Positions 1 to 64,000 of a DNA stretch of 64,000 bases are shown here, in pieces. Numbering within the stretch: position 1 is the stretch's first letter; every line of letters begins with the position of its first letter. The DNA comes from Dehalococcoides mccartyi (GTDB taxonomy: Bacteria > Chloroflexota > Dehalococcoidia > Dehalococcoidales > Dehalococcoidaceae), in NCBI RefSeq assembly GCF_001889305.1, contig NZ_CP013074.1, positions 62,001 through 126,000 on the forward strand, read 5' to 3'. Both the position numbers and the translations under genes were made by a program. The notes under the pieces are model-generated. The model did no database searches and had not been told where the DNA came from. It was given only the letters and a program-made list of their open reading frames with translations.

Positions 1-482
1 ACTATCTGGTAATAAAAGAAAAAACCCTGCAGGCTGAGGTCCGGCCTGATATACCCGCCGGCTTTACCTTCGGCCAAGAGCTTGCCGATAAGATTGTCCC
101 GCTGCTCTCCCCAGTAATCATCAATATACTCCTGCACTACCGGATAACGTTTAGCCGAAGTCTCCATAAGTTCACCCTGATACTGCTGGGTAAAGGCCTC
201 CTGACTGAAAAACAAAGTCTCCAGCTTTTCCTCAAACGGCATCTTTGCCTCTATTATCCTACGGTAACTGTCTAGGAGATTGTCCAGAAAGACTTTAAAT
301 ATTTCCTTTATCAGTTCTTCCTTGTTTCCGAAATGGTTATAGACCGTCACGGGTGAAACACCCGCCTGCCGGGCTATTTCCGGTATGCAAACCCGGCTAA
401 AGCCGTGCTGCTCAAATAATTCAAGGGCAACCTTCAGGATAGCTTCTTTGCTCTGGGTCTTGCGTTTTTCAAATCCGTCCAT
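1..482 (-). CDS. TetR/AcrR family transcriptional regulator (3' end beyond window)
   Basis: The gene reads leftwards from an ATG at 482 and runs off the left edge; 160 codons are visible without a stop. Residues 31-52 (IPEIARQAGVSPVTVYNHF) form the helix-turn-helix typical of TetR repressors, followed by the usual FGNKEELI segment. The rest is the helical ligand-binding/dimerisation domain, whose ligand cannot be guessed. The gene lies about 100 bp downstream of two overlapping SDR genes on the same strand, so it could be the last gene of that unit or have its own promoter. Family assignment is firm; target and ligand unknown. Confidence 0.85.
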   Translation of the reverse strand, partial: MDGFEKRKTQSKEAILKVALELFEQHGFSRVCIPEIARQAGVSPVTVYNHFGNKEELIKEIFKVFLDNLLDSYRRIIEAKMPFEEKLETLFFSQEAFTQQYQGELMETSAKRYPVVQEYIDDYWGEQRDNLIGKLLAEGKAGGYIRPDLSLQGFFFYYQI

Positions 483-580
483 ATTTCACCGGTTTTTATT
501 ATTTTTATTAATAGTATACAAAATATAAGATTAAACACAAGCCATTAAGTATATAAATTTATAAAACTTGTATACCAACT

Positions 581-1570
581 TCAATCACCTAAATAGCCCA
601 TAGATTTAAACCACAAATAGGCGTCTGCCAGAGATTCCTCCGCCAGACGGGGGGAAAACCCAAGCACTGTGCGGGCTTTAGCCGAACTGATATTGGCATT
701 ACTCTGCAGTACCTCCAGTGAGTAAGAGGTAAAAAGAGGAGAACGGCGGGTTAGACGATAATACGGATAACTTATATAAGCCCCCAGCTTGGCAAGGGTA
801 TAAGGAACTTTGAAACGGGGAGGGCTAACCCCGCTAAGCCTGCCCAGTATCTCAAACAAGCCCTTGATGCTGACATACTGTCCAGAAAGTATATAGCTCT
901 GCCCGTTCTGCCCCTTCTCAAAGGCGGCTATCATACCGGCAGCCACGTCCCGTACATCGACAAAATCGTAACCGCCGTCTACATAGGCTTTCAGTTTTCC
1001 GCCAGCGTAATCCAGCAAAACTCTGCCCATTTCAGATGGAGTGTAGTCATACGGGCCTATAACCCCGCTGGGACAAACTATAACACCTGAGAGCCCGTCA
1101 GATAGCCTCTTAAGCACCTCTAGCGCCCCCTGAGCCATACTGCGATTATATCCCGGCGGGAAATGAGACGGATGATAACCCTGCTCTTCGGTAAAGGCCG
1201 CACCCGGCGGAGGTTCAGACAAGGCATGGATTGAGGAGGTGTAAAGCAAGCGGGTTACCCCGCACTCCAGACAGGCATCCGCCATATTGGCTGCCCCGTT
1301 TACATTGGTATGGTAAAGCTCTTTTTCCTGCCCCGGCACTATGGAAACTATACCTGCCAGATGAAAAGCTGCCTGACACCCTTTCAGTCCGTCCAGAACA
1401 GAGGAATAAACAGTTACATCACCCTCCACCCGCTCAATATCCAGCCCTCTGATAGCCTGTGCGGCATCTCCCGGTTTGATTAAAGCCTTTACCCCGTAGC
1501 CTGATTTTATCAGCTCCCTGACCAGTACGTTGCCTATGCGGCCGGAAGCCCCGCTTACTAATACTTTCAT
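581..1570 (-). CDS. NAD(P)-dependent epimerase/dehydratase, dihydroflavonol-reductase-like extended SDR
   Basis: This is a 329-residue extended short-chain dehydrogenase. The Rossmann motif GASGRIG sits at residues 7-13 and the active-site serine region (YTSS) near 110-113. The catalytic Tyr aligns to Y141, but the usual YxxxK lysine is methionine (Y141-N-R-S-M145), which is unusual for an active SDR. The start overlaps the stop of the upstream SDR gene by four bases, so the two are translationally coupled. Substrate unknown; related families include dihydroflavonol-4-reductases and hopanoid-associated sugar epimerases. Fold assignment is confident, activity is not. Confidence 0.8.
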   Translation of the reverse strand: MKVLVSGASGRIGNVLVRELIKSGYGVKALIKPGDAAQAIRGLDIERVEGDVTVYSSVLDGLKGCQAAFHLAGIVSIVPGQEKELYHTNVNGAANMADACLECGVTRLLYTSSIHALSEPPPGAAFTEEQGYHPSHFPPGYNRSMAQGALEVLKRLSDGLSGVIVCPSGVIGPYDYTPSEMGRVLLDYAGGKLKAYVDGGYDFVDVRDVAAGMIAAFEKGQNGQSYILSGQYVSIKGLFEILGRLSGVSPPRFKVPYTLAKLGAYISYPYYRLTRRSPLFTSYSLEVLQSNANISSAKARTVLGFSPRLAEESLADAYLWFKSMGYLGD

Positions 1571-2556
1571 TGCGGGGTTTCTTCCGGCGGGATTTCCAGA
1601 CAGGCATCTACCGTTTCTTTCAGAGCGGTATCCAATCCGCCTTGTCCATATCCCAAGGCTTTTCGCGAAAGAGCAGGGTCAAAGAAGGTATTGCGTGTCT
1701 GCAAAGTTATATAACGGACAGGATCAAGCCCTGATTCCCGCCCCTGCAAACGATGCAGGCTTTTGATACCAAAAGCAGCCAGACGCAGAATAAAACCCGG
1801 CAAATGAATAACCTTTTTGGGTTTACCCAAGATTACGCCTAACTTGGAAAGCAATGCATCCCAGCTTAGGTTTTCGTCACCCACCAGATAGCTGTGCCCC
1901 GCCTGCCCTTTTTCCACCGCTCCAGCTATAGCTTCTCCCACCCTTGCCGCCGAAACACAGTTTGTACCGCCGCGGGGATAAAAAAGCCACCAGCCGGAAT
2001 TAAGGTATTTTATTAAGGGTCTCCAAAGGGGAATCCGGCCGGGCATCCTCCCGAATATATAAGGCAGACGCAAGCCGCAGATAGCCATTTCATTTCCGCC
2101 CAACTTAAAAATAGCTTCTTCCTGTTCAAGGCGGCTTTCAATATACGGGTGGTATTCACCAAGGCGCAAATCCGGCCAGAGTTTGGCAAAGTGGCAGAAA
2201 TACGAGCCTAAAAACACACCCCTTTTTACCCCGGCTTCTTTGGCAGCAGAGAAAAAATGGAGGCAGTCTTCAACATTAGCCTTGTGGAAAAAAAGATATG
2301 CAGGCGATTTGGGAACTATCCGGTCATCAGCACCGGCGGCATAGACCACCGCATCCTGACCTTTAAGCATAGCCAGTAGCATGCCGTGATTAAGATTGCG
2401 GATATTTGAAAAAAACACCTCAACCGATGGGGAAAATATATGGTCTGAAGGCATGGGCGGCAAAGCCACTACAGATACCTGATGCCCCCGGCGTACCAAT
2501 TCCAGTACTGCATGATACCCCAGAAAGCCGGTTCCGCCTACTACAAGCACCCTCAT
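1567..2556 (-). CDS. NAD(P)-dependent epimerase/dehydratase, extended SDR
   Basis: This second 329-residue extended SDR has GGTGFLG at residues 7-13 as nucleotide-binding motif. The best candidate for the catalytic pair is Y138 with R142, so the lysine of YxxxK is replaced by arginine here as well. Length matches its downstream partner exactly and the two overlap by four bases, suggesting an old duplication or a functional pair. It is the first gene of the unit, with a good GGAGG-type site upstream of the ATG. A role in modifying an isoprenoid, lipid or sugar is possible but not shown by sequence. Confidence 0.8.
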   Translation of the reverse strand: MRVLVVGGTGFLGYHAVLELVRRGHQVSVVALPPMPSDHIFSPSVEVFFSNIRNLNHGMLLAMLKGQDAVVYAAGADDRIVPKSPAYLFFHKANVEDCLHFFSAAKEAGVKRGVFLGSYFCHFAKLWPDLRLGEYHPYIESRLEQEEAIFKLGGNEMAICGLRLPYIFGRMPGRIPLWRPLIKYLNSGWWLFYPRGGTNCVSAARVGEAIAGAVEKGQAGHSYLVGDENLSWDALLSKLGVILGKPKKVIHLPGFILRLAAFGIKSLHRLQGRESGLDPVRYITLQTRNTFFDPALSRKALGYGQGGLDTALKETVDACLEIPPEETPQ

Positions 2557-3001
2557 ATTTGCCTCCTGCCCAGTTTTTACCAGCTCCGTCTATAACATAA
2601 CCTATACCTGTCAACCAAGTGCTGCCCCGTCTGGTTTTAACCCACCCGTTATACTTTTAAACACCACTTTTATATCTTCCCCGAGGCATTTCATAAGAAA
2701 TGCGGCAAAAACTGGAAGGCTAATACCTGTACCAAGTAACTTTAGCAGCCTCCGCAGGGAAATGCAGTGGATTAAGTCTAGCAGAGCCGTAGCTGGGTTA
2801 AATACGTGCAACTACGTAATTTTGACGCCGTTTTACCTGATAATAAGTATAAAAGTTCAAGTCACTTTGAGTATGACTTAAACACCCCTCTGTCAGGCAG
2901 ATGATACCGGTGCTACACTATAAAGAGGGTGTTTAGTAAACACCCTTTAATCTGCAATAGTCTAAGGCAGATATTCAGGTGAACTAAAACAGGAGGACAA
3001 G
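2557..3001. other. Intergenic region, 445 bp, divergent promoter region
   Basis: No convincing gene is visible. A 66-codon minus-strand frame at 2611-2811 has no ribosome-binding site or recognisable motif. The right part holds regulatory-looking sequence for the peroxiredoxin gene: an inverted repeat AAGTCA-N9-TGACTT at 2859-2879, a single TAAACACCC at 2879-2887, a TATAAA box at 2919-2924 and a perfect palindrome at 2927-2945. The left part presumably holds the promoter of the SDR pair, which I could not define. Confidence 0.6.
2919..2945 (+). promoter_or_regulatory. -10 element with adjoining operator-like palindrome upstream of peroxiredoxin
   Basis: TATAAA at 2919-2924 is followed at once by GGGTGTTTA-G-TAAACACCC (2927-2945), a perfect 9-bp inverted repeat with a one-base centre. 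A third copy of the half-site, TAAACACCC, lies at 2879-2887. A palindrome just downstream of the -10 is the classic place for a repressor. No clear -35 is visible. The 56 bases from the palindrome to the ATG rule out its being an ordinary terminator of an upstream gene, since none is close by. Confidence 0.55.
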
Positions 3002-3643
3002 ATGGAAGAAGTAACCTACGCCATGCCCCGTATCGGGGATATAGCACCCCCGTTTGAAGCCTTGACTACTCACGGTGTTTTGAAACTGGAAGATTTCAAA
3101 GGCCAGTGGCTCATTATCTTTTCCCACCCTGCAGATTTTACTCCTGTCTGCACCACTGAATTTATTGCCTTCTCCGAGATTTACCCAGAATTGAAAAAAC
3201 GTGAGGTCGAACTGCTTGGATTAAGCGTCGACAGCAATTCATCCCATATTGCCTGGGTAAGAAATATTGAAGAAAAAACCGGAGTAAAGATACCCTTCCC
3301 CATTATTGCCGACCTGAACAAAGAAGTGTCTTTTGCTTACGGCATGATTCACCCCGGACAGAGTAAAACCGAAACTGTAAGGTGTGTATTTATACTTGAC
3401 CCCGGCCAGAAAATACGCCTCATCATGTACTACCCAATGAACGTAGGACGAAATATGCGGGAGATTTTGCGGGTGATTGACGCACTCCAGACTGCTGACG
3501 AAAACAAAGTAGCTCTGCCGGCTAACTGGCATCCCGGTGAAAAAGTAGTAGTGCCGCCGCCTTCTACCCAAGAAATGGCTGAAGAAAGAATGGGGCAGGG
3601 GTATGAATGCATAGACTGGTATTTGTGCAAGAAAAATCTCTAG
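3002..3643 (+). CDS. Peroxiredoxin, 1-Cys/Prx6-type (AhpC/TSA family)
   Basis: This cytoplasmic thiol peroxidase of 213 residues would reduce hydrogen peroxide and alkyl hydroperoxides. The peroxidatic cysteine is C50 in PVCTTEF. The long C-terminal arm ends with C203 and C209 (CIDWYLC), the arrangement seen in archaeal Prx6-type enzymes, where these extra cysteines take part in the catalytic cycle. A strong AGGAGG precedes the ATG by seven bases. It is followed nine bases later by a small winged-helix gene. For a strict anaerobe this is a main oxygen-defence enzyme. Regulation by the upstream palindrome is inferred. Confidence 0.92.
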   Translation: MEEVTYAMPRIGDIAPPFEALTTHGVLKLEDFKGQWLIIFSHPADFTPVCTTEFIAFSEIYPELKKREVELLGLSVDSNSSHIAWVRNIEEKTGVKIPFPIIADLNKEVSFAYGMIHPGQSKTETVRCVFILDPGQKIRLIMYYPMNVGRNMREILRVIDALQTADENKVALPANWHPGEKVVVPPPSTQEMAEERMGQGYECIDWYLCKKNL

Positions 3644-3652
3644 GAGAATAAA

Positions 3653-3874
3653 ATGCCCTGTTTTGAATCTGACGGAACTCTGAGCGCCAGCGGCCGACAA
3701 ACACTGAAAGCCATAAAGGAACATCCCGGCACACCCGAAGAAATAGCTCCTTTTGCAGGTCTGCCTTTGTATCGGGTCAGAAGCGGGGTACGCTCCCTGA
3801 CTGAAGCAGGTCTGGCCGAAGAAAAAGAAAGCAAATATCACCTGACACCCAAGGGCAGTAAGCTGCTTAGCTAG
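3653..3874 (+). CDS. Small winged-helix protein
   Basis: This 73-residue protein consists almost entirely of a winged-helix fold: a helix (GRQTLKAIKEHPGTPEEIA), a recognition-like helix (LYRVRSGVRSLTEAGLAEE) and a short wing (SKYHLTPKGSKLL). The pattern resembles the MarR/DUF-type small HTH proteins. AGGAG lies seven bases before the ATG. It is co-directional with the peroxiredoxin gene nine bases upstream and shares its terminator, so it may regulate that gene. It has no cysteine in a sensing arrangement apart from C3. Function is inferred. Confidence 0.65.
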   Translation: MPCFESDGTLSASGRQTLKAIKEHPGTPEEIAPFAGLPLYRVRSGVRSLTEAGLAEEKESKYHLTPKGSKLLS

Positions 3875-3889
3875 AAACAAGTAGAAGTT

Positions 3890-3929
3890 ATACATGCCCG
3901 TTATTCTCTTGAAGCGGGCATGTATTTTA
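3890..3929 (+). terminator. Rho-independent terminator of the peroxiredoxin operon
   Basis: Ten-base arms TACATGCCCG (3891-3900) and CGGGCATGTA (3915-3924) are separated by 14 bases and followed by a short T run. Confidence 0.7.
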
Positions 3930-3961
3930 CCTGAATGGACCGACACCTGCTTGCCGGGCAA

Positions 3962-3991
3962 TTGCCCGCCTTGCCAATTTTCAGCTATAAT
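3962..3991 (+). promoter_or_regulatory. Promoter of tRNA-Arg
   Basis: TTGCCC (3962-3967) and TATAAT (3986-3991) are 18 bp apart, and the tRNA starts 15 bases downstream. The -35 overlaps a perfect 14-bp palindrome CGGGCAATTGCCCG at 3955-3968. The other two tRNA promoters in the window use the same TTGCC(C/A) box. Confidence 0.7.
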
Positions 3992-4006
3992 ATGATTTTG
4001 TTGCGT

Positions 4007-4083
4007 GCCCCTGTAGCTCAGCAGGATAGAGCAGCGGTTTCCTAAACCGCGTGTCGGGCGTTCGAATCGCCCCAGGGGTACCA
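4007..4083 (+). tRNA. tRNA-Arg (anticodon CCT)
   Basis: A complete cloverleaf can be folded: acceptor GCCCCTG/CAGGGGT with a G-U first pair, T8 A9, D arm starting GCTC, anticodon stem GCGGT/ACCGC enclosing TTCCTAA (anticodon CCT), and a T arm with TTCGAAT. CCA is encoded. It decodes AGG. Confidence 0.95.
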
Positions 4084-4095
4084 CTTTCTGAAGCT

Positions 4096-4140
4096 AAAAA
4101 GCCCCTTTTGACGGTGTTTTTCCGCAAGGGACTTTTCTTT
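4096..4140 (+). terminator. Terminator downstream of tRNA-Arg
   Basis: An imperfect hairpin AAAAGCCCCTT ... AAGGGACTTTT is followed by CTTTTT, a few bases after the tRNA 3' end. Confidence 0.55.
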
Positions 4141-4252
4141 TTGCAGGTCTTTTGCTAATCACTTTTCCGAATACAATACTATCTATTGCCAGCAGGCATT
4201 TTTTGTGCTTAAATTAGTCACGATAGTGTTTTATTTAAGAGGTCAATCTCAA

Positions 4253-4462
4253 ATGAACAAACTGGCTTTGCTTCTGGCTATACTCGGGGGTATATGTTTG
4301 GTGTTGGGTTTCCTGACCGCCTTGGAAATAATTCCGCCGTTGGTTGCCAGCGGGCATTTTTTTGGCCCAATAAGCAACACTACTATCGGCATGGGCGGCA
4401 TGTCTGTTATCCTGCTGCTAGGTTGTATAGCCTGCCTTATTGCCCGCCGAAACCAAACTTAG
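4253..4462 (+). CDS. Small membrane protein, two predicted helices
   Basis: This is a 69-residue protein with two hydrophobic segments (about residues 3-25 and 46-63) and a basic C-terminus (ARRNQT). I use the ATG at 4253 because AGAGG lies upstream at a suitable distance; a longer reading from 4205 lacks such a site. No family is recognised. It stands alone between tRNA-Arg and the zinc-finger gene. Confidence 0.55.
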   Translation: MNKLALLLAILGGICLVLGFLTALEIIPPLVASGHFFGPISNTTIGMGGMSVILLLGCIACLIARRNQT

Positions 4463-4662
4463 CCTGAACCCTGTTTTATAAAAACTGCTGCCGCAGCCTT
4501 TTTAAGAGCCAGTCACCCTGTTTATTCTTCAATAACGCCATTTATTATTTAGCCGCATGCATTCACCCTGCTTTCTCCAGCTTTGATTATCAACTATCCG
4601 CCCATTGACAAGAACATATGCCTATCCATACACTAAGAGACACGTTATATAAGGAGAAGTCT

Positions 4663-5043
4663 ATGATTTGCCCGGCTTGCTCTAAAGATATGCTGGTAGT
4701 AGAGTACCGCGAGATAGAGCTGGACTATTGCCCAGCCTGTCACGGGGTTTGGTTTGATGTCGGAGAACTTGGTTTGCTGCTGAATGAAGTAAATCTGAGT
4801 ACTGTCCAAAAGACAGAGGAAATAACCGATAGCCATGAGGCAAAACGCCACTGTCCCATCTGCCGCCGTAAGATGAAAAAGACTGCCCTGTTAAAAGACC
4901 CCCTTCTCATAACAGACGACTGTCCGTCGGGACATGGCATGTTTTTTGACGGGGGGGAGGTGGACCAGCTTATTACCCGCTTGAGTAAAGATACCAACCA
5001 ACCGGCAGTGGATTTCTTGAAAGAAGTCTTTAAAGCCAGATAA
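4663..5043 (+). CDS. Protein with two TFIIB-type zinc fingers (zf-TFIIB)
   Basis: This 126-residue protein has two zinc-binding modules. The first uses C3xxC6 and C23xxC26 followed by HGVWFDVGEL; the second uses C64xxC67 and C87 with HGMFFDGGEV. The W/FFDxGE signature after the second knuckle is typical of the bacterial zf-TFIIB family, whose role is poorly known. AAGGAGA precedes the ATG at 4663, which decides the start over an upstream ATG at 4618. The LemA/M48 pair follows within 45 bases and is probably co-transcribed. Confidence 0.8.
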   Translation: MICPACSKDMLVVEYREIELDYCPACHGVWFDVGELGLLLNEVNLSTVQKTEEITDSHEAKRHCPICRRKMKKTALLKDPLLITDDCPSGHGMFFDGGEVDQLITRLSKDTNQPAVDFLKEVFKAR

Positions 5044-5084
5044 TCAGATAATTTTTAGTATACAAAGAACATAGGGAGGAAAAT

Positions 5085-5651
5085 ATGTGGATTGCACTTA
5101 TAGTTATTCTAGCACTGTTACTGATACTGGGACTGTGGTTTGCCGGTGTATACAACGGACTGGTAGGCCTGCGGAACCAAGTCAAAAACGCCTGGGCACA
5201 GATAGATGTCCAGCTAAAAAGACGCTATGATTTAATACCCAACCTGATTGAAACAGTCAAAGGCTACATGACCCATGAACGGCAGACCCTTGAGTCTGTG
5301 ACCAATGCCCGTAATCTGGCCCAGCAGTTATCCACTTCTACCAGTGTGGAAGCCAGAGCCAAGGCCGAAGGTGAGCTGTCTTCCGCCCTCTCACGCCTGC
5401 TGGCAGTAGTTGAAAACTATCCCAACCTGAAAGCTAACCAGAACTTTCTGGCTTTGCAGGAAGAACTGACCTCTACTGAAAACAAGATAAGTTTTGCCCG
5501 CCAGTTTTACAATGACTCGGTTATGAAATATAACAACCAAACCCAAATGTTCCCCTCAAACATTGTGGCCGGCATGGCTAATTTCAAGGCCAGCGAATTT
5601 TTTGAGGTCAAGGTAGAAGAGGAACGCCAGGCTCCCAAGGTAAAGTTTTAA
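5085..5651 (+). CDS. LemA family protein
   Basis: This 188-residue protein has one N-terminal membrane helix (residues 2-22) followed by helical coiled-coil-like sequence. The signatures NQVKNAWAQIDVQLKRRYDLIPNL, NLKANQNFLALQEEL and ENKISFARQFYNDSVMKYN (each abbreviated family hallmarks) are all present. LemA proteins are membrane-anchored helical proteins often paired with M48 proteases. AGGGAGG precedes the ATG. The M48 gene begins 17 bases after the stop. Function of the pair is unresolved; envelope quality control is a common proposal. Confidence 0.92.
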   Translation: MWIALIVILALLLILGLWFAGVYNGLVGLRNQVKNAWAQIDVQLKRRYDLIPNLIETVKGYMTHERQTLESVTNARNLAQQLSTSTSVEARAKAEGELSSALSRLLAVVENYPNLKANQNFLALQEELTSTENKISFARQFYNDSVMKYNNQTQMFPSNIVAGMANFKASEFFEVKVEEERQAPKVKF

Positions 5652-5668
5652 ACAGGATTTAAACCGAT

Positions 5669-6862
5669 ATGTGGGAACAGATACAATCCAATAAAACCCG
5701 TTCCATTATGCTGGTTATCGGTATGGGGCTTATTTTGGTAGCTCTGGGCTACGCTCTGGGCATGGCCTTTACCGAAAATGGTCTGGTGGGACTGGTAATT
5801 GCCCTTGTCCTGTGGGGAATTATGAATCTGGTAGCCCTGACCCAGGGCGACAGTATTCTTCTGGGCATGGCTAATGCCAAGGAGATAAAACCGGCTGACC
5901 ATCCGCGCCTTTACAACGTGGTGGAGGAAATGAAGATTGCCTCCGGGCTGGATACCATGCCCAAGGTATATATCATTGATGACCCCGCCTTAAACGCCTT
6001 TGCCACCGGACGGGACAAAAACCATATTTCAGTTGCCATTACTTCCGGACTGCTGCAGAAGCTGAACCGTGATGAGCTGCAGGGTGTGATAGGGCATGAA
6101 ATGGCCCATATCAAAAACCGGGATGTCTCACTGATGGTATGGTGCAGTATCCTTTTGGGGACTATAGTTATTTTAGCCCAGTACGGCTCACGGATGTTTA
6201 TTTTCGGCGGAGGGTCACGCCGTTCTTCCTCAAACGAAGGGGGCGGCGGCGGGGCTCAGGCTATCTTGATGGTGGCGGCACTGCTGCTTATTATACTGGC
6301 ACCCTTGTTTGCCCAGCTGATATATTTTGCCATTTCACGCAAACGCGAATATCTGGCAGATGCGTCATCTGCCCAGTATACCCGTTACCCGGAGGGGCTG
6401 GCTTCCGCCCTTGAAAAGCTGGGGGCTTCTACCGCACAGCTGCGCTCAGCCAACCAGGCTACCGCCCCCATGTATATAATTAACCCCTTCAGGGCCAAGG
6501 GAAAAGCCGCCGCTGACCTGACTTCCACCCATCCCCCCATAAGCGAGCGGATACGGATTCTGCGGTCTATGAACGGAGCTTCCTACCACAACTATGATGA
6601 GGCCTTTAAACAGGTAAAAGGCGGACATGTTATACCGCCTACCGCTATCAAGCTTGACCACGCCGAGACTATACGGGAGGCTTCGGACGAAGGGCCTTTG
6701 GCTACTGAAATCGGCCGCGCCCGCGAAACCTCAAATGCCCTCTGGAATATGAATAAATACCAGACGGTAGATTGTGACTGCGGGGTCAGGCTGCGTATCC
6801 CACCCGGCTTAAAGGGGCAGGAAATACAGTGCCCGCACTGCGGCAAAACCCACCAGACCTGA
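5669..6862 (+). CDS. M48 family (HtpX-like) membrane zinc metalloprotease with C-terminal zinc ribbon
   Basis: The 397-residue protein has two N-terminal membrane helices (about 12-33 and 38-58), the zinc site H143-E-M-A-H147 with third ligand E227 in KREYLAD, and two further helices around 155-172 and 197-222. A glycine-serine-rich linker (about 178-195) lies between the latter helices. The C-terminus adds a zinc ribbon, with C369/C371 and C388/C391, that typical HtpX proteins (about 290 residues) lack. It probably degrades damaged membrane proteins together with the adjacent LemA protein. A strong terminator follows. Confidence 0.9.
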   Translation: MWEQIQSNKTRSIMLVIGMGLILVALGYALGMAFTENGLVGLVIALVLWGIMNLVALTQGDSILLGMANAKEIKPADHPRLYNVVEEMKIASGLDTMPKVYIIDDPALNAFATGRDKNHISVAITSGLLQKLNRDELQGVIGHEMAHIKNRDVSLMVWCSILLGTIVILAQYGSRMFIFGGGSRRSSSNEGGGGGAQAILMVAALLLIILAPLFAQLIYFAISRKREYLADASSAQYTRYPEGLASALEKLGASTAQLRSANQATAPMYIINPFRAKGKAAADLTSTHPPISERIRILRSMNGASYHNYDEAFKQVKGGHVIPPTAIKLDHAETIREASDEGPLATEIGRARETSNALWNMNKYQTVDCDCGVRLRIPPGLKGQEIQCPHCGKTHQT

Positions 6863-6888
6863 TAAATGAGCTGTTAGACCGAAATATT

Positions 6889-6916
6889 AAAGGGGCGTAA
6901 AACCGCCCCTTTTTAT
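6889..6916 (+). terminator. Rho-independent terminator after the M48 protease gene
   Basis: GGGGCG (6892-6897) and CGCCCC (6904-6909), extended by A/T pairs, form a hairpin followed by TTTTTATT. It may also serve cysE on the opposite strand. Confidence 0.75.
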
Positions 6917-6943
6917 TGTATCCGCAAAATCTCTTTTAAAAAG

Positions 6944-7636
6944 TCAGAGGTTAAACTCTTTCATAATCTCACGTATCTGCCCGCGAAGCTCATCCTGAGG
7001 CACTTTCAGCCCGCTGTTTTTTTCAAGCTGGGCAAGCCTGTCCATCAGCTTTTGCTGTTCGGCCAGCACCACTTTTAAGGCATCCGCTACCGGATCCGGC
7101 AGCTTGCCGTGTTCCAAATCAAGAACCATACGGCGTGATTCTTCAACTACCCGCCCCGGTATACCCACTACAGTTGCCCCGGCCGGAACGTCCTTGGTCA
7201 CTACCGAACCTGCCCCGATTTTTGCCCCTTCACCCACGGTAATGCCGCCCAGGACTACCGCACCTGTGCCGATAACCGCATTACTGCAGATAGTAGGGTG
7301 ACGTTTACCTTTGGATAAACTGGTGCCGCCTAAGACCACGCCCTGGTACATAAGCACGTCATCACCAATTTCAGAGGTTTCACCAATAACTACACCCATC
7401 CCGTGGTCAATGAAAAAACGCTGGCCTATTTTTGCCCCCGGATGAATCTCAATGCCGGTGCAGAACCGTCCGCAATGAGAAAGCCAGCGCGCCCAGAAAT
7501 GGAGCTTGTGCCGCCAAAGCCAGTTTGCCACCCGGTGAAACCAGAGGGCATGCAAACCGGGATAACAAAAAAGAACCTCTGCCACACTTCTGGCAGCCGG
7601 GTCTTTGCTGAAAACGTTTCTAATATCTTTTATCAT
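6944..7636 (-). CDS. cysE: Serine O-acetyltransferase
   Basis: The enzyme makes O-acetylserine from serine and acetyl-CoA, the first step of cysteine synthesis. The 230-residue protein has an N-terminal helical domain and a left-handed beta-helix of hexapeptide repeats from about residue 65 to 165, including the conserved [18 protein letters not shown] and GVVLGGTSL segments and the final [18 protein letters not shown] turn. The C-terminal 60 residues are helical and longer than in the shortest homologues. No other cysteine gene is adjacent. cutA and nadA lie upstream on the same strand and may be co-transcribed. Confidence 0.93.
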
Positions 7637-7663
7637 TTAAGCACACATTATAGCACCCATTGG

Positions 7664-8008
7664 CTATTCCGGAATATCCGGCGGGGCAGAAAGTTCTTTA
7701 TCCAGCCAGTCCAGATATTCCGGGCTACCCCCGGCTACCGGCAATGCCAATATTTCGGGGTTTTCATAGCTGTGAACCTCATGTACTACCTCTATAAGGG
7801 AATCCAGCATGGACTGGCGGGTTTTAACAATAAGCAGGCTTTCGGCTGATTCCTCTATTTTCCCTTGCCACCAATACTGCGAGTTTACCCGCGGAACAAT
7901 GCTGACGCAGGCCGCTTTGCGCTGGGTAAGCAGCACCTTTGAGATAAGGGCGGCTTCCTCTGCATCTTTGGCGGTTATGAAGACTACCAGGAATGAATTT
8001 GCCTTCAC
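7664..8008 (-). CDS. cutA: CutA1-family divalent cation tolerance protein
   Basis: This 114-residue trimeric small protein has the CutA signatures FVVFITAKDAEEA near the start, KAACVSIVPRVNSQYWWQGKIE in the middle and VHSYENPEILALPV near residues 75-90 (abbreviated). The family is widespread and was linked to copper tolerance in E. coli, but its real role is unsettled. It lies four bases after nadA and 27 bases before cysE, all on the minus strand. Confidence 0.9.
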   Translation of the reverse strand: MKANSFLVVFITAKDAEEAALISKVLLTQRKAACVSIVPRVNSQYWWQGKIEESAESLLIVKTRQSMLDSLIEVVHEVHSYENPEILALPVAGGSPEYLDWLDKELSAPPDIPE

Positions 8009-8012
8009 CCTT

Positions 8013-8921
8013 TTAAGTCACCTTCAGCATTCGTTCTACCGCACCCACTGCCTTACGCCGGATTTCCTCCGGCACACTTACCACTGCCTGCATATTTTCC
8101 AGACTGGCAAGCAGCTTGGGCAGGGTGGTCATTTTCATATTAGCGCACACAGCCTGTTCAGATACCGGTATAAAGAGCTTGTCCGGATTTTCTTTACGCA
8201 GGCGGTAGAGCATACCTATTTCTGTGCCTACAATAAGCTCTTTGACGTCTGCCCGGGCAGCATAAGATACCATCTGCCCGGTAGATAAAACCTGGTCCGC
8301 TAAAGCAGTTACCTCAGGCCGGCTTTCAGGATGGACTATTACTTTAGCTTTTGGGTAGTGTTTTCTTAAGTTTAGAATATCTTCGGGCTTTATACGGGCA
8401 TGGCAGGGGCAATAACCCGGCCAGCTTATTATCTTTTTGCTGGTGCGTTCTTTGACAAAAGCCCCCAGATACTGGTCAGGCACAAACAAAACCGTATCTG
8501 ATTTCAGGCTTTCCACCACTTTTACGGCGTTAGCAGAGGTACAGCAGATATCAGACTCCGCCTTGACCTCCGCAGTAGAGTTAACATAACAAACCACCGG
8601 CAGACCTGGATAACGGGTTTTAAATTCCCTGAGTTCTGCCCCGCTTATCATATCCGCCATGGGGCAGCCGGCCTTTGGCTCAGGTGCAAGGACTGTCTTT
8701 TCGGGGCTGAGGATAGCAGCTGTTTCAGCCATAAAGTGAACCCCGCAGAAAACTACCACCTCGGCATCAATATTGGCCGCCTTACGGGCCAGTTCCAGCG
8801 AGTCACCCACAAAGTCCGCCGCATCCTGGATTTCTCCAAGCTGGTAGTTGTGGGCCAGTATAACGGCCTTACGCTCTTTTTTCAGCTCCGCTATCTTGTG
8901 CGAAATAAGCTCTCTGTACAT
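8013..8921 (-). CDS. nadA: Quinolinate synthase
   Basis: NadA condenses iminoaspartate with dihydroxyacetone phosphate to quinolinate in de novo NAD synthesis and carries a 4Fe-4S cluster. The 302-residue protein shows the family's three cluster cysteines at C86 (AGCPMAD), C171 (GYCPCH) and C259 (EQAVCANM), with AHNYQ near the N-terminus. No nadB or nadC is adjacent, but nadD is at 53280. It is the promoter-proximal gene of a nadA-cutA-cysE run with gaps of 4 and 27 bases. Confidence 0.95.
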   Translation of the reverse strand: MYRELISHKIAELKKERKAVILAHNYQLGEIQDAADFVGDSLELARKAANIDAEVVVFCGVHFMAETAAILSPEKTVLAPEPKAGCPMADMISGAELREFKTRYPGLPVVCYVNSTAEVKAESDICCTSANAVKVVESLKSDTVLFVPDQYLGAFVKERTSKKIISWPGYCPCHARIKPEDILNLRKHYPKAKVIVHPESRPEVTALADQVLSTGQMVSYAARADVKELIVGTEIGMLYRLRKENPDKLFIPVSEQAVCANMKMTTLPKLLASLENMQAVVSVPEEIRRKAVGAVERMLKVT

Positions 8922-9046
8922 ATATCTGCCCCTTACGGCCTAATTTTACCACCCGAAGGATATAAAAACCTATATTATATGGCAAACCCGGCTAAACTCT
9001 ATGGTTTGCAGCCGGGCTGGTTTATCTGAAGCAGTACAATTTCAGG

Positions 9047-9712
9047 CTAAAGCGGTTTACGCGCCTGAATAATCTGGAACATGCCTAAAAGACGCTGGCG
9101 GCGGTTAAGGATTTCAAACCCGCCATCCTTTAGTTCACCGCTTAAGACCCCCGGCTGCATCATCTGGTAGGCCGGCAAGCCCTCAAATACACGGATAAAT
9201 ACCCTGATACCCAACCCACCGATACCCTGGGGAAGATTATAGTCCAGCACGTTGAAAACACCCCCCGGTTTGAGCACTTTATAAATCTGTTTAATTGCTT
9301 CACGGCGGATAGGGGTGGGCATTTCATGCAAACCGTAAGATACGAAAGCCTTATCGAAAGTACCCTCAAGGAATGGCAGATTGTCACCTGAGGCTTGACG
9401 GAAAACCACAGGCATGCCCGTTACTTTTTCTTTGGCTCTGGCCATCATATCCGGGGATAGATCAACACCTGTTACCTGACCGTCTTTTAATTTTCCGGCT
9501 ACCAGACGGGTAGTTGCACCTGTGCCGCAGCACATGTCTATGATATTGTCACCGGGTTGAATATTGGCCTCATCTACAAACTTGCGGCGAAAGCGTTCTT
9601 CGCCGCCGAAGGGTATAAAAAGTACACGTGTTAAAAAGTCGTAAACTTTAGAATAACGTTTCCAGTAATCTGTCTTGTAATAGGAGGGCGGGGTAACTTT
9701 GTCCTGCATCAT
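9047..9712 (-). CDS. SAM-dependent class I methyltransferase, UbiE-like
   Basis: The 221-residue protein has the SAM-binding motif I NIIDMCCGTG at residues 56-65, motif II VTGVDLSPDMM, and the post-I acidic and aromatic patterns of the UbiE/Coq5 group (motif FDKAFVSYGLHEM). The start overlaps the stop of the upstream PurM-like gene by four bases, so the two are coupled. No quinone biosynthesis genes are adjacent, so a quinone substrate should not be assumed. Confidence 0.8.
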   Translation of the reverse strand: MMQDKVTPPSYYKTDYWKRYSKVYDFLTRVLFIPFGGEERFRRKFVDEANIQPGDNIIDMCCGTGATTRLVAGKLKDGQVTGVDLSPDMMARAKEKVTGMPVVFRQASGDNLPFLEGTFDKAFVSYGLHEMPTPIRREAIKQIYKVLKPGGVFNVLDYNLPQGIGGLGIRVFIRVFEGLPAYQMMQPGVLSGELKDGGFEILNRRQRLLGMFQIIQARKPL

Positions 9713-10788
9713 TTTTTGCCTTCCAGTTCATTATACTTTTCCAGAGCATTATAAAAGGCCTTCCAGAACGGGTCAACCTGCGGATGAATAAGAGGCTTTA
9801 CCTGCCCGTTTTCAACCAGTTTCATACCGCTGCCTGAGGGTGTTATTTCACCGGCTACCGAGGCTTTGATACCCTTGGCAGACATAGCTGAAAGGATTTC
9901 TTCCGCCCGGTGGGCACGGCAGGTAAGCAGCAGAGTGCCTTCGCTTATGGAAGCATACGGGTCTATTCCAAACAGGGTGCAGATTTCCTTCACCCCGTCT
10001 TCAACCACAATCTTGTCTTTTTCTATGGTAACACCCAGGCCGGCGGCTTCGGCTATTTCATACAACCCCCCCCAGATACCGCACTCTGTGGCATCATGCA
10101 TGGCAGTTACCCCGTTATCCCGGACACCCACGGAGACAGCTGCCAGAGCATCTTCCACCACGCTCATTTTATAAAAAATACCCTGAGATTTCAGGCTGAA
10201 ATCAGCCCCGAATTTTTTGGACAGATAACCGGGGAACATGGCCGCAAAAATACCGCAAGCTTCTATAGCCGGCCCTTTGGTAATAATTATTTTGTCTCCG
10301 GGTTTTACAAATTCGGGGCCAACATACTGGTTTAGTTCACCTTCGCCGATTACAGTTGCCCCGCCAACGAAAGGGTAATTGCAGTTTTCATATCGGGCGG
10401 TATGCCCGGTTACTATAGATACACCATTTTGGGCACATTGGTCATGGATGACCTGCCAGACCAGACTCAGCTGGTCTTTGGTAATACCCATAGGCAAATT
10501 AAGGTCTATGGTAAGGTATTTGGGTTTTAAACCTGAGGTAACCGAATCTGAAAGGAGGATATGTATGGCAAACCAAGCCGCTCTCTCCCAGCCGTATTCG
10601 GGCACGATAAAGACCGGGTCTGTGGTCAGGGAAACAGCCTTGCCTCCCATATTGACTACAGCGGAATCAACCCCGCTCCTGGGACCTATAAGCACATCCT
10701 GTGAAGCCGCCCCAAGCCTGGGATATATAAGTTCCCTGAAGATGTCCGGCGATATTTTACCTATTTCAGGCATTTCAGGCATATTCAT
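9709..10788 (-). CDS. AIR synthase-related (PurM/HypE-superfamily) protein
   Basis: This is a 359-residue protein with the two-domain layout of the PurM superfamily (AIR synthases, HypE, selenophosphate synthase, thiamine phosphate kinase). The N-terminal domain has the SGVDSAVVNMGGK and TTDPVF patterns; the C-terminal domain has HDATECGIWGGLYEIAEAA, matching the superfamily's HDxTxGG motif. I choose the ATG at 10788 because AAAGGAG sits just upstream; the longer open frame to 10914 has no such site. It resembles HypE but there are no hyp genes nearby, and its coupling to a methyltransferase points to a modification pathway I cannot name. Confidence 0.75.
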   Translation of the reverse strand: MNMPEMPEIGKISPDIFRELIYPRLGAASQDVLIGPRSGVDSAVVNMGGKAVSLTTDPVFIVPEYGWERAAWFAIHILLSDSVTSGLKPKYLTIDLNLPMGITKDQLSLVWQVIHDQCAQNGVSIVTGHTARYENCNYPFVGGATVIGEGELNQYVGPEFVKPGDKIIITKGPAIEACGIFAAMFPGYLSKKFGADFSLKSQGIFYKMSVVEDALAAVSVGVRDNGVTAMHDATECGIWGGLYEIAEAAGLGVTIEKDKIVVEDGVKEICTLFGIDPYASISEGTLLLTCRAHRAEEILSAMSAKGIKASVAGEITPSGSGMKLVENGQVKPLIHPQVDPFWKAFYNALEKYNELEGKK

Positions 10789-11007
10789 TTGCTCCTTTAT
10801 GATACTGGTTACAGGGGATACAGATATCGGTAAATTATACCTGAAATATCTCCCGAGACCAATTCTGCCCGAAAGACATGAAAAACAGCCACATTTTAAT
10901 ACCCTGAAAACCAAATTTCCGGCAGGTTATTTTAGAAATATCCTTACCGGAAATAGGACACTGTTTTAATTAAAAGGGATACCTGAAATACTAGCTGCAG
11001 GGGATTT

Positions 11008-11454
11008 TTAAATGCTCAGCTCCAGAGGAACTTCAGGTGAACCGCTTTCTTTCCACTGCTGTACCAAATTCTCCAAATTGATAGAATCCAGAATTTCATC
11101 TGTGGCTTTTTTAATCTTCAGCCAAACATTGCGGGTAATACAACCTTCACCGCGCCAGCAAACTCTGGGGTCATCCACACACTCTGAAGGGGAGGTAGAG
11201 CCTTCGGTAGCTTTTACTATATCACTCAGTCTTATTTCTTTGGGATCTCTGGCCAGTACAAAACCGCCATTTGCCCCGCGGACACTTCTAACCAATCCAG
11301 CTATCCTCAAGGGAATAAAAAGCTGGGCCAGATACTGTTCGGATATTTTTCTCCGCTGGGCGACATCACGAATCAAAATAGGGCCTTCACCGTAATGAAC
11401 CGCCAGGTCAAACATGGCTTCCATGGAATGCCTGCCACGGGCTGACAACTTCAT
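11008..11454 (-). CDS. Rrf2 family transcriptional regulator, probable Fe-S sensor
   Basis: The 148-residue protein has the Rrf2 winged helix (residues 1-80: ARGRHSMEAMFDLA, SEQYLAQLFIPLRIAGLVRS, GANGGFVLAR). Three cysteines follow in the pattern C-x6-C-x5-C (ECVDDPRVCWRGEGC), close to IscR's cluster ligands, so a redox or Fe-S sensing role is likely. The ATG at 11454 is preceded by GGAGG at eight bases; an upstream in-frame TTG overlaps that site and is not used. It lies next to the ApbE/membrane flavoprotein block, which it may control. Confidence 0.88.
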   Translation of the reverse strand: MKLSARGRHSMEAMFDLAVHYGEGPILIRDVAQRRKISEQYLAQLFIPLRIAGLVRSVRGANGGFVLARDPKEIRLSDIVKATEGSTSPSECVDDPRVCWRGEGCITRNVWLKIKKATDEILDSINLENLVQQWKESGSPEVPLELSI

Positions 11455-11480
11455 TGCATTAGCCTCCAAAAACTAACCAC

Positions 11481-11494
11481 TAATAGTAGTATTA
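11481..11494. promoter_or_regulatory. Operator-like inverted repeat upstream of the Rrf2 gene
   Basis: TAATA-GTAG-TATTA lies 27 bases upstream of the Rrf2 start codon, in AT-rich DNA where the promoter must be. Autoregulation is inferred only. Confidence 0.4.
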
Positions 11495-11587
11495 TTTTTA
11501 TTAATAAGATTAGGAAACACGTTTATGCTATATGAATAATAAATTTTTGTCAAGAAAAAGGCAATTCTGGGATTAAACAAATGCTAT

Positions 11588-11632
11588 AAAAAATGAGGTC
11601 TCCCTGACTTTTGGTCAATTGTCCTCATTTTA
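11588..11632 (-). terminator. Terminator of the apbE unit
   Basis: AAAATGAGG and CCTCATTTT arms enclose about 25 bases just past the apbE stop; on the minus strand the hairpin is followed by T-rich sequence. Confidence 0.55.
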
Positions 11633-11652
11633 ATAATACCTTTATCAATGAA

Positions 11653-12687
11653 TCAGGTACCGAGATGTTCGCTAAGGACACGGTAACCGCTGGTTGTATA
11701 GCTCTTCAGGTCTTTATCTATCAGCAGAGCTTCTGCCCCGTCCAAACTTTCCAGCAGTTTAAGGGTCTCGTCTACCCCCATTACCATAGCAGCAGTAGCT
11801 AAAGCATCCGCCAGCAGGGTATCACGGGCAATGACCGTGGCACTGCACAATTGCTGCGGTGAAAAACCAGTGCGGGGATCAATGATGTGGTTATACTTGT
11901 AATCCGGAGTGAATGCATTTTCATAATCACCGGAAGTGGCCATGCAGGCATTTGAAGACTGGATAACATCATAGTAACCGGTATACGCTCTGGGGTGGGT
12001 GATACCCACTTTCCAAGGCTGGCCGTCTTCGCGCATGCCCTGAAGAGCCAAATCTCCGCCGGCTTCAACTATTATCTGGCTGACGCCGCGTCCGCGCAGA
12101 TAGGAGGTTGCCATATCTACAATGTAACCCTTGGCAATACCATCAAGAGTAATAGCCATACCGTTCCTGCCCAAGACTATATCTTTGCCCTTGATAGACA
12201 TTTCACGGTAATCAACCAGGTATTTTACTTCATCAAGCTGAGAAGAAGAGGGAGGCAGCTTGGTTTTAGCGAAGCTGTCCTGACAAAGGTCCAACGCAGG
12301 CAGTACTGTGGGATCAAATGCCCCGCCGCTAAGTTCGGCACAATACTGGGCACTGGAAAGGACCGAGACAAATTCGCTTGAAGCGCCTATAGCCTGACCG
12401 CTTTTGTTCAGGCGGTAAAGTTCTGAGGTAACATCAAAGCGGTTAAATACAGAAGACAACCGTTCAATTTCAGCAAAAGTATCGTTAACCTTGGCTTTGG
12501 CATTGTCCTGGCTACTGTCTATCAGAGTAATTGTGATATATGTACCCAAAAGAGCTTTGGTCTCAGAATACTGACATTCAGCCGCAGAGGTTATCAGCTC
12601 TTTAACACCCAAACCTCCGGCAGCCAAAACCCCAGCTCCCACGGCCGAAATCCTGATAAAATCTCTTCTGGTTAATTTATTCTTCAC
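11653..12687 (-). CDS. apbE: FAD:protein FMN transferase with Tat signal
   Basis: ApbE transfers FMN from FAD onto a Thr/Ser of exported flavoproteins. The 344-residue protein starts at a GTG (12687) preceded by GGAGG; upstream in-frame ATGs lack such a site. Its N-terminus has a twin-arginine signal (TRRDFIRIS at residues 6-14, then a hydrophobic AVGAGVLAAGG stretch). Family hallmarks LDGIAKGYIVD, HIIDPRTG and DALATAAMVMG are present. It lies 76 bases after the stop of a membrane flavoprotein gene carrying an SGAT flavinylation motif, its likely substrate, and near the tat operon that would export it. Confidence 0.94.
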   Translation of the reverse strand: MKNKLTRRDFIRISAVGAGVLAAGGLGVKELITSAAECQYSETKALLGTYITITLIDSSQDNAKAKVNDTFAEIERLSSVFNRFDVTSELYRLNKSGQAIGASSEFVSVLSSAQYCAELSGGAFDPTVLPALDLCQDSFAKTKLPPSSSQLDEVKYLVDYREMSIKGKDIVLGRNGMAITLDGIAKGYIVDMATSYLRGRGVSQIIVEAGGDLALQGMREDGQPWKVGITHPRAYTGYYDVIQSSNACMATSGDYENAFTPDYKYNHIIDPRTGFSPQQLCSATVIARDTLLADALATAAMVMGVDETLKLLESLDGAEALLIDKDLKSYTTSGYRVLSEHLGT

Positions 12688-12763
12688 GTTATTATCCTCC
12701 ACGGCACTAAACATCCAAAAAATCATGTCCGGTGCTGTAAAAACTTATGCTTTTTATTTTTAG

Positions 12764-13957
12764 CTATTTGCTGGAAAAATTCTTAACCAGCCCAATAGTG
12801 CTTTTCCGTATTTTAAGTATTATATCCATGGTAGCGCCTACAGGGCAGAGATAATGACACCAAAAGTCATGTATGAAGAGAGACACGCCCAGAGTAGCTA
12901 TAACCAGAAGCCACTGGTCCAGCGCACCCTTCAGACTAAAGATGGTATTCCATGGCTCAAATACTGCCATTTGAGGGGACTGGAAAACTAAAACCAACAC
13001 TACTATCAGCCAGAGAATGACATAGCGGGTGTTACGCATGGCAAGCTGAGTGCGGGTAATGGGACGGGTACGGCCGCCGCCGATAAAGTTAAGGCCTTCC
13101 TGGATGGCAGAGAATGGGCACATCCAGAAACACCACAGGTTTTTACCGAAAACGAGCGCAGCCCCGATAATACCGAACACCATAAGATAGAGAAGCATAT
13201 TGCTCTGCCAGCTGGGAGCAAAGCCGGTGGGGAAGACGATAAAATTCACCAGGCTTAACGGCACAGACAGCCAGATACCGAATACTGCCAGCCCTATCAG
13301 CAAACTCATATAACGCAGTACATGTACCTTGCGTAAAGCAGGCACCATCCGCAGGGCAAATACGGACACAATGCCGGCAATAAAGAATACCTCGGCCAGC
13401 CCGAAATTAATAGGTTCAGGGGGGACGGGGTAGGGGTTGCCAAGCTGTTCGGAGAGTATCAGACGGCCTTCGCGGACACCAGTATCAACACCGGTTGAGG
13501 AACGGGTAGCCCCGGAAACCGCGTTTATATCTTCATTAAGCTGTAAAGGATCCTGATAAGAACGTCCGATAAACTGGGAAAAATAATCATTGGCGGCAAG
13601 TCTGTTGTACCAGGCAGGGGTATCGTTGGTTTGGGGTACATCCATTGCCAAAATAACGCCTTCGTTGCTCCAGGCAACTACAACCGTCATAGGGCCAGCA
13701 TAACCCAAACCCTTGCCGGAAGTAACATAAGCAATCTGATTGCCGGCAGAATCAAGGGCGGCAAAGAGATAAAGATCATCTGATGCACGGTCAGCCAGTT
13801 TTTTAAAGCTGGAGGCTTCAGGGATAACTTTTGATAGATACTGCTCAACATCAGGCGAAGCAGAAACCTTGCCTATCACTCCGGCTATAACTACAGAGAT
13901 AATGGCAAATATTATAAGCGCTTTTTTACCGTGTAGTTTCCAGAAACTGCTCTGCAT
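12764..13957 (-). CDS. Membrane FMN-binding / CX3CP protein of the NosR/RdhC family
   Basis: This 397-residue protein has an N-terminal membrane anchor (12-29) and an outward-facing FMN-binding domain with the flavinylation motif S148-G-A-T151. Five more membrane helices follow, between which lie two CX3CP motifs (C276/C280-P and C367/C371-P). This is the RdhC/NosR/NirI layout without the C-terminal ferredoxin domain, so it is closest to RdhC. Such proteins are thought to pass electrons between the membrane and the outer face. apbE follows on the same strand and a paralogue lies upstream. No reductive dehalogenase gene is in the window, so it would be an orphan copy. Confidence 0.85.
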   Translation of the reverse strand: MQSSFWKLHGKKALIIFAIISVVIAGVIGKVSASPDVEQYLSKVIPEASSFKKLADRASDDLYLFAALDSAGNQIAYVTSGKGLGYAGPMTVVVAWSNEGVILAMDVPQTNDTPAWYNRLAANDYFSQFIGRSYQDPLQLNEDINAVSGATRSSTGVDTGVREGRLILSEQLGNPYPVPPEPINFGLAEVFFIAGIVSVFALRMVPALRKVHVLRYMSLLIGLAVFGIWLSVPLSLVNFIVFPTGFAPSWQSNMLLYLMVFGIIGAALVFGKNLWCFWMCPFSAIQEGLNFIGGGRTRPITRTQLAMRNTRYVILWLIVVLVLVFQSPQMAVFEPWNTIFSLKGALDQWLLVIATLGVSLFIHDFWCHYLCPVGATMDIILKIRKSTIGLVKNFSSK

Positions 13958-14029
13958 TTAATGACCGCCTCACTTTCTGAGACACCTTGCTACTCGTCCA
14001 TGTACCCCAGAAATGAATGTTTATTAACG

Positions 14030-14063
14030 ACTATTATCAGATAAATAATTCACTGATAATAGT
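14030..14063. promoter_or_regulatory. Inverted repeat upstream of the first membrane flavoprotein gene
   Basis: Perfect 11-base arms ACTATTATCAG (14030-14040) and CTGATAATAGT (14053-14063) are separated by 12 bases, about 75 bases upstream of the 13957 start. The spacing and symmetry suit a dimeric regulator or an RNA hairpin. Confidence 0.5.
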
Positions 14064-14233
14064 ACAACTAAATAGTAAGTTTATCACGCATATATTTTGT
14101 TGGCAAGCTCAGGCGGGTACCAGAGACTCCCGTTTAAACCTGAAAATTCAGTCTATCAGCCCTGACGCTTTTACAAATATGACTACCAGACTGAACAGCG
14201 CACAGAATGACACCATGACAGTCAGAAATATAT

Positions 14234-15433
14234 CTATCGCCTTGCTTTTTTCTTTAACAGGCTTTTCCATTTATTCCCCACCCATTTACGCACCTTGATT
14301 ATTATATCCAGTGAAGCCCCTACAGGGCAAAGATAATTGCACCAGAAATTGTAGAACAGCAGAGCACCTACCAATGTGGCTATCATGAGTATCCATTCCT
14401 GGAAATCCCCTTTCAGGCTGAAAAGTAAATTCCACGGCTCAAAACCTGATATATTTGGCGCTCTGAATATAAACACCAGCATCAATGCCAACCAAAGCAG
14501 CGAGTAGCGAACCCACTTAAAACGTTTCTGGGCATTGGCGGAAGGTGAGACACCTTCTCCGATAAAATGAAGACCTTCCTGAACAGCAGAGAAAGGGCAC
14601 ATCCAGTAACAGTAGTAATTTTTGCCGAAGAGAATAGCCAGCCCCAGTATCCCCCAAACTACAATATAAAAGATTATGAACTGCTCAAGGCTGGGGGCAT
14701 AACCTACCAGAAAACTGGAGATATTGTTCAGGCTAAGGGGTACTGAAAGCCAGATACCCACTATAAAGAAGCTGTAGGCAAGAGCCAGATAACGGGCATA
14801 TTTGGGGTTTTTAAACGGCCTGAAAGTGCGCACCCAGAAAACAAAGACCAGCCCCAAACATACCAGCAACTCCGGTAAACCGAATTTTATACCGGGCAGG
14901 GGGTCTTTATAGTCCGAACCCAGCTCTTTTACTATCAGAAGCCGCCCGGCCTTGACAGCCATGGCTACCCCGTTTGAAGAAACAGTAGACCCTGAAACAG
15001 CATCTATATCTTCGTGTATCTGGATAGGTTCTTCGTAACCGCGGCCTATATATTGTTCAAAAAAATGTCTGGCTTCAAGAACCCGCCACCAGGGAAGGTC
15101 CTCGTGCTGAACGGGAACTGATATCTGCTGGATAATACCGTCAAGACTCCAGTCAAGGGCAACCAGCAGAGGGCCGCCGTAACCCTGTCCCTGTGAAATA
15201 GTAACGTAGCTTTCCATCTGGCCTTCATCGTCCAGTATGCCGTAAAGCACACCCTGACTGGTAGCCATCAATTCGGTATATTCGGAATCTGCAGACACAA
15301 CCTGAGGAATGTATTCCTTGTAGCCTAAATCCTGGTGGGTAAAACCATACAAAGCGGCAAGCCCCAAGCTTAACAAAGCCAGCAATGTAACTATCCTGCT
15401 GCGATTTGAAATAACCCTATTGAAATATTTCAA
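14234..15433 (-). CDS. Membrane FMN-binding / CX3CP protein of the NosR/RdhC family (paralogue)
   Basis: This 399-residue paralogue of the adjacent 13957 gene has the same order: N-terminal anchor (14-31), outer FMN-binding domain with S147-G-S-T150 (SGST rather than SGAT), and five further helices with CX3CP motifs at C275/C279 and C365/C369. The start is a TTG with GAAGGG upstream. A 276-bp gap separates the two copies. The tatC gene ends 106 bases upstream on the same strand. ApbE at 12687 is the probable flavin donor. The A-to-S change in the flavinylation motif may alter modification. Confidence 0.84.
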   Translation of the reverse strand: MKYFNRVISNRSRIVTLLALLSLGLAALYGFTHQDLGYKEYIPQVVSADSEYTELMATSQGVLYGILDDEGQMESYVTISQGQGYGGPLLVALDWSLDGIIQQISVPVQHEDLPWWRVLEARHFFEQYIGRGYEEPIQIHEDIDAVSGSTVSSNGVAMAVKAGRLLIVKELGSDYKDPLPGIKFGLPELLVCLGLVFVFWVRTFRPFKNPKYARYLALAYSFFIVGIWLSVPLSLNNISSFLVGYAPSLEQFIIFYIVVWGILGLAILFGKNYYCYWMCPFSAVQEGLHFIGEGVSPSANAQKRFKWVRYSLLWLALMLVFIFRAPNISGFEPWNLLFSLKGDFQEWILMIATLVGALLFYNFWCNYLCPVGASLDIIIKVRKWVGNKWKSLLKKKARR

Positions 15434-15504
15434 TCATTTACCCTTCAAACCGGGTATATAAGGAGAGAGGCTTTATTCAAACCTCTTTAAATACACCTAG
15501 TTTA

Positions 15505-15520
15505 CTCTAATCTATTAGAG
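15505..15520. promoter_or_regulatory. Inverted repeat between tatC and the second membrane flavoprotein gene
   Basis: CTCTAAT-CT-ATTAGAG, perfect 7-base arms, lies about 72 bases upstream of the 15433 start. On the minus strand a TTGACG at 15536-15531 precedes it, so it could overlap a -10 (TAGATT, 16 bp spacing). Confidence 0.45.
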
Positions 15521-15539
15521 AAATTCAAATCGTCAAGGA

Positions 15540-16328
15540 TTACTTAGACTCGCTTACTTCCCTCTTCTTGCGGTAAACCAGTTTGGACAGCCAGATGGAT
15601 ATCTCATAAAGAACTATAAGCGGACCGGCCATAATAGTCTGATTTACAGGGTCAAAGGTAGGTGTAATGAGAGCGGCAATGACAAAAGCGATTACTACCC
15701 AGATTTTGCGTTTGGAGGCCAGCCACTGGGGAGATACTACGCCCAGTCTTGCCAGCACCATAATAATGAAGGGGGTCTCAAATATGAGTCCGAGCGCAAT
15801 AAGTATTCTGGTGACTACATTCATATAGTCTTTTATACCAACCACAGTGAGCACAACATCATCGCCCCAGTGCAACAGTATGTTTAAAGCAGGCGGCAAA
15901 GCCACATAGTAGGCGAAAGCCAAACCAGCCAGAAACATTACGGTTACAGCCGGTATGGCAATAAAAATAAACTTCTTTTCGTTGCGGTTTAGTGCCGGAG
16001 TAATAAAGGCAATCAGTTGATACAGTATGTAAGGGGAAGCAATAATGAAGCCTGCCCAGAGCGATACGTTAAAAAAGACCGAAGCATATTCCATAACACC
16101 CAGCTGGGCCGGTTTGAAATCAGGACCGCCGGGGGCAGTTAAAAAGCCTATTATGGGGGTAGCAAAGAAAAAGGCCACCATAACACCCATCACCAAAGCT
16201 ATTATGCCGCGAGTAAAACGCTGGCGAAGCTCGTTAAAATGCCCACCGATAGGCATTTTGCCCTTGGCTTTAGCTTCTTCCGGTGGTTCCTCTTCTTCTA
16301 CTTCAGGAGTCTCGTTTTTGCTGCTCAC
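15540..16328 (-). CDS. tatC: Sec-independent protein translocase TatC
   Basis: TatC is the membrane receptor for twin-arginine signals. The 262-residue protein has a charged acidic cytoplasmic N-terminus (about 25 residues, longer than usual), the conserved HFNELRQRF entry motif near residue 29 and six membrane helices. The conserved [17 protein letters not shown] loop lies near residues 185-200. It overlaps the tatB-like gene by four bases. In this lineage Tat exports the respiratory reductases and hydrogenases, so it is central to energy metabolism. Confidence 0.96.
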
Positions 16329-16612
16329 GCTTTACCACCGCTTCCGGGTCCGTTTAGAAAATTTTCAAGTGATTTGGATTTGCTGGTGGTACTGGTAGAA
16401 CTGCCGGTTTTCTTTTTACTGGGAGAAGCCAGATTTTCAGCATCTATAGCTCTGGTAAAATCTCTGGTCATTTCACCGGTTACCTTGCGGAACGAATTAA
16501 CGAACTGTCCGATTTGGCGGGCAAACTCAGGTATCTTGCCGGGCCCGAAAATAAGGGTGGCCACAATAAGCACGATAATAATTTCACCGAAGCCGATTCC
16601 CAGAAAATCCAT
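16325..16612 (-). CDS. tatB: TatA/TatB-family translocase subunit, TatB-like
   Basis: The 95-residue protein has one N-terminal membrane helix (residues 8-24) ending in the [14 protein letters not shown] amphipathic hinge, followed by a longer amphipathic helix than in the two neighbouring TatA proteins and a basic/serine-rich tail. Translational coupling to tatC and the glutamate in the membrane segment (GEIIIV) fit a TatB role. TatA and TatB are hard to separate by sequence alone, so the B assignment is tentative. Confidence 0.82.
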
Positions 16613-16678
16613 AATTTAACGCCTTAATCCAAATTACTAGCGAATTTTACTTTTTAGCCTTATACAAGATATAAGGGC

Positions 16679-16915
16679 TTAAGACTCTTTTTTAGTCTCA
16701 GCTATCTTTTCATTTATTTTGGCGGAAACTGCATCATCCTCAAGTTTTTTAACAACCTTCGGTTTGGGAGTTTCTTCTTCAAAGTCGTTCTTCTTGCGGA
16801 TATTGTGCAGGGCTTTACCCAGTGATTCGCCGATTTTGGGAATACGGCTGGCACCAAAAACCACCACAATCAGAAGTACGATAATAAGTATCTCTATTGG
16901 GCCAATCTTAGGCAT
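16679..16915 (-). CDS. tatA: Twin-arginine translocase subunit TatA
   Basis: The 78-residue protein has a short N-terminal helix ([15 protein letters not shown]), the FG-R-P hinge (FGASRIPKIGESLGKAL) and a charged, lysine/glutamate-rich tail. A strong GGAGG precedes the ATG. It is one of two TatA copies ahead of tatB-tatC. It is co-directional with its neighbours with gaps of 66 and 90 bases. Confidence 0.9.
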   Translation of the reverse strand: MPKIGPIEILIIVLLIVVVFGASRIPKIGESLGKALHNIRKKNDFEEETPKPKVVKKLEDDAVSAKINEKIAETKKES

Positions 16916-17005
16916 AGCCTACCTCCTATTTAAAACCTTTTAAAGGTTCACAAAACAAATCCCTTCGTACATGCGGGGAAGGGGATTATCATGATTATAT
17001 TTGGT

Positions 17006-17203
17006 CTATTCGGATTTTTCAGCAGGCTTGGTTTCTTCCTTGGTTTCTACTTCTTCTTTTTCTTCTTCACCGGATGAAGCTTTTCTGAAATTCCTGATAC
17101 CTTTGCCGATAGCATCGCCAACCTGAGGAAGCTTGCCTATACCAAACACCACTACAACCAAAAGAACAATGATAAGTATTTCCATAGGACCGATCTTAGG
17201 CAT
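17006..17203 (-). CDS. tatA: Twin-arginine translocase subunit TatA (second copy)
   Basis: The 65-residue protein is nearly identical to the neighbouring TatA over its first 20 residues ([15 protein letters not shown]), then has the [17 protein letters not shown] hinge and a strongly acidic tail of EEKEE and KEE repeats. It is the first gene of the tat operon, with GGAGG before the ATG and a near-consensus promoter about 85 bases upstream. Two TatA copies suggest tandem duplication. Confidence 0.9.
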
Positions 17204-17286
17204 GTGTAACCTCCTAAATTAAACCTGAAAATGAGCTTTTGATGAGGCTAATTGCAAGTATAACAAACACTCACAACCAACGTTCT

Positions 17287-17315
17287 ATGATACTCGCTAA
17301 AATTTAGCTTGTCAA
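17287..17315 (-). promoter_or_regulatory. Promoter of the tat operon, with palindromic spacer
   Basis: On the minus strand, TTGACA (17315-17310) and TATCAT (17292-17287) are separated by exactly 17 bp. The spacer itself contains the perfect inverted repeat GCTAAAATTTAGC (17296-17308). Palindromes inside the spacer are a typical binding place for MerR-like activators or simple repressors; which applies is unknown. Confidence 0.7.
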
Positions 17316-17423
17316 ACTACATAAAAAATTAGTTCAAACCCAGCAATGCTCGAAAATTGCGGCTGGCTTAGAGCTTTTTCTTGCTCCCCGGGGCATTTGC
17401 TGAGATAATCATCACAGAGGAAA

Positions 17424-18278
17424 ATGGTGATGAATTTACCCGTTGGAAAACCCGAAAGCAGCTGCTTCGGCACAAAGCGGTTTGGCTGGGGGGAGCGCAC
17501 CTATATAATGGGCATAGTAAATGTCACCACTGACTCATTTTCAGGTGACGGACTGGGTGCCGACCCCAAAGCGGCACTTGAGCAGGCCCGCCGTTTTGCC
17601 AAGGAAGGGGCAGATATACTGGATATCGGCGGTGAAAGTACCCGCCCGGGCAGCCAGCCGGTAAGCATGCGGGAAGAACTGGATAGGGTAATACCGGCGG
17701 TCAGGCTTATTTCCCGAAATCTGGATATACCCGTAAGCGTAGATACCTACCGGTATGAAGTGGCGGAAGAAGCCCTGAAAGCCGGTGCCTGCATAATAAA
17801 TGATGTCTGGGGGTTAAAAAAAGACCCTTCCCTTTTTGAGTTGGCAGCCAAAAGGCCTGCCGGCTGGGTAATAACCTCCAACCAGCGGGAAAACCCGGCA
17901 GAAGATATAATGGCGACAGTCACCCGTGAACTAAGAGAAACTGCCCTGAGGCTGCTTGGCTTGGGTGTACCCGCCCAAAATATTATTATTGACCCCGGGG
18001 TGGGGTTCGGCAAAACTCTGGAGCAGAATCTGGAAATTGTCCGCCGTTTGTCAGAACTGAGATCCCTTAATCTGCCTATACTGCTGGGCACTTCCCGCAA
18101 GTCCCTTATAGGGCAGGTGCTGGACACCCCGCCGGACGAAAGGCTGGAAGGGACGGCCGCCACTGTTGCCCTGGGTATAGGGGGAGGGGCGGATATTGTA
18201 AGGGTGCATGATGTCGCCTATATGAAACGGGTCTGCCGGATGAGCGATGCTGTTATAAGAGGTAAAATATGGAAATAA
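17424..18278 (+). CDS. folP: Dihydropteroate synthase
   Basis: FolP joins the pterin pyrophosphate to p-aminobenzoate in folate synthesis. The 284-residue protein has the hallmarks MGIVNVTTDSFSGDG (about residues 28-42), GADILDIGGESTRPGS (about 58-73) and DPGVGFGKTLEQN (about 190). AGAGG precedes the ATG. It overlaps folK by ten bases and a PTPS-family gene follows, giving a compact folate operon. The divergent tat promoter lies upstream. Confidence 0.95.
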   Translation: MVMNLPVGKPESSCFGTKRFGWGERTYIMGIVNVTTDSFSGDGLGADPKAALEQARRFAKEGADILDIGGESTRPGSQPVSMREELDRVIPAVRLISRNLDIPVSVDTYRYEVAEEALKAGACIINDVWGLKKDPSLFELAAKRPAGWVITSNQRENPAEDIMATVTRELRETALRLLGLGVPAQNIIIDPGVGFGKTLEQNLEIVRRLSELRSLNLPILLGTSRKSLIGQVLDTPPDERLEGTAATVALGIGGGADIVRVHDVAYMKRVCRMSDAVIRGKIWK

Positions 18279-18799
18279 TCTATTTGGGGCTTGGGTCAAA
18301 CACAGGTGACCGGGAAAAATATCTGAAAGATGCCCAGACCCGTCTTTCGGGAAAAATCATTATTAGAGGCCTTTCATCAATATATGAAACCAAACCGCTG
18401 GACTGCCCTCCCCAGCCGGATTTTCTGAATATGGTGATAGAAGCCCATACAGAGCTTTCACCTGAAGACCTTCTGGCGTTTATCCAAAAGGTGGAGACAG
18501 AAATGGGGCGAAGCCCCAACAGCCATAACCAGCCCCGTATAATAGATATAGATATCCTGCTGTATGGACAGAAGCGCTTAAATACTCCCGCCTTGACTAT
18601 ACCTCATCCACGCCTGACTGAAAGAGCTTTTGTAATGCTGCCACTTCTGGAACTGGCAGCTGATTTTATCTATCCGGGCAGCCGCTTGAGCCTGTCAGAC
18701 TTGCTTGAAGAACTGCCGCCCGGCCAGTCTATCCGCCTGTTTTCCCGCCTGCCGCAGGATGGCCCGGATAGGGAAGAAGATGATGAGGAGGACAATTAA
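18269..18799 (+). CDS. folK: 2-amino-4-hydroxy-6-hydroxymethyldihydropteridine diphosphokinase
   Basis: HPPK activates the pterin for FolP. The 176-residue protein starts with the signature IYLGLGSNTGDRE, has ETKPL and the RIIDIDILLYG motif near residue 90-100, and IPHPRLTERAFVMLPLLELA towards the end. The start overlaps folP by ten bases and its stop overlaps the next gene's ATG by one base, so all three are coupled. The acidic C-terminal tail (REEDDEEDN) is an odd but harmless extension. Confidence 0.95.
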   Translation: MEIIYLGLGSNTGDREKYLKDAQTRLSGKIIIRGLSSIYETKPLDCPPQPDFLNMVIEAHTELSPEDLLAFIQKVETEMGRSPNSHNQPRIIDIDILLYGQKRLNTPALTIPHPRLTERAFVMLPLLELAADFIYPGSRLSLSDLLEELPPGQSIRLFSRLPQDGPDREEDDEEDN

Positions 18800-19170
18800 T
18801 GTATTACCTGAGCGTAAAAAGGCATTTTGAAGCCGCCCATTTCCTCAGGGGATATAAAGGCAAGTGTGAAAACCTGCACGGCCACCGCTATGAAGCAGCC
18901 CTGAAGGTAAGGGTAAGCAAACTGGACGAATGCGGTATGGGGGTTGATTTCAAGTTGCTCAAAACCAGTCTGAGTGAGGTTTTGCAAAGCTACGACCATA
19001 CCTGCCTGAATGACTTGACACCCTTTGACAGCCAAAATCCCTCAGCTGAAAATATAGCCAAAGATATATATAACAGACTCAAACCGGTTATCACCAAGAA
19101 TGGCGCAGAGCTTTATGGGGTAGAGGTCTGGGAATCACCGGACAGTTCTGTGCTGTACCAGCCTGACTAA
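18799..19170 (+). CDS. 6-pyruvoyltetrahydropterin synthase/QueD family protein, CExxHGH type
   Basis: The 123-residue protein has the zinc histidines H14, H27 and H29 and the active-site motif C23-E24-N-L-H-G-H29. QueD enzymes carry CxxxHGH, and PTPS-III proteins, which make the FolK substrate in organisms lacking FolB, carry ExxHGH; having both is the mark of proteins reported to serve both queuosine and folate pathways. Its position directly behind folP and folK, translationally coupled, favours a role in folate synthesis in place of dihydroneopterin aldolase. The stop-start junction is TAATG. Confidence 0.85.
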   Translation: MYYLSVKRHFEAAHFLRGYKGKCENLHGHRYEAALKVRVSKLDECGMGVDFKLLKTSLSEVLQSYDHTCLNDLTPFDSQNPSAENIAKDIYNRLKPVITKNGAELYGVEVWESPDSSVLYQPD

Positions 19171-19242
19171 CCCCACCCTTGACTAAAGGTCTGGACAAGA
19201 CCGTTTTCACGCACGCCAAAGGGCTGAAAAGTCAAGGGCTTA

Positions 19243-19271
19243 TTGTAGAATAACTTACTATATGCTATCAT
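19243..19271 (+). promoter_or_regulatory. Possible recA promoter
   Basis: TTGTAG (19243-19248) and TATCAT (19266-19271) are 17 bp apart, just ahead of recA. No GAAC-N4-GTTC box like the one at lexA is present in the 120 bases upstream of recA. Confidence 0.4.
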
Positions 19272-19293
19272 TTTGACTAGAAAACGAGGCGAA

Positions 19294-20307
19294 ATGACCA
19301 CGGAAAAAGATAAGGCACTGGAACTCACTGTCGGTATAATAGAAAAACGTTTTGGCAAGGGTTCAATAATGAAACTGAGTGACCCTTCCTTCCGGCAAAC
19401 AGTTGAGTTCATCCCTACAAGTTCACTGGCACTTGATATTGCCCTGGGCGTTGGCGGAATTCCCAGAGGACGGATAGCTGAAATATTCGGCCCTGAAGGC
19501 TCCGGCAAGACTACTCTTGCCCAGCATATTATTGCCCAAGCCCAAAAAATGGGCGAAAAAGCCGCCTATATAGACGTGGAACATGCCCTTGATCCTAAAT
19601 ACGCTTCAACCTGCGGGGTTAATCTGGATGAGCTTTTAATATCTCAGCCGGATACCGGTGAGGAAGCGCTTGGTATTGCCGAAGAGTTGGTGAGAAGCAC
19701 CGCCATAGGGGTTATAGTGATTGACAGTGTGGCAGCGCTGGTACCCAAAGCCGAAATAGAAGGCGACATGGGTGACTCACATGTAGGTTTGCAGGCCAGA
19801 CTTATGTCTCAGGCACTGCGGAAATTGACCTCTTCCATCGGGCAAACCAGAACGGCCGTTATCTTTATAAACCAGTTGAGAGAAAAAGTGGGTGTCATGT
19901 TCGGCAATCCCGAAGTCACCCCCGGCGGCCGGGCGCTTAAATTTTACAGTTCGGTGCGTATAGATCTAAGGCGCATAGAAACCATCAAGCAGGGCACCAT
20001 AGCAGTTGGTACACGCGTAAGAGCCAAAGTGGTAAAAAACAAGGTTGCTCCTCCTTTCAGGACAGCCGAGTTTGATATCATGTTTGACTCTGGTATCAGC
20101 CGCGAGGGCAACCTTATTGATTTGGGCGTAACCAGTGAAGTTATAAGGAAAGCAGGGGCTTTCTTTTCCTACGGTGACATTCGCCTGGGGCAAGGCAGAG
20201 AGAGCGCCAAAAACTATCTGGCGGCAAATCCAGATCTGGCGCAGGAAATTGAAGAAAAAATACGTGCCTCAGCAGTCACCCTTTGCAGTATTGGCGATGG
20301 CGATTAA
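19294..20307 (+). CDS. recA: Recombinase RecA
   Basis: RecA polymerises on single-stranded DNA for strand exchange and triggers LexA self-cleavage. The 337-residue protein has the Walker [10 protein letters not shown] near residue 65, EHALDPKYA, the Walker [13 protein letters not shown], the loop L1 region ([21 protein letters not shown], abbreviated) and [22 protein letters not shown] use the ATG at 19294 behind ACGAGG; an upstream TTG at 19273 has no site. recX follows, as in many bacteria. Confidence 0.97.
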
Positions 20308-20395
20308 TCCCTAGCTTTACGTAAAAAGGCAGTCGGTTTGTATTTTGGGGCTGAGGCAGAATATGTCTCGGCTTTGTCTTTTTTTGGGGGATTAT

Positions 20396-21040
20396 ATGCC
20401 AAGCATAACGGCAATAAGAAAAACCCGAGGTACTAACCAGAGGTGCAAAATATCTCTGGACAACAAGGATTTCTTCAGTCTGTCTCATAGTGTGTGTGAA
20501 AGGGAAGGCCTGAAAATAGGTCAGGAACTGAGCTTAAGTCAGATTGAAACTCTGAAGCTCATAGATAATTGCCAAAGCTGCTATGAGGCAGCCATGGGCT
20601 ATTTATCTTATCGCCCGCGCAGCCAGTCTGAACTGGCCCAAAAACTGGTGCGGCGGGGGTTTAGCAGTCATGATATTGATTCCATACTAGCCAAGCTGAA
20701 AGAACAAGGATTGGTAAATGACCAGGCTTTCGCCCAGTTCTGGAATGACAACCGCCAATCATTCCGTCCCCGCAGCCGCAGCTTGACTTCACTGGAACTC
20801 AAGAGAAAGGGTGTATCCAGCGAGATAATTGAAAACGTGGTAAGCACAGTTGATGAATTGGACAGTGCTTACAGGGCAGCCATAACCAAGGTGAAAACCC
20901 TGCCCAAAGATAATTACCACCTGTTCCGCCAGCGCCTCAGCCAGTATTTGCTGCGCCGCGGATTCGGTTATGAGGTAATTAACCGCACCGTTTCCCGTCT
21001 GTGGGATGAATATGGAAACGGCTCAACAGACGAATTTTAG
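20396..21040 (+). CDS. recX: Regulatory protein RecX
   Basis: RecX binds and restrains RecA filaments. The 214-residue protein consists of repeated three-helix modules with the hallmarks YLSYRPRSQSELAQKLVRRGF (abbreviated), LVNDQAFAQFWND, and LLRRGFGYEVI. The ATG at 20396 is behind a GGGGG stretch; a longer reading from 20345 has no site. It lies about 90 bases after recA on the same strand and is probably read through from it. Confidence 0.9.
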   Translation: MPSITAIRKTRGTNQRCKISLDNKDFFSLSHSVCEREGLKIGQELSLSQIETLKLIDNCQSCYEAAMGYLSYRPRSQSELAQKLVRRGFSSHDIDSILAKLKEQGLVNDQAFAQFWNDNRQSFRPRSRSLTSLELKRKGVSSEIIENVVSTVDELDSAYRAAITKVKTLPKDNYHLFRQRLSQYLLRRGFGYEVINRTVSRLWDEYGNGSTDEF

Positions 21041-21108
21041 GTCTTAGATAGTCACGGCTCTCTGATACCCCCGTTGAAGAGAGCTTCTAAAGAAAGGGGT
21101 TTACATAT

Positions 21109-22692
21109 ATGTTTGAGTTTTTCATGGAGACAGCGCCGACAACAACTACCGGCCTGCCTTTGTCTGCCATTCTGGCAATCTTTTTTAGTTTTATTATAGG
21201 TATTGTATTCGGCGGCATGGCCCTTTTTGTATTCAGGGGCTTTATAATGAACCGCCAGCTCCGCATCGCCCAGCGAAAAGCAACCAAAATGCTGGCTGAC
21301 TCTAAAACGGAAGCTAAAGATGTGCTGGTGGAAGCCAAACACGAAGCGGACAAGGTCCGCAATTCCGCCGAGTCTGAGCTTAAAGAACGCCGTTCTGAAC
21401 TGGCTAAACAGGAAAACCGGGTTATGCAGAAGACCGAAGCCCTGGACCGTAAGCTTGAAAATCTTGAACAGCGCGAACAGTCTTTGACCAACCGGGAAAA
21501 AAGTATTGACGAAACCCAGTCTCAGATTGAAGAAATACGCACAGCCGAACTGAAACGTCTGGAAGAAGTGGCCAACATGACTACTGAGCAGGCCAAATCA
21601 AGTCTGCTTGAAATGCTGGAAGGTGAAATGCAGCAGGAGACCTCCCGCCGCCTGCGTGAGTGGGAGATAAAAATAAAAGCCGAAGCAGATGAAAAAGCCC
21701 GCGAAGTTGTTTCCCAGGCTATCCAGCGTTGTGCCTCTGATGTAGTTACCGAAACTACCACCAATGTCGTACCCTTGCCAAGCGATGAAATGAAGGGCAG
21801 GCTGATTGGCCGCGAAGGCCGCAATATACGGGCTCTGGAGCAGGCCACCGGCGTAGACCTAATTATAGATGACACTCCGGAGGCAGTTACTATCTCCAGT
21901 TTTGACCCGGTAAGGCGTGAAGTTGCCAGACAGGCACTTTCAAAACTTATCATCGACGGGCGTATTCATCCGGCCCGTATTGAAGAAGTGGTAACCAAAG
22001 CCAAAGAGGAAGTAGAAGCCGCTATGATAGCTTCCGGCGAACAGGCCGCTTATCAGGCAGGCGTTCACGGACTGCGGCCCGAAATAATCAAAGTAATGGG
22101 ACGGCTGAAATACCGCACCAGTTACGGACAGAATGTTCTTCAGCACAGTATAGAGGTAGCCCAGATGTCCGGTATGATAGGCAGCGAGTTGGGTGTAAAT
22201 GTTACCCTTGCCAGACGGGCCGGCTTCCTGCATGACATAGGCAAAGCGGTTGACCGTGACGTGGAAGGCACCCATACCCAGATAGGTGCGGATATGGTTA
22301 AACAGTGGGAAAAATCACCCGAGGTTATCAAGGGTGTGGCTGAACACCATTTTGACACTCCCACTGTCTCCATCTGGGGTTTTATAGTATCCGCCGCAGA
22401 CGCCATTTCTTCGGCCAGACCCGGCGCCCGCCGCGAATCACTGGAAAACTATATCAAACGCCTCAAGGCCCTCGAAGAAATTGCCGACAGCTTCAAAGGG
22501 GTTGAAAAATCCTTTGCCATACAGGCCGGGCGCGAAGTGCGCATCATGGTTAAACCTGACGAGATTGATGACCTGGGTGCTATGCGGCTGGCCAGAGATA
22601 TTGTCAAGAAGATTGAAGACGGGCTGGAGTACCCCGGACAGATTAAGGTTACCGTTATCCGGGAAACCAGGTCCGTAGACTTTGCCAAGTAA
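21109..22692 (+). CDS. rny: Ribonuclease Y
   Basis: RNase Y is a membrane-anchored endoribonuclease that starts mRNA decay. The 527-residue protein has a membrane helix at about residues 17-45, a long charged coiled coil (about 50-200), a KH domain ([21 protein letters not shown], abbreviated) and an HD domain with [10 protein letters not shown]. Length and order match the family. AAAGGGG precedes the ATG. It sits in the common recA-recX-rny-ymdB arrangement. Confidence 0.96.
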
Positions 22693-22703
22693 AGCGGGTA
22701 GTG

Positions 22704-23474
22704 ATGAAAATACTGGTAATCGGTGATGTTATCGGCAAGCCGGGGCGGGATGCCCTGCGGGATATCTTGCCGGGGCTGAAACAGGAATACAAGATAGACT
22801 TCACCATTATAAACGGAGAAAATACGGCCGGGGGGATTGGCATAACCCCGGCCACTGCCCAAGACCTTATTTCGGCCGGGGCAGACGTAATCACCACCGG
22901 CAACCACGTCTGGAAGCACCGTGACATAGCCACGGTAATGGAGGATGAGAGCCTGCCGGTTATCCGCCCCTTAAACTACCCTCCGGGCGTACCCGGACAG
23001 GGTTATGTCCTTAAAGACAAGGTTTTAGTGGTAAACCTAATGGGGCGTACCTTTATGTACGATATAGACTGCCCATTCCGCAGTATTGATGCTTTGCTTT
23101 CCAAGCTGAATTTCAAACCGTCCGCTATTATTGTAGATTTCCATGCGGAAGCCACCTCAGAAAAAATGGCCCTGGGCTTTTATCTGGACGGACGGGTAAG
23201 TGCCGTTCTTGGCACCCATACCCATGTGGCCACCTGTGATACCCGTTTGCTGCCTAAAAACACCGCCTATGTCAGCGATATAGGCATGGTAGGACCTATT
23301 GATTCCATAATAGGGGACGAACCGGATTCGGTTATCCAGCGTTTCCTGACCGGCATACCCGGCCGCCTGAGTGTAGCCCAGGGCAGGGTGATGCTGAATG
23401 CCGTAGTAGTCACCGTCAATACCAAAACCGGACTGTCCACAGGTATAGAACGCATTTACCGGGAGATAAGCTAG
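22704..23474 (+). CDS. YmdB-family metallophosphoesterase
   Basis: The 256-residue protein has the dinuclear metal motifs GDVIGKPGR (residues 6-14), NGENTAGG, TTGNHVWKH, DFHAEATSEK and GTHTHVATCD, with which B. subtilis YmdB hydrolyses 2',3'-cyclic nucleotides. YmdB is commonly encoded beside rny, as here (11 bases). I prefer the ATG at 22704 to the GTG three bases earlier. Its cellular role in this lineage is unknown, but a partnership with RNase Y in RNA turnover is reasonable. Confidence 0.92.
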   Translation: MKILVIGDVIGKPGRDALRDILPGLKQEYKIDFTIINGENTAGGIGITPATAQDLISAGADVITTGNHVWKHRDIATVMEDESLPVIRPLNYPPGVPGQGYVLKDKVLVVNLMGRTFMYDIDCPFRSIDALLSKLNFKPSAIIVDFHAEATSEKMALGFYLDGRVSAVLGTHTHVATCDTRLLPKNTAYVSDIGMVGPIDSIIGDEPDSVIQRFLTGIPGRLSVAQGRVMLNAVVVTVNTKTGLSTGIERIYREIS

Positions 23475-23476
23475 AA

Positions 23477-24340
23477 ATGTCTTCCAAAGTAGACCTGCAT
23501 ATTCACACCACCGTTTCAGACGGTGTCCACTCACCAGAGAATATTGTTGCCAAAGCCGCCAAAGTTAATATGGAGTATATTGCCATATGTGACCATGATA
23601 ATCTGGGCGGGGTTGGCATTGCCTTAGAAGCTGCCCGGAAGTACCCCAAACTAAGGGTCATACCCGGCGTAGAGATAAGCACCGACTACAGCGGCGGGGA
23701 TGTCCATATTCTGGGGTACTTTGTAGATTACAAGGACCCTTTTCTGAATGAGACTCTGACCGAAATGCGCCGCTCCAGAGTGGAACGCGCCCGTGATATG
23801 GTAATAAAACTTAACGGCCTGGGTATGGAAATAAGCTGGCAGAGGGTTTCGGAAATTGCCGGCGAAGGCACGGTGGGGCGTCCGCATATTGCCGCTGCTA
23901 TGCTTGAAAAAGGCTATATCCAGAACATGGGCGAGGCTTTTGACAAGTTCATAGGGCGGGGAGGGCCTGCCTATGTAGAGCGGATAAAAATGAGCCCCGA
24001 AGAGGCGGTTCATCTGGTACTTTCCTGCGGGGGCATACCGGTCATGGCTCACCCCCTGACTATAATGGACCACGAACCCATGGTGGAACGGCTGGTAAAG
24101 GCCGGGCTGCTGGGCCTTGAATGCCACTACGGGGGTTTCAACCCCCAGCAGATAGACGGGCTGGTAAAGCTGGCAGCCAAACACAACCTGCTCACTACCG
24201 GCGGCAGCGATTACCACGGTCTGGACGAACTTACTGAAACACCCATCGGCGAGGCGGAAGTACCCATGCAGGATGCCAAAAAGCTGATTGCCAAGGCCCG
24301 CCAAATAAAGGCCAAAGGGCTGGCGGAGGATATGGAATGA
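23477..24340 (+). CDS. PHP-domain metal-dependent phosphoesterase
   Basis: The 287-residue protein opens with the PHP motif DLHIHTTVSDGVHSPE, followed by ICDHDN (about residue 37), a third motif VIPGVEIST and later MAHPLT and GGSDYHG. This matches the TrpH/YciV (RNase AM / nucleoside 3',5'-bisphosphate phosphatase) group. It begins two bases after the ymdB stop and overlaps plsY by four bases. The rny-ymdB-PHP order suggests an RNA or nucleotide degradation cluster. Confidence 0.88.
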   Translation: MSSKVDLHIHTTVSDGVHSPENIVAKAAKVNMEYIAICDHDNLGGVGIALEAARKYPKLRVIPGVEISTDYSGGDVHILGYFVDYKDPFLNETLTEMRRSRVERARDMVIKLNGLGMEISWQRVSEIAGEGTVGRPHIAAAMLEKGYIQNMGEAFDKFIGRGGPAYVERIKMSPEEAVHLVLSCGGIPVMAHPLTIMDHEPMVERLVKAGLLGLECHYGGFNPQQIDGLVKLAAKHNLLTTGGSDYHGLDELTETPIGEAEVPMQDAKKLIAKARQIKAKGLAEDME

Positions 24341-25035
24341 GCCTTGTATTTATAATCATGGCTATAGCCGGTTATCTGGTAGGGGCTATCCCCATGGCCT
24401 ACCTGCTTTCCCGCTGGCGCAGGGGTATAGATATACGCCGTTACGGCAGCGGCAATGTGGGAGCTTCCAATGTGATTACTACTGCCGGCAAGAGACTCGG
24501 TCTGGCCGTTTTTGTGTTTGATGTTTCAAAAGGGGCTGTTATGATACTCATGGCCGGCTCTTTTGGGCTGGCACTCTGGCAGCAAATAATAGTCGGCCTG
24601 TTTACCATTGCCGGGCACAACTGGCCGGTCTTTCTCCGTTTTAATGGAGGGAGAGGTATTGCCACCTCTTTGGGAGTAGCTCTGGTGATGGCACCGGTTC
24701 CGGCCTTAATAGCTTTGGGAACAGCACTTGCCTTCGGCTTTTTCAAAAAAATGGCTCCTGGGGTGTTTCTGGGGGTAGGGGCATTGCCGTTTATGTCCGG
24801 GTATTTTTACGAATTCTTTGGAGTACGGGAATACCAGACCATTACCTGGGGTTTCATAGGTATTTTTTTTATTATGATTGCCCGCCGCCTGATGGCACCT
24901 GACAGTGAATACTCGCATACCGTTTCCAAAGCCGAACTGGTATTTAACCGCATTTTTCTTGACCGGGATATTAGAAACCGCTCTGTCTGGATAAACCGGA
25001 ATTCTTCTGTTGCTGAAGAAAGCCCTGGCGCTTAA
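24337..25035 (+). CDS. plsY: Acyl-phosphate:glycerol-3-phosphate acyltransferase
   Basis: PlsY starts phospholipid synthesis by acylating glycerol-3-phosphate. The 232-residue membrane protein has five or more hydrophobic segments and the three PlsY motifs: GSGNVGASNV (about residue 37-46), HNWPVFLRFNGGRG (about 92-105) and the MAPVPALIA region, with a polar C-terminal tail of about 40 residues. It overlaps the PHP gene by four bases. A second plsY is at 60836-61474, so the two may have different acyl substrates or control. Confidence 0.93.
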   Translation: MSLVFIIMAIAGYLVGAIPMAYLLSRWRRGIDIRRYGSGNVGASNVITTAGKRLGLAVFVFDVSKGAVMILMAGSFGLALWQQIIVGLFTIAGHNWPVFLRFNGGRGIATSLGVALVMAPVPALIALGTALAFGFFKKMAPGVFLGVGALPFMSGYFYEFFGVREYQTITWGFIGIFFIMIARRLMAPDSEYSHTVSKAELVFNRIFLDRDIRNRSVWINRNSSVAEESPGA

Positions 25036-25064
25036 TAATCGCGGGCTTCAACTGCAGAGAAAAT

Positions 25065-25736
25065 TTATCCGCTGGAGCTAAATTTACAGACAGCTTTTAG
25101 TACACACCCTTTGCAAACAGGCTTGACCCTGCAATGCTCTTTGGCGTGCCTGACTATGAGAGCATGGTATTCGTTATAAAGAGCGGCATCAGCGGCCAGA
25201 TTTGACGTAAAAAGCCCTTGAAGACGGTCATAGCCAGCTTCCTTTTCCGCCAGACCCAAACGGCTGAAAATCCTTCGGGTATAAGCATCTATAACAAAAA
25301 CGGGTTTCCCGCAGGCATATAAAAGAATGGAGTCTGCTGTTTCCTCACCTACACCCCACACTCCCAGAAGTTCCTTGCGAAGAGTAGTGCCATCTGAATA
25401 TGGCAGTTTATCAGCCTGTCCGCTATAACTGGCCTGAAGCCAAGCTGATAAGGCTTTCAGTTTACGGGCTTTTACATTAAAGTAACCTGATGAACGGATA
25501 GCTTCGGCCAGATAGTATTCATCTGCCTCCAATATAGCTTCCGGTGAGAGCAGGTCAGCCGCTTTTAATCTTGAAATGGCTTTTTCTACATTTGTCCAGG
25601 CGGCACTCTGGGTAAGTACTGCACCCGCCATCATCTCAAAGCGGCTTTCAGCCGGCCACCAATGCTGAGGGCCGTATTTTTTTAACAGACAGCGGTATAT
25701 ATCAGTAAGACTTGGGGTTAAACTGGCTTGATCCAA
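25065..25736 (-). CDS. Endonuclease III-like HhH-GPD DNA glycosylase with Fe-S cluster
   Basis: The 223-residue protein belongs to the HhH-GPD superfamily: ILTQ-like AVLTQSAAWTNVEKAI (39-54), helix-hairpin-helix LLGVWGVGEETADSILLY (123-140), catalytic D150 in VIDAYTRR, and a cluster loop C202-x5-C208-x2-C211-x5-C217. The lysine that makes endonuclease III a lyase aligns to E132, so this should be a monofunctional glycosylase, closer to the MagIII/COG2231 group acting on alkylated bases. It overlaps the TrmO-like gene by 19 bases. Confidence 0.85.
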   Translation of the reverse strand: MDQASLTPSLTDIYRCLLKKYGPQHWWPAESRFEMMAGAVLTQSAAWTNVEKAISRLKAADLLSPEAILEADEYYLAEAIRSSGYFNVKARKLKALSAWLQASYSGQADKLPYSDGTTLRKELLGVWGVGEETADSILLYACGKPVFVIDAYTRRIFSRLGLAEKEAGYDRLQGLFTSNLAADAALYNEYHALIVRHAKEHCRVKPVCKGCVLKAVCKFSSSG

Positions 25737-26161
25737 GGTGCTATCATCGCCTCTTTATCAGAATCATAATCCATTATAAAAGGTTTGATATCTAAAACCG
25801 GCGTACCGTTTATGGCATCCAGCCCTTTGACTTTAAGTACATTGCCTTTATGCTCAAGCAGTCTGACCAGCGTCTTAGCGATAGGATTCGGGCGGAAGGG
25901 AGAGCGGCTGGCAAAAACTCCTATTTTACCGAATTCCTTTTGACCTCTGGGATAAACAAGGAGTGTCATACCCTCGGGCTGTGACTGATGGGGAGACCAA
26001 ATAATATTAAGGTGGGAAAATTCCTCTATACGCTCAAGTCCCTCAGCCAATTCCAGATTTATATGTATTTCCGAAACCACATCCCCCCATTTAAAAGTCT
26101 GGGCAGGCTTTGCGGTAATAGTATTTACAATAGTGCCTACAGGTCTCATTTGTATATTCAT
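25718..26161 (-). CDS. TrmO/TsaA-family tRNA methyltransferase-like protein
   Basis: The 147-residue protein is a beta-barrel of the YaeB/TsaA family (E. coli TrmO N6-methylates t6A37 in tRNA-Thr). Hallmarks are PVGTIVN near the start, the IWSPHQS region, and FASRSPFRPNPIAKTLVRLL near residue 90-108. The ATG at 26161 follows GGAGGGTAAG; an in-frame TTG upstream overlaps the site. It overlaps the glycosylase gene. It is shorter than E. coli TrmO and lacks its C-terminal domain. Confidence 0.85.
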   Translation of the reverse strand: MNIQMRPVGTIVNTITAKPAQTFKWGDVVSEIHINLELAEGLERIEEFSHLNIIWSPHQSQPEGMTLLVYPRGQKEFGKIGVFASRSPFRPNPIAKTLVRLLEHKGNVLKVKGLDAINGTPVLDIKPFIMDYDSDKEAMIAPWIKPV

Positions 26162-26176
26162 CTTACCCTCCAAATG

Positions 26177-26203
26177 AAAAAGGGGATTTAAAATCCCCTT
26201 TTT
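26177..26203. terminator. Terminator between Re-citrate synthase and trmO-like genes
   Basis: AAAAAGGGGATTT and AAATCCCCTTTTT pair with a one-base centre, giving a strong symmetric hairpin with T runs on both strands. It ends the 27463-26216 transcript. Confidence 0.75.
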
Positions 26204-26215
26204 AAATCCGGCTTT

Positions 26216-27463
26216 TTAGTCATTCATAAGCGGTGTCAGGGTAAGCAAGCGGCGGCTTATCTCCGGATATTTGGCAATAAAGATAAGCTCATCCTCCACC
26301 AGAGGTTTATGGGCCTCTACGTTGGCATAACGTACCAGTTCCAGTATCTTGTTAGCCTCATCTTTATCTTCGGGCAGTTCTACAGACATATTGCCCATAA
26401 CGTGGCGGAAGCCTGAGATGCCGCTGTACTGGCCGGCACATATTTCACGCCCGGTTTCCACCATCAGGGCTTCGCCCCGTCCCAATTCCTCGTAGCCGTA
26501 AAGCTCGTAGTTCTGGGAGTCTTTGATAACACCGTCAGCATGTATGCCGGAGGCATGGGCAAAACAGTTGCGTCCCACACCCGGCTGGTTAATAGGTATC
26601 TCCACATCAAAAGCATACGAAGCAAAGCGGGCTATCTTCCAGGCTTTGGAAAGGTCTACTTCATGGCCCAGCTGATATTTTTCACCAAAACCCTTGGATT
26701 TAAGAACAGCCAGCAAGAAAGCCACCAGATCCGCATTTCCCGCCCGTTCGCCAATTCCGTTTATAGTGGTATTTACGTATACATCCTGACCGCCATCAAC
26801 CACGCCCTTGGCACCGGCCAGAGAATTGCCTATAGCCATACCCAAATCACCGTGGCAGTGAATCTCTATGGGCATTTCCACTTTTTCTGACAGAGTACGG
26901 GCAGTTTCATAGATGGTAAAGGGGTTGTCATAACCCAGAGTATCACAATAACGCAGACGGGCAGCACCCGCTGCTTTGGCGGCCTTGCCGAACTCAATCA
27001 GATTTACTATGGAAGTGCGGGAAGCATCTTCGGCATTTACACCCACTGTCTCAGCACCTTTGGCATAAGCGGCATTGACAGCTACAGTCATATCATCAAT
27101 TATATCGGTAAAAACCTTGCGCCCCTGAAACTTGCCGTTTATCATCTGTTCCGAAGTGGATATGGACAAATTCAGATGTTTAAGGCCGGGTGCCCGGCGA
27201 AAAGCCAGATCTACATCAGCCACGATAGCCCGTATCCAGCCTTCCAGACGCAGATTCTTGATAACGCCCATTTTGGCCAGCTCAAGGTTGGCTTCAACAT
27301 AACCGCGCTCATGTTTGGTGGTGGGAAAACCGAACTCAGACTGGAATATACCCATTTCATCCAGATACATATTTATCAGGGTCTTTTCCAGCTTCGAAAG
27401 GCCGAGACGAGCCGTTTGGACACCGTCTCTGTTGGTTACGTCAATTATAAAAATTTTTCCCAC
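26216..27463 (-). CDS. Re-citrate synthase (homocitrate/isopropylmalate synthase family)
   Basis: The 415-residue protein has the DRE-TIM aldolase fold of isopropylmalate/homocitrate synthases: DVTNRDGVQTA at residues 8-18, the metal motif HCHGDLG, and NGIGERAGNADLV. There is no C-terminal LeuA regulatory domain. A protein of this type, annotated as homocitrate synthase, was shown in Dehalococcoides strain CBDB1 to be a Re-specific citrate synthase, condensing acetyl-CoA and oxaloacetate; I assign this gene on family, length and recalled genomic position (near the tat and gyrA genes). Homocitrate or citramalate synthase are alternatives that sequence alone cannot exclude. Confidence 0.78.
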   Translation of the reverse strand: MGKIFIIDVTNRDGVQTARLGLSKLEKTLINMYLDEMGIFQSEFGFPTTKHERGYVEANLELAKMGVIKNLRLEGWIRAIVADVDLAFRRAPGLKHLNLSISTSEQMINGKFQGRKVFTDIIDDMTVAVNAAYAKGAETVGVNAEDASRTSIVNLIEFGKAAKAAGAARLRYCDTLGYDNPFTIYETARTLSEKVEMPIEIHCHGDLGMAIGNSLAGAKGVVDGGQDVYVNTTINGIGERAGNADLVAFLLAVLKSKGFGEKYQLGHEVDLSKAWKIARFASYAFDVEIPINQPGVGRNCFAHASGIHADGVIKDSQNYELYGYEELGRGEALMVETGREICAGQYSGISGFRHVMGNMSVELPEDKDEANKILELVRYANVEAHKPLVEDELIFIAKYPEISRRLLTLTPLMND

Positions 27464-27623
27464 GTAATTATACCCCCTGTAATAGATGCGCTAAATAAAA
27501 CATTTTATCATAGCCTGCTTCACCTCACAAACTCCCATATCTATTTTATTTATTATATGATTCAAAAAACCTTTGACTTAGGTGATTTTTACGTTTAAAA
27601 TCATAAACAGACAAGGAGCTGGC

Positions 27624-28115
27624 ATGGATAATTTATGGGCACCCTGGCGGGCAAAATATATAGAAAAAGCAGTCAAAAACGAAGATAGCGGCTGTATATT
27701 CTGCACTTTTCCGGCTGAAAGTGAAGACCGGAAAAACCTGATACTTTTCCGCGGCAAATACAACTTTGTTATCCTGAATGCCTTTCCTTACAATGCCGGA
27801 CACCTTATGGTTGTACCCTTTCGCCATACTTCCGCCCCGGAGGAGCTTCCCGAAGAAGAACGCAATGAGCATTACCGTCTGGTCTGCCGGGCGGTCGCCA
27901 TCCTCAAAAATGAGTACAAGCCTGAAGGCTTCAATATAGGCATGAATCTGGGACGGGTAGGCGGTGCCGGTATAGACAAACACATCCACACTCATATTGT
28001 GCCCCGCTGGAACGGGGATACCAACTTCATGCCGGTCATAGGCCAGACCAAAGTCCAGAATGAATCCCCGGCAGATACCTACCGCCGCCTTAAACCCGGC
28101 TTCCAGTCCGTTTAA
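27624..28115 (+). CDS. HIT-family nucleotide hydrolase/transferase
   Basis: The 163-residue protein carries the histidine triad HIHTHIVPRW near residues 114-123, with CIFC at the start of the domain (a zinc knuckle-like pair, C22/C25) and the NAGHLMVVPFRHT segment. It belongs to the Ap4A-phosphorylase-like HIT branch, which acts on dinucleoside polyphosphates. I use the ATG at 27624 behind AAGGAG; the earlier ATG at 27582 has no such site. It is divergent from the Re-citrate synthase gene. Confidence 0.9.
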   Translation: MDNLWAPWRAKYIEKAVKNEDSGCIFCTFPAESEDRKNLILFRGKYNFVILNAFPYNAGHLMVVPFRHTSAPEELPEEERNEHYRLVCRAVAILKNEYKPEGFNIGMNLGRVGGAGIDKHIHTHIVPRWNGDTNFMPVIGQTKVQNESPADTYRRLKPGFQSV

Positions 28116-28259
28116 ATAAGCCCGTTTTTATAAGCTAACCTTAGCTGCTTTTTAAAAAATCTGCTCATCAGGTATTGCCTTTTAGTAATACTTGTTATAC
28201 TATTCATACTAGTAGGATATGTATTATTATCCCCAGATATTTAAACGGGAGGCAGTGGA

Positions 28260-28532
28260 ATGAACCCACAACAGATGGAAATTTTTTACGGTTCGGGTTC
28301 GGTGGGAGCTAAGGGGCAGATAGTCATACCGGTAAAATTCCGCAAAATATTCAATATCCACCCCGGAGACCAGGTGATTTTCATGGGAAACCCCCAGCAG
28401 AATGCTTTTGCGGTCATGAGGGCTGACCAGCTGTCTGCCATGCAGAGCCAGCTGGACCAGGCAAGAGCCCAGATACAACGGGCTAATGCCGAATTGGGAA
28501 ACGAAACAAAAAAGGAGACCAAAACCAAATGA
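28260..28532 (+). CDS. AbrB/SpoVT-family DNA-binding protein
   Basis: The 90-residue protein has a swapped-hairpin AbrB domain (about residues 12-53: GSVGAKGQIVIPVKFRKIFNIHPGDQVIF, abbreviated) and a helical, glutamine/lysine-rich C-terminus that looks like a coiled coil. GGGAGG precedes the ATG. It is the first gene of a run with the YbjQ, PLDc_N, ABC ATPase and permease genes, with gaps of -4, 16, 3 and -4 bases, and probably controls that operon. A possible promoter (TTGCCT at 28175, TATACT at 28196, 15 bp apart) lies upstream. Confidence 0.88.
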   Translation: MNPQQMEIFYGSGSVGAKGQIVIPVKFRKIFNIHPGDQVIFMGNPQQNAFAVMRADQLSAMQSQLDQARAQIQRANAELGNETKKETKTK

Positions 28533-28843
28533 TACTTACCAATACCGAAGATGTAGCCGGACGCAAGATTATCAAAAACCTGGGGCTGGTAAAAGGAAAT
28601 ACTATTCGCGCCAAGCATCTAGGCAAAGATATCATGGCCAGCCTGCGCAGTATTGTGGGCGGTGAAATTGAGGAATATACCCAAATGCTGGATGAAGCCC
28701 GGAATGAAGCTTTAAAACGCATGGAGGCTGAAGCCAAGGAAAAGGGGGCTAATGCTATTATCTGCATCCGCTTTTCAACCTCGGCGGTTATGCAAAACGC
28801 TTCCGAAGTAATGGCCTACGGCACAGCCGTAATAGTGGAATAA
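28529..28843 (+). CDS. YbjQ/UPF0145 family protein
   Basis: The 104-residue protein matches the YbjQ family: VAGRKIIKNLGLVKGNTIRAKHLGKDI (abbreviated), GGEIEEYTQMLDEAR, and KGANAIICIRFSTS near the end. The family forms pentameric rings and has no settled function, although it is called heavy-metal-binding in some databases. It overlaps the AbrB-like gene by four bases. Confidence 0.88.
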   Translation: MILTNTEDVAGRKIIKNLGLVKGNTIRAKHLGKDIMASLRSIVGGEIEEYTQMLDEARNEALKRMEAEAKEKGANAIICIRFSTSAVMQNASEVMAYGTAVIVE

Positions 28844-28859
28844 AAGGCGGGAAAATAAA

Positions 28860-29051
28860 ATGGATATTAACTGGGCACTTATTGCACCCTTGATTGTCCT
28901 CCAGCTGATACTGCTTATTATAGCGGTAGTGGATTTAGTCAAACGCCCCAAAGTCCGCTGGAATAACAAGTGGGTCTGGGCAGTGATAATTGTATTTGTA
29001 AACATTATAGGCCCGATAATCTACCTGACTCTGGGCAGGGAGGAAGACTAA
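28860..29051 (+). CDS. PLDc_N-domain small membrane protein
   Basis: The 63-residue protein is two membrane helices (about 5-24 and 38-56) separated by VKRPKVRWNNKWVW, with the closing IGPIIYLTLGRE motif. This is the domain found at the N-terminus of cardiolipin synthases and as a stand-alone partner of ABC exporters. It sits three bases ahead of such an exporter ATPase, so it may be an accessory subunit. Confidence 0.85.
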   Translation: MDINWALIAPLIVLQLILLIIAVVDLVKRPKVRWNNKWVWAVIIVFVNIIGPIIYLTLGREED

Positions 29052-29054
29052 ACC

Positions 29055-29996
29055 TTGGATGCCATACTTTGCCAAAAGCTGACCAAGAAATTCGGTGGTT
29101 TTACCGCCCTGGACGGGCTGGACCTTGCAGTTGAAAAAAACCGGGTTTTTGGGTTTTTAGGCCCGAACGGGGCAGGTAAGACTACCGCCGTCCGGATGCT
29201 GACCGGTCTTTCCCAGCCAACCTCCGGCAAGGCTTACGTATCCGGCGAGGAGGTAACACCACGAAACCTGTCACTCCGCTCCAAGATTGGCTTTCTGCCG
29301 GACGTACCTGCCTTCTACGGCTGGATGACAGGACGTGAATTTATGCTTTTTTCAGGTGAACTCCACAAATTAGCTCCCAAAGATAATAATCTGCGGGCAG
29401 ATGAACTGCTGGAGCTGGTAGACCTTAAAGAGGCCGGCAAACGCCGGGTGGGCGGGTACTCTCGGGGCATGAAACAGCGGCTGGGTATTGCCCAGGCCCT
29501 GGTAAATAAACCCGAAGTGCTCTTTATGGACGAACCCACCTCTGCCCTTGACCCTATGGGGCGGAGAGATGTGCTGAACCTTATTGAGCGCTTAAGCGGG
29601 GACACCACTGTTTTCATGTCCACCCATATACTTTCAGACGTGGAAAGGGTATGTGACCGGGTAGCTATTATAAGCGAAGGCAAACTGATAACATCCGCCA
29701 GCGTGGAGGAGCTTAAACGCAAATACTCCACTTCGGCTTTTGAGATACAGTTTGAGGAAGAACCCACCCCCATTCTAACCCAGCTTCTGAAAATGCCTTA
29801 TGTCAAAACAGCCGAGGTACGAACCGAAGGTGACCTGAAGGTGGTGTATGTTCAGGCCAGTGACCTTGCCAAAGCCAAAACTGAAATACCCAGCATAATT
29901 GCCCAAAGCGGGCTGACCCTGACCCATTATGAACTTACCACCCCCAGTATTGAAGATGTATTTATCCAGCTTGTAGGGAATGGTGCGAAGGCATGA
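29055..29996 (+). CDS. ABC transporter ATP-binding protein (ABC-2 type exporter)
   Basis: The 313-residue ATPase has Walker A GPNGAGKTT (about residue 36), signature YSRGMKQRLG, Walker B VLFMDEPTSALD and the switch histidine in STHIL. About 90 residues follow the nucleotide-binding domain, as in CcmA-like exporters. The start is a TTG at 29055, three bases after the PLDc_N stop, with GGGAGG upstream. The permease gene overlaps by four bases. Substrate unknown. Confidence 0.93.
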   Translation: MDAILCQKLTKKFGGFTALDGLDLAVEKNRVFGFLGPNGAGKTTAVRMLTGLSQPTSGKAYVSGEEVTPRNLSLRSKIGFLPDVPAFYGWMTGREFMLFSGELHKLAPKDNNLRADELLELVDLKEAGKRRVGGYSRGMKQRLGIAQALVNKPEVLFMDEPTSALDPMGRRDVLNLIERLSGDTTVFMSTHILSDVERVCDRVAIISEGKLITSASVEELKRKYSTSAFEIQFEEEPTPILTQLLKMPYVKTAEVRTEGDLKVVYVQASDLAKAKTEIPSIIAQSGLTLTHYELTTPSIEDVFIQLVGNGAKA

Positions 29997-30754
29997 GCGG
30001 ACTGATACCTTTATTTAAAAAAGAACTGAAGGAGCAGTGGAAAACCTATAAGGCACTTATAGTAGCCATTGCCTTTGCCTTCTTCGGCATATCCACCCCG
30101 CTCATTCTGGCCTACCTGCCCCAGATTATTGAGATGAGCGGGCAGGGGGGCGACATCCCGGTAGTTATGCCTGACCCCACTCCCCTTATGTCCATGCAGG
30201 AGTTTGGACAGACCATGCTTCAAGTAGGCGTGCTTATCTGCATACTGATTGCCATGGGTGCAATTTCCGGGGAACGGGAAAAAGGAACTGCCATGCTGAC
30301 TTTGTCCAAACCTGTCAGCCGCGGGGCATTTGTAATGTCCAAGTATCTGGCCCTTGGGTTGCTGGTACTTGTTTCCATGCTGTTTAGCGCCGGACTATGT
30401 TACTGGTACACCGTTATGCTGATAGGAGACTTTGCATTTATGCCATTTTTGGGCAGCACTATGCTTATGACCCTGTTTTTGCTGCTCTGTTTGGCAGTTA
30501 CCCTGTTTTTCTCCAGTTTCTTTAAAAGCTCACTGGCTGCCGGCGGCACTGCACTAGTACTCCTAATAGCCCAAGGTTTGGCTACCCAGCTGCCCTGGAT
30601 AGGCAAATATCTGCCCGGCAACCTTTCCAGCTGGTCAGCGCGGATTCTTTCAGACAGCGGCGACCCAGCCTGGGGAGCACTGGTTGTAAGCATAGGCATT
30701 ATTGGTATTTGCTTGTATTTCGCCCTTATCAGGCTGGAAAGAAAAGAGTTATAA
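29993..30754 (+). CDS. ABC-2 type permease
   Basis: The 253-residue protein has six predicted membrane helices and the GAISGEREKGTAMLTLSKPVSR segment (abbreviated) near residue 85-108 that is typical of NatB/ABC-2 permeases. An extracellular loop of about 40 residues lies between helices 1 and 2. It is coupled to the ATPase gene by a four-base overlap and ends the AbrB-led operon. Export of a small toxic compound, peptide or ion is possible. Confidence 0.9.
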   Translation: MSGLIPLFKKELKEQWKTYKALIVAIAFAFFGISTPLILAYLPQIIEMSGQGGDIPVVMPDPTPLMSMQEFGQTMLQVGVLICILIAMGAISGEREKGTAMLTLSKPVSRGAFVMSKYLALGLLVLVSMLFSAGLCYWYTVMLIGDFAFMPFLGSTMLMTLFLLLCLAVTLFFSSFFKSSLAAGGTALVLLIAQGLATQLPWIGKYLPGNLSSWSARILSDSGDPAWGALVVSIGIIGICLYFALIRLERKEL

Positions 30755-30788
30755 TAGGGGGAGAAAATGCGGAGAAAGGTGGAAGGAT

Positions 30789-32129
30789 ATGGCTGAAAAA
30801 GAGCTTAACCCTGAACCCGAAAATTCCAGAGAACCCCTTGACGAAGACTTTGAGCCTGTAGGCAAAAATATAGAATCTTCCAAAGGAACCCGTGATACCG
30901 AAGACGAATATAAAGAACCTCCGCTGGAGCCTGAAACTCCGGCGGAGGTTTCACAATCAGAAAAAATACCCGGCTATTACTTTTATCGCCGCAAAAAGGC
31001 TCAAGCCAAGGTAAAGAGCAAGCACTCCAAAATGCCTGCTTGGTTTAACATAAGCCTGGCGGCACTGATTGTACTGGGCATAATATTCGGCGGCTGGGGA
31101 CTTGCATCCGGGCACTTCCCTCCTTGGGGTATGAGTGTTGATGTCTCCATTTCCCCGGTGGGCGGAGGAAAGGTAAACTTAAGCCCGGACAAATCTTCTT
31201 ACAGCAGCGGCTCAAACGTAAACTTAAATGCTGTTGCAGCTGCCGGTTACCGGTTTGACCACTGGAGCGGAGATTTGAGCGGCAACAGTCCGTCCGTAAG
31301 CCTCAGCCTCAATTCATCTAAAAATATTGTGGCTAACTTTGTAAGGCAGTTTCAGCTTAACATAAGCACATCCCCTCAGGCCGGAGGCAATCTAAGCACA
31401 ATAAGCGGCAATTTTGATGCAGGAACTATCATAGACATAACAGCTAATCCTATGCAGGGTTACCGTTTTGACCATTGGAGCGGAGACATAAACGGTACCA
31501 ACCCCACAATCAGCTTCATAATGGACACAAATAAAAATATTGTGGCCAATTTTGTGCCCCTGCTTCTGCTTACCATCAGTATCACCCCGAATGCTGCCGG
31601 TATTGTCACTCCCGAAGGGAATTACTTTGATTACGGGGCCAGTATCACCCTGACAGCCCAGGCTGCTCCCGGCTACCAGTTTATAGGCTGGACAGGGGAC
31701 CTGACCACTAATTTAACTACAATTAACATTACTATGGATAAAAACTATACCTTAACCGCCAACTTTGCACCTGTTATTCAGACAGTATCTCTGGTTATGC
31801 CCAACCGTATCGGTGAATCCACCTGGATAAGCTGGAGCAAAGAGCTTTTAAAAGACCAATATATAGTTATCAATTCCAGTCTGGCAGGTGCATTTAATTT
31901 ATCTGACTCAAGCCACCTCTGGCGGGTAGAGGTATTCCGCCCGGATGGAGAACATATTGAAAACTGGTTTGGCGACTACTGGCTGAACCCGGAACATGTC
32001 TTTGCCTTTACCGCCCAGATAAGCGGCACCTATATGCTGAAAGTATCCCATTACAGTTCATTTATAAAAGACTTAAATATGTCGTTCAGTCCCGGAGGCT
32101 GGGTAATAACCGGCTATTCCTGGAGCTGA
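30789..32129 (+). CDS. Single-pass membrane protein with three InlB B-like repeats
   Basis: The 446-residue protein has an acidic disordered cytoplasmic N-terminus (about 75 residues, rich in E/P), a basic stretch, one membrane helix (about residues 94-118), and then three tandem repeats of about 72 residues. Each repeat has the G-Y-x-F-x-x-W-x-G-D core and ends in N(I/T/L)VANF; two are GYRFDHWSGD and the third is GYQFIGWTGD. A beta-rich C-terminal domain of about 110 residues follows. The repeats match the divergent InlB B-repeat family found on surface proteins. The ATG at 30789 follows GGAAGG. It is probably an envelope-associated adhesion or structural protein. Confidence 0.82.
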   Translation: MAEKELNPEPENSREPLDEDFEPVGKNIESSKGTRDTEDEYKEPPLEPETPAEVSQSEKIPGYYFYRRKKAQAKVKSKHSKMPAWFNISLAALIVLGIIFGGWGLASGHFPPWGMSVDVSISPVGGGKVNLSPDKSSYSSGSNVNLNAVAAAGYRFDHWSGDLSGNSPSVSLSLNSSKNIVANFVRQFQLNISTSPQAGGNLSTISGNFDAGTIIDITANPMQGYRFDHWSGDINGTNPTISFIMDTNKNIVANFVPLLLLTISITPNAAGIVTPEGNYFDYGASITLTAQAAPGYQFIGWTGDLTTNLTTINITMDKNYTLTANFAPVIQTVSLVMPNRIGESTWISWSKELLKDQYIVINSSLAGAFNLSDSSHLWRVEVFRPDGEHIENWFGDYWLNPEHVFAFTAQISGTYMLKVSHYSSFIKDLNMSFSPGGWVITGYSWS

Positions 32130-32155
32130 AGCAAAGTTTATCAGTTCATTACTTC

Positions 32156-32190
32156 AGACCGGTATAGATGGAAAACTATGCCGGTCTTTT
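32156..32190 (+). terminator. Terminator after the InlB-repeat protein gene
   Basis: AGACCGGTATAG and CTATGCCGGTCT pair around GATGGAAAA-like loop bases and are followed by TTTTCG. Confidence 0.7.
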
Positions 32191-32220
32191 CGTTCACATC
32201 TATAACCTAAGGAGAGAAGA

Positions 32221-32664
32221 ATGAAAGCCAGTCAGGGAAGTATAGGAAGAGTATTTATAATACGGCTGGAAGACGGTGACAAAGTACCATCCTGCCTGGA
32301 AGATTTTGCCCTCACCCAGCATATAAGCCATGCCCAGGTAGTTCTGATTGGCGGTATAGAGGGAGGTCAGGTAGTGGTAGGGCCGCGCCAAAGCCGTGAG
32401 TACCCGCCTGAGCCGGTTCTGATACCGCTTGACGGAGCACATGAAGTGGCCGGGGTAGGTATAATAACGCCCGACGAAAGCGGTAACCCCAAGCTGCATA
32501 TCCATGCCGCTCTTGGGCGAATGGGTAAAACTACTACCGGCTGCCTGAGACCTGGGGTAAGTACCTGGATTGTGGGCGAAGCGGTTATGTATGAAATACT
32601 GGGGGCAAAGGCTGCCCGCCGTTTTGATGAAAAAACCCGGTTCAATCTGCTGCAACCCGAATAA
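32221..32664 (+). CDS. PPC/DUF296-domain protein
   Basis: The 147-residue protein is a single PPC domain (plants and prokaryotes conserved, DUF296), with VFIIRLEDGDKVPSCLEDF near the N-terminus, AHEVAGVGIITP in the middle and the LHIHAALGR motif that holds the conserved histidines. Bacterial members form trimers; some are linked to DNA binding, but there is no AT-hook here. It stands alone after a terminator, with AAGGAGAGAAG before the ATG. Confidence 0.85.
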   Translation: MKASQGSIGRVFIIRLEDGDKVPSCLEDFALTQHISHAQVVLIGGIEGGQVVVGPRQSREYPPEPVLIPLDGAHEVAGVGIITPDESGNPKLHIHAALGRMGKTTTGCLRPGVSTWIVGEAVMYEILGAKAARRFDEKTRFNLLQPE

Positions 32665-32720
32665 CCGCTGCCAAAGCCCATACCGGTGTCTTTTCCGTGA
32701 AGGATAGATTAACTTGATTT

Positions 32721-32794
32721 GAACAGCAGGTTATAAAAACATTTGTCTGCCGGTTGTGGCTGGTTGGCAGAAAAGTAGCGGAGACCTGCTGTTC
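32721..32794. repeat. Long inverted-repeat element in the intergenic region
   Basis: Perfect 11-base arms GAACAGCAGGT (32721-32731) and ACCTGCTGTTC (32784-32794) enclose 52 bases that can form an inner stem TCTGCC/GGCAGA. The octamer AACTTGAT flanks the element at 32711-32718 and 32803-32810. It has no T run, so it is a poor terminator. It lies between the convergent DUF296 and desulforedoxin-like genes. A structured RNA or a remnant of a small mobile element are both possible. Confidence 0.5.
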
Positions 32795-32829
32795 CGCTTG
32801 AAAACTTGATAAACACTGAGAATCAAAAG

Positions 32830-32997
32830 TTATTCACCGCTGGAATCAGGCAGGTTTACCGGGGCTTTATATGAATCTTCTATCCGTTTCATTTCCTGCC
32901 CGCAGCAGACCAGCGTACCGCCGCCCACCTTGATAACCCGCACAATATTGCCGCATATATCGCATTTGTAGGTTTCACCCAGCTGTTTTACACCCAT
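32830..32997 (-). CDS. Desulforedoxin-like small iron protein
   Basis: This 55-residue gene is easily missed because of its length. It has the desulforedoxin pattern: [17 protein letters not shown] (C12 and C15) followed by TLVCCGQEM (C31 and C32). These four cysteines would bind one iron in the FeS4 site of desulforedoxin and of the N-terminal domain of desulfoferrodoxin. The superoxide-reducing domain is absent. GGAGG lies nine bases ahead of the ATG. A small redox carrier in oxygen or peroxide defence is likely. The next gene upstream is a two-helix membrane protein on the same strand, 32 bases away. Confidence 0.85.
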
Positions 32998-33029
32998 TCC
33001 CGGAAGCCTCCGTTTCGTTAAGAATACAG

Positions 33030-33239
33030 CTAGTCTTTTTTAACAGGTTTGATAATTATTTCTTCTTCGTATTCTTCGGGTTCGCGGATAAGTTTGAAAC
33101 CCAGCAGAAACAGCCCCATGAAAAGTATCCCGCCCACAATAAAGAGCGGCCAGTAAAGTATACCTGCCAGCATGACAAAGAAACACACCAAGAGGACAAT
33201 AGTATAGGCTACAACATGTGTACGAAAGTATTCCAGCAT
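33030..33239 (-). CDS. Small membrane protein, two helices
   Basis: The 69-residue protein has two hydrophobic helices (about 10-30 and 31-50) and a charged tail ([17 protein letters not shown]). No family is recognised. A good GGAGG-like site (GGGAGGTAAC) precedes the ATG. It is directly upstream of the desulforedoxin-like gene on the same strand and may be co-transcribed. Confidence 0.65.
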
Positions 33240-33363
33240 ATCTGTTACCTCCCGTTAAAGGACTGTATGTATATATTATACCAGTCCGCTTAAGAAACAT
33301 AGCCGGGAAATAAACCATATTTAACCTGCTGTAGGTTAAATATAAGATAACCGAGGAATAAAT

Positions 33364-33439
33364 TGGTACCCCCAAGGGGATTCGAACCCCTGTTGACGGC
33401 GTGAAAGGCCGCTGTCCTGGGCCTCTAGACGATGGGGGC
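33364..33439 (-). tRNA. tRNA-Glu (anticodon TTC)
   Basis: Reading the minus strand, the acceptor GCCCCCA pairs with TGGGGGT (G-U first pair), the anticodon stem GCGGC/GCCGT encloses CTTTCAC (anticodon TTC), and the T arm has GGTTCGAATCC. CCA is encoded. Confidence 0.95.
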
Positions 33440-33452
33440 ACACAGGGTAATC

Positions 33453-33481
33453 AGTATAGCAAAACTGCAGGTGGCTGGCAA
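33453..33481 (-). promoter_or_regulatory. Promoter of tRNA-Glu
   Basis: On the minus strand, TTGCCA (33481-33476) and TATACT (33458-33453) are 17 bp apart, 13 bases ahead of the tRNA. Confidence 0.7.
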
Positions 33482-33488
33482 ACTGAAG

Positions 33489-34514
33489 CTATGGCAGGGC
33501 TGCCATAGCTTCCAGACCTGCACTTTCATCCAAGCCCAGCATAATATTCATATTCTGTACAGCCTGCCCCGCCGCACCTTTTACCAGATTATCTATGCAG
33601 CTTATAACTACCAGCCGTTCATTCAGGGCATCTACCACCGGGTGAATAAAGCACATATTGGTACCGCGGGTATAACGGGTGTGGGGCGGCTCGGCGGTTA
33701 TCTTCACAAAAGGCTCATCTTTATAAAAACGGTGGTAAATCTCTTTGACTTCTTCGTCTGTAACCGGCCGTTTCAAACGGGCATAGGCACTTGAAAGTAT
33801 ACCCCGGCTCATGGGTATTAGGTGAGGGCAAAAAGTAATCCGCGGGATTACCCCTCCACCAGCGTAAGAAAGTTCCTGAACTATCTCCGGCTGGTGGCGG
33901 TGAGAGCCAACAGAATAAGCGCAAACATCTTCGTCTGCTTCACAAAATATATTTTTGGCAGTAGGGGTCCTACCAGAACCGGAAAGCCCGGACTTGGCAT
34001 CTATAATAGCACTTGGCTCTATCAGATCCATTTTAAAAGCAGGGGTAAGCCCAAGTATGGCAGAGGTGGGGTAACAGCCCGGATTTGCCACCAGACGGGC
34101 GCTGGCAATATCCTTACGCTTAAGTTCAGGCAGACCATACACCGCTTCGGGAAGAAGCTCCGGGCAGGGATGCTCAAACCCGTACCATGCCTGATAAAGT
34201 GACGGGTCTTTCAGCCGGAAATCAGCGCTGATATCTATTATCCGTATTCCTTTTGCGAGCAAATCCGACACCAAGACCGCCCCTTCCTTGTGGGGCAGAG
34301 CCATAAAGACAATATCCACCTGCCCTTCCAGATTTTCGGTAATAGGCAGATTGAGACGGTGAAGGTAAGGAAATGCATCCGAAAGCTTTTTGCCGGCCAA
34401 ACTCCGCCCGGTTACCGAACAAAGCTCTACCGAAGGGTGACTTGCCAGAATACGGGCAAGCTCCAGCCCTGCATAACCGGTTACATTTATAATACCTGCT
34501 TTATATTTCTTCAT
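33489..34514 (-). CDS. argC: N-acetyl-gamma-glutamyl-phosphate reductase
   Basis: ArgC performs the NADPH-dependent reduction in arginine synthesis. The 341-residue protein has the Rossmann GYAGLELARIL motif at residues 13-23, the catalytic cysteine in VANPGCYPTSAILG (about 145), and the SHRHQPEI and RGTNMCFIHP segments. No other arg gene is adjacent. It reads towards the tRNA-Glu promoter and has a gap of about 55 bases to the antiporter gene upstream. Confidence 0.95.
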   Translation of the reverse strand: MKKYKAGIINVTGYAGLELARILASHPSVELCSVTGRSLAGKKLSDAFPYLHRLNLPITENLEGQVDIVFMALPHKEGAVLVSDLLAKGIRIIDISADFRLKDPSLYQAWYGFEHPCPELLPEAVYGLPELKRKDIASARLVANPGCYPTSAILGLTPAFKMDLIEPSAIIDAKSGLSGSGRTPTAKNIFCEADEDVCAYSVGSHRHQPEIVQELSYAGGGVIPRITFCPHLIPMSRGILSSAYARLKRPVTDEEVKEIYHRFYKDEPFVKITAEPPHTRYTRGTNMCFIHPVVDALNERLVVISCIDNLVKGAAGQAVQNMNIMLGLDESAGLEAMAALP

Positions 34515-34569
34515 CTGCTTATCCCTTTAAAAGATGTTAAAAGTATAACATATCCGGCCGAAGCCGAAG

Positions 34570-36273
34570 CTACTCATTTTTACCCATATTCCGCAGGCTG
34601 TTTAAAATGTACTGGATTTCAATGGTAGTCATACCGAAGCGGTGCATGGCATGGCGTGAAAGTTCCAAACCTACCTCAAACTCAGGCTGGACTACCTCGC
34701 TGACACCCATTTGTTTGAGTTTTGCAGCCTGAGTGTCACTGGTCACCCTAGCTACTATATCCAGCCGCGCATTTATCTTGCGGGCATTTTTAACCACCTG
34801 TTCGGTATCCGCAAAACCAGGCATAGCACAGATGAGCAAACGGGCTTTCTCTAAACGGGCAAACCTGAGTATTTCGGGATTGGCGGCATCTCCGTATATG
34901 GCAGGTGCTTTCTGGCGGCGAAGTTCGGCAATGGTTTGGGGGTCTAAATCTATAACCAGAAAGGGGAAATTGCGGCGGTTCATCACCCGGGTCAGAGTCT
35001 TGGCAACACCCCCCTGCGAACAGATAACCGCATGGTTGGAAATGTCTAAATCCATAAACTCCGCCTGCCCGGAGGTACGCAGGCTGACCAGTTTGCTTGC
35101 CAGCGGCCACTGGCTGACCTTTCTGTAAGCCGCACCGCTGAAACTTAAGGCAAAAGGGGTGATTATCATGGTAATAACGGCACTGCTGATGGTAATGGCA
35201 TAAATACTGTCAGAAATAACTGATGATGCCAGACCCACCCCGGCCAGTACAAAGCTGAATTCACCTATCTGCATCAGACCGATACCGGTAGTAAATGAGG
35301 TCTGGAAAGTATAGCCGAACAGCCATGGCACTACCCCGGCCACCAGACTCTTGATGACCAGCAGGAAGACAACTACCAGCAGAACCAAGCCCATATTCTC
35401 CACTGCAAAATTAAGGTTTGCCAGCATACCCAGAGAAACAAAGAACAAAGCCCCGAAAATATCCCTAAGGGGGATTATATCTGCCAGTGCCTGCTTGGCA
35501 TACATGGATTGCCCAATAAGAAGCCCTGCTATAAATGCACCTACTGCCGGTGAAAGACCCAGCGCAGTTGCCCCCATGGCCGCCCCCAGAGACAGGGTGA
35601 TAACAGACAGAAGAAAAAGCTCATGGGAATGGGCAGCCACTCTACCCAGCAGACGGGGGAAAACCCAAAATCCCAAAGCAAACATAACCAGAATAAAAGC
35701 CGCCGCTTTGGCAAAGGCAACACCTATTGTCAGGCCGACGTCTCCGCCTTCACTCCCCAAAGCCGGTAAAATAATCATCAGGGGAATAAGGCAAATATCC
35801 TGCACCAGCAGGATGCCCAGCATCACCCGCCCGTGAGGGGCTTCCGCCTCACCTCTGTCCATAAGTATTTTAAGGACTATCAGGGTAGAGGAAAGCGAGA
35901 CCATAAACCCGAAGAAGATAGAGGCATTTATATCCCAGCCAAGGCCTCTGCCCAGCAAAAACCCAAACCCGGCGGTAACAATTATCTGGATAAGACCGCC
36001 CAGCACCGCCACTTTTCCCACCCGCTTCAGCTCATCCAGCGAAAAATCAAGACCAAGGGTAAAAAGGAGCAGAATAACCCCGACTGTAGCCATGGATTCA
36101 ATAACGCCCGGAGACTGCACCAAACCGAAACCGTTTGGGCCTATGGCTATACCAGCCCCCAGATAACCCAGAAGAAGCGGCAGTTTGAAACGGCGTGCCA
36201 GTAAACCGGCCAGAACGGCCGCTATAAGCACAATAATTAAGTCCAACCCGAAGCTGGAGCCTAATTCTTCCAA
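34570..36273 (-). CDS. Kef/CPA2-type monovalent cation:proton antiporter with TrkA-N domain
   Basis: The 567-residue protein has about 12 membrane helices over residues 1-385, with the family motifs GYLGAGIAIGPNG near the start and LGLSPAVGAFIAGLLIG. A cytosolic Rossmann-type RCK (TrkA-N) domain follows from about 410 (HAVICSQGGVAKTL, VIDLDP, YGDAANPEIL). It probably exchanges K+ or Na+ for protons under control of a nucleotide. The glycine-rich core of the RCK motif is CSQGGVAKT rather than the usual GxGxxG, so cofactor binding may differ. Confidence 0.9.
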   Translation of the reverse strand: MEELGSSFGLDLIIVLIAAVLAGLLARRFKLPLLLGYLGAGIAIGPNGFGLVQSPGVIESMATVGVILLLFTLGLDFSLDELKRVGKVAVLGGLIQIIVTAGFGFLLGRGLGWDINASIFFGFMVSLSSTLIVLKILMDRGEAEAPHGRVMLGILLVQDICLIPLMIILPALGSEGGDVGLTIGVAFAKAAAFILVMFALGFWVFPRLLGRVAAHSHELFLLSVITLSLGAAMGATALGLSPAVGAFIAGLLIGQSMYAKQALADIIPLRDIFGALFFVSLGMLANLNFAVENMGLVLLVVVFLLVIKSLVAGVVPWLFGYTFQTSFTTGIGLMQIGEFSFVLAGVGLASSVISDSIYAITISSAVITMIITPFALSFSGAAYRKVSQWPLASKLVSLRTSGQAEFMDLDISNHAVICSQGGVAKTLTRVMNRRNFPFLVIDLDPQTIAELRRQKAPAIYGDAANPEILRFARLEKARLLICAMPGFADTEQVVKNARKINARLDIVARVTSDTQAAKLKQMGVSEVVQPEFEVGLELSRHAMHRFGMTTIEIQYILNSLRNMGKNE

Positions 36274-36427
36274 AGCCCTCTCCTTATTCGGGGAAAATCA
36301 GGGATGCAATATTCTAACACATAGACCCGTACTTTCTACACAAGCTCTTGTAACTGATGTCCCAAGATAACCAAAATATTTTATGAATTGGCATTTGGGG
36401 AAATAATGTCTATACTAAGTGTTTGAT

Positions 36428-37201
36428 ATGAACTATACCGAAGAAACCAACAGCCTCACTTTTCTGGGTACAGGCGGTGCCAGATTTATGGTCAGCCGTC
36501 AGATACTGGCTTCGGGCGGCATCTGGCTGAACCTTGACGGCAAACGGTTCCTGATTGACCCCGGCCCGGGCAGTATTGTGCAGGTATGCCGTTTGGGTTT
36601 AAACCCGGAAAACCTGAGCGCTATCCTTTTGTCCCACCGCCATCTGGACCACTCCGGTGATGTAAACGTGATGATAGAGGCCATGACCCAGGGCGGCTTT
36701 AACAAAAACGGCCATTTTCTAGCCCCTGAAGATGCCCTGGATAATGAACCGGTTATATACTCGTATCTAAGGCCGTTTTTAAATAACCTGACTGTGCTTG
36801 AGGAAGAACACGAATACAATCTGGACGGGATAAAGGTTTTCACTACCCGGCGTCATCAGCACCCGGTGGAAACATACGGATTTATATTTGAATCTTCCAA
36901 TCACCGCATAGGTTTCGTAAGCGATACCCGCTATTTTGAGGAAATACCCCAAATCTACGCAGGCTGTGACGTTCTGATAATAAATGTTGTTCTTAGGGAA
37001 TCTATAGAACGTATTTACCATTTGAGCATAGCTGATGCCGCCAGACTGATTACAGGGGCTAAACCCAAAACAGCCATACTTACCCACTTCGGTCTGCAGC
37101 TTTTCCGGGCAGACCCGGCCAAGATGGCAGCCAAAGTTGAAACCGAAACCGGTATACCCGTCATAGCCGCTGTAGATGACCTGCTTTTCAAGCTGGAATA
37201 A
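36428..37201 (+). CDS. MBL-fold metallo-hydrolase, RNase Z/ElaC-like
   Basis: The 257-residue protein has the metallo-beta-lactamase motif SHRHLDHSGD (about residue 67-76) with a later DTRYF and an ILTHFGLQL histidine. It resembles the ElaC-like family but lacks the exosite arm expected for tRNA processing. The ATG at 36428 is preferred over a GTG at 36419. The Kef-type antiporter is divergent, upstream. Substrate unknown. Confidence 0.85.
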   Translation: MNYTEETNSLTFLGTGGARFMVSRQILASGGIWLNLDGKRFLIDPGPGSIVQVCRLGLNPENLSAILLSHRHLDHSGDVNVMIEAMTQGGFNKNGHFLAPEDALDNEPVIYSYLRPFLNNLTVLEEEHEYNLDGIKVFTTRRHQHPVETYGFIFESSNHRIGFVSDTRYFEEIPQIYAGCDVLIINVVLRESIERIYHLSIADAARLITGAKPKTAILTHFGLQLFRADPAKMAAKVETETGIPVIAAVDDLLFKLE

Positions 37202-37252
37202 TGCCCGTAAACAATTTATTTTTGCCAGAATTCGCCCCAGAGAGGAACGCTT

Positions 37253-39085
37253 TTGAACTACCCCGAACATATTCTCCATCAGGTTGAAAAACCCGGCCGC
37301 TATACCGGCGGGGAATGGAATTCCGTTTGCAAGGAATGGTCTAAAACCCCGCTTAAGGTTGCCCTGAGCTTTCCCGATACCTATGAAATAGGCATGTCCA
37401 ACCTGGCCATACCCCTGCTTTACGATATTTTAAACCGCAACACCGATATTCTGGCCGAAAGGGTTTTCAGCCCCTGGCTGGATATGGAAAACCTTATCCG
37501 TGAGAGAAAACTTCCCTTTGTCAGTCTGGAAAGCGGCCACCCCGTAAAAGAGTTTGATATCTTGGGTTTTTCACTGGGGTATGAGCTTACCTATACCAAT
37601 ATACTGAATATGCTTTCTCTGGCAAGCATACCCATGCTTGCCGCCGAAAGGGGAGGGGATTTTCCGCTGGTGATTGCCGGCGGCAGCTGCAGCCTCAACC
37701 CCGAACCTCTGGCAGATTTTATAGATGCTTTTGTAATAGGTGATGCCGAAGAGGCAATACAAGACCTGTGCCAAGCCGTCCTTGATGCCAGAAATTATAA
37801 CCTTAGTAAAGACCAAATGTTGCGGGAACTGGCCAAAATCCCCGGTATTTACATACCCTGCCTGTATAAGGCCGAATATAACCCTGACGGTACTTTGAAA
37901 TCCATCACCCCCACCACACCTGAAGCACCTCCCGTAATAAACCGCCGCATTTTGCCCGCTTTGCCGCCGCCAACCGTAAAACCGGTAGTACCGTATATAG
38001 AGGTGGTACAGGACAGGGGAGCGGTGGAGATAAGCCGCGGCTGCAGCCGGGGTTGCCGTTTCTGCTCTGCCGGCATTATTTACCGCCCGGTCAGGGTACG
38101 CCCGGCGGCAGAGGTTGTAAGTGCCGTTGAAGGCATAATGGATAACTGCGGTTATGATGAAATTTCCTTGCTTTCGCTGAGCTGCTCGGACTACCCGGGT
38201 ATTGAAAATCTGGTAAAAACCCTGGCGGAAAAATACGCAGACAAACACCTGGCCCTATCACTGCCCAGTTTACGCCTGACCCCAGATTCGGTCGGGCTGG
38301 TAAACGTGCTGGCGGGTGGGCGTAAAAGCGGGCTTACCTTTGCACCCGAAGCAGCCAGCGAGCGTCTCCAGCGGGTTATAAATAAACTTACCTCTGAGGA
38401 AGAGCTGTGTGATACCGCCTGTACTGCCTTTGAAAGCGGCTGGACCAGCTTCAAGATGTATTTCATGATAGGATTGCCGACTGAAACTGACGAAGATGCC
38501 GCCGCTATCTGCCAAATGGCAGGCAGGGTAAATGCCCTATCCCGCGGCGCTCCCGGACGCCGCCCCCAGATACGCCTGAGCCTGGCCTCATACGTACCCA
38601 AAGCCCATACCCCATTTCAGTGGGAAGCCCAGCTGGATGAGGAATCCCTCTACCGCAGGGCGGATATAGTAAGGCAGGGGCTGAAACGCTGGGGAATAAA
38701 GGTTTCCTGGTCTGATACTAAAATGAGCCTGCTGGAAGCCGTGTTTTCCAGAGGAGACCGCCGTCTGGGCAAAGTGATATATACCGCCTGGCAAAAGGGT
38801 GCCAAGTTTGATGCCTGGAGTGAGTGCTTCAATTTTACCCTTTGGCAGGAGGCTTTTGATGAATGCAGTTTAAGCCCCTCGTTCTATGCCCACCGCAAAC
38901 GCCCGCTTGACGAAACGCTGCCCTGGGGGCATATAAATGCCGGGGTAAGTGCCGAATTCCTGAAAAAGGAATATGCCCGCTCAGTGGAAGGGCAGGATAC
39001 GCCTGACTGCCGCGAAGGCAAATGCCATGCCTGCGGACTGGAAAAAACGGTAACCGAATGTAACAACCGCCTGCACAGAAAATAA
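37253..39085 (+). CDS. B12-binding-type radical SAM protein (TIGR03960-like)
   Basis: The 610-residue protein has an N-terminal cobalamin-binding-like domain (FPDTYEIGMSNLA, then FDILGFSLGYELTYTN) and a radical SAM domain with C-x3-C-x2-C in SRGCSRGCRFCSAG (about residue 262-275). The CGYDEISLLSLSCSDY segment is typical of this family. A C-terminal cysteine-rich tail (CREGKCHACGLEK) may bind metal. In many bacteria the gene is next to a DUF2344 gene and ribonuclease E/G; neither is present here. The start is a TTG at 37253 behind AGAGGAACG. Substrate unknown. Confidence 0.87.
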   Translation: MNYPEHILHQVEKPGRYTGGEWNSVCKEWSKTPLKVALSFPDTYEIGMSNLAIPLLYDILNRNTDILAERVFSPWLDMENLIRERKLPFVSLESGHPVKEFDILGFSLGYELTYTNILNMLSLASIPMLAAERGGDFPLVIAGGSCSLNPEPLADFIDAFVIGDAEEAIQDLCQAVLDARNYNLSKDQMLRELAKIPGIYIPCLYKAEYNPDGTLKSITPTTPEAPPVINRRILPALPPPTVKPVVPYIEVVQDRGAVEISRGCSRGCRFCSAGIIYRPVRVRPAAEVVSAVEGIMDNCGYDEISLLSLSCSDYPGIENLVKTLAEKYADKHLALSLPSLRLTPDSVGLVNVLAGGRKSGLTFAPEAASERLQRVINKLTSEEELCDTACTAFESGWTSFKMYFMIGLPTETDEDAAAICQMAGRVNALSRGAPGRRPQIRLSLASYVPKAHTPFQWEAQLDEESLYRRADIVRQGLKRWGIKVSWSDTKMSLLEAVFSRGDRRLGKVIYTAWQKGAKFDAWSECFNFTLWQEAFDECSLSPSFYAHRKRPLDETLPWGHINAGVSAEFLKKEYARSVEGQDTPDCREGKCHACGLEKTVTECNNRLHRK

Positions 39086-39104
39086 ACAGCCAGGTAAAAC
39101 GCCA

Positions 39105-39136
39105 ATAAAAAAGGGGGCTTTAAAGCCCCCTTTGTG
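39105..39136. terminator. Bidirectional terminator between the radical SAM gene and gyrA
   Basis: A perfect 24-base palindrome, AAAGGGGGCTTT followed by AAAGCCCCCTTT (39110-39133), lies between convergent genes, with A/T runs on both sides. Confidence 0.8.
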
Positions 39137-39155
39137 TTTAACAGTAATATTTCAG

Positions 39156-41585
39156 CTAAAAAGTAGCCACCGCAACCACCCGGTCGCCTTCCTCAAGGCG
39201 CATTACCCTGACACCCTGAGTGGCTCTGCCCATGATGGGTATGCCATGAGAGGGATCTTCTTCTTTGACCTGAGTACGGGTAACCATGCCGTCAGCGGAG
39301 ATAAGCATCATCTGGTCAGTCTCGCTGACTACCTTTGAGGCCACAACCTCACCGGTTTTGTCTACAACCTTGAAGTTTATAACCCCGCTGCCAGCCCGGT
39401 GCTGCTGGGGGTATTCCTCTATGGCAGTCAGTTTGCCGGCACCATTTTCGGTTACAGTTATTACCAGCGTACCCTCCTGGGCAACGTCCATACTTACTAC
39501 TTCGTCCCCTTTAGAAAGGACTATAGCCTTGACACCGCCGGAAGCCCTTAGGCTGGTACGGAGTTCGCTTACCGGGAAACGGATAGACTGCCCCAGACGG
39601 GTAGCCAGCAGAATATCTTTTTCCTCAGTAGTTTCAACCGCCGCCACCAATTCATCCGAAGTAGCCAAATCCATGGCTATCAACCCTGAAGAACGGACTG
39701 CGGTAAACTCCTGAAGTGAGGTCTTTTTGATTTCACCTTTATTGGTAGCCATCAGCAGGAAATGGTCTGCCGGGAAGCTCTTTAAGTCCAGTATGGCGGT
39801 TATCCGTTCGTCCTGTGTAACAGGTATCAGGTTTACGATAGCCGTACCCTTGGCAATGCGGGAGGCATCATCAGGTATATCAAAACAGCGCAGGCTGAAT
39901 ACCTTGCCCCGGTTGGTGAAAAAGAGCAGGGTATCATGGGTATCTGAAACTGAAAGGAAACGGACTGCATCTGCTTCGCGGGTGGGCATACCCATTATGC
40001 CGGTACCGCCGCGGTGCTGCAGGCGGAATACATTAGCCGGCACCCGTTTGATAAAGCCCCTTTCACTCAAAGTAACTATAACATCCATATGGGGTACCAG
40101 ATCTTCCTCACGGAATTCTATAACACCCTGATTGGAAATCTCGGTGGCACGGGACTGGCCATAGCTCCCTCTAAGGTCTTTGGCGTCTTCTTTTACCAGA
40201 GCATAAATCTTTTCAGGGTGAGACAGCAAATCTTCCAGATAACCTATGCGTTTCATAAGCTCGGCGTATTCGTCCAGTATCTTCTGGCGTTCCAGATTGG
40301 CCAGACGGCGAAGCTGTAAATCCAGAATAGCTTGAGCCTGGATTGCTGAGAAATCAAACTCAGCCATCAGGTTTTTGCGGGCTGTATCACCGTTTTCGGA
40401 ACTGCGGATAATGGCAATAATACGGTCAATAAAATCCAGCGCCTTTTTAAGACCTTCCAGTATATGGGCGCGGTCTTTGGCGGCTTTAAGTTCAAACTGA
40501 CTCCGACGGGTGATAATAAGGTGGCGGAAGTCTATAAAGTTTTTAAGCACTTCTTTCAGGCTGAGTACCTGCGGCTGACCGTCTACCAGCGCCAGCATGT
40601 TTACAAAGAATGAGGTGCGCATGTTGGTATGTTTGTAGAGGCTGTTTAAAACCTGCTGGGGTTCGGCATCACGTTTAAGTTCAATAACTACCCGCATACC
40701 CTGCCGGTCAGATTCATCCCGCAAGTCAGAAATGCCTACCAGCTTTCGGTCCTTGACCAATTCGGCAATCTTGGCTACCAGTTCGGCCTTGTTTACCTGA
40801 TAGGGAATTTCGGTAACAAATATAGCCTTGCGGTTGTCCACTTCGCCGATATGGGCCTTGGCTTGTATAACAATTTTGCCTTTACCGGTAGCATAGGCAC
40901 TCTTTATACCGTCAGTGCCCAGTATAGTCCCGCCGGTAGGGAAGTCCGGTCCGGAAACAAACTGCATCAGTTCATCTACGCCGCAATCAGGGTTGTCAAT
41001 AAGGTAGCAGATGGCCTGGCAGAGTTCCGCCAGATTGTGGGGAGGTATATTGGTTGCCATACCCACCGCAATACCTGAACTGCCGTTCATAAGCAAATTG
41101 GGTATACGGGCCGGAAGCACAGTGGGTTCTTCCAGCGAGGAATCGAAGTTGGGCATAAAGTCTACGGTATTTTTATCTATGTCAGTCAGCAGCTGTTCAG
41201 CTATCTGAGCCAGGCGGGCTTCGGTGTAACGCATTGCAGCCGCGGGGTCATTATCCACGCTGCCGAAGTTTCCCTGACCATCTACCAGCGGATAGCGATA
41301 GGAAAATGGCTGGGCCATACGTACCATAGCGTCGTAAACAGAAGAGTCACCATGGGGATGATATTTACCTAAAACTTCACCCACGATACGGGCACTCTTT
41401 TTATACGGGGTATTATGCTTCATGCCCAGGTCATTCATAGCATAGAGAATGCGCCTCTGTACCGGTTTCAGACCATCCCGCACATCCGGCAAGGCACGTG
41501 AAACGATTACACTCATAGCATAATCAAGGTACGAACCCTTCATTTCATCTTCTATATTTATCGGCCTGGTGTTACCTGTTACCAT
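39156..41585 (-). CDS. gyrA: DNA gyrase subunit A
   Basis: GyrA breaks and rejoins DNA in the gyrase tetramer. The 809-residue protein has the catalytic tyrosine in [11 protein letters not shown] (about residue 122), [17 protein letters not shown] (abbreviated) in the quinolone-determining region, and a C-terminal beta-pinwheel. The GyrA box reads QHRGGTG instead of QRRGGKG, a milder basic version. gyrB is on the far side of dnaA at 53976, also on the minus strand. A TPR protein gene lies three bases upstream and shares its promoter. Confidence 0.97.
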
Positions 41586-41588
41586 ATT

Positions 41589-42395
41589 CTAAACCTCCAG
41601 ATCACCCTCGTTTTCATCATCAGTATATGTCTGGCTTTCAGCCTCAGCTTCTTCTGCCATCAGTTCAGTTTCATCTACTTCTATCTCGTATCCGCCTTCT
41701 TCCTTGTCACTCTCATCAGGCTCGGTGCCGGCAGAGCTCTTGGAAAGCCCTCTGGACGAGAATGAAGGTATACCCATCTGCGAGGGATGCTGGAAGGTTT
41801 CCCTGATAATAACCACCAGTTTTTCTTCATTGGAACTGATGACGGTGGCTGAATATTTATTGCCGCCCTTCATCAGTTTTATCAGCCGCTTGGAAGTAGG
41901 TATATCAACCATACCCAGCACTTCCCCGCCGCAGTTTTCCACCCACAGATTCGCACCGTCTATCCGCAGACAAAGCTGGTCACCAGCTACGATTCTGGCC
42001 AGTACCCCTTTGGGAGCCAGACGGGTCAGGTTTATTACCCCGGCTTTGCCGATTTCTTCAAGAAAATCCTGGGGCTGAACCCGGTGAATGACCGGCCCAG
42101 CCGTTGTATTTTCCTTGCTGAGTACTTCCAGCCGGTGCAGATTTTTTTCAGCTATTACATTATAAGGATCTATTTCTCTGGCACGGGTATAGGCAGCAAT
42201 AGCCTCCGGATAAATAGCCAGCTCCAGATAGGCCCGCCCCAGACGGTTAAATGCTTCCACATCATTCGGGAACTGGTCAATAATTTTTTTATTAACCTCC
42301 ACCGCCTCTTGCCAGCGTCCTTCCATGGCTAAACTTACAGCCTGTTTACTGCTCTGGCGCTTGAGTCTTAGCTGTTCCTCTTCTTGATATGCCAT
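41589..42395 (-). CDS. TPR-repeat protein upstream of gyrA
   Basis: The 268-residue protein has two to three tetratricopeptide units in residues 15-90 (WQEAVEVNKKIIDQFPNDVEAFNRL, abbreviated, and YPEAIAAYTRAREIDPYNV), then a mixed domain of about 110 residues, and ends in a very acidic tail (about 45 residues rich in E and D). The gene ends three bases before gyrA and is presumably co-transcribed. I do not recognise the middle domain. A possible role in gyrase assembly or control is only an inference from position. Confidence 0.8.
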   Translation of the reverse strand: MAYQEEEQLRLKRQSSKQAVSLAMEGRWQEAVEVNKKIIDQFPNDVEAFNRLGRAYLELAIYPEAIAAYTRAREIDPYNVIAEKNLHRLEVLSKENTTAGPVIHRVQPQDFLEEIGKAGVINLTRLAPKGVLARIVAGDQLCLRIDGANLWVENCGGEVLGMVDIPTSKRLIKLMKGGNKYSATVISSNEEKLVVIIRETFQHPSQMGIPSFSSRGLSKSSAGTEPDESDKEEGGYEIEVDETELMAEEAEAESQTYTDDENEGDLEV

Positions 42396-42433
42396 AGATT
42401 CCTCATTTTTAGTTATTTGCTAAACGAGTAGTT

Positions 42434-42462
42434 ATTTTACTGTATGCTAAACCCGTCTACAA
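42434..42462 (-). promoter_or_regulatory. Promoter of the TPR-gyrA operon
   Basis: On the minus strand, TTGTAG (42462-42457) and TAAAAT (42439-42434) are 17 bp apart, 39 bases ahead of the TPR gene's start. Confidence 0.6.
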
Positions 42463-42531
42463 GTATGAGAAACCCGTTATCTGGTTATTATACTCCAAAT
42501 AGCTTAAAAATTCGCTTTTCAGGCGGGCAAA

Positions 42532-42560
42532 TTGACACCATTTCTATGCTATGGTACTGT
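42532..42560 (+). promoter_or_regulatory. Promoter of the NifU-domain gene
   Basis: TTGACA (42532-42537) and TACTGT (42555-42560) are 17 bp apart; the ATG is 48 bases downstream behind GGAAGGAG. Confidence 0.65.
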
Positions 42561-42608
42561 AATTTATAGGTGTTTTAATAATTTTTATACTGCTGGAAGG
42601 AGCTACTA

Positions 42609-42827
42609 ATGCTGGAAAAAGTAGAAGCCGTTCTGGATAAAATCAGACCGGCCCTGGAAGCCGACGGCGGCAATGTTGAACTGGTAGATGTTGTGGACGG
42701 AGTAGTAAAAGTAAAACTGGTTGGCGCTTGTGCCGGCTGCCCCATGTCTACAATGACCCTGAAAAACGGCATTGAGCGTATCCTGAAGCGCGAAATACCC
42801 GAAGTCAAAGAAGTAGTGGCTGCCTAA
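42609..42827 (+). CDS. NifU C-terminal-domain (Nfu-type) Fe-S scaffold/carrier
   Basis: The 72-residue protein is a stand-alone Nfu domain: VEAVLDKIRPALEADGGNVELV followed by GACAGCPMSTMTLKNGIE (both abbreviated), with C40 and C43 in the CxxC motif that holds a 4Fe-4S cluster at the dimer interface. It delivers clusters to apoproteins, of which this lineage has many (hydrogenases, reductive dehalogenases). It is monocistronic: its own promoter and a terminator frame it. Confidence 0.93.
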   Translation: MLEKVEAVLDKIRPALEADGGNVELVDVVDGVVKVKLVGACAGCPMSTMTLKNGIERILKREIPEVKEVVAA

Positions 42828-42848
42828 AGCAGCCACTCTCTTTTTATA
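42816..42848 (+). terminator. Terminator overlapping the NifU-domain stop codon
   Basis: GTGGCTGC (42816-42823) and GCAGCCAC (42829-42836) pair with a CTAAA loop containing the TAA stop, followed by TCTCTTTTTAT. The hairpin begins inside the coding sequence. Confidence 0.8.
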
Positions 42849-42883
42849 CAGATTAAATCTTTCGTTTATATCCTTTGAAACCT

Positions 42884-44101
42884 CTAGTCTTTTTCCATCT
42901 CAAAGGCTTTGTGTATAGCCCTTACCGCATCTTTTACCTTGTCTTCTTCTATAATGCAGGTTATGCGAATTTCCGAAGTGGAAATTAGCAAAATATTTAT
43001 ACCGGCATCTGACAAAGCTTTGAACATGCGGGCGGCATAACCGGGGGCATTTAACATACCCGTACCGATAATACTGACTTTACCTATCTTGGAATCACTC
43101 AGCACTTCTCTGGCCTGAATTTCCTTGGCAATAGGACCTATAACCTCCAGCGCCTTGCCCAAATCTGACTTGGTTACTGTAAAGGTGAGGTCTGTTATAT
43201 GGTCCTGGCTGGAGTTCTGGACTATTGTATCCACGCTGACTCCGGCTTTGGCCAGAGGTGCAAAAAGACCGGCCGCTATGCCCGGCTTGTCAGGCACCCC
43301 TAGTATGGTTATCTTGGCAACCTCAAAATCATGGGCTATACCGCTGACCTTGTTTCGTATTTCCATATTTTCCCCTCCATGTATCAGTGTGCCGGGATTT
43401 TCATTAAAACTGGAAGCTACCAGAATAGGTATATTGTACACCTGACCTATTTCCACCGCTCGCGGGTGCATTATTTTTGCCCCGTAAGACGAAAGTTCCA
43501 GCATTTCTTCATAACTTATTTCCGAAAGACGCCGGGCATCCGGTATCAGGCGGGGGTCAGCGGTATAAACGCCATCCACGTCTGTATAACGTTCGCATCT
43601 GCTGGCACCCAGACTAGCCGCCAGAGCAACCGCAGTGGTATCAGAACCGCCACGCCCCAGGGTGGTAATATCCTGGCAGTCCGAAATACCCTGAAAACCG
43701 GCCACGATGACAACCCTGCCTTTGTCCAGCTCTTCATGAATACGCTTGGGGTCAATGCCGGTGATTCGGGCTTTTGAATGAGCCGAATCTGTGCGTATAC
43801 CCGCCTGCTGGCCTGAAAGGCTAATCGCATCCTGCCCCATATTTTTAAGCGCCATAGCCAACAGGGTGCTTGAGACTATTTCACCGGTAGAAAGCAAAAC
43901 GTCCATTTCCCGCGGTTCGGGACAGTCATTAAGCTTGTGGGCAAGGGCAATCAGGTCATCTGTGGTGTCTCCCATAGCCGAAACCACCGCCACTACATCG
44001 CTGCCCTTCTGGCGGGCGGCAATAATCCGCTTGGCTACGTGTTTAATTCTTTCAGCATCACCAACCGAAGTGCCGCCGTATTTATGAACTACAATTGCCA
44101 T
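42884..44101 (-). CDS. lysC: Aspartate kinase
   Basis: The enzyme phosphorylates aspartate as the first step to lysine, threonine and methionine. The 405-residue protein opens with VHKYGGTSVGD (residues 4-14), has GRGGSDTTAVALAASLGA (about 155) and VDGVYTADPR (about 180), and two ACT domains from about 260 to the end for feedback control. The ATG at 44101 is preferred; an upstream TTG at 44113 would put the ribosome-binding GGGG inside the gene. No lysine riboswitch is evident ahead of it. Confidence 0.95.
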   Translation of the reverse strand: MAIVVHKYGGTSVGDAERIKHVAKRIIAARQKGSDVVAVVSAMGDTTDDLIALAHKLNDCPEPREMDVLLSTGEIVSSTLLAMALKNMGQDAISLSGQQAGIRTDSAHSKARITGIDPKRIHEELDKGRVVIVAGFQGISDCQDITTLGRGGSDTTAVALAASLGASRCERYTDVDGVYTADPRLIPDARRLSEISYEEMLELSSYGAKIMHPRAVEIGQVYNIPILVASSFNENPGTLIHGGENMEIRNKVSGIAHDFEVAKITILGVPDKPGIAAGLFAPLAKAGVSVDTIVQNSSQDHITDLTFTVTKSDLGKALEVIGPIAKEIQAREVLSDSKIGKVSIIGTGMLNAPGYAARMFKALSDAGINILLISTSEIRITCIIEEDKVKDAVRAIHKAFEMEKD

Positions 44102-44213
44102 ACTAAACCCCAAACAATCTGTTTATATTTTGCCTGTCCGTTTTGTTGACTGCGCAGGCTTAAAAGCCGGATTTTGTCCTATATTATAAACCTTTAGCCT
44201 GAAAATAAAAGGC

Positions 44214-44417
44214 TCAGGCGCGGCTGCCCCACCAAAGAACAAACATGATTATCACCAAAACCACCGCCCCGACTATAATCCAGGTAAAAAGGCTGCGTTC
44301 CACGCTCTTGCGGCGGGCATTTCCAGCCAGCCGCCTGCGGGTGCAATCCACACAGGTACAGGCCGGGGGATGCCCGTTGTACATGGCGTTCCGGTATCTG
44401 TCATCTTCTCTGGGCAT
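44214..44417 (-). CDS. Small membrane protein with CxCxxC motif
   Basis: The 67-residue protein has a polar N-terminus with PPACTCVDCTRRR (residues 17-29) and one C-terminal membrane helix (about 43-64). The three cysteines could bind a metal. No family is recognised. It lies 22 bases after the start-side of apgM's neighbour on the same strand, between lysC and apgM. Confidence 0.6.
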   Translation of the reverse strand: MPREDDRYRNAMYNGHPPACTCVDCTRRRLAGNARRKSVERSLFTWIIVGAVVLVIIMFVLWWGSRA

Positions 44418-44439
44418 ATTTATCTACCTCTAACTAAAT

Positions 44440-45621
44440 CTACTTGAGAAAAGTCTGCATCAGATTGCAGCCCTTTTCAAATATTATACCTGTTTTAGCC
44501 GCTTCTTTCTCTGTAAAGCGGTAGACACCGTTAGAGGCAAAACCTTTGCCCCACATCAGGAAGGGTACCGGCTCTGCCACATGGGTTTTAAGTTCAAGCG
44601 GGGTAGGGTGGTCCGGCGTAACCAGCACCCGTATATCTCCGGGATAAGCCAGAAGCTGGCCAACCATAAGCTCATCTATAAGCTCTATTGCCTTTACTTT
44701 ATCTGCCAGGCTGCCGGCATGACCGGCTTCATCCGGCGCTTCTACATGGATTACCGCCAGGTCATTATCCCCAAGTGCCAAAAGGCCGCCCCGCATCTGG
44801 CCGGAAAAATCATTGTTAAGGCCGTCTGTTATGCCGTTTAATTCCAGTATTTTCATATTCATCATAATACCCAGCCCCCGCAGCAAATCCACACCTGAAT
44901 TTAAAACTGCATCCAGCCCGTAAGCCTTTTTGAAAGAGGGCATGGGCGGGATAGGGCCGCTGCCCCAAAACAGCCAGATGGAATTAGCCGGCAGTTTACC
45001 CTGACTCTGGCGGCGGAGGTTTAGCGGGTGGTCTTTGAGTATCTGCTGGGAGGAGCTGATAAGCTGGTTTAAAATAAGGCTGCCCTCACCCTGCGGCAAA
45101 TACGGGGATACCTCACGGTCGGAAATATCGTGGGGAGGGGTGCAGAGCGCTTTGGCCGTATCACCCATGCCCTTTAGTTTAAGCAGGTGGCGGTAATTTA
45201 CCCCGGGGTAAAACTTTACCCGCTCACTGCCAAGCTCTTTGGCTACTGCCTCAAGCAGTTCGGCAGCCTCTTCGCTGGAAATATGCCCGGCCGAGTAACT
45301 GGCCATTTTGCCGTCTATTACAGACACCAGATTACAGCGGAAAACAACCTCGTCAGGGGCAACATCTACCCCCATGCTGACCGCCTCTATAGCCGCCCGC
45401 CCTTTATAATATATTTCGGGGTCATACCCCAGCAGGGACATGCAGGCACAGGCAGACGAAGGCTCCATTCCATGCGGCACATTGGCACTTTGGCCCATAA
45501 AGCCGTTTTTGGCCATTTTATCCAGATTGGGGGTGCGAGCCAGTTCCAGTGCGGTTTTGCCGCCCTGTTCCTTAAGCCCCCAGCCGGAAGCACCGTCAGT
45601 AATAAGTACGCAATATTTCAT
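44440..45621 (-). CDS. apgM: 2,3-bisphosphoglycerate-independent phosphoglycerate mutase, archaeal type
   Basis: The 393-residue enzyme interconverts 2- and 3-phosphoglycerate. It belongs to the alkaline phosphatase superfamily with the ApgM signatures LITDGASGWGL at the start, ARTPNLDKMAKNG, and EPSSACACMSLLGYDPEIYYKGRA (abbreviated; the nucleophile serine is S55 or S56). Later metal ligands are in HVEAPDEAGHAG and VTPDHPTP. This type is typical of archaea and some bacteria such as Chloroflexota and is not related to GpmI by simple alignment. Confidence 0.93.
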   Translation of the reverse strand: MKYCVLITDGASGWGLKEQGGKTALELARTPNLDKMAKNGFMGQSANVPHGMEPSSACACMSLLGYDPEIYYKGRAAIEAVSMGVDVAPDEVVFRCNLVSVIDGKMASYSAGHISSEEAAELLEAVAKELGSERVKFYPGVNYRHLLKLKGMGDTAKALCTPPHDISDREVSPYLPQGEGSLILNQLISSSQQILKDHPLNLRRQSQGKLPANSIWLFWGSGPIPPMPSFKKAYGLDAVLNSGVDLLRGLGIMMNMKILELNGITDGLNNDFSGQMRGGLLALGDNDLAVIHVEAPDEAGHAGSLADKVKAIELIDELMVGQLLAYPGDIRVLVTPDHPTPLELKTHVAEPVPFLMWGKGFASNGVYRFTEKEAAKTGIIFEKGCNLMQTFLK

Positions 45622-45653
45622 TTTATTTAACCCCTGCTTGCTTTAGCTTCAAG

Positions 45654-45682
45654 TTGCCCTTATAAGCAATTGTCTCTATAAT
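45654..45682 (+). promoter_or_regulatory. Promoter of tRNA-Pro
   Basis: TTGCCC (45654-45659) and TATAAT (45677-45682) are 17 bp apart, 11 bases before the tRNA. Confidence 0.75.
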
Positions 45683-45693
45683 AGTAAATCTGG

Positions 45694-45771
45694 CGGGGCG
45701 TAGCGCAGCCTGGTTAGCGCGCAGCGTTCGGGACGCTGAGGCCGGAAGTTCGAATCTTCTCGCCCCGACCA
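45694..45771 (+). tRNA. tRNA-Pro (anticodon CGG)
   Basis: Acceptor CGGGGCG/CGCCCCG, T8 A9, anticodon stem CAGCG/CGCTG enclosing TTCGGGA (anticodon CGG), and T arm with GTTCGAATC are visible. CCA is encoded and ends just before the mazG stop on the other strand. Confidence 0.95.
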
Positions 45772-45773
45772 TT

Positions 45774-46568
45774 CTAATCTGCTTTTTCCCCGTTTTCTTT
45801 CTTTTTAGCCGCCTGCCAGAGTTCATTCTGCTCGGTAAAGCTCAGTTTAGATATATCTTTGCCCATGTTCCGGCAAAGTTCTTCCATGTGTTCAAAGCGG
45901 CTGTAAAAACGTTTATTCGCCCCCCTGAGGGCAGACTCCAAATCTATACCCTGTCTGCGGGCATAATTGGCCAGGGTAAAGAGTATATCCCCGAATTCCT
46001 TTTCTTTTTCAGAAAGGGTAGGGGCAGAGCCGTATTCGGCTATTTCTTCTCCCAGCTTTTCCAGCACCCCTTCGTCTTCTTTCCAGTCAAAACCCACTCT
46101 GGCCACCCGTCCCTGTATTTCCTGACTGTAACTCAGAGCCGGCAGCTGTTTGGGTACACCGGAAAGCATGGGCTTGTCATGACCGCGTTCAGTCTTTTTA
46201 ATCTCCTCCCAGTTATGCAGAACTTCAGCCGGAGACGTAAATTTAGACTGACTGAATACATGGGGATGGCGGCGGATAAGCTTGGTATTTATAGCCTCTA
46301 TCACGTCACCCATGTTAAACTCTTTGGCTTCAGCGCCGATTTCAGCATGGAAAACTATCTGGAGGAGCAAATCACCCAGCTCACCGCAAAAACGCCCCGT
46401 GTCTTCTGCGTCCAAGGATTCCAGCACTTCATAGGTTTCTTCAAGCAGGCTGTCCCGCATGGATTTATGGGTCTGCGCCCTGTCCCAGGGACACCCCTCC
46501 GGACTGCGAAGCATATGCAGAATCTCCTGCAAACTTTCAAAACTGCGCAGGTCTTGCGGCTGTTTCAT
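45774..46568 (-). CDS. mazG: Nucleoside triphosphate pyrophosphohydrolase MazG
   Basis: MazG hydrolyses (d)NTPs to monophosphates, removing aberrant nucleotides and modulating ppGpp. The 264-residue protein has two MazG repeats. The first, with CPWDRAQTHKSMRDSLLEETYEV (abbreviated) and GELGDLLLQIVFHAEIG, holds the active metal-binding EExxE/ExxD residues. The second, with LGEEIAEYGSAP and EFGDILFTLANYAR, also looks intact. The length matches the bacterial two-domain type. Confidence 0.94.
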   Translation of the reverse strand: MKQPQDLRSFESLQEILHMLRSPEGCPWDRAQTHKSMRDSLLEETYEVLESLDAEDTGRFCGELGDLLLQIVFHAEIGAEAKEFNMGDVIEAINTKLIRRHPHVFSQSKFTSPAEVLHNWEEIKKTERGHDKPMLSGVPKQLPALSYSQEIQGRVARVGFDWKEDEGVLEKLGEEIAEYGSAPTLSEKEKEFGDILFTLANYARRQGIDLESALRGANKRFYSRFEHMEELCRNMGKDISKLSFTEQNELWQAAKKKENGEKAD

Positions 46569-46623
46569 GGCATACCCCCTAAGACTACTGGTGTGATTAT
46601 ACGTTTATAACCCTTAGCTTGAC

Positions 46624-46654
46624 AAGAAAAAGCCCCGCTTTAGGGCGGGGCTTT
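46624..46654 (-). terminator. Terminator of the YugP-like protease gene
   Basis: AAAGCCCCGC and GCGGGGCTTT arms (46629-46638 and 46645-46654) enclose six bases; on the minus strand the hairpin is followed by TTTTTCTTG. Confidence 0.8.
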
Positions 46655-46680
46655 GAATGGATAAGCGTCGGATTAAATAT

Positions 46681-47379
46681 TTAGTCTCTCCGCCCGAACC
46701 CTACCAGCATAAGCACAAAATAAAGCAGCTGGCCTACCGCCTGAAGCAAAGCCGCCACGTAAGTAAGGGCTGCCGCACCCAATACTGCTTTGACCCCAGC
46801 TGACTCTCTGACCGAAACCAGTGAGCCGCCGCTAAGCATAGCCATGGCCCTGCTGGAAGCGTTAAACTCCACCGGCAGGGTAATGAGCGAAAATATTACC
46901 GCCACCGCAAATAAAGCAACCCCCGCCCAGGCAACCGGAAGCCCGAAGGACAAAGAGAAGCCATACAGGAACAAACCCACCAGTACCAGAATGAAACCGA
47001 ACTGACTGCCGAAACTGGCCACCGGGAAAAGGGAATTACGGACTTTCAGGGGGGCGTAAAACTCCCTGTCCTGAACGGCATGGCCTACTTCATGGGCAAC
47101 AATACCTATAGAAGCCACCGAAGCGGTATTAGCTACTTCGGGAGACAGCCTGAGTACCTTGGCTCTGGGGTCATAGTGGTCTGAAAGCTTGCCCTTGGTA
47201 AGCTCCACCTGAACATTTCCCAGCCCGTGTTCGTCCAGCAGCCGTCTGGCCGCCTGAAGACCGCTGAGACCGGCCAGATTGCCCACTTTGGAATATTTTT
47301 TAAAAGAACTGCTTACCCGCCACTGGGCATACAGCATCAGCGCCAGGGGAGGCAGCATAAACAGCAGATACAAAAACAT
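46681..47379 (-). CDS. YugP-type neutral zinc metallopeptidase, membrane
   Basis: The 232-residue protein has an N-terminal membrane helix (1-19), the zinc motif IVAHEVGHAVQDRE (about residues 93-106), and three further hydrophobic helices (about 122-142, 146-166 and 196-226). It matches the Zn_peptidase_2 (PF04298, YugP) family. Helix-bounded HExxH near the middle places the active site at the membrane face. It has its own terminator and no evident partner. Confidence 0.9.
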   Translation of the reverse strand: MFLYLLFMLPPLALMLYAQWRVSSSFKKYSKVGNLAGLSGLQAARRLLDEHGLGNVQVELTKGKLSDHYDPRAKVLRLSPEVANTASVASIGIVAHEVGHAVQDREFYAPLKVRNSLFPVASFGSQFGFILVLVGLFLYGFSLSFGLPVAWAGVALFAVAVIFSLITLPVEFNASSRAMAMLSGGSLVSVRESAGVKAVLGAAALTYVAALLQAVGQLLYFVLMLVGFGRRD

Positions 47380-47456
47380 GATATGCTCCTTAGGTTACAT
47401 AAATATATTATATTTTAACAGAAATATCCCAGCCGATAAAGGCGGTGTGCCTGCGG

Positions 47457-47485
47457 TTGCATTTGGGTTGCATATTTGCTATATT
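47457..47485 (+). promoter_or_regulatory. Promoter of rpsT
   Basis: TTGCAT (47457-47462) and TATATT (47480-47485) are 17 bp apart, 32 bases ahead of the rpsT start. Confidence 0.65.
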
Positions 47486-47517
47486 CCATAGGTACATTTT
47501 ATTGGAGGTAGACTCAC

Positions 47518-47784
47518 TTGCCTAACACAAAATCTGCGGAAAAAGCTTTGCGCGTAGCAGATGCCAACCGTCAGGAGAACCGCCGGGCCAAGAGCCAGGT
47601 AAAGACCAGCCTGACCAAGGTCAAGAAACTGGTTGACGCCGGTTCGCTAACCGAAGCTGAAGCCGCTGCTGTGTCCGCTCAGAGCACTTTAGATAAGGCT
47701 GCCGAAAAGGGCATTCTTCACCCCAAAAACGCCGCCCGCCGCAAAAGCCGCCTGATGAAAAAGCTCAACCAAGCCGCTAAATAA
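47518..47784 (+). CDS. rpsT: 30S ribosomal protein S20
   Basis: S20 binds 16S rRNA in the small subunit body. The 88-residue, lysine/arginine/alanine-rich helical protein has the family patterns NTKSAEKALRVADANRQENRR at the start (abbreviated), KAAEKGILHPKNAARRKSRLMKKLN at the end. The start is a TTG at 47518 with GGAGGT ten bases upstream; no ATG fits. In many bacteria S20 represses its own translation, and the TTG start is also seen in E. coli. Confidence 0.94.
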   Translation: MPNTKSAEKALRVADANRQENRRAKSQVKTSLTKVKKLVDAGSLTEAEAAAVSAQSTLDKAAEKGILHPKNAARRKSRLMKKLNQAAK

Positions 47785-47823
47785 CTCCGCTTTTTATTTG
47801 CGTTTTTCACCTTCCTTTGTGTA

Positions 47824-47868
47824 TTGACAGGGAAGGTGTTTTTGATTTATTATGTAGAACAAGTGTTC
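47824..47868 (+). promoter_or_regulatory. lexA promoter with LexA (SOS) box
   Basis: TTGACA (47824-47829) and TATTAT (47848-47853) are 18 bp apart. The next bases carry AGAAC-AAGT-GTTCT with core GAAC-N4-GTTC at 47857-47868, an exact match to the Gram-positive-type SOS box. LexA would bind across the transcription start and repress its own gene. Confidence 0.8.
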
Positions 47869-47884
47869 TTATGCGGGGACAGAG

Positions 47885-48529
47885 TTGACTTTGAAACTGA
47901 CCACCAGACAGCGGGCTATGATAGATTTTATTGCCCGTTTCCGCCGCCGTTACGGATATCCCCCCAGCATACGGGATATTGTAAACGGCTGTAATATCAG
48001 CTCTACCTCTGTGGTTGATTATAATCTGAAAATCCTGCAGAAAATGGGGCTTATCCGCCGTCAGGCTGAGATATCCCGCGGGATTGAGCTGGTGGGCACG
48101 GAAGAAACCGAAGAAGGGCGTATAAGCATACCGGTTATCGGCCAGATTGCCGCCGGCATCCCCATACCCGTTCCCGAATCAGACAGCTTTGCGGTAGTCA
48201 CTTCTGACGAAAATATAGAGGTGACCGAAGACCTTACCCGCGGCCGGGAGAATATCTACGCTTTGCGGGTTAAGGGCGTCTCCATGATAGAAGATTTGAT
48301 AAATGACGGAGACCTGGTAATAATGCAGCACACCCAAACAGTGGACAACGGCGAAACGGCTGCTGTCTGGCTGAAAGACCAGAAAGAAGTCACCCTGAAA
48401 AAGGTTTATATGGAACCGGGCAGGGTGCGCCTGCAACCGGCCAACCGCACTATGCCGCCCATATATACCCAGCCGGATAATGTTGAAATACAGGGGCGGG
48501 TTATAGCTGTAATCCGCCAGATGGATTAG
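47885..48529 (+). CDS. lexA: LexA repressor
   Basis: The SOS repressor, 214 residues from the TTG at 47885 (another TTG is two codons on). The N-terminal winged helix has RFRRRYGYPPSIRDIVNG (residues 18-35). The self-cleavage site is A90-G91 in GQIAAGIP, and the serine/lysine pair is S133 (KGVSMIEDL) and K172 (EVTLKK). The SOS box 17 bases upstream supports autoregulation. recA at 19294 and the dinB-type polymerase at the right edge are the expected other SOS genes. Confidence 0.95.
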   Translation: MTLKLTTRQRAMIDFIARFRRRYGYPPSIRDIVNGCNISSTSVVDYNLKILQKMGLIRRQAEISRGIELVGTEETEEGRISIPVIGQIAAGIPIPVPESDSFAVVTSDENIEVTEDLTRGRENIYALRVKGVSMIEDLINDGDLVIMQHTQTVDNGETAAVWLKDQKEVTLKKVYMEPGRVRLQPANRTMPPIYTQPDNVEIQGRVIAVIRQMD

Positions 48530-48543
48530 GGGACAAGCCGGCT

Positions 48544-49125
48544 TTGAATAGACAAATACCCCCTGAAACCCTGAACTGGTTTATACAGGCCGGAAAACTG
48601 CTTTTCAGCAGGGGGCTGGTTTCTTCGCACTCCGGCAACCTTAGCCAGAGACAGCAGGACGAGCTTTACATAACCAGAACAGGCAGTTCGCTGCCCCTCT
48701 TTGCCGAAACAGACCTGATACTTACAGGTATAGATTATGATGACCAGTTTACCCCACTTGCTTCAAGTGAACTGCCGGTACACCGGGCTATTTACCGCCG
48801 CACTTCCGCCAAAGCCATAGTCCATGCCCACCCGCCGTATGCGGCCGCCCTTTCCCTGCTTGAGGCGGAAATAATACCGGACTGCGGTGAGGGACTTTAT
48901 TGTATGGGGGCTATACCGGTTATCGGTTTCGGGGAGAGGGTTCACCCCGGCGGTATGGCGGAAGAAGCAGCCCAGGCACTTGAAAATCGCAAGATTATAG
49001 TAGTAGCCGGGCATGGCAGCTTTGCCATAGGGGAAACTATTGAAGAAGCCCTGAAATACACCTTTGCTTTGGAAGAAATGTGCCAGGTGACTTATTTAGC
49101 CCGCCAGCTGAAGCGGGCTTGCTAA
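48544..49125 (+). CDS. Class II aldolase/adducin family protein
   Basis: The 193-residue protein has the class II aldolase fold of L-fuculose-phosphate aldolase: SSHSGNLSQR (about residues 27-36), TRTGSSLP, VHAHPPYAAALS (zinc histidines, about 94-105), and AGHGSFAIGET near residue 157. The start is a TTG at 48544, 14 bases after lexA. In Chloroflexota such enzymes act on sugar phosphates or in methionine-salvage steps; the substrate is not shown. It is convergent with fmt and overlaps it by four bases. Confidence 0.82.
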   Translation: MNRQIPPETLNWFIQAGKLLFSRGLVSSHSGNLSQRQQDELYITRTGSSLPLFAETDLILTGIDYDDQFTPLASSELPVHRAIYRRTSAKAIVHAHPPYAAALSLLEAEIIPDCGEGLYCMGAIPVIGFGERVHPGGMAEEAAQALENRKIIVVAGHGSFAIGETIEEALKYTFALEEMCQVTYLARQLKRAC

Positions 49126-50069
49126 ACCCCCAGATAAGCCCCGTCAAAGTGGCGCTGACCGCGCAGGAAATCTGCCGCAGAGCAGGCGGCTTTGCCCTCC
49201 AGCTGAAGCCGGATTATCTCAAGCTCTCCCGAAGCTGAGCCGACCATTATTCTGTCACCTTCATAAACCCTGACCTGAGACGACTGTAAGCCCAAACCCA
49301 GATTTTGGGGGCTTGCTTCCAGTATTTTCAGGGTCTTTTGATTATATAAAGTAAAAACACCCGGCCAGGGGAAAAAAGCCCTTACCCGCCGTTCAATTTC
49401 CGCTGCCGGAGTCTGCCAGTTTACCTGCCCCATTTCCTTAGTGACCATACCGAAATAAGTGGCCTTTGCATTATCCTGAAGCTCCGGCTGGGGCAAAGAG
49501 GGAATCCGGCTTAATAACTCTAAAAGCAGACAGCCGCCGATAAAGGCCAGTTTGTCAGCCAAAAGCGGTGTGGTATCTTCCGGGCGGACAGGTATCGCAG
49601 CCCGGGAATAAACCGGCCCGGTATCCAGCCCGGCTTCCAGTTTCATCAGGGAAACGCCGGCCCATTCGTCACCCCCCAGCAGAGTTGCGGCCACCGGGGT
49701 TGCCCCTCGGTAACGGGGCAGCAGGGAGGGGTGGATATTTAAGACCCCGTATGCGGGTATATCCAGCACCGTCTGGGGCAAGATAAGGCCATAAGCCGCC
49801 ACTACTATTACATCCGGCTTAAGCTCACTTAAGACTGCCTGCTCTTCAGGTTTCTTAAGGCTTTGGGGCTGGTAAACCGCCAGTCCGTGTTCCAGTGCCA
49901 GTGCCTTTACCGGGGGAGGACAAAGCTCACGCCCCCGCCCGGCCGGACGGTCAGGCTGGGTATAAACCCCGCAGATATCATATCCTTCGACAAGGAGCAT
50001 CTTAAGCGGAGTAAGGGCAAATTCGGGGCTGCCCATAAAAACAATCCTGAGTTCATTCATCACCGCCAT
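49122..50069 (-). CDS. fmt: Methionyl-tRNA formyltransferase
   Basis: Fmt formylates initiator Met-tRNA using 10-formyl-THF. The 315-residue protein has the folate-binding IVFMGSPEFA near the start, NIHPSLLPRYRGATP (about residue 110-124) with the catalytic Asn/His, a later LDTGPV motif and an OB-fold-like C-terminal domain. Two candidate starts exist: ATG at 50069 and ATG at 50060; the latter gives MNELRIVF, closer to family length. It overlaps the aldolase gene at the 3' end, tail to tail. Confidence 0.95.
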   Translation of the reverse strand: MAVMNELRIVFMGSPEFALTPLKMLLVEGYDICGVYTQPDRPAGRGRELCPPPVKALALEHGLAVYQPQSLKKPEEQAVLSELKPDVIVVAAYGLILPQTVLDIPAYGVLNIHPSLLPRYRGATPVAATLLGGDEWAGVSLMKLEAGLDTGPVYSRAAIPVRPEDTTPLLADKLAFIGGCLLLELLSRIPSLPQPELQDNAKATYFGMVTKEMGQVNWQTPAAEIERRVRAFFPWPGVFTLYNQKTLKILEASPQNLGLGLQSSQVRVYEGDRIMVGSASGELEIIRLQLEGKAACSAADFLRGQRHFDGAYLGV

Positions 50070-50352
50070 TGTAACACCGCCTAATTACCATAACAACTTT
50101 ATTTTGATTTATGCACCTATGAGGGCAGAAAGAGGCTAAAAACAGACATATCAGTGAGATTTGGAGAGTAAGGGAGTGTCAAGTGACCTTCTATCCCTGC
50201 CACAGGCACCTTGCTTGTTGTCAACCGCCATTGTTACTATTTATCTAGTCTTTAACAGATTGGTACTTATTCTTACAGGGGTGGATCATTTTCATGGTAG
50301 AGTGCTTACCCCCTTGATTTCAAACACGGTTTAATTACTGGGAGGGATATTT
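50070..50352. other. Intergenic region upstream of dnaA (283 bp)
   Basis: No gene is visible. The stretch contains one near-consensus classical DnaA box, TTATGCACC at 50109-50117 (eight of nine to TTATNCACA), and no repeat of the nonamers found on the other side of dnaA. The dnaA promoter was not identified with confidence. Confidence 0.4.
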
Positions 50353-51687
50353 TTGTCTATTCGGCCTGCACAAGAACTGTGGGAAACAGCCCTGGGGGAA
50401 ATTGAACTTCAGGTAAACAAGCCCAATTTCCGCACCTGGTTTGCCAAAACTGTCGGCCTTAAGTACGATGGCAGTGAGTTTATTATAGGCGTTCCCAATA
50501 CTTTTGTAGCCGAATATCTAGAGATCAATCAGCGTTCGCTGATTGAAAAAACCCTGATAAATATTACCCACAGCCCGGTTGAGCTGGGTTTCCAGCTTGT
50601 CCAGTCCGCTCAGGTACAGGCTAGCGCTCCCCAAACAGCCAGAGAGAAAACTGTTTCGCCCTTTAACCCCCGTTACACCTTTGAATCCTTTATAGTGGGC
50701 TCCTGCAACCGCCTGGCTCATGCCGCTTCGCTGGCCGCCGCCCAGAATCCCGGCAAGAGCTACAACCCGCTTTATATCTATGCGGCAGCCGGTTTAGGCA
50801 AGACCCATCTTTTACAGGCTATCGGCCATCTGGCAAACTTAAACCGCCGCAAGGCCCTGTATGTCAGCGGGGAACAGTTTACCACTGATTTTATATCATC
50901 TATCCGAAACGGCCAGACAGAAGAGTTCCGTGCCCGCTACCGGGATGTAGATTTATTGCTGCTGGATGATGTCCAGTTTATCGGCGGCAAGGAGCAGACC
51001 GAAGAATGCCTGTTCCATACCTTTAATGACCTGCATAACTCCAACCGCCAGATAGTTATTTCAGCGGATTCACCCCCAAAGTCACTGCCCCAGCTGGCCG
51101 AAAGATTGCGTTCCCGTTTTGAGTGGGGGCTGACTATTGAGATTGAACCGCCTGATGAAAAAACCCGCTTTGAGCTTTTACAGCTTAAAGCCGAGCAATC
51201 CGGTGCCGAACTTAATATGGATACCCTGGAGTATCTGGCACAGGAAGTAAAGCATAATATCCGTGAATTGGAAGGCAGCCTTAACCGGGTGCTGGCTTAT
51301 GCCCGCCTGTTAAGGGCAACCATTACCCCTGATCTGGCCGCCAGAGCCCTTTCAGATATCGGCTCACGCCCGATCAGGGAAAACAGCCCTCTCCGTCCCG
51401 GTAATATAATTTCAGCCGTATCCCAGGTATTTCAAGTACCGACAACCGAACTTTTGGGTGCCGCCCGTGACAAAGATACGGCTCTGGCCCGTCAGTTTGC
51501 CATGTTTATGCTTAAGCAGCAGAATTCGGCCTCTCTGGTAGAAATAGGCCAGTCTTTGGGGGGAAGAAGCGCTTCCACCGTCAGCCACGCCTGCGATAAA
51601 ATCCAGCTGGAGCTGGAAAACAGCGCTTTTCTTCGCCTGAAAATGTCTGAGGTTCAAAACCACCTTTCCCAGCAGCGTCTTCCTTGA
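50353..51687 (+). CDS. dnaA: Chromosomal replication initiator DnaA, with altered DNA-contact residues
   Basis: The 444-residue protein starts at a TTG behind GGGAGG. Domain I occupies about residues 1-85, the AAA+ core about 105-330, with the P-loop AAAGLGKTH in place of the usual GGxGLGKTH and the Walker B LLLLDDVQFIGGKEQTEE region. Domain IV (about 345-444) has the helix-turn-helix but reads GGRSASTVSHA where nearly all DnaA proteins have GGRDHTTVxHA. Aligned to E. coli, D433, H434 and T435 are S406, A407 and S408, P423 is V396, while R399 is kept as R372. The major-groove contacts are thus changed, which predicts a different DnaA box. Confidence 0.95.
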   Translation: MSIRPAQELWETALGEIELQVNKPNFRTWFAKTVGLKYDGSEFIIGVPNTFVAEYLEINQRSLIEKTLINITHSPVELGFQLVQSAQVQASAPQTAREKTVSPFNPRYTFESFIVGSCNRLAHAASLAAAQNPGKSYNPLYIYAAAGLGKTHLLQAIGHLANLNRRKALYVSGEQFTTDFISSIRNGQTEEFRARYRDVDLLLLDDVQFIGGKEQTEECLFHTFNDLHNSNRQIVISADSPPKSLPQLAERLRSRFEWGLTIEIEPPDEKTRFELLQLKAEQSGAELNMDTLEYLAQEVKHNIRELEGSLNRVLAYARLLRATITPDLAARALSDIGSRPIRENSPLRPGNIISAVSQVFQVPTTELLGAARDKDTALARQFAMFMLKQQNSASLVEIGQSLGGRSASTVSHACDKIQLELENSAFLRLKMSEVQNHLSQQRLP

Positions 51688-52017
51688 TACCTGTAATCCG
51701 CTGTTTCTTGCCGCCCCTTCCGCAGTTGATAGTTTCCCCTTAATAACAGGCTGTTTGCCAAACGCTTTTGCCGGTTTTTCTATTATTTTTAGACAGTAGT
51801 TCTATAACTTTGTTATATTTTTCGATAACTGGACTAAATTTTCTATAACTTTACGGGAACTCTGCTTTGGAAAACGCACTCTGTGCTTAAAATAGAGTTT
51901 TTACTCGTAAAGCCTTATTATTAGTATTTCTGATATACTTAAAAAACAAACAAGTTAAAGTTAATGGGATTTCGATAACCGAAGAGTTTGATAACTTTTT
52001 AGATAAGGTGTTTTGAT
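51688..52017. other. Candidate chromosomal origin (oriC) between dnaA and obg
   Basis: This 330-bp gap has no gene. It holds five same-orientation nonamers TT(C/T)(T/G)ATAAC at 51800-51808, 51821-51829, 51841-51849, 51971-51979 and 51987-51995; on the minus strand they read TTAT(C/A)(G/A)AA(A/C) after a leading G. The first three are 21 and 20 bp apart, so on one face of the helix. The line 51781-51840 is 78 % A+T (13 G/C of 60), and the region around it is similarly AT-rich, suitable for unwinding. Position next to dnaA, phasing and AT-richness support an origin; classical TTATCCACA boxes are absent. Confidence 0.65.
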
Positions 52018-53292
52018 ATGTTTGACAGAGTAGAGATAAGGATAAAGGCTGGAGATGGCGGCAGCGGCAAGGTCAGTTTCCGCCGTGAAAAATTCGTTCC
52101 TTACGGCGGGCCGGACGGGGGCGATGGCGGGGATGGGGGCAATGTATATCTGGAAGCTGATTCCGGGCTTTACAGCCTTTTAAATTTTAAGCATAAACGG
52201 GTGCACAAGGCGGCCAATGGCGAGAATGGTATGGGCAGCCGCTGTACCGGCCACAACGGGGCTGACCTGGTGATAAAAGTGCCGGTTGGTACGGTTGCTA
52301 CTATTGTGGAAGAAAACGGCCAGAAACGGGTTCTGGCTGATTTGGCCGCTGACGGAGACTGTACTCTGATAGCCCGCGGGGGACAGGGCGGACTGGGTAA
52401 TACCCACTTTGTTTCATCCACCAACCAAGCCCCCATGCTGGCTCAGAAAGGCCAGCCGGGCGGCGAATATGAGCTGATATTGGAACTGAAACTGATTGCC
52501 GATGTGGCTATTATCGGCTATCCGAATGTGGGTAAGTCTTCACTGCTTTCACTGCTTACTGCGGCCAAACCCAGGGTGGCTAACTACCCGTTTACTACAC
52601 TGTCACCGGTGATGGGTGTAATTCAAAGGCCGGAGGGTGCCTTTGTTATGGCGGAAGTACCCGGCCTTATTGAAGACGCCCATCTTGGCAGGGGGCTTGG
52701 TCATGACTTTTTGCGTCATATTTCCCGTACCCGCATGGTTATCCACCTGCTGGACGGGACTTCGGATAACCCCATAGACGATATGATAAAGGTCAACAGC
52801 GAGCTGTACCTTTATGACGCCTCTTTGTCGGAACGTCCACAGGTGGTGGCGGTAAATAAAATAGATGACGAACTGGTACAGCTTAGACGGGAAGAGTTGA
52901 CAGAGATCTTTAAAGAAGCCGGGCTGGAGGTATTTTTTATTTCTGCCCTGACAGGCGAAGGGGTGGAGGTGCTTTTAACTAAAGTAGCTGAAAAGCTGGC
53001 TATTCTTAAAGCGGCAGATGCACCTGAAACAGAAATTGACCATGAAATCAAGGTGTTCAGGCCTGCCCCCAAGGGAAAAATGGGTTTCCGTATAACCCGC
53101 CTGGAAGACGGCTGGCAGGTTGAAGCGCCTGAAATTGAACGTATTATTGAGCACTCTGATATTGAAGATTTGGAGGTCAGGCGGCAGATAATGGTGCTTC
53201 TAAAACACCGGAATGTCCAGCAGGCTTTAATAAAGGCCGGGGCAGTTATCGGCCAGAAGATTATAACCGGCAGGATGGAATGGTATCTTTAA
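52018..53292 (+). CDS. obg: GTPase Obg/CgtA
   Basis: Obg is an essential GTPase in 50S ribosome maturation and stress control. The 424-residue protein has the glycine-rich Obg fold (residues 1-160), the G domain with GYPNVGKSSLLSLL (G1, about 165-178), NYPFTTLSP, VPGLIE and NKID motifs, and a C-terminal OCT domain. The start lies 23 bases after the last origin nonamer. It overlaps nadD by 13 bases, giving an obg-nadD operon. Confidence 0.96.
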   Translation: MFDRVEIRIKAGDGGSGKVSFRREKFVPYGGPDGGDGGDGGNVYLEADSGLYSLLNFKHKRVHKAANGENGMGSRCTGHNGADLVIKVPVGTVATIVEENGQKRVLADLAADGDCTLIARGGQGGLGNTHFVSSTNQAPMLAQKGQPGGEYELILELKLIADVAIIGYPNVGKSSLLSLLTAAKPRVANYPFTTLSPVMGVIQRPEGAFVMAEVPGLIEDAHLGRGLGHDFLRHISRTRMVIHLLDGTSDNPIDDMIKVNSELYLYDASLSERPQVVAVNKIDDELVQLRREELTEIFKEAGLEVFFISALTGEGVEVLLTKVAEKLAILKAADAPETEIDHEIKVFRPAPKGKMGFRITRLEDGWQVEAPEIERIIEHSDIEDLEVRRQIMVLLKHRNVQQALIKAGAVIGQKIITGRMEWYL

Positions 53293-53894
53293 AAACAGGC
53301 ATATTGGGGGGGACTTTTGACCCCATTCATACCGGCCACCTGATACTGGCAGAAGAGGTAAAAAAGAGGCTGGGGTTGGATGAGATTATTTTTATACCCA
53401 CCGGCCAACCATATTACAAAGCGGACAAGACTATCAGCCCGGCAACAGACCGCCTAAACATGGTTAAACTGGCTATATCCGGCAAGCCCTATTTCAGGGT
53501 TATGGATATTGAAATAAAACGAAGCGGGCCTACCTATACGGCAGATACTTTAAACGACCTGAAGCTTATTCTGCCCGAAAAGACCGAACTTTACTTTATA
53601 TTGGGCTGGGATAATCTGGAGGCTTTGCCGCGCTGGCATAAAGCTCCGGAAATAATACGGCTCTGCCAGCTGGTGGCTGTACCCCGGATAGGGCAGGTGA
53701 AACCGGATGTAGACGAACTGGATGATAAACTGCCCTGTTTGCAGCAGAGCCTTATTATGCTGTCCAAGCCGGAGGTAGATGTCTCTTCGTCTCTGGTAAG
53801 GGAAAGGGTGGAAAACGGACAGGGCGTGGAACATCTGGTGCCTGAGGCAGTGGCTGCTTATATCAAAGAGCACGGTCTGTACCATAGGCAATAA
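53280..53894 (+). CDS. nadD: Nicotinate-nucleotide adenylyltransferase
   Basis: NadD adenylates nicotinate mononucleotide in NAD synthesis. The 204-residue protein opens with the nucleotidyltransferase motif GILGGTFDPIHTGHL (residues 7-21) and has a second motif VDVSSSLVRERV (about 164-175). It overlaps obg by 13 bases. With nadA at 8013 it covers two steps of the same pathway in the window. Confidence 0.95.
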   Translation: MVSLKTGILGGTFDPIHTGHLILAEEVKKRLGLDEIIFIPTGQPYYKADKTISPATDRLNMVKLAISGKPYFRVMDIEIKRSGPTYTADTLNDLKLILPEKTELYFILGWDNLEALPRWHKAPEIIRLCQLVAVPRIGQVKPDVDELDDKLPCLQQSLIMLSKPEVDVSSSLVRERVENGQGVEHLVPEAVAAYIKEHGLYHRQ

Positions 53895-53922
53895 AGCCGC
53901 TATTTTAACGTCAGACAAAAAA

Positions 53923-53948
53923 TAAGGGGCGTCTTAAGACGCCCCTTA
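53923..53948. terminator. Bidirectional terminator between nadD and gyrB
   Basis: A perfect 26-base palindrome (TAAGGGGCGTCTT with AAGACGCCCCTTA) lies between the convergent nadD and gyrB genes. Confidence 0.8.
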
Positions 53949-53975
53949 GCTGTTTTCAAAGGCTTTATTTCAGCC

Positions 53976-55913
<1,938 letters not shown>

Positions 55914-56039
55914 TCATCCTGTGGCTTAAAATACATAAAGGAGAGGAGGCAGAGATAAAGGCTCCGTGAAAAGAGACAAAAAAAGAGAGGTTTCAGAGGT
56001 GGATTTTGACAGACTCTAAAAGCTTTCATTAGATATCCA

Positions 56040-56068
56040 ATTATAGCACAGAGGGTTAAAGGGGTAAA
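56040..56068 (-). promoter_or_regulatory. Promoter of gyrB
   Basis: On the minus strand, TTTACC (56068-56063) and TATAAT (56045-56040) are 17 bp apart, leaving a leader of about 130 bases before the ATG. The leader is purine-rich with GGAGAGGAGG-like stretches on the opposite strand. Confidence 0.6.
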
Positions 56069-56107
56069 GAAATCAGCTACAGGCCAGCTTTGGACGGCAG
56101 CTGAAAA

Positions 56108-58294
56108 TCAACCGGACCTTGAGCCGTCAGTACCCACCCGGTTGATACTGATTATGCCGCGTATACCCTCCAGTTTGGCCATTAATCTGGTCAGCTGGGA
56201 AAGGCTTTTTATCTGGGCTGTCATGGAAAGAGTGGTAGTTTTATCGTCATTTTCAGTTACGGTCATGGAAAGGATACTGATTTTCTCTTCGGCTACCACA
56301 GTAGAGACATCCCGTACCAGACCTACCCTGTCCCATGCCTGAATACGCATAGATGCCGGATAAAGTTCCTCTTTGGGCATACCCCAGTCTACGCTCACCA
56401 GTCTCTCCCTTTCTTCCTCGTGGAGAATATTGTGGCAGTCTTGGCGGTGTACTGTAACACCCCGGTTACGGGTTACATAACCTATTATATCGTCACCGGG
56501 TACAGGGTTGCAGCATTTGGCAATATTGGTTAAAAGAGAACCGGTGCCCATCACTGAAACACTGCTCTGGGAGGAAGGCTTGGCCGTCTGGAGAGGGGGT
56601 GCGACCACCCGCGGCTGCTCCTGCTGGCTGAGGAGTTTCATGGATACCTGATGGACTGAAACTGCTCCGTAGCCTATAGCTGCCAGAAATTCATCTGCAT
56701 TTTCGTATTTGAAGGCTTTGGCCAAAGCCTCACGGTCAACTGTTTTTATGCCGATATGCTTAAGCTCTTTTTCCAGCAGCTCCCGTCCGCGTTCCAGGTT
56801 TTCAGTCCGTTCCTGTTTCTTGAACCAGGCCAGTATCTTTTCGCGGGCGTGATGGGTTTTTATATAACCCATATTGGCATTCAGCCAGTCACGGCTTGGG
56901 CCGCGGTCCTTTTTGGTGGTGACTATTTCCACTACCTCACCGTTTTTAAGCTGGTAGTCCAGCGGTACCAGCCGCCCGTTTGCTTTGGCACCTATACAGC
57001 GGTTGCCCAGTTCGGTATGTATACGGTAGGCAAAGTCTATGGGGGTAGCCCCTTTGGCCAGGTCTTTTATTTCGCCTTTGGGGGTAAAGACAAAGACCTG
57101 GTCGTTGAAAATATCGGTCTTGACGGATTCCAGAAATTCTTCGGCACCGCGCATATCCCTATGCCACTCAATAAGCTGTCTCAGCCAGCCGATACGGTCT
57201 TCAAAGTTTACGTCTTCTTTACCGGCGGTTTTATAACGCCAGTGGGCGGCCACACCGTATTCGGCAATATGGTGCATCTGGTAAGTGCGTACCTGAACTT
57301 CAAGCGGGGTAGTGCCTAAACTCATAACGGCGGTATGCAGGGACTGATAGCCGTTCGGTTTGGGGTTGGCTATATAATCATCAAACGCACCCGGTATGGG
57401 GTGCCACAAACTGTGCACAATGCCTATGGCATGGTAACAGTCCGGGATGTCATTTACCAGCACCCTCAGGGCGAGTACGTCATAAATATCTTCAAACTGT
57501 TTGCCCTGGGAGGCATATTTTTCCATTTTCTGATAAATGCTGTAAAGGTGTTTGGGGCGGCCGGAAAGTTCCACCTTCAGCCCGTTTTTCTCAAATTCGC
57601 TCTGGAGAATGGCACTTACATGTTCAATATAATTTTTACGCTGGGCAAGTTTTGAATCTACCAGATTGGCTACCTGGCGGTAATGGCGGGGGTCAAGGTA
57701 ACGGAAGGCCAGGTCTTCAAGCTGCCATTTCAGCTCCCATATGCCTAGGCGGTGAGCAAGGGGGGCGTAGATTTCCATAGTTTCTTTGGCAATACTGCGG
57801 CGTTTTTCAGCCGAAAGTGCCTGAAGGGTGCGCATATTGTGAAAGCGGTCTGCCAGTTTTATAAAGACCACCCGCAAATCTTCGGACATGGCCACCAGCA
57901 TTTTGCGCAGGTTTTCAGCCTGACGCAGACTGGCATTGCCGCCGGGGCGGCGGGCGTCTTCTATAGCCGGACCAAGTGCCAGCTTGCTCAGTTTGGTTAC
58001 CCCGTCAACCAGTTTGGCTACGTCTGGACCAAACTTTTTATCTATCTGCTCCAGACTGATGTTGGCATCTTCGGGTACGTCATGGAGCAGGGCAGCCGAA
58101 AGGGTAGAAACGTCCAGCTGGAGGTCAGCCAAAGTCAAGGCTACATTTAAGGGGTGTTCAATAAAGGGTTCGCCGGATTTGCGCATCTGGCCGGTATGGG
58201 CTGCGGCGGCATAGTTATAGGCTTCCTCCAGAAAAACCAGTTTTTCCGGGGGAAGGTATTTGGATGCCTTTTCTTTAAGATCGGCGAATTCCAT
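56108..58294 (-). CDS. Bifunctional (p)ppGpp synthetase/hydrolase, RelA/SpoT family
   Basis: The 728-residue protein has the full Rel layout: HD hydrolase domain with SAALLHDVPEDANISL (about residue 66-81), synthetase domain with YSIYQKME and GYQSLHTAVM (about 318-327), TGS domain (VFVFTPKGEIKDLAKGATPIDFAY, abbreviated), and a C-terminal ACT domain (about 650-728). The HD and synthetase motifs both look intact, so it should make and destroy the alarmone. As the only long Rel seen in this window it is probably the main regulator of the stringent response. Confidence 0.95.
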   Translation of the reverse strand: MEFADLKEKASKYLPPEKLVFLEEAYNYAAAAHTGQMRKSGEPFIEHPLNVALTLADLQLDVSTLSAALLHDVPEDANISLEQIDKKFGPDVAKLVDGVTKLSKLALGPAIEDARRPGGNASLRQAENLRKMLVAMSEDLRVVFIKLADRFHNMRTLQALSAEKRRSIAKETMEIYAPLAHRLGIWELKWQLEDLAFRYLDPRHYRQVANLVDSKLAQRKNYIEHVSAILQSEFEKNGLKVELSGRPKHLYSIYQKMEKYASQGKQFEDIYDVLALRVLVNDIPDCYHAIGIVHSLWHPIPGAFDDYIANPKPNGYQSLHTAVMSLGTTPLEVQVRTYQMHHIAEYGVAAHWRYKTAGKEDVNFEDRIGWLRQLIEWHRDMRGAEEFLESVKTDIFNDQVFVFTPKGEIKDLAKGATPIDFAYRIHTELGNRCIGAKANGRLVPLDYQLKNGEVVEIVTTKKDRGPSRDWLNANMGYIKTHHAREKILAWFKKQERTENLERGRELLEKELKHIGIKTVDREALAKAFKYENADEFLAAIGYGAVSVHQVSMKLLSQQEQPRVVAPPLQTAKPSSQSSVSVMGTGSLLTNIAKCCNPVPGDDIIGYVTRNRGVTVHRQDCHNILHEEERERLVSVDWGMPKEELYPASMRIQAWDRVGLVRDVSTVVAEEKISILSMTVTENDDKTTTLSMTAQIKSLSQLTRLMAKLEGIRGIISINRVGTDGSRSG

Positions 58295-58383
58295 CTTGAA
58301 ATACCGCCCTTGGTTTAATAACTAAAAGTATAGCGCACTGGCAGCGGTGTGTACAAAATCTGGCGTCAGACCTAACTAAAGGC

Positions 58384-58389
58384 TATAAT
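58384..58389 (+). promoter_or_regulatory. -10 element ahead of hisS
   Basis: TATAAT 34 bases ahead of the hisS start; the best -35 is weak (TGGCGT, 58361-58366, 17 bp). Confidence 0.5.
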
Positions 58390-58422
58390 AGAGAACACTT
58401 ACAGTTGAAGGAGACAGATAGC

Positions 58423-59679
58423 TTGTACCAGTCACCCAGAGGTACAGAAGATATACTGCCTGAAGACCAGCCTTACTGGCATTTTGTCAGGCAGCAGGCC
58501 GCCCGTATTGCCGCTCTTTACGGCTACCAGCAGACAGATACACCCGTTTTTGAAGATGCCGGGCTGTTTGTGAGGAGTGTTGGCGAGGGGACAGATATTG
58601 TTTCCAAGGAAATGTATACCTTTGAAGACCGGGGCGGAGACAAACTGACTTTGCGGCCTGAAGGGACTGCCCCCATTTGCCGGGCTTACCTTGAGCATGG
58701 CATGCAGACCCGCACCAAGCCGGTCAAGCTTTATTATCTTAGCTCTATTTTCCGTTATGACCGCCCCCAGGCCGGGCGTTACCGCCAGCACCACCAGTTT
58801 GGTTTTGAGGCTATAGGCGAGGCTGATGCTTCGCTGGATGCCGAAGTTATAGAAATGGCCTGGCGTCTTTACAATCTGCTGGGTATCAATGACCTTTCGC
58901 TGGAGTTAAACAGCATAGGCTGCCGTGAGTGCCGCCCTGCCTATATTTCGGCACTTAAAGCTTATTACCAGAGGTATGAGGGCAAGCTTTGTTCAGACTG
59001 TAAAACCCGTCTGGATAAAAACACCCTGCGTCTGCTGGACTGCAAGCGGGAGGAATGCCAGTGCGTGGCTGAAAATGCTCCCCGCAGCGCAGATTACCTT
59101 TGCCCGGACTGCCTTGCCCACTATAACCGTCTGAAGGAGTGCCTGATGGTAGTGGATTTGCCCTTCCATGAAAATTTCCGTCTGGTAAGGGGTCTTGATT
59201 ACTACAGCCGCACTGTTTTTGAAATCCAGCCCAGTATAGAGGGCGCCCAGAGTACCATTGGCGGCGGCGGGCGTTATGACGGGCTGATAGAACAGCTTGG
59301 CGGAGAGTCTACCCCGGCCATAGGTTTTGCTACCGGTATTGAGCGGATTATTTTAAATCTGAAGCGGCAGGGTATTACCCCGCCGTCATTGCCTTCCCCT
59401 TCGGTTTTTCTGGCCTATATGGGAGAGGCCGCTTCTCTGGCTTCGGTTGCTTTGGCATCAGACCTGCGTAAAGCGGGTATAGGTATATATCAGACATATG
59501 CCCAAAAGAGTATCAAAGCTCAGCTCAGGCAGGCCAACAGTCTGGGTGCAGATTGGGCTGTGATACTGGGTGAAGAAGAACTGAAACAGGGTTGTGCCGT
59601 CCTTCGGAATATGAAAGAGGTCGGTCAGGCAACCATACCCCTTGACCAGCTGATTTGTGAGATAAAAAAGCAGATATGA
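58423..59679 (+). CDS. hisS: Histidyl-tRNA synthetase
   Basis: A class II aminoacyl-tRNA synthetase of 418 residues. Motif 1 is in the FEDAGLFVRSVGEGTDIV region, motif 2 in SSIFRYDRPQAGRYRQHHQFGFEAIG (abbreviated, about 106-131), the histidine-specific LVRGLDYYSRTVFE and motif 3 GGGRYDGL and GFATGIERI. A cysteine-rich insertion (CSDCKTRLDKNTLRLLDCK, abbreviated) is typical of bacterial HisS. The TTG at 58423 follows GAAGGAGA; a longer reading from the TTG at 58405 would place that site within the gene. Confidence 0.95.
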   Translation: MYQSPRGTEDILPEDQPYWHFVRQQAARIAALYGYQQTDTPVFEDAGLFVRSVGEGTDIVSKEMYTFEDRGGDKLTLRPEGTAPICRAYLEHGMQTRTKPVKLYYLSSIFRYDRPQAGRYRQHHQFGFEAIGEADASLDAEVIEMAWRLYNLLGINDLSLELNSIGCRECRPAYISALKAYYQRYEGKLCSDCKTRLDKNTLRLLDCKREECQCVAENAPRSADYLCPDCLAHYNRLKECLMVVDLPFHENFRLVRGLDYYSRTVFEIQPSIEGAQSTIGGGGRYDGLIEQLGGESTPAIGFATGIERIILNLKRQGITPPSLPSPSVFLAYMGEAASLASVALASDLRKAGIGIYQTYAQKSIKAQLRQANSLGADWAVILGEEELKQGCAVLRNMKEVGQATIPLDQLICEIKKQI

Positions 59680-60839
59680 CAAAGAATATACTAATTATAG
59701 GCGGTTACGGCAATGCCGGCAGCTGTATAGCTATGCTCCTCCTTCAGGAGACAGATGCCCGTATTTTTCTGGGAGGCAGGAATCTGGAGAAAGCCAAGTA
59801 TATAGCCGAAGGCCTGAACCAGTTGGAAAACATCCAGCGGGTAGAGGGTGTAAAGCTCAATGTGGAAGACCCCCAGAGCCTGAAAGAGGCTTTCTGCGGT
59901 ATGGACATAGTGGTGGTGGCTTCCAATACGCCCGAATATGCCCGCCAGATTGCTTTTGCCGCTTTGGAAGCTAAAGTTGATTATATTGATATCCAGTATT
60001 CAGATCGCAAGCTGCATCAGCTGAAGCTGCTCTCCCAGAAGATAAATAATGCAAATCTCTGCTTCATAACCGAGGCCGGCTCGCTACCGGGTCTGCCTTC
60101 GGCTTTGGTGCATTTCAGTCACCAAGATTTTACTACCCTGGAAAAGCTTTCGGTGGGGGCTATTATCTGCCAGAACTGGAAATCAGCCATATCTGAAGAG
60201 CGCACCAACGAAGTGATGCGTCAGCTTTCCGATTACCAGCCGTATGTTTACAAGGATTACCATTGGAAACGTCTGGGCTGGTTTCGCCCCGGCACTTCGC
60301 GTACCTTTAATTTCGGGCCTTTCGGTCGTTTTTCCTGCGGCCCTATGACACTTGAAGAAATGCGTTCGCTGCCCGGTATGTATCCAAATCTCAAGGAGCT
60401 GGGTTTTTATCTGGGCGGATTTAACTGGTTTACCAACTGGATAAGCATACCCCTTTTGAACCTTGGGCTTCGCTTTTTAGGCAAAGAGGCCAAACGCTCT
60501 TTGGGCAGACTGGTGGTCTGGGGACTTCGCAATTTTGACAGCCAGCCTTACGGTATGGCTATTAAAGTTTCCGCCAGAGGCGAACGGGGCGGGGTAAGGG
60601 AACGGCAGGATATATTGCTTTCCCACAAAGATGCATATATGTTTACGGCTATACCTCTGGTAGCCTGCCTTAAACAGTATATAGACGGCTCTGCCCGCCG
60701 TTCCGGCCTGCATTATATGGGACATCTGGTAGATTCCAAGCGTCTGGTGGCAGATATGGAAAAAATGGGTATGACCATCCGTTTTCAAACCCAGCTGATG
60801 GACAAACCTCCGGTAGAACGCCCCCGGGTAGAAGCCTAA
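59676..60839 (+). CDS. Saccharopine dehydrogenase-like NAD(P)-binding protein
   Basis: The 387-residue protein has an N-terminal Rossmann fold ([13 protein letters not shown] at residues 7-19) and [12 protein letters not shown] near residue 138, as in the saccharopine dehydrogenase/homospermidine synthase superfamily. Residues 195-300 form an insertion with several aromatic and hydrophobic stretches. It overlaps hisS by four bases and the second plsY, which is convergent, by four. Substrate unknown. Membrane association through the central hydrophobic segment is possible. Confidence 0.75.
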
Positions 60840-61474
60840 CTGCCCTTATCCGGCCGTTTCCAGTGGTCAACTATCAAATTGCGGCGGTTAGCCGGGTCAC
60901 GCAGGCTTTTCCTGTTGTCCAGTACGAACTTGATGCCTATCATCAAAAAGAGCAAAACGGATATCAGGGTAGCAAATTCGGAATAGCTGCCGTACCAGAC
61001 TAAAAATGGCAGGCTGAAAAGAGCTATTCCTGTGGCCAAAGCTACGTTTCGGGTAATGGCTAAAGGTATAAAAACTAAAAGTGCCAGTATAAGCAGTTGT
61101 TGGGGAAGCCCGTACACAGGCAGTAAAAAGAGCATTGCCCCGAAGGCAGGCCCCAAACCTTTGCCGCCTTTGAAATCCAGCCAGATAGGCCAGTTATGGC
61201 CGATTACCGCTGCAAAGCCGGTCAGGATAACCCACTGGGTGTTTTGGGCAAGCAGGTAATAGGAAACTGAAACCGCCAAAGCGCCTTTGGCCATATCCAT
61301 CAGCGCTACAGTAATGCCGGCTCCCGCGCCTACTTCGCGGAAGGTATTTAAGCCGCCCACATTCCCCCCGCCCAACTGGCGTATATCCCGCCCGGCTATG
61401 CGGCGGGTGATCAGATAAGCAGAGGGGATGGAACCCAGCAAATATCCTATCAGGAGTGACAGAACGGTATACAT
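60836..61474 (-). CDS. PlsY-family acyl-phosphate:glycerol-3-phosphate acyltransferase (second copy)
   Basis: The 212-residue membrane protein has the PlsY motifs [15 protein letters not shown] (about residues 36-50; the other copy has GSGNVGASN), [16 protein letters not shown] (about 92-107) and a further conserved loop, and five or more hydrophobic segments. It differs clearly from the PlsY at 24337, so this is not a recent duplication. Both having the glycine-rich HNWP motif suggests that both are active. ilvE lies 20 bases upstream on the same strand. Confidence 0.87.
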
Positions 61475-61494
61475 AGTGCCCTCCCAAGGGTTAT

Positions 61495-62415
61495 TTACAG
61501 GTTATAAACCGGGGTGCACCAGCTTGAATATTTGGCTATATTGCCCTTTATGGCTTCAAAATATAAATCTTTAAGTTTAGCGGTTAAAGGCCCGATTTCG
61601 CCGTTACCCACCTTACGGTGGTCAATTTCGGAAACGGGGGTTAAATGGGCAGCTGTGCCGGTAAGGAAACATTCCTCCGCCATATAAAGCTCTACCCGGT
61701 CAATGCTTCTTTCAAGCACCTCCAGCCCCAGCTCTTTTTCGGCCAGTTCCATAACAGAGTTACGGGTAATGCCGTCCAGTATGCTGTCACAGATGGGCGG
61801 GGTGATAAGCTTTCCCTTTCGGACTATAAACAGGTTTTCGCCGCTGCCTTCGGAGACATGCCCGTCAGGGGTCAGCATGATACCTTCGTCAAAGCCGTTT
61901 TCCACGGCTTCGGTCTTGGTAAAAGCGTTATTCAAGTAGATGCCGGTTGATTTCAGCTGGGGAGGCATGACGTTATCGTCAGGGCGGCGCCAGGTGGAGA
62001 CACAGCAGTGGCAGGTGTCCTTGTCTATATATCTGCCCCAGGGTATGGCCACAATCAGCAAATCACATTCCAGATTGTGCAGCCTGACCCCGAAGGTTTC
62101 GGAACTTTTATAAGCTAAAGGGCGGATATAAATATCTTCCTTGAAGCCGCACTTTTTTATAAGGTCAATAGTTATCTTGCAAAGTTCGTCCACAGTATAA
62201 GGCAGGTTCATCTTGAGCACTTTGGCACCGGTCAGCAACCGGTTATAGTGCTCCTTCAGGCGGAAAATGTACATCTGCTTCTTTTCATTATTCCAGTTGC
62301 CGCGGATACCTTCAAATACCCCGGTGCCGTAGTGCAGGGCGTGGGTCATTACCCCTATCTTGGCATCCTCCAGCGGTATTATCTGTTTTTTAAAGTAAGC
62401 ATATGACGTTCCCAT
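61495..62415 (-). CDS. ilvE: Branched-chain amino acid aminotransferase
   Basis: A fold-type IV PLP enzyme of 306 residues that makes valine, leucine and isoleucine from their 2-oxo acids. The PLP lysine is K155 in [11 protein letters not shown], and the family motifs [15 protein letters not shown] (residues 24-38), [23 protein letters not shown] (abbreviated) and [12 protein letters not shown] are present. GGAGT precedes the ATG. It and plsY read away from the AT-rich DUF3800 gene. Confidence 0.95.
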
Positions 62416-62541
62416 ATTGCGGACTCCTTTCTTTGAAAATAGATTATAGTCCGCCCGGTATTAAAGGACAAGCCGCGTTTGGCTATGGGATTAATCAGGG
62501 GAAGTTGAAAGTATTTGTTAGATTGCAAATTAGGACATATA

Positions 62542-63396
62542 ATGGTTTCCATGGAAACTTGTTTGATATTTTCTGATGAAGCAGGCACTTGTGGTGGTAA
62601 TGACAGCAATATTCATTGTAAAAATACGCCTTTTTATGTGAGAGCTAATTTAATTGTTAATACCAATAATTGGAAAAATATTTATGCTGGATACGAACAA
62701 TTATTTAAGGAAATGGGTTTTCCATCGAATAAAGAGGTTAAATGGTCAGAGATAAGTGAATATATTACTCAAACAAAGAAAAAATCTTCGGCTATTAATA
62801 AATCTCTAGAGTACTTAAAGAATTATAGCTATGATAGTTTATTGGGTTTTACAATAAGTTGCTTAAATTTACTCAAAGACAATGATGTAAAAGTAATATT
62901 AACAATAAGTTCCAATGAGAATGTGAAATTTAGTACAGCAGACATGATAAACTATCATATTATAAATGCAATGGAACGGCTGGAAATGGTACTTACTAAT
63001 AAGGATATTCTTGGATTGTTGTTTTGTGATTCTCTTAATAAGAATGATGCTAATGGTATTAGCGAGGCTTATAAAAACCAATTTGAGAATCCCCAATTTA
63101 TTAAAAAATATCGACATATATTTGACAGTATTATGTTTCTAGATTCGGACAAAAACTGTTGCATACGACTTGTGGATTATATTTGCGGAATAACTAATGG
63201 AATGCTTAAGGGATTTGAAACAAGTCAAAAGTTATTCTTAAAAAATATTTATCCTTTAGTTATTAAGAGCCCAGTTAATAACCCTTTTGGTTATGGTATA
63301 AAAATTATTCCTGATGACTCGAAAATGAAAATAAAACAAATTTTTGTTAAGTGCGGCGTTGTATCGGATAATATTTCAAACTCACAAATGCTTTAG
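62542..63396 (+). CDS. DUF3800-domain protein, AT-rich, probably acquired
   Basis: The 284-residue protein (from the ATG at 62542, with AGGA upstream) has the DUF3800 signs: an early acidic motif FSDEAGTCGG, a hydrophobic PFYVRANLIVNTNNW strand, VKWSEI, and a C-terminal CIRLVDYICGITNG motif that corresponds to the family's LADYxAG. The base composition is far from its neighbours: the line 62881-62940 has 15 G/C of 60, against 29 of 60 at 61681-61740 in ilvE. It is a single-gene insertion between ilvE and dinB. DUF3800 genes are common in mobile and defence regions, but the activity is unknown. Confidence 0.75.
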   Translation: MVSMETCLIFSDEAGTCGGNDSNIHCKNTPFYVRANLIVNTNNWKNIYAGYEQLFKEMGFPSNKEVKWSEISEYITQTKKKSSAINKSLEYLKNYSYDSLLGFTISCLNLLKDNDVKVILTISSNENVKFSTADMINYHIINAMERLEMVLTNKDILGLLFCDSLNKNDANGISEAYKNQFENPQFIKKYRHIFDSIMFLDSDKNCCIRLVDYICGITNGMLKGFETSQKLFLKNIYPLVIKSPVNNPFGYGIKIIPDDSKMKIKQIFVKCGVVSDNISNSQML

Positions 63397-63403
63397 GCAT
63401 AAC

Positions 63404-64000
63404 TTAAAACATATCTTTCAGCTTGTAAGTCCGCCCTGTTTGGACTGAACCAAAGCCGTATTTCTGGCGGATTTTATCCAGAGAGGCATCCAGTTTTTCC
63501 AGCCGGGCTCTGGCCGGGTCTATTTCCAGCTGTTTTTCCGGGCCGCAGAAATCACTTATGCCCACTCCCAGCAGCCTGACTGAGCGGCGGTCTGAATCCA
63601 GTATGCCGTTCATCAGTTTGAGGGCGGTTTGGAATATTTCCTGATTGCCTGAGCAGGGGTGATTAAGGTGTTTTTGGCGGGTAAGGGTTGTAAAGTCTGC
63701 GAAGCGTATTTTTATCTGAACTACCCGTGTTTGTTTGCCACGTTTACGCAGGGTGGCGGCAATTTTTTCAGACAGATAACCCAGCTTTGCTTCCAGAAAG
63801 GTAAGATTTCGGGTATCAGTCTCAAAGGTGGTTTCACGGCTGATAGATTTGGCTTCGGCAGGCATTTCAACCGGGCGGTTGTCTATTCCCTTGGCGGCAT
63901 TTGAAAGGTATGGGGCGTATGCACCCAGACTGCTTTTTAAAAATGAAGCAGGCAGCGCAGCCAGCTTACCTAGAGTATCTATACCCAATGATTTCAGATG
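63404..64000 (-). CDS. dinB: DNA polymerase IV (Y family), C-terminal part; start beyond window
   Basis: The frame is open to the right edge (199 codons visible). It begins within the helix-hairpin-helix LKSLGIDTLGKLA of the thumb domain, continues through VEMPAEAKSISRETTFETDT (abbreviated), the family's start of the little-finger domain, and the little finger itself (VVQIKIRFADFTTLTRQ, RRSVRLLGVGISDF). The catalytic palm is outside the window. The TTG-like start that opens at 63988 is not a real start. An error-prone polymerase of this type would be expected under LexA control. Confidence 0.9.
   Translation of the reverse strand, partial: HLKSLGIDTLGKLAALPASFLKSSLGAYAPYLSNAAKGIDNRPVEMPAEAKSISRETTFETDTRNLTFLEAKLGYLSEKIAATLRKRGKQTRVVQIKIRFADFTTLTRQKHLNHPCSGNQEIFQTALKLMNGILDSDRRSVRLLGVGISDFCGPEKQLEIDPARARLEKLDASLDKIRQKYGFGSVQTGRTYKLKDMF

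Follow-up and report, generated by a model that had tools for sequence, protein, structure and literature searches.

An RdhC-ApbE cassette beside the tat genes of Dehalococcoides mccartyi and its candidate electron-input subunits

What supplies electrons to two paralogous membrane flavoproteins encoded between tatC and apbE in Dehalococcoides mccartyi, and what receives them, when no reductive dehalogenase gene is nearby? To our knowledge, there is no known route by which cytosolic electrons reach the reductive dehalogenases (RdhA) of Dehalococcoides. The respiratory complex of these bacteria is described, in the accessible part of the source, as periplasm-facing and quinone-free. RdhC, the family at issue here, is flavinylated, yet as late as 2023 its function was still termed unknown.

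The cassette and its two RdhC paralogues

The window, that is the whole 64-kb stretch of DNA analysed, carries on its reverse strand the genes for a TatA/B-type Tat subunit (16325-16612; PF02416, 46.2 bits, above the cut-off), TatC (15540-16328; PF00902, 194 bits, with TIGR00945 also above its cut-off and synteny in agreement), the paralogues P1 (14234-15433) and P2 (12764-13957), each with FMN_bind and Fer4_5 over the Pfam cut-offs, and, 37 nt downstream of P2, the flavin transferase ApbE (11653-12726; PF02424, 256.9 bits against a cut-off of 25.6), which starts with the twin-arginine signal KLTRRDFIR. These profile matches bear out an earlier note on this DNA, which had described the block 11653-15433 as a twin-arginine ApbE and two RdhC-like flavoproteins preceded by tat genes. 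In the gene-neighbourhood comparison proposed there, the cassette is conserved, with tatC and rdhC adjacent in all 12 genomes whose stretch shows the site, and P1 has orthologues in 11/11 genomes of the family. The ApbE of the window is the only one in the genome; each of the 14 genomes with the cassette has one sole ApbE, which lies within the cassette in 13. An Rrf2-family regulator (11008-11469, reverse strand; 122.7 bits) is a neighbour, and its ORF does have the three cysteines that the note had pointed out, but it flanks the block in same-genus genomes only. It was rejected as a cassette member, since the link is limited to three genomes of this genus and the gene is split in G002.

The RdhC family has been defined by an FMN motif ([S/T]G[A/S]TX[S/T]), two CX3CP motifs, six membrane helices, an outer FMN domain, no C-terminal 4Fe-4S part and at least one rdhA in the genome (Buttet et al. 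2018, PMC5928378). As far as sequence can tell, P1 and P2 fit this definition (PMC5928378). The motif is SGSTVS with T150 in P1 and SGATRS with T151 in P2, and the CX3CP motifs are found at 275 and 365 and at 276 and 367, respectively; together with the Pfam domains, which are Fer4_5 and FMN_bind only, with no C-terminal 4Fe-4S part, they confirm the pair of flavoproteins, each with an FMN-threonine motif and two CX3CP motifs, that had been read here before. Six hydrophobic segments with a positive-inside pattern are predicted in both proteins, with both CX3CP motifs on the predicted cytoplasmic side and the FMN domain outside. Two CX3CP motifs are present in 31/31 RdhC rows, including P1 and P2, and in the P2 orthologues of G003 and G006 an A replaces the S/T before the G and the threonine is retained. 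The identity of P1 is about 41% to P2 and 42% to the third RdhC copy of the genome, which sits within an rdhA-rdhB-rdhC cluster.

The models of other families gave low scores for P1 and P2: 35.7 and 52.9 bits with NosR, far under the cut-off of 1000, 37.1 and 42.7 bits with NapH (TIGR02163, cut-off 213), and 27.5 bits (P1, RnfG_DVU2794) and 32.6-40.8 bits (P2) with the RnfG models, whose cut-offs are 102-230. The genome encodes only three FMN_bind proteins, all of RdhC type, and so shows neither a G nor a C subunit of Rnf/Nqr; an Rnf/Nqr remnant was rejected on this ground. An initial model of the P2 structure was poor (pLDDT 59); a second, from 26 rows, had a pLDDT of 83 and matched solved structures via the FMN domain only, which folds like RnfG (Z 15.7, rmsd 6.3, 165 residues), and the membrane part had no solved-structure match among the matches listed.

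The phylogenetic check that the earlier note had called for gave a divided answer. In a 31-row tree, which holds no Firmicutes or other outside RdhC, P2 forms its own clade (support 100/99) and the P1 clade has moderate support (82/91), but forcing the rdhA-linked RdhC together was not rejected (p-AU 0.21). For this tree G002_rdhCb was trimmed to its last 400 residues and two G009 RdhC fragments (L077) were omitted; alignment A6 excludes G002 P1, G002_rdhCb, the G008 rows and the G035 fragment. No RdhC-like protein was found outside the family of the window in a 400-genome sample of the phylum at E 1e-40. The scan of named genomes gave no match with P2 as sole query and three loci with alignment A2, and the plasmid search gave no DNA match and protein matches that were weak or of NosR type only.

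A free helix and a tailed Fe-S flavoprotein

A one-helix protein of 40 residues (14148-14270, reverse strand), overlooked in the earlier note, starts 37 nt inside P1 and overlaps its end. This free tail was found in 12/12 P1 loci, and a comparable overlapping ORF in 4 of the 259 other ORFs used as a control. Similar small ORFs follow four of the five rdhA-linked rdhC genes; the rdhA-linked G002b RdhC has no tail, and two of the other four tails are weak by sequence. The codon-position pattern of the microprotein is 1/2/11, 9/0/13 and 10/2/13, and the conservation of its DNA, codon pattern aside, is no better than that of the adjoining intergenic DNA. Profile comparison establishes the 40-residue protein as a homolog of the C-terminal helix of a tailed GltD-like protein: hhalign gave 92.4%, E 5e-7 and a score of 31.2, and the controls reached at most 16.5 in 20 control windows and at most 19.4 in 200 shuffles (0/200 as good).

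The FAD/NAD region of this tailed protein matches NfnA and SudA-type chains, and N- and C-terminal 4Fe-4S domains and a C-terminal membrane helix are additional to GltD/NfnA; the protein scores below every NCBIfam cut-off shown. Its gene lies directly behind P2 in 11/11 genomes outside the genus of the window; within the genus it is kept but unlinked (3/3 genomes), about 140 kb away. Among 393 genomes of the class the tailed form scores at least 905 bits and the next protein 668, and it occurs in exactly the 12 that have full-length RdhC, a co-occurrence clumped by phylogeny, with 11 of the 12 genomes belonging to one family. The YRR motif, which we take to be the NADPH-site motif (the canonical arginine pair) of GltD/NfnA, is absent from all 13 tailed proteins and present in 6/10 untailed ones and in the four solved relatives shown. 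The loss of this pair, together with the retention of the extra N-terminal 4Fe-4S domain, would make reduced ferredoxin the likelier donor. For the electron donor that the earlier note had sought, the tailed GltD-like Fe-S flavoprotein, encoded outside the window, is a likely candidate.

The acceptor and the direction of electron flow

No rdhA was found within the 64-kb window, and the nearest one is about 31.6 kb away from the block (G000:C1:41164-42096), in agreement with what had been noted. The further claim that P1 and P2 have no obvious partner among known reductases is not supported: the genome has 24 rdhA genes above the family cut-off and the rdhABC cluster mentioned above, and in five of the eight genomes of the sister genus, which belongs to the same family, P1 and P2 are separated by rdhA genes. 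Of the self-contained conduit with its own maturation enzyme, the conserved unit and the sole ApbE stand and the independence of a known reductase is not supported, so that the earlier interpretation as a whole is partly supported. These data also bear on its view that RdhA is not the acceptor of the cassette; the likeness to RdhC would then reflect shared ancestry only. Three observations favour this: the MAG G035 (87% complete) contains the cassette but yielded no rdhA at E 0.001, P2 has a separate clade, and the window genome lacks rdhA inside 31 kb. We nevertheless judge it unlikely, as rdhA is present in 13/14 genomes with the cassette and lies inside the cassette in five of the eight sister-genus genomes, and the stretches read show no linked exported reductase of another kind.

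From the parts, motifs, synteny, helix homology and sole ApbE, all established at the sequence level, we infer the docking, direction, donor and acceptor of a wire running outwards. On balance we lean, with modest confidence, towards the view that the locus is the core RdhC cassette of an organohalide respirer without quinones, in which a wire fed by ferredoxin (or NAD(P)H) would lead from the cytosol to the external FMN and reduce or activate exported RdhA. The twin-arginine-exported ApbE would attach FMN to P1, P2 and the rdhA-linked RdhC at their outer domains, and RdhC would take up electrons at the cytoplasmic side, where the CX3CP motifs are predicted, and hand them on to the external FMN. 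For P2, the input from the cytosol would be the GltD/NfnA-like Fe-S flavoprotein, docked via its C-terminal membrane helix; P1, and probably also the rdhA-linked RdhC copies, would rely on this helix in the form of a separate small subunit. The likeliest acceptor would be Tat-exported RdhA, reduced or kept reducible, with a sub-stoichiometric role of RdhC as activator.

Were P1 and P2 instead the main stoichiometric respiratory link to RdhA, the electron route of growth and not a helper, the orientation and outer FMN of RdhC would suit electron delivery (PMC5928378), and a lineage without quinones would need a protein link. This seems improbable, as the complex described for OHR in Dehalococcoides has a periplasmic orientation and, according to the accessible part of the source, is not believed to use trans-membrane electron flow, PceC is about 50-fold scarcer than PceA and seemingly absent from the complex, and RdhC occurs in only some genomes with rdhA. 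In the class, 45/393 genomes have rdhA over the cut-off, and because only 11 of those 45 have RdhC, it would be dispensable for some rdhA, which counts against the outward wire as well. We also give little credence to an inward flow, in which periplasmic electrons (from H2 or another source) would pass via FMN to the cytosolic flavoprotein and provide reduced carriers for biosynthesis; the sequence fixes no direction and the tailed flavoprotein is NfnA/GltD-like, an enzyme type equilibrating cytosolic carriers, but the close linkage to Tat export and rdhA and the dehalogenase association of the RdhC family point outwards. A last reading, in which P1 and P2 would be NosR-like leftovers of rdh clusters or regulators, with no redox function, is very improbable. 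RdhC was first named a regulator, as far as the source could be consulted, but two genera, and further MAGs where visible, have conserved the redox motifs, the ApbE and the tail.

Read across relatives, the locus provides a candidate donor for RdhC, a subunit that had been overlooked and a maturation enzyme of its own, and a helix related to the tail of a flavoprotein suggests how cytosolic electrons could reach outer dehalogenases. If RdhC is indeed such an activator, it would give bacteria of the Dehalococcoides type, which have neither quinones nor cytochromes, their first named path for electrons leaving the cytosol for the outer face. A wider form of the outward wire is offered tentatively, as one that may well prove wrong: RdhC would be a cytosol-fed reductive activator of exported RdhA, and the 40-residue helix would be its general small subunit in this order, present either on its own or joined to a ferredoxin-type GltD flavoprotein, as an exchangeable module for electron input.

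Comparison with known systems

PceC carries an exocytoplasmic covalent FMN (PMC5928378) and may be a helper of PceA. P1 and P2 have in common with the RdhC/PceC family the FMN motif, two CX3CP motifs, six predicted helices and rdhA in the genome (PMC5928378); unlike that family, within the window they lie outside any rdh operon, next to tat and apbE, and they have a tail helix, free or GltD-fused, which the accessible part of the family description does not describe. In Dehalobacter restrictus, likewise an organohalide respirer, apbE is part of the Tat operon and was read as RdhC-dedicated, but this is another phylum, and no GltD-like or tail partner is mentioned in the part of that paper available to us (PMC5928378). 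The tail and the tailed GltD protein had no description in the open-licence main texts searched, as far as these were accessible, and the D. mccartyi complexome paper mentions neither RdhC nor FMN.

NosR and NosX/ApbE show the same combination of outer FMN domain, membrane CX3CP module and dedicated ApbE as P1 and P2; that system is required in vivo and, according to the accessible part of the source, not for copper-centre assembly. P1 and P2 differ from NosR in having no C-terminal 4Fe-4S part and in reaching only 36-53 bits against 1000 with its model. The tailed protein shares the FAD/NAD region of NfnA/GltD-type proteins but adds the two terminal 4Fe-4S domains and the membrane helix and has lost YRR in 13/13 cases. 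With RnfG and NqrC, the P2 model has the fold of the FMN domain in common (Z 9-16).

P1, P2 and the tat-apbE cassette

All genes of the cassette lie on the minus strand, in the order tatA (16612-16325), tatC (16328-15540), P1 (15433-14234), a 40-aa ORF (14270-14148), P2 (13957-12764), apbE (12726-11653) and rrf2 (11469-11008). As the earlier note had proposed, P1 and P2 are paralogues that each carry an FMN motif (T150 in P1, T151 in P2) and two CX3CP motifs, and both gave FMN_bind and Fer4_5 matches over cut-off. Buttet et al. (2018, PMC5928378) define the RdhC family by these features. From hydrophobicity and charge, both proteins are predicted to have their N-terminus inside, their FMN domain on the outside and the two CX3CP motifs on the inner side of the membrane. 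The AlphaFold model of P2 (26 rows) had a pLDDT of 83, and the FMN domain as modelled resembles RnfG (Z 15.7, rmsd 6.3, 165 residues).

P1- and P2-like proteins were found in 11/11 members of the window's family (61 relatives examined), and parts of the cassette in three more MAGs (G022, G035 and G059). In all 12 genomes whose stretch covers that spot, tatC directly adjoins an RdhC paralogue, which is P1 in nine and P2 in G009, G010 and G022. Exactly one ApbE per genome was present in all 14 genomes, within the cassette in 13; the ApbE of G059 is at the edge of a separate contig. The Rrf2 gene described as flanking the block was matched beside apbE in three same-genus genomes, and none was matched there in other genomes. 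In one congener, G002, this gene is split into two overlapping frames (L063:5577-6039). Behind rrf2, an overlapping pair (window 9047-10914) encodes a UbiE-like methyltransferase and a HypE/ThiL-like AIRS protein, both far under NCBIfam equivalog cut-offs; it is kept in three same-genus genomes.

The RdhC family, its FMN and the tat-apbE link were already known. PMC5928378 reports the link from Dehalobacter restrictus, interpreting it as serving RdhC specifically, and gives 12 RdhC clusters for Dehalococcoides and 9 for Dehalogenimonas. Searches of the main text of open-licence papers found no description of the conserved cassette, of the tail protein and the tailed GltD-like partner, or of the homology between these two; Supplementary Table 2 of PMC5928378 may list P1 and P2.

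A helix free behind P1 and fused behind P2

The 40-aa ORF begins 37 nt ahead of the end of P1, and an ATG-started one-helix ORF overlaps P1 in 12/12 genomes (11 of the family and G035). When overlaps were counted mechanically for 271 ORFs of at least 150 aa from 20 stretches, such an ORF was found behind 12 RdhC genes (11 P1 and one rdhA-linked) versus 4 of the other 259, which include the P2 genes. Differences by codon position among three congeners, over the 27 non-overlapping codons, were 1/2/11, 9/0/13 and 10/2/13, as expected of a coding frame; the DNA identity of the microprotein was no higher than that of the adjacent intergenic stretch. Searched against 61 genomes, the microprotein profile had matches at E 1e-8 or better in the 11 members of the family and in G035 and G059, and in no other genome. 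Of the five rdhA-linked rdhC genes examined, four (that of the window's genome G000, those of G001 and G003, and copy G002a) are likewise overlapped by a small helix ORF, two of these ORFs being supported by position more than by sequence; none was seen at the fifth, G002b.

Directly behind P2, a protein of about 600 aa is encoded in 11/11 genomes outside the window's genus (eight of the sister genus, G022, G035, and G059, where it is truncated). It consists of a 4Fe-4S domain, GltD/NfnA-type FAD and nucleotide domains, a second 4Fe-4S domain and a C-terminal membrane helix. The orthologue in the window's genome is solitary (G000:C1:215223-217025), and in both congeners the gene is likewise apart from the cassette. 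Among 393 genomes of the class, the tailed form scored at least 905 bits in 12, the next score being 668. These 12 are exactly the genomes with full-length RdhC, a co-occurrence clumped by ancestry (11/12 are one family) and obtained with profiles that include members from the same genomes.

Profiles of 12 microproteins and 13 GltD-like C-termini were compared with hhalign, giving a probability of 92.4, E 5.1e-7 and a score of 31.2. Twenty control windows taken from the RdhC alignment, among them its membrane helices, scored at most 16.5, none of 200 column shuffles with helix columns kept together exceeded 19.4, and the reversed profile and TatA gave 10.8 and 9.7. A profile of the tails only found two microproteins (G004 and G008) at 2.8e-5 and 2.9e-4 among about 20,800 frames. 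The same helix thus forms a separate small protein behind P1 and the end of the flavoprotein behind P2, and gene-fusion logic makes it a probable docking helix for RdhC.

The solved relatives of the tailed protein are NfnA, SudA-type and formate-dehydrogenase-fused chains. The YRR motif, which binds the phosphate of NADPH, is present in the four solved relatives but absent in 13/13 tailed proteins, and this absence would favour ferredoxin as donor; among untailed homologues read within the class, 6/10 have it. One untailed GltD-like protein lies within what by eye is an apparent membrane hydrogenase operon with NuoEFG-like genes (L090:8347-9732).

Relation to reductive dehalogenases

No rdhA lies near the block, as had been noted, or anywhere in the window, the closest being about 31.6 kb from apbE. 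The genome, a single contig of 1.52 Mb, gave 24 rdhA matches over cut-off, three FMN_bind proteins and a single ApbE, that of the window. The FMN_bind protein other than P1 and P2 is an RdhC whose gene directly follows rdhA and rdhB. Two rdhA copies with identical scores about 20 kb apart (G000:C1:1462596-1463423 and 1482629-1483456) suggest a recent duplication. Beside an rdhABC cluster in the stretch L089, the start of a PAS-type histidine kinase is repeated inverted nearby (10750-11028, plus strand; 12766-14046, minus strand), the protein starts being nearly identical. A 477-aa NapH-like membrane protein, under the NapH cut-off (L091:3224-4657, which is G000:C1:943223-944656), had no match in the genome-wide FMN_bind search.

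In 5/8 genomes of the sister genus, P1 and P2 have rdhA genes between them. Three results count against an electron wire that serves exported RdhA. RdhC was not detected in 34/45 class-sample genomes with rdhA over cut-off, and the tree allows P1 and P2 to fall either inside or outside rdhA-linked RdhC. The third is G035 (L073/L093, DAOUZU010000045.1), an 87% complete MAG with the full cassette and no rdhA at E 0.001; either contigs are missing, or the cassette has a use other than organohalide respiration.

Proposed electron route and published systems

In the reading that we prefer, a wire from the cytosol to the outer FMN that reduces or activates exported RdhA, the tailed flavoprotein would take up cytosolic electrons, more likely from ferredoxin, and hand them to P2 on its inner CX3CP side, from where they would reach the outer FMN, which ApbE would attach. 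Exported RdhA would be the most likely acceptor. We infer the docking, direction, donor and acceptor of this route.

PMC10772276 describes the OHR complex of Dehalococcoides as free of quinones and facing the periplasm, and a term search of the complexome paper (PMC6005880) gave no match for RdhC, FMN or glutamate synthase. PceC function was unknown as of 2023 (PMC10624902), PceC is about 50-fold less abundant than PceA and could conceivably be a helper (PMC8905343), and NosX is required in vivo, although the copper centre of N2OR is assembled without it (PMC7660919). These published data on PceC and NosX fit a helper or activator role of RdhC.

Follow-up and report, generated by a model that had tools for sequence, protein, structure and literature searches.

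Few protein–DNA pairs of bacteria are as conserved as DnaA and its box: His434 (E. coli numbering) is kept in 53 of the 55 DnaA proteins sampled, by similarity, outside the phylum. In Dehalococcoides mccartyi, dnaA encodes other residues at the base-reading positions, and the gap between dnaA and obg holds nonamers that depart from the classical box. This raises the question of whether the gap is the replication origin, and whether initiator and boxes have changed together. We analyzed a stretch of 64,000 nucleotides (the window), which comprises bases 62001–126000 of a single-contig chromosome of 1,521,287 bases. A preliminary description made from these letters had proposed a lineage-specific origin.

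Results

DnaA and the dnaA–obg gap

By score, the DnaA of the window is an ordinary member of its family. The full-length TIGR00362 score of 466 bits lies above the equivalog cut-off of 343.9 bits, and the protein is the only PF08299 match in the whole genome. The PF08299 match (70 bits) identifies the helix-turn-helix fold of domain IV, and an AlphaFold2 model of the domain (pLDDT 87.4) matches the domain IV–DNA complexes of E. coli (1J1V) and M. tuberculosis (3PVP) with a target-normalised TM score of 0.94. The fold is predicted to be intact, and from its agreement with the known complexes the recognition helix that carries the altered residues would be intact as well. In an alignment with domain IV of E. 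coli, the window protein reads GGRSASTV; at positions 399, 423 and 433–436 it has R, V and S-A-S-T, against R, P and D-H-T-T in E. coli, with S and A in place of the canonical base-reading D433 and H434. Family membership stands, since the TIGR00362 model does not require these two residues. R399, R432 and T436 are invariant in an alignment of 38 sequences, and residues 433 and 434 vary across the order. The alignment bears out the S-A-S change at 433–435 and the retained R399 of the preliminary description. The replacement of P423 by V, which it had counted as part of the same switch, is present but uninformative: we rejected it because position 423 varies freely, differing widely in other phyla.

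Table 1. Features of the dnaA–obg locus (window coordinates)
Feature	Position	Strand	Basis
dnaA, chromosomal replication initiator, 444 aa, TTG start	50353..51687	+	TIGR00362 466 bits; PF00308, PF08299, PF11638 domains
Codons for S406-A407-S408 (E. coli D433-H434-T435), recognition helix	51568..51576	+	E. coli alignment; predicted fold matches 1J1V, TM 0.94
Proposed oriC, dnaA–obg gap	51688..52017	.	Cumulative GC-skew minimum at 51951
DnaA box 3 of spaced array, TTATAGAAC	51799..51807	-	Motif scan, candidate by sequence
DnaA box 2 of spaced array, TTATCGAAA	51820..51828	-	Motif scan, candidate by sequence
DnaA box 1 of spaced array, TTATAGAAA	51840..51848	-	Motif scan, candidate by sequence
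Stretch with 77% A+T separating the two clusters of boxes; candidate for an unwinding element, the obg promoter or both	51895..51965	.	Composition; putative function
obg-proximal DnaA box, TTATCGAAA	51970..51978	-	Motif scan, candidate by sequence
obg-proximal DnaA box, TTATCAAAC	51986..51994	-	Motif scan, candidate by sequence
Sixth DnaA box, TTATCTAAA, absent from the preliminary description	51998..52006	-	Conserved in both genus relatives (G008, G067)
obg GTPase gene; constant neighbour of the origin when dnaA moves	52018..53292	+	Array upstream of obg in relatives

Five nonamers had been described on one strand of the gap. All five (51799, 51820, 51840, 51970 and 51986) are confirmed on the minus strand, and the count rises to six (Table 1). 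The boxes at 51799, 51820 and 51840 form an array with the spacings of 21 and 20 bp reported for them, and the A+T content over 51781–51840, given earlier as 78%, is 78.3%. The cluster follows the pattern TTAT[AC][AG]AA[AC], which widens to TTAT[AC][AGT]AA[AC] with all boxes included; none of the window boxes agrees with the canonical TTWTNCACA, whose second half is C6-A7-C8-A9.

Between the two box clusters, a T(T)AAAG...GATATACT core at 51907–51939 is common to Dehalogenimonas-like genomes upstream of obg; it may be the obg promoter, an unwinding element or both. A search for a DnaA-trio beside the boxes returned just a loose TAATAATAA within the A+T-rich stretch, and we claim no trio.

The array across the order and the phylum

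The three-box array is kept in both genus relatives (G008, G067), apart from minor differences at bases 5 and 6, and the boxes are conserved across relatives with the same DnaA, as the preliminary description had anticipated. For 105 loci across the order we scanned the gap after dnaA, scoring TTAT and A7 only: minus-strand arrays with 20/21 spacing and at most two mismatches are present at 40 of them, whereas the plus strand gives 2 and shuffled sequence none. In many members of Dehalococcoidales the arrays lie beside dnaA or upstream of obg, on the same strand. Other families of Chloroflexota (L213, L214, L217, L225) repeat the canonical TTATCCACA in the same geometry, so the array predates the altered boxes. 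Of the lineage-specific origin proposed earlier, the 3' half of the box stands as specific, together with residues 433–434; the position of the origin and the spacing of its boxes are ancestral in the phylum.

In family f32 (L266, L267, L269, L272, L276, L279, L292), whose DnaA keeps D433 and has lost H434 (DAAS, DPSS, DASY), no recognisable array was found at dnaA or obg, and none was recognised beside either gene in class genomes with D-A-A-T, D-K-S-T or D-R-S-T. Four class-level loci, L242, L243, L244 and L245, read AKAS, DRST, DKST and DAAT at 433–436, and no array was found near their dnaA.

Box bases follow residues 433 and 434

In strict arrays, which have three perfect TTATNNA boxes, base 8 is C in 18 of 18 boxes from six genomes with H434, and A in 40 of 42 boxes from fourteen genomes with Ala or Pro434, the exceptions being box 1 in G093 and in G037. 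In relaxed arrays, with up to two mismatches per array and a plus-strand false rate of 11/191, C8 is found in 32 of 34 boxes with H434 and A8 in 97 of 106 boxes without it; boxes that have C8 despite the loss of H434 occur in G093, G037 and G039. Counted by locus, base 8 goes with residue 434 in 25/25 and 38/38 cases. Base 6 is G in one of 26 boxes with D433 and in 45 of 114 without. Three genomes have lost D433 and kept H434 (G035, NHST; G054, THST; G335, GHVA); their boxes retain C8 and their base 6 is A, C or G, which indicates that the effects of residues 433 and 434 are separable. The TTA end of the box and R399 stay fixed while the 3' half co-varies with domain IV, and the expected co-occurrence of the SAS-type DnaA with altered nonamers is thereby supported. 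From this co-variation, rather than from structure, we infer which residue would read which base.

At L028, L278 and L281, the first array box retains C8 (TTATCAACA or TTATCGACA) though H434 is lost; it may represent an intermediate state or serve another role.

The same match could have arisen by shared ancestry: the gap would be oriC, the changes at base 8 and residue 434 would have drifted once or a few times, and their agreement would be historical, not functional. Independent contrasts are indeed few, and A8 also fits A+T-rich drift. Trees from which domain IV was left out show 3–4 changes of base 8 and 6–11 of residue 434, and an independent-pairs test yielded one pair on well-supported branches, too few contrasts for significance. 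A Pagel-type comparison of 77 rows, 15 of them hand-coded from arrays upstream of obg and one (L051) a tie, preferred dependent evolution (LR 39.7, nominal p 5e-8); such a test is generous when events are few, so the p-value overstates the case. Three observations speak against drift. The array sites hold TTAT, A7 and usually A9, and their base 8 is nearly all A (97/106) or C (32/34) instead of being scattered. Canonical arrays persist with H434, including those of family f35, whose DnaA groups in the tree with that of P434 lineages. The changes at residues 433 and 434 can occur apart, each with its matching base change. We therefore regard a purely historical match as unlikely, and the link between residue 434 and base 8 as likely, not proven.

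The position of the proposed origin

GC skew, sampled over the chromosome in twenty spaced 20-kb stretches and the window, is negative up to the gap and positive beyond it, and the opposite switch lies near 0.85–0.91 Mb. The cumulative minimum within the window falls at 51951, inside the gap, as at a bacterial oriC and within the 51.7–52.0 kb named by the preliminary description. Skew thus places the origin at the dnaA–obg gap.

In eight Dehalogenimonas-like genomes (L181–L188) and in family f2 (L268, L270, L271, L273, L274, L277, L278), dnaA lies away from obg and the array is still upstream of obg; its boxes, alike in type, strand and spacing, are ~150–220 bp from the gene. In these genomes dnaA is therefore a poor marker of the origin. 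In G041 the cumulative skew is lowest at 1714046; obg starts ~20 bp away, and dnaA is ~13 kb distant. Agreement is poorer in G094, where the skew switches ~27 kb from obg. An origin at that switch (708–728 kb; L165, G094:C1:708001-728000) was considered and rejected: a box cluster is absent there, and the region upstream of obg is the better place. The displacement of the G094 switch from obg perhaps reflects a local inversion.

Lying between two genes, with three boxes downstream of the obg promoter-like core, the boxes might instead be mainly a site through which DnaA controls transcription of dnaA or obg. The array remains when dnaA leaves, however, and cumulative skew has its minimum at the gap in the window and, in G041, at the obg-upstream array. 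Together these argue for the array being the origin rather than a dnaA regulatory site, and we consider a mainly regulatory role very improbable.

The pattern TTAT[AC][AG]AA[AC] occurs 22 times in the window against 6.7 ± 2.9 in shuffled sequences, a count that is partly due to base composition. The genome-wide count proposed in the preliminary description showed no enrichment of single nonamers (130+119; the reversed pattern gave 179+168), as scattered chance matches would give. The sampled genome holds no second such cluster: five same-strand nonamers fall within a 210-bp stretch inside the gap, against two at best elsewhere in the 444 kb of chromosome sampled, and the spaced three-box array occurs once in the genome and 0 times in the control. 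The gap thus has the DnaA-box cluster with conserved geometry that characterizes bacterial oriC. Chance matches in A+T-rich DNA, to which the commonness of the single motif and its lack of genome-wide enrichment would point, are refuted to near certainty by the uniqueness of the cluster and by the conservation of spacing, strand and position over many families.

Discussion

The dnaA–obg gap is very probably oriC, at which initiator and origin appear to have changed together while the place and spacing of the origin were kept. The locus would be an ordinary oriC in which, across the order, initiator residues and box bases appear to have been rewritten in concert. Domain IV of DnaA would bind both the spaced array and the obg-proximal boxes: the invariant R399 would make the minor-groove contact at the TTA end, as its E. 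coli counterpart does, and the recognition helix would read the other half. In Dehalococcoidales, His434 would have given way to Ala, Pro, Ser or Thr, and the matching array sites would have exchanged C for A at base 8. Base 6, formerly C/A, would have been relaxed by the loss of Asp433, so that G is now allowed. The origin may unwind here, with the A+T-rich stretch as candidate element. As to the sequence of events, we lean towards a stepwise rewrite of the DnaA reading code, in which Asp433 changed first and freed base 6, and His434 followed with the change of base 8 from C to A, in step with the boxes of a still-active origin.

Compared with a canonical oriC with TTATCCACA boxes and its DnaA domain IV (1J1V, 3PVP), the window locus has in common the fold, R399, R432 and T436, the TTAT half and clusters of boxes with A+T-rich DNA. 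It differs in the loss of D433 and H434, in A at box base 8 and in the freedom of base 6. TTATCGAAA appears in Ori-Finder (2008) as a species-specific DnaA box proposed for Dehalococcoides, and this box and the predicted oriC represent the same genus-level motif as the window boxes; the passage concerned gives the motif in a list, without mention of DnaA residues, the geometry of the array, other members of the order or obg-bound origins (PMC2275245). In Epsilonproteobacteria, lineage-specific boxes have been tied tentatively to helix-5 substitutions (PMC5043019). Their origins resemble the window locus in having a lineage-specific box preference, but there T stands at position 5 and the changes are at 435 and 438–439 with 433–434 kept, whereas the window changes 433–434 and bases 6 and 8 (PMC5043019). 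Thermotoga maritima likewise combines altered recognition residues with a non-canonical box, a 12-mer (PMC10225481); the box is of different length and sequence, and the change unrelated to that of the window. Searches of the open-access literature turned up no description of the 433/434 changes in this order, nor of their match to box bases, an absence that is not proof of novelty. The altered box was proposed in 2008; the matched change in the protein seems unreported.

If the stepwise rewrite is true, it provides natural initiator–origin pairs whose specificities are no longer canonical. An order with altered residues, altered bases and intermediates would form a natural series for the joint change of an essential initiator and its origin without loss of replication. 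In practical terms, searches with TTATCCACA would fail to place the origins of Dehalococcoides, Dehalogenimonas and related uncultured genomes, and the rule for these genomes is to search upstream of obg with TTATNNAAA.
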